This document shows positions 1 to 14,122 of a stretch of 14,122 bases of DNA, in pieces. Source of the DNA: a bacterium (GTDB lineage: Bacteria > UBP18 > UBA7526); assembly GCA_030619985.1 (NCBI GenBank), contig JAUXAI010000031.1, forward strand, positions 1 to 14,122, in the 5' to 3' direction. The notes under the pieces are model-generated. The model made no database searches and was not told the origin of the DNA. It saw nothing but the letters and a program-made list of their open reading frames with translations. Numbering within the stretch: the first letter of the stretch is position 1; each line of letters begins with the position of its first letter. The translations under genes were made by a program, and so were the position numbers.

Positions 1-193
1 TTACAAACCAGTAAAGCCTGCTTGAACGAGCAGAAAAGGTAAGCAGTATCCCTGTAATCAAAGGAATAAAACTTATGGCCTTCAGGTTCTTCACTAGTTT
101 ACGGGATATTTCCTTTGCCTTTCCTGCTACTACAAGTAAGAAGATGCCCGCTATGGTCCAGAGACCAGCCATGAAAAAGAGAAACCATCTCAT
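1..193 (-). CDS. Small integral membrane protein, 3' end beyond window
   Basis: This ORF starts at ATG 193 and stays open to the left edge (64 codons visible). It begins MRWFLFFMAGLWTIAGIF and shows two hydrophobic segments, at about residues 3-23 and 40-55, separated by a basic stretch (KAKEISRKLVKNLK). That pattern suggests a small two- or three-helix inner-membrane protein. A strong Shine-Dalgarno (GGAGGTGA, about 201-208) sits 6-7 nt before the ATG. A good sigma70-type promoter lies just upstream, so it is probably not simply the last gene of the kinase-receiver operon. I do not recognise the family and propose no function. The start is well supported; the true length is unknown because the gene is cut by the window. 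Confidence 0.7.
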   Translation of the reverse strand, partial: MRWFLFFMAGLWTIAGIFLLVVAGKAKEISRKLVKNLKAISFIPLITGILLTFSARSSRLYWFV

Positions 194-212
194 ATCTTTC
201 ACCTCCAGACTA

Positions 213-241
213 ATTTTATAATACTTTCTATCAAAAGTCAA
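213..241 (-). promoter_or_regulatory. Sigma70-type promoter for the small membrane protein
   Basis: Read on the minus strand there is TTGACT (236-241), a 17-nt spacer, then TAAAAT (213-218). Each hexamer matches the consensus at 5 of 6 positions. The -35 box overlaps the TGA stop of the receiver gene. The predicted transcript would start about 10 nt before the Shine-Dalgarno of the 193..1 ORF. Confidence 0.6.
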
Positions 242-624
242 CTACTCTTTTTTAAAATTTCCCTAACCTTGCGTTTTAACTCCAAGGGGTCAAAAGGTTT
301 GACAATATAAGCATCCGCTCCAGCAGATAGACCTCTTTCCATCTGCTTCTTATGAGCGCTGGCAGAAATAAGAATAGTTGTTATTGTCTTTGTCTGCACA
401 TCGCTCTTTAATTTTTTTAATACTTCCAGTCCATCTATCCCGGGTAAGATAATATCCAGAAGAATTAAGTTCGGCTTTTTTCTCTCTACTTTTTCCAGGC
501 ACTCCTCGCCACTATAGGCAGTGGCTATATCAAAATCCTTTGTTCCTAAAGCAGCCACCATAAGTTTGACAACATCCTCTTCATCATCCACAATCATAAT
601 CTTTTTTTTATTCACTTTTGCCAT
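238..624 (-). CDS. Single-domain response regulator (CheY-like receiver)
   Basis: This is a stand-alone receiver domain that would accept phosphate from a histidine kinase, very likely the one encoded immediately upstream. With the ATG start at 624 (MAKVNKKKIMIVDD) it has 128 residues. The key residues then fall exactly where they do in CheY: acidic pair D13/D14, phosphoacceptor D57 (LILLDIILPG), S87 in ILISA, and K109 in IVKPF. A longer reading starting at TTG 645 is possible but adds an unneeded basic tail. The start overlaps the 3' end of the kinase gene by 17 bp, implying translational coupling. There is no DNA-binding or enzymatic output domain, so it probably works by protein-protein contact or as a phosphorelay intermediate. 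The target is unknown. Confidence 0.93.
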   Translation of the reverse strand: MAKVNKKKIMIVDDEEDVVKLMVAALGTKDFDIATAYSGEECLEKVERKKPNLILLDIILPGIDGLEVLKKLKSDVQTKTITTILISASAHKKQMERGLSAGADAYIVKPFDPLELKRKVREILKKSS

Positions 625-2524
625 TCTTTTCTTTGGGTAGCGCAAAATAGAAGGCGCTTCCTTTACCCCGTTGACTCTCCGCCCAGATTCTCCCTTTGTG
701 GAGCTCTACCAATCCCTTAGCAATGGCCAATCCTAAACCCGTCCCCGTTTTCTTTCTCTTCCCCAATTGCTGGAATTTTTCAAAGATGGTAGATAGGTCT
801 TTTTGGGCTATTCCTGGCCCGGTATCCTTCACCCAGAAGAGGGCTTCCTTTTTCTTCCCTTGAAACCCCAGAACTATTTTTCCTTGAGGAGGAGTAAACT
901 TCAGGGCATTACCTACTAGATTAGTCAAAACCTGTTTTATTCTATCACTATCTGCCCTGAGGAGAGGAAATTCTTCAGGCAGGTCTGTTTCTAAACTAAT
1001 CTTTCGTGCCCTGGCCTCTATCTGGTAACTCTTTACAATTTCTTGAACTAAACCCGGAATATTCAAAGTCTGTAAATTAAGTTCTATCCTGCCGGCATCT
1101 AAACGCGAAATATCCAGAAGGTCATCAATCAATCGAGTAAGACGATCCGCATTCTTCTTAACCGTAATAAGAAATTCCCTTTGCTTTTGGTTTATTTTTC
1201 CGGCTATGCCCATCAAAATCAAATCCGTATAGCCCTTGATAGAGGTCATGGGGCTTCTTAACTCGTGAGAAACATTGGAGACAAAATCAGATTTCATCTT
1301 GTCCAGTGCTTTCAACTCTTCAATGGCTCGACGTAAGTCTTCCTCTGCCTTCTTGCGCTCGGTGATCTTCCCCAACCGCTCGGCGATGGTATTGATCAGA
1401 CTTCTCTCCTCCTTCAAGAAGGGTCCTTCACCGATTTCTGGTTTTTCCTCGAGGTAATAGACCTCTAAAGCGCCGATTCGATTGTCATACACAACGATGT
1501 CGCTGGCCTGCTTCCAGGCGGTTTCCCTGAAGTTTGCTGTCCTGTACTCTTGGGCCTCAAGGGTAACCCGTGCACAGGTGATTTCTGGATACTGCCAGGC
1601 AGGGGGAATGAGTTCCACTGTCCCCTGAATTATCTCTTCTAGGGAAATTTCTGGCTTTTCGACAAGTTGAGCAATTTCATAGAGGCAATTCAACTCCTTG
1701 ACCCGCTCGCCGAGATCACGGGTGTGCTTCTGTAGCGCCTCCTCCATCTTCTTGCGCGCAGTGATCTCACGAATTACGGCTGCTATACCCATAATGTTAC
1801 CTTCTACATCCACAACGCGCTGCTTAACAATATGATAGCATCTATCCCCAGCGAATTCTTCTTTCTCAATAGGATCCTTGGATTTTAATGTCTTCTCGTC
1901 ACTTCTCCTGCACCCTTCAGCAACTTCTTTTGGCATAAAATCGAAGTCTGTCTTACCAATAATGTCTTTTACCTTTATATTGAAAACTTTTTCGTGTGCT
2001 TTATTAGCAATTAAATATCTAAAATCCTTATCCTTAAGAAAGACAAGGTCTTTTGAGGAATTGATGAGGGCCTCGATCTTCTTTTGATAACTCTTAACTT
2101 CCTCCTCCGTCTGCTTGCGCTTGGTGATGTCTATGAGACACCCTCTCAAGCCCACTGGTTTGTTTTCATGAATGATGGGACTGGAATGTATGAGGGCGGG
2201 AAATGTGCTGCCGTCTTTCTTTAGTGCTGTATATTCAGTACCGCCCAACTCTTCTCCACTCATCACTCTCCGGATATTCTTCTTAGCCCTGTCTCGATCA
2301 TCAGGAATTAACGTTTGTAAGACGTTTATGCCTTTATCAAAATCGTCTTGAGTATAACCAAAAATTTCAAATGCTGTGCGGTTGGCGAATGTTAAATTAC
2401 CCCTTTCATCAGTTTCAAAAACAGTCTGCGGTAATGAATCCGCTAACTCCTTGTATCTCTCCTCGCTCTTCCGCAGTGACTCCACGGCCTTCTTATGTTT
2501 TGCCGATTTCTGCCTTCTTTTCAT
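608..2524 (-). CDS. Soluble PAS-PAS-(GAF-like) histidine kinase
   Basis: This 638-residue sensor histidine kinase has no membrane segment, so it is cytoplasmic. The order is: short coiled N-terminus; PAS domain with PAC (about 22-138); second PAS (about 145-258); a helix-linked domain of about 120 residues (266-390) that looks GAF-like but which I cannot name firmly; then HisKA with the phosphoacceptor H420 in SHELRSPMTSIKGY. The HATPase domain follows, with N box N535/N539, G1 DTGPG (567-571) and G2 GTGLGL (594-599). All catalytic motifs are intact. Domain joints carry similar linkers (ITKRKQTEEE, ITARKKMEEA, ITERKKAEED). The receiver gene overlaps its 3' end, so the two form a two-component pair. 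The middle domain is visibly more GC-rich than the second PAS domain, consistent with domain shuffling. The input signal is unknown. Confidence 0.93.
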   Translation of the reverse strand: MKRRQKSAKHKKAVESLRKSEERYKELADSLPQTVFETDERGNLTFANRTAFEIFGYTQDDFDKGINVLQTLIPDDRDRAKKNIRRVMSGEELGGTEYTALKKDGSTFPALIHSSPIIHENKPVGLRGCLIDITKRKQTEEEVKSYQKKIEALINSSKDLVFLKDKDFRYLIANKAHEKVFNIKVKDIIGKTDFDFMPKEVAEGCRRSDEKTLKSKDPIEKEEFAGDRCYHIVKQRVVDVEGNIMGIAAVIREITARKKMEEALQKHTRDLGERVKELNCLYEIAQLVEKPEISLEEIIQGTVELIPPAWQYPEITCARVTLEAQEYRTANFRETAWKQASDIVVYDNRIGALEVYYLEEKPEIGEGPFLKEERSLINTIAERLGKITERKKAEEDLRRAIEELKALDKMKSDFVSNVSHELRSPMTSIKGYTDLILMGIAGKINQKQREFLITVKKNADRLTRLIDDLLDISRLDAGRIELNLQTLNIPGLVQEIVKSYQIEARARKISLETDLPEEFPLLRADSDRIKQVLTNLVGNALKFTPPQGKIVLGFQGKKKEALFWVKDTGPGIAQKDLSTIFEKFQQLGKRKKTGTGLGLAIAKGLVELHKGRIWAESQRGKGSAFYFALPKEKNGKSE

Positions 2525-2554
2525 AATAAACTATTTCCTTCACAAATTAACATC

Positions 2555-2584
2555 AATATATCATAGATTTGTACTCGTTGTTAA
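2555..2584 (-). promoter_or_regulatory. Putative promoter of kinase-receiver operon
   Basis: On the minus strand there is TTAACA (2579-2584), an 18-nt spacer, then TATATT (2555-2560). A TG pair precedes the -10 box as TGA. It lies 30 nt upstream of the kinase ATG in an otherwise featureless AT-rich gap (2525-2650). I see no convincing terminator for the hydrolase in that gap. Confidence 0.45.
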
Positions 2585-2650
2585 CTAAAATGCCGTTCTT
2601 CTTTATTATTAATCTATCAAATGAGTTTTGCATCTCTAACGGGGTTCATC

Positions 2651-3514
2651 TCATCTCAGATTCTTCTTGAAGAATTCCAGAACCCGTCTCTCATATTCCA
2701 TAGTTGCTAAGGCCTGGGCTTCACCGTGGTCTGCACCAGGAACTATCCAGAGCTCGCTTTTGGGAGCGGCCTCATGCAATAGATAAGCATTCTTCACCGG
2801 GATCTGGCTATCCCTCTCCCCATGAATAAGAAGGATAGGTGATTTAACCTCCTTTATTATATCCACTGGAGACACAGAGGAGGTATCAAATTTTAAGACC
2901 ATTCTGGAAAGCAATCTGACAGTGAAAACAAAGGGATATCTCAGGAAGTGGTAATGCCTGAAGAGAGAATGAATCATAAGGTCTAAAGTAGCATAGGAAG
3001 AGTCAGAGACAATGGCCTTAATATCTGGACTATGGGTCATAATGATAACCGCTCCCCCTAAAGAGAAGCCCAAGGCCCCTATGCTTTCTATTCCCCTCGA
3101 CCTCAAATAATCTATGGCAGCGAGCAAGTCTTTCTTCTCGTGGTAGCCGACCGTGGTGTATCTCCCTTCACTCTCCCCCATTGCCCGAAAATCAAAGAGG
3201 AAGAGGTTGTACTTCTTATGTAAGAAGAGGCTGGAGGGAAGGATATTCCCCTTGTCAAAGGGATAGCCGTGGCAGACGATGATGGTAGACCCCTTTCCCT
3301 CTTTGGGAATAAACCAGCCCTTGAGGGTAAGCCCGTCTTCAGTTTTAAAACTCACCTTTTCGTATTTTAGGCCAAAATGCGAAGGATTAACACCACTTAT
3401 GAACCTCCTGGGGCAGACCGAGATATAGAAGGCATAAGAGGACATCCCACCCACCATGATTATGAAAAGGATTAGTACAGATAGAATATTCTTCGGGTTA
3501 AATAAGTAGGCCAT
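2651..3514 (-). CDS. Membrane-anchored alpha/beta hydrolase (serine hydrolase)
   Basis: From ATG 3514 (MAYLFNPKNI) the protein has 287 residues. Residues about 9-31 form one hydrophobic anchor, followed by an alpha/beta-hydrolase fold. The motifs are in order: oxyanion-type HGYP (82-85); nucleophile elbow GFSLGG (149-154, S151); acid D235 in HGERDSQIPV; and H263 in GADHGEA. This is the layout of the YqkD/BEM46-type family of membrane-tethered hydrolases acting on unknown esters or peptides. An open frame continues upstream to 3676, but it would overlap the preceding kinase gene and span a terminator. The M at 3514 has an AGGAGA Shine-Dalgarno (spacing of about 11) and its own promoter, so I take it as the start. 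The substrate cannot be predicted. Confidence 0.9.
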   Translation of the reverse strand: MAYLFNPKNILSVLILFIIMVGGMSSYAFYISVCPRRFISGVNPSHFGLKYEKVSFKTEDGLTLKGWFIPKEGKGSTIIVCHGYPFDKGNILPSSLFLHKKYNLFLFDFRAMGESEGRYTTVGYHEKKDLLAAIDYLRSRGIESIGALGFSLGGAVIIMTHSPDIKAIVSDSSYATLDLMIHSLFRHYHFLRYPFVFTVRLLSRMVLKFDTSSVSPVDIIKEVKSPILLIHGERDSQIPVKNAYLLHEAAPKSELWIVPGADHGEAQALATMEYERRVLEFFKKNLR

Positions 3515-3539
3515 TTTTAGTTGTGTCTCCTTTCTTAAA

Positions 3540-3568
3540 ATCTTACCATGCTTCTCACTAAAAAACAA
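3540..3568 (-). promoter_or_regulatory. Extended -10 promoter of the hydrolase gene
   Basis: On the minus strand there is TTGTTT (3563-3568), a 17-nt spacer ending in TGG, then TAAGAT (3540-3545). The TGG directly before the -10 box makes an extended -10 element, the same arrangement as at 5017-5045 and 7007-7035. The -35 box is weak and overlaps the T-tract of the upstream terminator. Confidence 0.45.
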
Positions 3569-3595
3569 CAAAAAAGCAGGGCGCTTCGGCCCTGC
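3560..3595 (-). terminator. Rho-independent terminator of the uridine-kinase-like gene
   Basis: On the minus strand there is a 7-bp GC stem (GCAGGGC/GCCCTGC, 3576-3595) with a 6-nt loop, followed by a T-rich run (3560-3575). It begins about 20 nt after the stop codon at 3616, ending that gene before the hydrolase. Confidence 0.85.
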
Positions 3596-3615
3596 CTGAA
3601 AATCGGTCTTGAGAT

Positions 3616-4989
3616 TTAATATCTGTAGCTGCTTCCTCCGATGAATTCCCTCAAGAGGGAGTTGGAAGGAACGCACCTATCATTCGCTTCATCCAATTGA
3701 TTCAAAAGGTTATAGACTCTTTTGGCTCGGATGTAGGCATCTACCTTTTTAGGGTCCTTCTCATACTTCTTCACCATGGAAAGAAAATACTTAAAGAGAT
3801 ACTTCTTGTAGATAGGAAACTCATAGGGAAGGGAGCCGTTGAAGACGTAATCCACCTTGTGGGTGAAGGGAACGATATGTCTCTTCTCGCTCCTCCTCAC
3901 ATAGTGCCAGTGGCCCACGGTTCTCTCTGGATCGTAGGAACGATGCCAGGAATCCCTTACCATTCGCCTCAGCATCCTTAAGTCCGCCCAGCGCACGAAC
4001 TCCCCCTTCTCATCCCTCAGTTGACACAAGGCTTCGATGTAGAACTTAAACTTCATCTTGGGAGGAATTTTAGAGGTCATCTCAGGATATAGGCCATGGA
4101 GGGAATCGATCAATAGAATCTGATCCTTCTCAAGTTTCAATCTCTTTCTCTCCCGTATCCGCTTCCCGGTCTTGAAGTTATATCTGGGCATCTCTATCGT
4201 CTTTCCTTCCAATAACTGAGAGAGATGCTCATTAATCAGGGGGAGGTCTAAAGCCTGAGGGCTTTCAAAATCATAATCCCCATATTCATCTTTGGGATGC
4301 TCCTCCAAGTTTTTGAAGTAATCGTCTAGGCTTAAAGAATAAAAGTTCACTCCCTTCTCATTCAATATTTCACCTATCTTCAGGGTAGTGGTAGTTTTCC
4401 CTGATGAAGAGGGGCCGGCGACAATAACCAACTTTACTCCTCGATTGATTCTGGTAATGATTCTCTCCACCGCTTTCCTCAACGCTAAATGATAGGCCTC
4501 CTCTGCCTCCTTCACCAGATCGGGGAAGGTGCCCTCTCTGATATGCTTATTGAGGTTCTCTATGGTGTCGCACTTATGGTCTACGTTCCAGGTGAAGATA
4601 TGCCACAGGACTTTATAGGGAACGTTATCTTCCATAATAACTCTTTCTATTTTGCCTTCTCTAAGCCGGGTATGTTCTGCCCGGTAAAGGATATAATGCT
4701 TGGCTGTCTGGTAACAGCCTTTCTCTACTAAGACCTTCTCAATCAAGTCCTGGATCTCTTCTACTGAGGGAATGGCCCCTGTAGGATAGGTCTGGTTGAT
4801 GAGACTTACCGCCTGATCGGCAAGATTCTCTGCCAGAGCGCGATCCCTTCCCCCTACCTCTACCGCTGCCCGATAGATGGAATTGATAATCTTTTCCCTA
4901 TTAAAGGCTACTATTCGACCATTGCGCTTGATTACCTTATTAATTTTATAATGTTCTGGTGGCTGGAAGAGTTTCTCCTGCTTTACCAT
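3616..4989 (-). CDS. ATP-cone / uridine kinase-like P-loop fusion
   Basis: This 457-residue cytoplasmic kinase has two parts. Residues about 16-112 form an ATP-cone, the nucleotide-sensing module of NrdR and class I/III ribonucleotide reductases (start KVIKRNGRIVAFNREKI, end HYILYRAEHTRLR). Residues about 185-400 form a uridine kinase/phosphoribulokinase-type P-loop domain. It has Walker A GPSSSGKT (192-199), LDDYF (221-225, supplying the usual catalytic Asp), YDFESPQALD (239-248) and PRYNFKTG. The C-terminus ends in LREFIGGSSYRY. I expect an ATP-dependent kinase for a nucleoside-like or small hydroxyl substrate whose activity responds to ATP/dATP binding; the substrate is inferred, not shown. 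The start at ATG 4989 has GGAG 7 nt upstream. Its own promoter and terminator make it a single-gene unit. Confidence 0.88.
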   Translation of the reverse strand: MVKQEKLFQPPEHYKINKVIKRNGRIVAFNREKIINSIYRAAVEVGGRDRALAENLADQAVSLINQTYPTGAIPSVEEIQDLIEKVLVEKGCYQTAKHYILYRAEHTRLREGKIERVIMEDNVPYKVLWHIFTWNVDHKCDTIENLNKHIREGTFPDLVKEAEEAYHLALRKAVERIITRINRGVKLVIVAGPSSSGKTTTTLKIGEILNEKGVNFYSLSLDDYFKNLEEHPKDEYGDYDFESPQALDLPLINEHLSQLLEGKTIEMPRYNFKTGKRIRERKRLKLEKDQILLIDSLHGLYPEMTSKIPPKMKFKFYIEALCQLRDEKGEFVRWADLRMLRRMVRDSWHRSYDPERTVGHWHYVRRSEKRHIVPFTHKVDYVFNGSLPYEFPIYKKYLFKYFLSMVKKYEKDPKKVDAYIRAKRVYNLLNQLDEANDRCVPSNSLLREFIGGSSYRY

Positions 4990-5016
4990 CTTTATGCTCC
5001 ATCTTCTTTTTTGAAT

Positions 5017-5045
5017 ATTTTACCATACCCTTTTTATAAAAGCAA
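5017..5045 (-). promoter_or_regulatory. Extended -10 promoter of the uridine-kinase-like gene
   Basis: On the minus strand there is TTGCTT (5040-5045), a 17-nt spacer ending in TGG, then TAAAAT (5017-5022). It lies 28 nt upstream of ATG 4989 in the 64-nt gap after the phosphodiesterase gene, so the kinase is transcribed independently. Confidence 0.55.
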
Positions 5046-5053
5046 CGAAATAA

Positions 5054-5539
5054 CTATCGCAAGGAAAAGACCTTTGCTTTCATGGTCTTTAAGTCTATGA
5101 TGCCCACAGTACACTTCCCAGTAAGCCAACCTCCACATTCTCCCGGATTGAGTACTAATGGAGGGCCGGGACGATGGTCTACTTTATGGGTATGACCGTA
5201 GATAATAATATCATATTCTTTACTGGCGATGAGGGCTTCCAGGAAACGAGGCTGGTGCATGAGAGCGACTCTCTTCCCCTCTATCTTCATCTCCCAGGTA
5301 TCTGGATGAATTTCTCCTATCTCCTGAAATTTATGGCGCAGATAGAGCTTATCTCCATCGTTATTACCAAAGACCCCGATTAACTTGGCCTTCAATTTCT
5401 TAAACTCTTTAGCAGTGATGGGAGAGATGAAATCCCCGGCATGCAAGACCAACCCCACCTTCTCCCGGTTGAATAATTCCACTGCCTTGGCAATCATGGG
5501 CATATTCTCATGACTATCAGCCATAACCCCTATCTTCAC
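5054..5539 (-). CDS. YfcE/MJ0936-type metallophosphodiesterase
   Basis: This 161-residue calcineurin-like phosphoesterase carries the full two-metal set: DSH (D8, H10), GD (D36), GNND (58-61), H95 and GHTH (115-118). The size and motif order match the small YfcE/MJ0936 phosphodiesterases, cytosolic enzymes that hydrolyse phosphodiester model substrates and, in some members, cyclic nucleotides. The physiological substrate is unknown. The start is a GTG at 5539 that overlaps the TGA of the methyltransferase gene by 4 bp (GTGA), with GGAGGT 4 nt upstream. The two genes are therefore translationally coupled. It ends the lipM-methyltransferase-phosphodiesterase unit. I see no clear terminator after it. 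Confidence 0.92.
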   Translation of the reverse strand: MKIGVMADSHENMPMIAKAVELFNREKVGLVLHAGDFISPITAKEFKKLKAKLIGVFGNNDGDKLYLRHKFQEIGEIHPDTWEMKIEGKRVALMHQPRFLEALIASKEYDIIIYGHTHKVDHRPGPPLVLNPGECGGWLTGKCTVGIIDLKTMKAKVFSLR

Positions 5540-6186
5540 CCCGCACCTCCTTTATGAAACACAGAATTTTTCACTTGAACTATTTCAATAGTTTCTTTCT
5601 TAATTCGTTCCCTATCCAGTATCTCGATCCCTGCTTCTTTCAGGAGAAAACTTAGGCCTCCCAAACGATAAAATTCCCGAAAACGAGAAAAATGGCCCCA
5701 GCCCGCCACTATTTCTTTAAACCTACAGGTAATGCCCGCTAATCTATGAGGTTGAGGAACGGCATAATCAACAATGATTAGCCTCTTTGCTACTCTCTTC
5801 ATCTCAAGCAAAATCTTCCGTCTCTCATCTGGGGTCATCTCGTGCAGTCCAAAAGAGATAATGGCAATATCGAACGCTTTATCAGAAAACTTCTCTAACC
5901 TTGTGGCATCTCCATGAATGAATTGTAAATTCTCTATTTTTTCTTGTCTCTGTCTTAGTTTTGCCCGTTCAACCATCTTCAGAGATAATTCTATCCCGAT
6001 TACCTCACATCCCTTGGTGGCCAATTTAAAACATAGGGCTCCCGTTCCACAGGCAACATCCAAAACCCTGCTTCCCGATGGAACAATTTCACTTATCCTA
6101 TCCCTGACTTTAGCAAAGTAAGGATCGATGACTCGCTCATAGATCCTCCCATCATAATAGTGAACCTTATTTAGAACTCTTCCCAT
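5536..6186 (-). CDS. Class I SAM-dependent methyltransferase
   Basis: This 216-residue cytosolic methyltransferase has the Rossmann-type SAM site: motif I VLDVACGTGA (41-50), acidic E66 at the end of beta-2 (VIGIELS), GDAT (92-95) and post-motif IISFGLHEM (109-117). The overall pattern resembles UbiE/MenG-like and other small-molecule methyltransferases, but the N- and C-termini are not diagnostic and no quinone genes are nearby. I therefore leave the substrate open. It begins 10 nt after the stop of the LipM-like gene and its stop overlaps the phosphodiesterase start, so it is the middle gene of a three-gene unit. Confidence 0.88.
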   Translation of the reverse strand: MGRVLNKVHYYDGRIYERVIDPYFAKVRDRISEIVPSGSRVLDVACGTGALCFKLATKGCEVIGIELSLKMVERAKLRQRQEKIENLQFIHGDATRLEKFSDKAFDIAIISFGLHEMTPDERRKILLEMKRVAKRLIIVDYAVPQPHRLAGITCRFKEIVAGWGHFSRFREFYRLGGLSFLLKEAGIEILDRERIKKETIEIVQVKNSVFHKGGAG

Positions 6187-6196
6187 GTAAAAACCA

Positions 6197-6979
6197 TTAG
6201 CGGAGATAATTCCATTCTCTTGTGCTGAACTTTGCAGCCGCTATCTCTTGAGCAAGAATCTTTTCTTTTCTGGTTAATTCATCAGGGATTAATCTGACAT
6301 TAAAGTTTTCCTCAAAGCCTTTTTTGAGTGCGAGGGCAAGGTCTTCAAATTCTATTCTCTTTCCCAGTTCACCCCGCACCTTTTTGGTATTCAATGAGGT
6401 AACTTTTTCCTGCACTTGAGAGATTTTGCCGCCTCCCTTAAAAAGAGAACACATCTTCTCTATATCAAAATCAATAAGGATACTCCCATGTTGCAAAAGT
6501 TTTCCATTCTTTCTTACTTGGGCAGAGCCAACAATCTTTTTTCCATTGACTACAATCTCATAATAAAAGGGATCATTGAAGCAAAAGGAAGATTTCTGAG
6601 TTCTTTTCACTTTCTCACTCATCTCTGCTTCCAGCCCTAAATTCTCTAAGGCGGTAAGGATTGCTCGGCTTATTACTTTATAGGATTCGGTGATACTCTT
6701 GGGCATCAAGTCTTGAGAGATGACAAAAGAATAGGTCAATTCCCTATCATGTAAGACTGCCTTCCCCCCAGTAATGCGTCTCACATAGCCTATTCCTCGT
6801 CTCTTACATTCTTCTAAATCTATCTCGTCCTCTAACCTCTGAAAGTAACCGATGGAGATAGCAGGTGGCCTCCACCTATAGAAGCGCAGAACAGGGACCT
6901 CGCTCTGGAGCAATACTTCATCTATGGCCATATTGGTATAGGCATTATGGTAACCATCCTGAATCAACCGCCAAGGCAT
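6197..6979 (-). CDS. lipM: Octanoyltransferase LipM-like (lipoate ligase A fold)
   Basis: This 260-residue protein of the biotin/lipoate A/B ligase fold has RRITGGKAVLHDRELTYS (67-84), C133 in SSFCFNDP, K148 in GKKIVGSAQ and LQHGSI (162-167). A Cys at this place directly before the Asn-Asp-Pro segment is the feature that separates LipM octanoyltransferases (thioester intermediate, octanoyl-ACP donor) from ATP-dependent lipoate ligases. I therefore favour LipM, with LplA-type ligase as the alternative. The lipA gene in the neighbouring unit would complete lipoyl synthesis on the octanoylated protein. The start at ATG 6979 has AAGGAG 5-6 nt upstream and a promoter just beyond. It is first in a unit with a methyltransferase and a phosphodiesterase. 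Confidence 0.85.
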   Translation of the reverse strand: MPWRLIQDGYHNAYTNMAIDEVLLQSEVPVLRFYRWRPPAISIGYFQRLEDEIDLEECKRRGIGYVRRITGGKAVLHDRELTYSFVISQDLMPKSITESYKVISRAILTALENLGLEAEMSEKVKRTQKSSFCFNDPFYYEIVVNGKKIVGSAQVRKNGKLLQHGSILIDFDIEKMCSLFKGGGKISQVQEKVTSLNTKKVRGELGKRIEFEDLALALKKGFEENFNVRLIPDELTRKEKILAQEIAAAKFSTREWNYLR

Positions 6980-7006
6980 ACTAACTCCTTATAAAACTCA
7001 ATTTAT

Positions 7007-7035
7007 AGTTTACCATAATTTTGGAAAGAAGGCAA
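7007..7035 (-). promoter_or_regulatory. Extended -10 promoter of the lipM unit
   Basis: On the minus strand there is TTGCCT (7030-7035), a 17-nt spacer ending in TGG, then TAAACT (7007-7012). It is 28 nt from ATG 6979, the same distance as between the 5017-5045 promoter and its gene. Confidence 0.5.
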
Positions 7036-7037
7036 AC

Positions 7038-7064
7038 CCCGCTAGATAGTAAACATCTAACGGG
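7038..7064. repeat. Inverted repeat next to the lipM promoter
   Basis: CCCG (7038-7041) pairs with CGGG (7061-7064) and, past one mismatch, TAGAT (7043-7047) pairs with ATCTA (7055-7059), leaving a 7-nt loop. It lies just upstream of the lipM -35 box and just past the terminator of the upstream gene. It could be an operator, a small interspersed palindrome or part of a double terminator. The right arm resembles the TCTAACGGG found near 2635. Confidence 0.4.
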
Positions 7065-7066
7065 AC

Positions 7067-7098
7067 AAAGAAAAAAGGCAGGACGATTGAGTCCTGCC
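7067..7098 (-). terminator. Rho-independent terminator (possibly bidirectional)
   Basis: A perfect 8-bp stem GGCAGGAC/GTCCTGCC (7077-7084 and 7091-7098) with a 6-nt loop is followed on the minus strand by a T6CT3 run (7067-7076). It sits 28 nt past the stop of the metallopeptidase gene and closes the long upstream operon. The plus strand also has a T6 run on its far side, so it could work in both directions. Confidence 0.8.
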
Positions 7099-7125
7099 AA
7101 TTGTTTTTTAAACCTATCTTTATTT

Positions 7126-8814
7126 TTACTCGGTCTTTATCTCTTTAATTCGTTGGCTGGCCTTCTCTGCCCAAGAGGTCTGGGGATATCTTTTAATCAC
7201 TTTTTCATATTCTTTCAGGGCCGGCTCAGATAGATTGTTTATCCTATAATTCTCTGCCAGGGTATAAAGAGCCTTTGCCTTATCCTCAGAGGTTAGTGAC
7301 TTTTTGGGTTTGGGCTTTTTCTTAGGAATATAATAAAATTCATAATCCTCAAAAATAGTTGCCCTTTTATTATCTTTCTCAAAATTAATTCTATAGCCTA
7401 TTTCTTGACCCTCTTCTAAATTAGCTGGTATTTTAATTTCAAAAGAATAAATTCTTCCAGCTAATTTCACTGAATGTTCAATATCTCTTGGTGAGATTAT
7501 TTTTTCATATGGATAATTTGAATTATTATCCCACATCTCTAAACACAATTTATCATCCAATTTTGGTCCTCCAAGAGTGCATTGGTACTTTCTAGTTTTA
7601 TTAGAACAATCCATCGCATGAGCTAAATTTATTCTATTTGTTGGAATATCAAAAAGAATTTCTAAATTATTTCTACCGTGCCACTAACCGTCTCCATCTA
7701 TATCAAGCCACAAATGAAGATTTGTAGGTTTATTTACAACTCCTGCAATATAAATATTATTTTTATTCCAAGTAGAATATATTTTTGATGAAATATGCAA
7801 CTCATCATATGTTCTTTTATCAGTTAAAAAAGTCCATCCTGCTTCTATATATCCATCAATAGAGGGAGAAAACTTTTCAACCTCTGAACAGATATCGTAA
7901 AGACTTCCCGTTAATCTTCCTTGATAAATACCGACCGTATATTTCTTTTTATTCCATCCTTTGCCTAACCGTTTATCATCAATGGGAAGGTCAGGCTTAT
8001 TATCTGGAATACCATTTTCATCATAATCGATAAGGTGGTTTATAGTTCCCCATTTCCTACTAAGACCTAACCAATTATTAAATTTTTTTAACCCTTCCGC
8101 CTGATAACTGAACTGTTCTCCGCCTTTAAAAGCATATGCTAATGGTTGGTCTCCATGAAACATTTCAGGATAACCACTCCGTTTATACATTTCATCTAAA
8201 GCGTGTTGAAATTCATGTACGAATATCCAAGTTATTTTATAATTCACAGAGGGATCATCGATAGGATAAACAACGCCTGTTGGCACCGGAAATACAGAAT
8301 GGGAAAAACCAACATCGAAGTTTCCGTGTACTCCCCAAGACCATGTGCCACCAACATCCGTAGATATGTGGAATATTGCTCCAAAATCTTTTATTTGATA
8401 GCCGGCATCATTTACAGCTTTTTCAATAGTTTGATCCCAATTTGAGTTCTTTCCTATTATTTCATTTATTGGGACATAAACTAAACTTAGATTTAATTTT
8501 AACCCGCTATTTCTCCAGTAAAATTTTCTTGCCAATTCTATTCCTTTCTTAAGTTTTGTCAACTCTACTTCATTTATTCCGTAATATACAACTGCCACGT
8601 TAATATTCATGTAATCTATTTTCTTTGGTGGCAAACTCTCACAAGCTTCATATTTTTCAGGTGATATGTCGGCATTTTTGTATAAGTTAGCACCAGTCTC
8701 AAAATATTCTTTATCAATTTCAGGTCTTTCTATAATCTCTGGCTTTTTCCGTGCCATTACCCAGACTAAAGCAACGACTATTACTGCTACTAACAATAAA
8801 TATATCTTTTTTAT
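7126..8814 (-). pseudogene. Membrane-anchored HExxH metallopeptidase-like gene with amber stop and no standard start
   Basis: One reading frame of about 562 codons is broken once, by TAG at 7684-7686. Upstream: Lys-rich start and membrane anchor (KKIYLLVAVIVVALVWV); a zinc-protease motif HEFQH in ITWIFVHEFQHALDE; a Ca-site-like DYDENGIPDNKPDLPIDD; then the start of a beta-rich domain ending LWLDIDGDG. The frame resumes after the TAG with WHGRNNLEI, completing what looks like a CBM9/DOMON-like domain. A Lys/Pro linker and a TPR-like helical tail follow. No canonical start fits: AAGGAG has ATA (8812-8814) 9 nt downstream and TTG (8796) 27 nt downstream. The gene is more AT-rich than its neighbours, suggesting transfer. 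It is probably an extracytoplasmic protease-like protein. Pseudogene, UAG readthrough and assembly error are all possible. If the stop is real, the two halves are 7687-8814 and 7126-7614. Confidence 0.65.
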
Positions 8815-8859
8815 TCTACTTTTCTCCTTTTAAATTTCATTATGTTTCTTTTACAAGTA

Positions 8860-8964
8860 TCACTTCTTCTTTTTCTTCTTCTTTACACACTTCCATTTGT
8901 CACAACAAGCTTTATACAACTTCTGGTATAAATCCGAACAATCGTTAATCGGCTCCCCCACCAT
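8860..8964 (-). CDS. Small Cys/Lys-rich ORF (34 codons)
   Basis: This ORF begins with ATG directly after the TAA stop of lipA (TAAATG), so it could be translated by coupling, with GGTGG just upstream as a weak Shine-Dalgarno. It begins MVGEPINDCSDLYQKL and has four Cys (9, 20, 21, 26), aromatic residues Y13, Y17 and W24, and a C-terminal run of seven Lys. A short amphipathic Cys-rich peptide with a basic tail could bind metal, nucleic acid or a membrane, but I recognise no family. The ORF is short enough to occur by chance, and the Lys run comes from a purine-rich AAG tract, so this is a candidate only. Confidence 0.4.
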   Translation of the reverse strand: MVGEPINDCSDLYQKLYKACCDKWKCVKKKKKKK

Positions 8965-9915
8965 TTACCACCGCGTAGGTGTCAAGTGGTTCAATACATA
9001 TTCTCCAGCATGGTAGGAACTGCGGACCAGGGGGCCGGACTCAATATGTAAGAAGCCCAACTCTTCTCCTATCTCTTTGAACTCTTTAAACTCTTCTGGA
9101 GAGTAGTATTTAGTGATAGGAAGATGATTCAGAGAAGGCTGGAGATACTGGCCAATAGTAAAGATATCACATTCTACTTCCCTTAAATCCTTCATAACTT
9201 CTGTAATTTCTTCTTTTCTCTCTCCCATCCCAACCATTATTCCCGATTTGGTAAAAATATTTGGGTTTACCCCGCTCCTGCGTGCAGGGGCGGGGTTTAT
9301 TTCCTTCGCCACTTTTAAGAGATTTAATGACCTTTTATAATTTCCTTGCGATCTCACGATAGGAAATAACCTTTCTACCGTCTCTAAGTTATGGGCCAAA
9401 ACATAGGGTTTGGCGTCAATCACCTTCTTTAACGAATCTGGGTTCCCTTTAAAATCGGGAATGAGGACTTCTATTTTTGTTCCTGAAGATAGATCTTTTA
9501 CTGCCTGAATTGTCTGAGCAAAGATGCTTGCTCCACCATCTAATAGATCGTCCCTGGTAACAGAAGTAATGACCACATAATTGAGGTTTAACTTCTTAAC
9601 TATTCTGGCTACTCTTTCTGGTTCACCCCGTCCCGTCTGTGACGGGCGGGGCTCATTTAAGTCCACTTCTAAAGGAGTTCCCTTTTTGACATTGCAGTAG
9701 GTGCAGTTCCTGGTGCAGACATCCCCTAAGATCATGAAGGTAGCGGTTCCCTTGCTAAAGCATTCTGCGATATTGGGGCACTTTGCTTCCTCACAGATAG
9801 TATGAAGTCTGGAAGATGTTAAAAGAGACTTTATTCTAAAAAATTCTTTCCTGGAAGGAATCTTCACCTTGAGCCAATCAGGATGCCTTCTTTTATTTAT
9901 TCCCTGATTACCCAT
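8965..9915 (-). CDS. lipA: Lipoyl synthase LipA with two short in-frame insertions
   Basis: This radical-SAM enzyme inserts two sulfurs into the protein-bound octanoyl chain to make lipoyl groups. It has 316 residues with both iron-sulfur motifs: the auxiliary cluster CX4CX5C (C41, C46, C52) and the radical-SAM CX3CX2C (C67, C71, C74). Further hallmarks are VTRDDLLDGGA (119-129), TKSGIMVGMGE (222-232), GQYLQPS and RSSYHAGE near the C-terminus. Residues 90-99 and 207-216 are not expected in LipA. Each is encoded by a GC-rich 30-nt palindrome, and the sequence reads normally without it (NEPERVA and KEINPNIFTKSG). Both lie away from the catalytic motifs, so activity is plausibly kept. The start at ATG 9915 overlaps the DUF123-MOSC gene by 19 bp. 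With LipM at 6197-6979 it completes lipoate synthesis. Confidence 0.95.
   Translation of the reverse strand: MGNQGINKRRHPDWLKVKIPSRKEFFRIKSLLTSSRLHTICEEAKCPNIAECFSKGTATFMILGDVCTRNCTYCNVKKGTPLEVDLNEPRPSQTGRGEPERVARIVKKLNLNYVVITSVTRDDLLDGGASIFAQTIQAVKDLSSGTKIEVLIPDFKGNPDSLKKVIDAKPYVLAHNLETVERLFPIVRSQGNYKRSLNLLKVAKEINPAPARRSGVNPNIFTKSGIMVGMGERKEEITEVMKDLREVECDIFTIGQYLQPSLNHLPITKYYSPEEFKEFKEIGEELGFLHIESGPLVRSSYHAGEYVLNHLTPTRW
9263..9299. repeat. 30-nt palindromic in-frame insert in lipA (copy 2)
   Basis: The hairpin at 9270-9295 has an 11-bp stem (CCCCGCTCCTG against CAGGGGCGGGG, with one T-G wobble) and loop CGTG. It is flanked by a perfect 7-nt direct repeat GGGTTTA at 9263-9269 and 9293-9299, exactly 30 nt apart. 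Removing one repeat plus the palindrome restores KEINPNIFTKSG in LipA. Confidence 0.75.
9620..9655. repeat. 30-nt palindromic in-frame insert in lipA (copy 1)
   Basis: The hairpin at 9626-9651 pairs CCCCG with CGGGG and CCCGTC with GACGGG around a single bulged T and a TGT loop. It is flanked by near-identical 6-nt repeats GGTTCA (9620-9625) and GGCTCA (9650-9655), exactly 30 nt apart. Removing it restores NEPERVARIV in LipA. It shares the CCCCG...CGGGG ends with the copy at 9270-9295. Confidence 0.7.
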
Positions 9916-10721
9916 ATGTTATCCCCAACTTTTATCTGGCCACTTTTTCTGACTTTGCAGAAAACCCCATACTTAGGAAGTAAAGAATAGCCTCGATAGG
10001 AATAGGCATGGGGCCCTTTTCCCTTGCCAATCTGACTCACTTCTAATATTGTTTTTCCTACTTTCAATCTTGTCTTAAAGGGTAGAGATAATATATCTAT
10101 TCCTTGAGTAGTAATGTTTTCAGCAAAGTTCCCCGGTTGGAAAGGAAAAGGAAGTTTCTTTCTCTTTACATCTTCTATGGCTAAGAGGCTCACCTCTTTC
10201 TCTGTTCCAAAATGGGCATCCCCCACCAAACCAAATCCTTTCTTTAGATAACCTTTTTTCACATTATTCTTCGGTTTTTCCTTTCTTTTACTCCTACAGA
10301 CTCCCATTACTTTCCCTATAACATACTTTTCAAAGTTCAGTTCTTTTAACAAGGTTTTAACTTCACTTTCCTTATTGGTATAAAAAAGATGACTTGGGCA
10401 TCGGCAGTCAGAAGAACCAAAACTTCTTATTAAGCGGGATGAAGGAAGTAAAGAAATCTTTTGGGCCAATTTGCACTCCTTTAGGCCGCTACTGGCCCAC
10501 GCTTCTTTAATCTCTACCCCTTTCTGGGAGAGAAGATAATCTATATGCCAGAATAATTTTTTCTTCTTCCTATAATGCCTTGCTACTCTTGCCGCAAAGT
10601 TTGTCTTCGCCCTTCCGATATAGAGGTAAGTTCCTTTCTTAAAAGCAATTCTCCCCAGGCTTCCTATTACAATCCTCTTTTTCTGGGAAACCCGAATGAA
10701 AAGTATATAAACATCGTTCAC
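9897..10721 (-). CDS. DUF123 (GIY-YIG-like) - MOSC domain fusion protein
   Basis: This 274-residue two-domain protein starts with DUF123 (about 1-130), a GIY-YIG-nuclease-like family frequent in archaea. Its hallmarks here are GTYLYIGRA (30-38), R45/H49, FWHIDYLL (57-64) and CRCPSHLFY (106-114). Residues about 135-272 form a MOSC domain with GLVGDAHFG (164-172), PGNFAENITTQGID (196-209), LEVSQIGKG (226-234), PKYGVFCKV (249-257) and IKVGD. MOSC domains bind molybdenum cofactor or handle sulfur through a Cys that normally follows the IGK motif; here that place reads IGKGKGPHAYSY with no Cys. The GTG start at 10721 overlaps the stop of the phosphatase gene by 4 bp (GTGA), and its end overlaps lipA, so it is tightly coupled in the operon. 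Its role is unknown. Confidence 0.85.
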   Translation of the reverse strand: MNDVYILFIRVSQKKRIVIGSLGRIAFKKGTYLYIGRAKTNFAARVARHYRKKKKLFWHIDYLLSQKGVEIKEAWASSGLKECKLAQKISLLPSSRLIRSFGSSDCRCPSHLFYTNKESEVKTLLKELNFEKYVIGKVMGVCRSKRKEKPKNNVKKGYLKKGFGLVGDAHFGTEKEVSLLAIEDVKRKKLPFPFQPGNFAENITTQGIDILSLPFKTRLKVGKTILEVSQIGKGKGPHAYSYRGYSLLPKYGVFCKVRKSGQIKVGDNIWVIRE

Positions 10722-11500
10722 TTTATTATCTTAAGGACCTTGGAATGTATTCTTCTGTTAGATGCAATATATCCTTTGCTATTTAGGGTCCATCTCTTAC
10801 CCTTTAAATCGGTTGCTTTGCCTTCTGCCTCTTCTACTAAAAGAAGGCCAGCGGCAAAATCCCAAGGTTTATCATTATATTCTATCTCTAAGTCTGCCTT
10901 GCCTTCTGCTACATAGGTAAGGCCGCGTACTGTAGAGCCAAACATCCTGATATTAAAGACCTCATCCACTAACTTATCCAGATACTTTAGCATTGGCCCT
11001 TTATTAAGTCGGATGGTGCTATCGTAGATCATGGTAGTATGGTCTAAATCTTTTCGAGAAACACTGATTTTTCTCTGGTTAAGGAAGGCCCCTTTACCTT
11101 TTTCAGCAAAATATAATTCATCACTCATAGGAAGATAGATGACCCCTAAAATAACCTTATCTCTATATGCTAAGGCGATGGAGGTTCCAAAGTTCTCCAT
11201 ACCGCGGATATAGTTATGGGTTCCATCCAAGGGATCGATAATCCACCTGAAATCAGAATCGAAGGTTTGATATTTAGTTTCTTCTGACAGGATATTATCC
11301 TCTGGATAATCTTTCTTAATTAAGTTTACAATCTTTTCTTCTGCCTTGAGATCGATATCGGTAACCAGGCTCCTCTCCCCCTTGGTTTTAATCCGAATGG
11401 TTCTGCCAAAATAATGTTTTAATATCTTGCCTGCTTCTTTAGCGGCTTTAATTGCTAATTCTTTTCTTTTACTAACCTCTGAGTCTCTTTTCTTTACCAC
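10718..11500 (-). CDS. Inositol monophosphatase-family phosphatase
   Basis: This 260-residue Mg-dependent sugar-phosphate phosphatase of the IMPase/FBPase-IV/CysQ superfamily has metal ligands in LSEE (71-74), [12 protein letters not shown] (86-97; D89, D92) and WDFAAG (213-218; D214). The length and motifs are those of cytosolic IMPase or SuhB-like enzymes. Substrates in the family include inositol-1-phosphate, fructose-1,6-bisphosphate and PAP, and the sequence alone does not decide between them. The start is GTG at 11500, with GGGGA about 6 nt upstream, and overlaps the DUF6485 gene by 7 bp. The 3' end overlaps the DUF123-MOSC gene (GTGA). Confidence 0.92.
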
Positions 11501-11706
11501 CAGCGTCCCCTTTCCTGATAGGTTTTGATGAACCTCTCAATGGAACGATCGAAGGTCTTTTCTACATCATTGGGAAAGAGACAGGCTGGTAGTTCACCTA
11601 TTCTCCAATGATACTGAATACATTCGCAACAAAGACCCTTTTTATCGCACGGTTCATAGGTACAATTGCATCTTGCCTTATTCTCCGTTATCTTACATTC
11701 TGCCAT
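11494..11706 (-). CDS. DUF6485-type Cys-rich small protein
   Basis: This is a 70-residue protein of the uncharacterised DUF6485 family. It begins [20 protein letters not shown] and carries eight Cys (4, 13, 15, 20, 26, 27, 29, 42), followed by ELPACLFP and DRSIERFI, the typical conserved tail. The spacing suggests a metal or iron-sulfur site; the function is unknown. I start it at ATG 11706, which has GGGAGG 9-10 nt upstream. The open frame runs further up to 11751, but that part is translation of the repeat-filled spacer and unlikely to be protein. The stop overlaps the phosphatase start. Confidence 0.82.
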
Positions 11707-11732
11707 ATCAATTAACCTCCCTTGCAACCGCT

Positions 11733-11821
11733 GAAACGCAGAATTAAACACAGAGACGCCGAGATTATAGGGGCACTGGATTTCCTCTGCGTTTCTATTT
11801 TACTTTCGGCGACTCTGCGTT
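11733..11821. repeat. ACGCAGAG-type repeat with interleaved inverted arms
   Basis: Arm A (GAAACGCAGA, 11733-11742) is the exact reverse complement of A' (11786-11795). Arm B (CAGAGACGCCGA, 11751-11762) matches B' (11806-11817) at 11 of 12 positions. The order is A-B-A'-B', so both stems cannot nest and would form a pseudoknot-like fold. CTCTGCGTT is also repeated directly at 11785 and 11813. The element fills the spacer and covers the last codons of the metallo-beta-lactamase-fold gene. A TATAAT on the minus strand (11764-11769) has no matching -35 box. Confidence 0.55.
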
Positions 11822-12601
11822 ACCTAATCTTGCTCCACAGCCCAGATCGAAGAAATTCTCCTTCCAAGTCTCTCTGAATAACTCTATCGGCTTTCCTCCT
11901 GTGCAGTGGGAAGGACCGACTTTTTCCACACCAATTGCTTTCAGATCTTTAATGATTCTTTTGACTTGGGGTTCGCTATAGGCTAAGAGGTGGAATCCTC
12001 CTAAGACAAGGTAAACCTTCTCCTTCTTCAATAACCTCTGGGCCCTTCTGACAATATTTACTACTCCCGGATGGGCACAGCCAGTAACAACCATCAATCC
12101 TTTTTTGGTATCAATGACTAAAGTCTGCTCTTTGATCCATCCGGCAAAGCCGGACAACTCTCCTGTAGTATAGACACTTTTGCAGATTTTTACTGGATTG
12201 TGGACAGAGACTACCTTGGCCCCCTTTCTCCCCACTTTTTCCTTAAAATCCTGGGGCAAGGAAGCCGGCAAATAAACAGTGACCTCATGATTCTTATCTA
12301 AGAGACTTAATAATCCACCCCGATGGTCCCAGTGGATATGGGAGATGACTACCACATCTATTTTTTGAGGATCGACTTTCAACTTTTCCATATTGGATAA
12401 TAGTATTTCACCATCACCCCCGGTATCGAAGAGGATGGTCTTTTCCAAACCCTCAATGAGACAGGAGAAACCCCAAGCAGTAGTGAGTTCCTCATTATGG
12501 GGAACATTGTTATAAAGGATGGTAAAGGATATATCCTGGGCAAAAGCCGCTACGGGAACCAAAACAGAAAATAAAACAATAACAAGAATTCTTTTATACA
12601 T
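11795..12601 (-). CDS. Exported metallo-beta-lactamase-fold hydrolase
   Basis: This 268-residue protein has an N-terminal signal peptide ([21 protein letters not shown], likely cut after A21) and a metallo-beta-lactamase domain. It shows [12 protein letters not shown] (57-68), [10 protein letters not shown] (87-96; H88, H90, D92, H93), GCAHPG (174-179; H177), GGFHLL (201-206) and SHCTGG (231-236). The layout fits the family annotated as dihydropterin-ribofuranosyl-aminobenzene-phosphate synthase-like, close to MJ0296-type proteins, which are usually cytosolic; export is unusual. The substrate is unknown. It starts 2 nt after the DUF169 stop. Its last residues (GNAESPKVK) are encoded by a repeat, so the natural C-terminus may once have been different. 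Confidence 0.87.
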
Positions 12602-12603
12602 AG

Positions 12604-13230
12604 TTACTTTCCTTCCAATAAAATTTTGGCTACCCGGGAATCGGTAGGAATGCTTAAGAAAAGTTCCTCTTTATTTAAATTTACTCCCGGCCTTGAACCA
12701 TAGCAGCCTAAAGAGATATTGGCCTGGCCAGTTATTAAGGGATAGGCAGTGCACTCCCCGCACATGGCACCAATTCCACTCATAGAGGCCTTAATTCTTT
12801 TCCCCGTAGTGCGAGAAAATTTCTGCACCAGAATCATAATCTCTTGAGGATTGTCTATGATAATGATGACATCTGCTTTTAGATTTTTGGTGGGATAAGG
12901 AAAGTAGATAATACATTTTTCGCTCTCTTTTAGACAATGGCCTGAATTCAAATAGCTTAAGGCTACCTTCTCATCAATAGCATCATCCCAGCTAACTAAA
13001 GTCTGAGAGAGTTCTTTTACCAAAGTTCGAGAGAGATCTCTTAAATTCTTTCTTTCAAGTCCTAAATAAAATCTGGCCAGAGGGCAGGAGATATCTTCGC
13101 CTCGGGCATAAAGAATAGTCCCTCCTCTGGCCTGGCCAACAAAATGACAGTGTTTATCCGGAGATTTCACTCTCTCAATTCCTACAGGTTCTTTTTTAAC
13201 AATGGCTATTCCGATTCTGTTACTTCCCAC
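12604..13230 (-). CDS. DUF169 family protein
   Basis: This 208-residue protein of the uncharacterised DUF169 family has Cys residues at 28, 49, 99, 106, 157, 160 and 176, and the family-like segments YARGEDISCPLARFYLG (41-57), ADVIIIIDNPQEIMILVQ (119-136), SGIGAMCGECTAYPL (151-165) and SLGCYGSRPG (173-182). The conserved Cys pattern hints at a metal or iron-sulfur ligand. The start is GTG 13230, inside the end of the NifX-like gene (11-bp overlap), with AAGGA a few nt upstream. It is followed 2 nt later by the exported metallo-beta-lactamase-fold gene. There is no signal peptide. The biochemical function is not established for the family. Confidence 0.8.
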   Translation of the reverse strand: MGSNRIGIAIVKKEPVGIERVKSPDKHCHFVGQARGGTILYARGEDISCPLARFYLGLERKNLRDLSRTLVKELSQTLVSWDDAIDEKVALSYLNSGHCLKESEKCIIYFPYPTKNLKADVIIIIDNPQEIMILVQKFSRTTGKRIKASMSGIGAMCGECTAYPLITGQANISLGCYGSRPGVNLNKEELFLSIPTDSRVAKILLEGK

Positions 13231-13534
13231 TATATCCTTTCACTGCTTCTGAGACAGTACCACTTATTCCGGTTACTACCTTGACTCCGGCGCTTTCTAA
13301 AGCTGCCTTAGCATTGGGGCCGCAGGCGCCGGTCAAAACCACCTCTGCTCCATGCTTGGCAATGAGAGAGGCGGTATGAGGGCCTACCCCGGATAGTTCC
13401 CCGATATAAGGGTTGGGCACCACATCGAATTTCATAGTATCAGAATCAACGATGAGGAAATACTGTGCCCGGCCAAACTTCTCACTCACCTGAGCGCTCA
13501 ACGAACCTCCGGTAGATGATATAGCAATCTTCAT
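13220..13534 (-). CDS. NifX/NifB-type (dinitrogenase cofactor-binding superfamily) small protein
   Basis: This 104-residue stand-alone member of the dinitrogenase iron-molybdenum cofactor-binding superfamily (PF02579 type) begins MKIAISSTGGSLSAQVSEKF. It has the typical FGRAQYFLIVD (20-30), GVGPHTASLIAKHGAEVVL (49-67) and TGACGPNA (68-75, C71) segments. In NifX/NafY/NifB such domains bind metal-sulfur cofactors. Stand-alone copies are widespread in anaerobes without nitrogenase, and no nif genes are in this window. The ATG at 13534 follows an excellent AAGGAGG (13543-13549). The frame is open up to 13594, but that part is the ACAGAT repeat read as protein. It leads the gene set NifX-like, DUF169, exported MBL-fold. 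Confidence 0.9.
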   Translation of the reverse strand: MKIAISSTGGSLSAQVSEKFGRAQYFLIVDSDTMKFDVVPNPYIGELSGVGPHTASLIAKHGAEVVLTGACGPNAKAALESAGVKVVTGISGTVSEAVKGYSGK

Positions 13535-13554
13535 TCTCTTTACCTCCTTACAAC

Positions 13555-13598
13555 ACAGATTCACACAGATAAAATACAGATTGCCACAGATCACAGAT
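13555..13598. repeat. Five ACAGAT repeats at about 10-bp spacing
   Basis: ACAGAT begins at 13555, 13565, 13576, 13586 and 13593 (spacings 10, 11, 10, 7), placing the first four on one face of the helix. The array lies directly upstream of the NifX-like Shine-Dalgarno. It may be an interspersed repeat remnant or a phased protein-binding site. Confidence 0.55.
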
Positions 13599-13608
13599 AC
13601 TTAATAGA

Positions 13609-13623
13609 TTGATAGCTTATCAA
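13609..13623. promoter_or_regulatory. 15-nt dyad (TTGATA-GCT-TATCAA)
   Basis: A perfect 6-bp inverted repeat with a 3-nt centre lies in the spacer between the YibE/F-type gene and the NifX-like gene, 75 nt upstream of the latter start. There is no T-tract, so it is not a terminator. An operator is possible but unproven. Confidence 0.3.
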
Positions 13624-13640
13624 CTCACTTTCCCACTTTC

Positions 13641-14122
13641 TCACCTGCTCTTTCGTGTTCTCAGTGGTTTGGATAGCCAGTACCCGCTGATGAGAGCCGT
13701 AGCAGGAATAACGAAGACAAATCCCAGGCTTCCTGCCAAGGCCCGGGTTACCTCTAAGGCAACAAATTCTGTATTGATGATTTGAATGAGGGGGAATTCT
13801 CCCGCGATATAGATCATGAGGGCCAATAGACCTCCCCCCAGATAGACCAGGATGAGACTATTGGCCATAGTGGCCATGATATCCCTTCCCACGTTCATTC
13901 CCCTCTTGATCAGTTCCTTCTGGCCGATCCCGGGATAGGCCCCCTTTATCTCAGACATACTGGAAGAGACAGTAATGGCTACATCCATGACCACACCTAC
14001 CGCACCGATAATGATGGCTGAGGTAAGGACACCTCCCATATCGGTAATAAGGTCTCCTCCATAATGGCGGGAGAAGTAACTTAAGGCCCTTATCCCTTCA
14101 GAGCTGAAGCCAGTAATCTTTA
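13641..14122 (-). CDS. YibE/F-type membrane protein, C-terminal part
   Basis: The frame is open to the right edge of the window, so only the C-terminal 159-160 residues are seen. Internal Met residues (for example at 14039) are not starts. The sequence has GGVLTSAIIIGAVGVVMDVA, IKRGMNVGRDIMATMANSLIL and several hydrophobic helices, matching the YibE/F-like family of multi-pass inner-membrane proteins of unconfirmed function. The final residues (KPLRTRKSR) are encoded in a segment CCACTGAGAACACGAAAGAG (13651-13668 region) that looks like an intergenic repeat type rather than conserved coding sequence. The NifX-like gene follows about 105 nt downstream. Confidence 0.82.
   Translation of the reverse strand, partial: KITGFSSEGIRALSYFSRHYGGDLITDMGGVLTSAIIIGAVGVVMDVAITVSSSMSEIKGAYPGIGQKELIKRGMNVGRDIMATMANSLILVYLGGGLLALMIYIAGEFPLIQIINTEFVALEVTRALAGSLGFVFVIPATALISGYWLSKPLRTRKSR

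Follow-up and report, generated by a model that had tools for sequence, protein, structure and literature searches.

We conclude that the palindromic insert in the lipoyl synthase gene lipA is best read as a MITE-like, non-autonomous transposable element, consisting of almost nothing but two abutted terminal inverted repeats (23–26 nt), a reading to which we give a probability of about 0.87. As read from the sequences, its relatives are dispersed over three genera, the short duplications beside them covary, insertion is precise (in lipA and at the start of tsf, and in other genes by PDB alignment), elements are nested within one another and the lengths found inside genes keep the reading frame. 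The initial annotation had proposed a mobile mini-palindrome with duplication of its target. The many further copies, the covarying 4-nt duplications and the empty sites in relatives bear this out. Table 1 collects the features located in the window, by which we mean the whole 14,122-nt stretch of DNA that was analysed.

Table 1. Elements, target duplications and the interrupted lipA gene in the window.
Feature	Position	Strand	Basis
lipA (lipoyl synthase) with two in-frame 30-nt insertions	8965..9915	-	ORF; Pfam LIAS_N and Radical_SAM; alignment to solved lipoyl synthases
Left TTTA copy of the 4-nt target duplication of element A	9266..9269	+	Sequence; length from family-wide flank matching
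Element A, 26-nt hairpin CCCCGCTCCTGCGTGCAGGGGCGGGG; with one TTTA copy, 30 nt added (10 codons)	9270..9295	+	
Right TTTA copy of the 4-nt target duplication of element A	9296..9299	+	
Left target-duplication copy of element B, TTCA (coding strand TGAA)	9622..9625	+	Sequence
Element B, second 26-nt hairpin CCCCGTCCCGTCTGTGACGGGCGGGG in lipA; 10-aa insert that relatives lack	9626..9651	+	
Right target-duplication copy of element B, CTCA (coding strand TGAG)	9652..9655	+	
Probable remnant of a ~50-nt relative (TTCA + CCCCGCACC end) in an lplA-like ORF; encodes KKVRGE	6368..6418	-	Pattern match
Element-type end GGTGCGGGG followed by TGAA at a gene start; no second end found	5535..5547	-	

The GC hairpin recorded earlier inside lipA is present and, folded as single-stranded DNA, element A forms a stem closed by a loop of 4 nt; with z -3.7, its stability was equalled by none of 200 shuffles. 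The picture of a single hairpin in this gene was incomplete, since a second hairpin of the same type, element B, had been missed; its two duplication copies differ by one base (GAG vs GAA), both encoding Glu. The ten-residue additions of the two hairpins lie in the contexts INPAPARRSGVN and EPRPSQTGRGEP. The heptamer GGGTTTA does occur at 9263–9269 and again at 9293–9299, exactly 30 nt apart, as had been described. Its interpretation as a 7-nt target duplication does not hold: the real duplication is the 4-nt TTTA, and the longer repeat arises because the element's own GGG terminus meets a GGG already in the flank, a chance overlap.

Empty sites are found in relatives at both positions. On the coding strand, omitting 30 nt at site A converts GAA ATA AAC CCC...GTA AAC CCA AAT to GAA ATA AAC CCA AAT. 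At this site the genus sibling G002 reads GAA ATA AGC CCA GAT, compared with GAA ATA AAC (30 nt) CCA AAT here, and the family sibling G003 reads GAG ATG AGT TCG. At site B, G002 has an empty AGT GAG CCA GAA where the present gene has AAT GAG (30 nt) CCA GAA, so that the alignment of relatives suggested in the initial annotation returned a sibling that is empty at A and at B. Both ten-residue inserts are absent from the LipA of G002, G003 and approximately 40 more distant genomes, and solved lipoyl synthases are gapped at both insert positions in PDB alignment. An AlphaFold2 prediction for the lipA product has a confident core (mean pLDDT 86.3) and falls below 50 at residues 87–94 and 214–216, low-confidence loops that overlap the two inserts. 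The predicted structure fits with both inserts being tolerated surface loops.

The family to which these hairpins belong is dispersed in all six genomes examined from the host's bacterial family, which span three genera. The pattern CCCCGCNCCTN{2,32}GGNGCGGGG gave 17 forward and 17 reverse matches in the genome carrying lipA, compared with 0 and 0 in a reversed control; outside the family, any match was found in 29 of 380 genomes. A further pattern, TNNACCCCGCNCCT, gave 52 + 42 matches in the same genome vs 0 + 1 in the control. As these counts lie far above controls, a chance origin of the hairpins is excluded. We catalogued 93 distinct elements, picked by their ends alone, such that the flanks played no part in detection; the loci were chosen by patterns and are a sample rather than a full census. 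The arms of the catalogued elements read CCCCG[CT]NCC...GGN[GA]CGGGG, which was also the rule used for detection; these terminal inverted repeats are enriched over the controls.

Two size groups make up the catalogue, one of 23–29 nt (n=40, mainly 25 and 26) and one of 48–230 nt (n=53, mainly 48–53 and 96–130), the longer sisters having ends and duplications as in the short elements. The same 26-nt sequence is found again in different genes, genomes and genera, and in unrelated genes the elements lie in either orientation and in more than one reading frame. Across 17 distinct 26-nt forms the outer arms are kept and the interior varies with compensatory changes. Stem pair 11–16 occurs as GC, CG, UA and AU, with 12 cells changed on both sides vs 2.9 in shuffles, and compensatory changes are also seen at the inner stem pair 12–15. 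This covariation means either that palindromy is maintained or that varied forms are generated over and over. The 53-nt element of L003 carries the core TGCACGCAG, which is also present in element A, and 26-nt copies may have been derived from the ~53-nt form by internal deletion.

Several further repeats were noted. The probable remnant in the lplA-like ORF (Table 1) could be placed by gapped local alignment to the intact 49–50 nt elements of L033 and L029, its left end being unrecognisable. A 75-nt element with CCCCGCACC ends is present at L002, L019, L039 and L153; its flanks do not match (TTCA / CAAG on one strand). It adjoins a conserved stretch, CTCAC..CGTTCGGCAAT, and is possibly part of a larger repeat. 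Another hairpin type lies at 7033–7069 of the window, CCCCGCTAGATAGTAAACATCTAACGGGA between CAAA and CAAA; it has a relative at L108:24–52 (CCCCATTAGA...TCTAACGGGG) flanked by CTTG/CTTG, and others in L110, L129 and L242. This type may represent a sister family that likewise duplicates 4 nt but differs in its ends and targets. In genome G118, which belongs to another family, 44-nt hairpins CCCCGCCCCTCGT...ACGAGGGGCGGGG (L147, L169–L171) have near-matching 4-nt flanks (TAAA/TGAA, TTGA/TGAA, TTTA/TTTG) and could represent a remote branch of this kind.

Identical 4-nt flanks border 39 of the 53 long elements (shuffled mean 12.1, max 20) and 22 of the 40 short elements (shuffled mean 4.4, max 12; 2000 shuffles in each case). 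Over all 93 elements, flank positions 1–4 match in 65–83% of copies, and positions 5–7 in only 23–25% (long) or 28–45% (short). Since the matching ends sharply after position 4, the target duplication is 4 nt. The perfectly duplicated 4-mers are TGAA, TAAA, TCAA, TTAA or their complements, mostly TTTA, TTCA, TTAA and TTGA, from which the target consensus reads roughly TTNA. Moreover, the left flank of a copy varies together with its right flank (TTTA/TTTA, TTCA/TTCA, TTAA/TTAA), which disfavours a motif carried by the element. The duplication is imperfect in 18 of the 40 short elements, element B among them, and no direct duplication is present at the 26-nt copies L007 and L012 or at the 26-nt copy in the D-aminoacyl-tRNA deacylase (DTD) gene (L010, TGAA/TTCA); these copies weigh against the transposon reading. 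Nesting was found at four loci, in each of which a ~52-nt element and its duplication lie within a second element that has a different duplication. At L164–L167 a composite of this kind (element within element) has itself been multiplied in G002, G004 and G005.

Precise insertion can be followed at the start of tsf. Here G001 has an empty site, with a single TGAA in an uninterrupted AAGGAAAGTGAAGATTAAT, and at precisely this point G000 carries a 103-nt element with a TGAA copy on each side. A different ~50-nt element is present in G002 and a nested pair in G004, both between two TGAA copies. The identical position holds different elements in different genera (L238–L242). At fmt (L018, L161, L166) a 102-nt element is common to G000 and G002; G005 is without it and begins ATGGAAATAATC. 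In kdtA (L087/L106) and in an HTH-nucleotidyltransferase gene (L099/L114), 26-nt hairpins occupy apparently the same gene position in different genera. The matched duplications in kdtA differ (TAAA/TAAA vs TTAA/TTAA), and the G005 and G004 copies carry a CCGGGG variant. Repeated insertion into a hotspot, or conversion replacing one element by another, could account for these coinciding sites. Different elements at the same kdtA, HTH/nucleotidyltransferase and tsf sites are unexpected under simple rare transposition and count against our preferred explanation.

Where a long-element end is flanked by TGAA, an ORF of at least 60 codons opens from GTG in 21 of 38 cases, compared with 1 of 38 in the frame that can serve as a control; the remaining frame starts with TGA and hence provides none. 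The GTG is made of the last G of the element and the TG of TGAA, and AAGGTG or GGAGG lies in the element end just upstream of this new start. The N-termini of the genes so opened look like those of tsf, fmt, radA, apt, ptsI, lpxD and ribosomal protein genes. Within the window, the element-type end at a gene start (Table 1) gives GGAGGTG, the GTG start of ORF 5054–5539 and the stop of the upstream ORF. We infer that the element end drives translation at these start codons.

Inside genes, net lengths of 26+4=30 and 23+4=27 nt keep the frame and 25+4=29 nt breaks it. Copies of 26 or 23 nt were found 17 times in genes and 5 times outside, compared with none in genes and 11 outside or at gene ends for copies of 25 or 24 nt (Fisher p 2.3e-5). 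This tally was made by hand on duplication-type elements, with shared sites counted once, and the zero for 25- and 24-nt copies refers to ones standing by themselves in a gene. One exception, a 24-nt palindrome without duplication in a valS-like ORF (L118), was omitted from the tally and its inclusion weakens the test. By sequence, a tandem of one 26-nt and one 25-nt copy in the priA ORF totals 60 nt. Host genes identified by Pfam include lipA, KdtA, PriA, TilS, methylmalonyl-CoA mutase, DciA and polysaccharide deacetylase. In addition, the DTD gene has an exact 10-residue gap at the insert in PDB alignment, and a CobD/HisC-like gene is likewise gapped at its insert. The idea that the lipA hairpin survives in the gene through its net length of 30 nt is therefore supported by the bias across copies, and the genome search that had been recommended with it recovered many hairpins with 4-nt flanking repeats. 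Programmed bypassing of the lipA insert was considered and rejected, as it is needless for a 30-nt in-frame insert and does not predict the length bias.

These observations suggest the following mechanism. An enzyme acting in trans would recognise the CCCCG...CGGGG ends, make 4-nt staggered cuts at TTNA targets and insert the element, and gap repair at the staggered cut would then leave the 4-nt duplication. Selection would purge frameshifting copies, such that survivors in genes would encode surface loops of 9–10 residues, for example NPAPARRSGV or EPRPxxxGRG. Copies in a start-codon TGAA would survive because the element end (GGAGG/AAGGTG...GGGG) together with TGAA restores both a GTG start and a Shine-Dalgarno sequence. 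More tentatively, and with slightly less than even confidence, we propose that two abutted ends of 9–13 nt (23–26 bp) could be a complete mobile unit, whose size plus the 4-nt duplication amounts to ten codons and would be nearly harmless in genes. The longer forms would carry a Shine-Dalgarno sequence in their ends and rebuild the start on insertion into TGAA, and the enzyme would lie outside the transposase families examined.

Profile searches for the mobilising enzyme, covering three transposase families, gave no matches in any of the six genomes, which are incomplete MAGs (53–93%), and this counts against our reading. Neither an IS1380/piggyBac-like (PF13701) nor an IS4/IS5-like (PF01609) source was found in them, nor Y1_Tnp (PF01797). 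Multi-copy transposases often drop out of incomplete MAG assemblies, and an autonomous copy may be missing from these assemblies. Such a copy would be recognisable as a gene between CCCCGCNCCT...AGGNGCGGGG with matching 4-nt TTNA duplications; no matched long pair of ends was found among the loci examined. A 6-kb candidate on C26, where unpaired ends in G002 might have bounded a long autonomous transposon, turned out to consist of ordinary genes with a separate short element on either side. A viral source was also discarded: TTCACCCCGCACCTT occurs in 25 viral contigs, by our estimate no more than chance for a 15-mer in a collection as large as this, and the 26-nt hairpin pattern occurs in none.

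The hairpins could alternatively be palindromes of the REP type, mobilised in single-stranded form by a Y1 transposase (RAYT/IS200-type). GTAG/CGTC-tagged REPs are imperfect GC palindromes of 20–40 bp that occur occasionally within genes (PMC3733652), and in size and form the present elements agree with them. The flanking tetranucleotides would in that case be recognition sites, yet they covary between copies as a 4-nt target duplication does. In Y1 systems there is one cleavage motif, which travels with the element. Moreover, the GTAG/CGTC tags are absent, all catalogued copies ending CCCC/GGGG, and neither RAYT nor any other Y1_Tnp match was found in the six incomplete family genomes, whereas a control search was positive in 5 of 14 genomes. 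REPs are thus disfavoured by the ends and by the absence of a Y1 transposase from these six genomes, and we consider this origin very improbable. Matches in G292 and G321, from other families, read CCCCTAC...GTAGGGG and are GTAG-type REPs by motif.

The initial annotation had also allowed for a replication-derived palindrome. Template switching or snap-back synthesis during replication or repair, acting independently at each site, could yield the palindromic form, the varied inner sequences and the short size, but it is hardly credible given that one and the same 26-nt sequence lies in different genes, genomes and genera, that constant 9-nt arms are combined with variable flanks, that nested and composite copies have been amplified and that the 48–230 nt sisters share the ends and duplications. 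A host-selected functional module (an RNA hairpin, an attenuator or a peptide tag) that owes its spread to gene conversion and its in-frame position to a function would be in keeping with the compensatory stem changes, with the sites common to genera (kdtA and the HTH gene) or to species (fmt) and with the service of start-codon copies to essential genes. However, such a module would not be expected in both orientations and several frames of unrelated genes, nor with target duplications and a lineage-specific presence in lipA, and we regard it as a poor candidate. Function at start codons may be secondary.

Transposition of a MITE-like element remains our preferred reading. Prokaryotic MITEs measure 50–500 bp, and truncation has reduced some QMITE1 copies to as little as 39 bp (PMC10969869). 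The present elements share with MITEs such as Coxiella QMITE1/2 and Chunjie the terminal inverted repeats, short target duplications, dispersed noncoding copies, size-graded families and nesting. They differ in that the smallest copies are of 23–26 bp and are almost two abutted repeats, in that many lie in genes and in that a related IS was not found. Inverted repeats, a 4-nt target duplication and dispersed copies with presence/absence between relatives are all as in MITEs; by the size criterion of ~50–500 bp, the 26-bp lipA copies are too small and the 48–230 bp sisters fall largely inside the range. The behaviour of the family is that of MITEs, but below their usual size and without a known parent IS.

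Rickettsia palindromic elements (RPEs) are palindromes found in frame in many unrelated protein genes (PMC10969869, refs 63 and 64), with a length of ~150 bp and CGTC at one end (PMC3733652). Both they and the present elements are palindromic and insert in frame into protein genes, but those described here have 23–26 bp, CCCC/GGGG ends, clear 4-nt duplications, several frames and both orientations. The likeness to RPEs drawn in the earlier description, which also noted the far shorter length, holds for behaviour and does not show membership. Small dispersed repeats of cyanobacteria are reportedly 21–27 nt long and mainly intergenic. Two papers that cite Elhai 2008 (PMC3116915, PMC4390886) present them as very small and mobile, with an enzyme that is not known, and the latter has SDR5 inserting precisely within HIP1 sites (PMC4390886). 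They are alike in being very small mobile repeats, a comparison made by description only. GC clusters of yeast mitochondria have 2–3 nt repeats and lie in intergenic regions and introns in the study consulted, their mechanism being unresolved (PMC4478555); they differ in belonging to an organelle, in these 2–3 nt repeats and in sharing no sequence with the present family. These clusters and the cyanobacterial repeats are the nearest in size.

If our reading is true, the lipA hairpins would be some of the smallest bacterial transposable units that show clear target duplications, which raises the question of which enzyme moves a 26-bp element. They would also represent natural, repeated ten-residue insertions in conserved enzymes, namely LipA (twice), PriA, TilS, DTD, KdtA and methylmalonyl-CoA mutase. 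Furthermore, the longer sisters would indicate that mobile DNA can capture the initiation of translation in essential genes when it reconstitutes the start codon that it interrupts, as at tsf and, judged by N-terminus, at fmt, ptsI and ribosomal protein genes.
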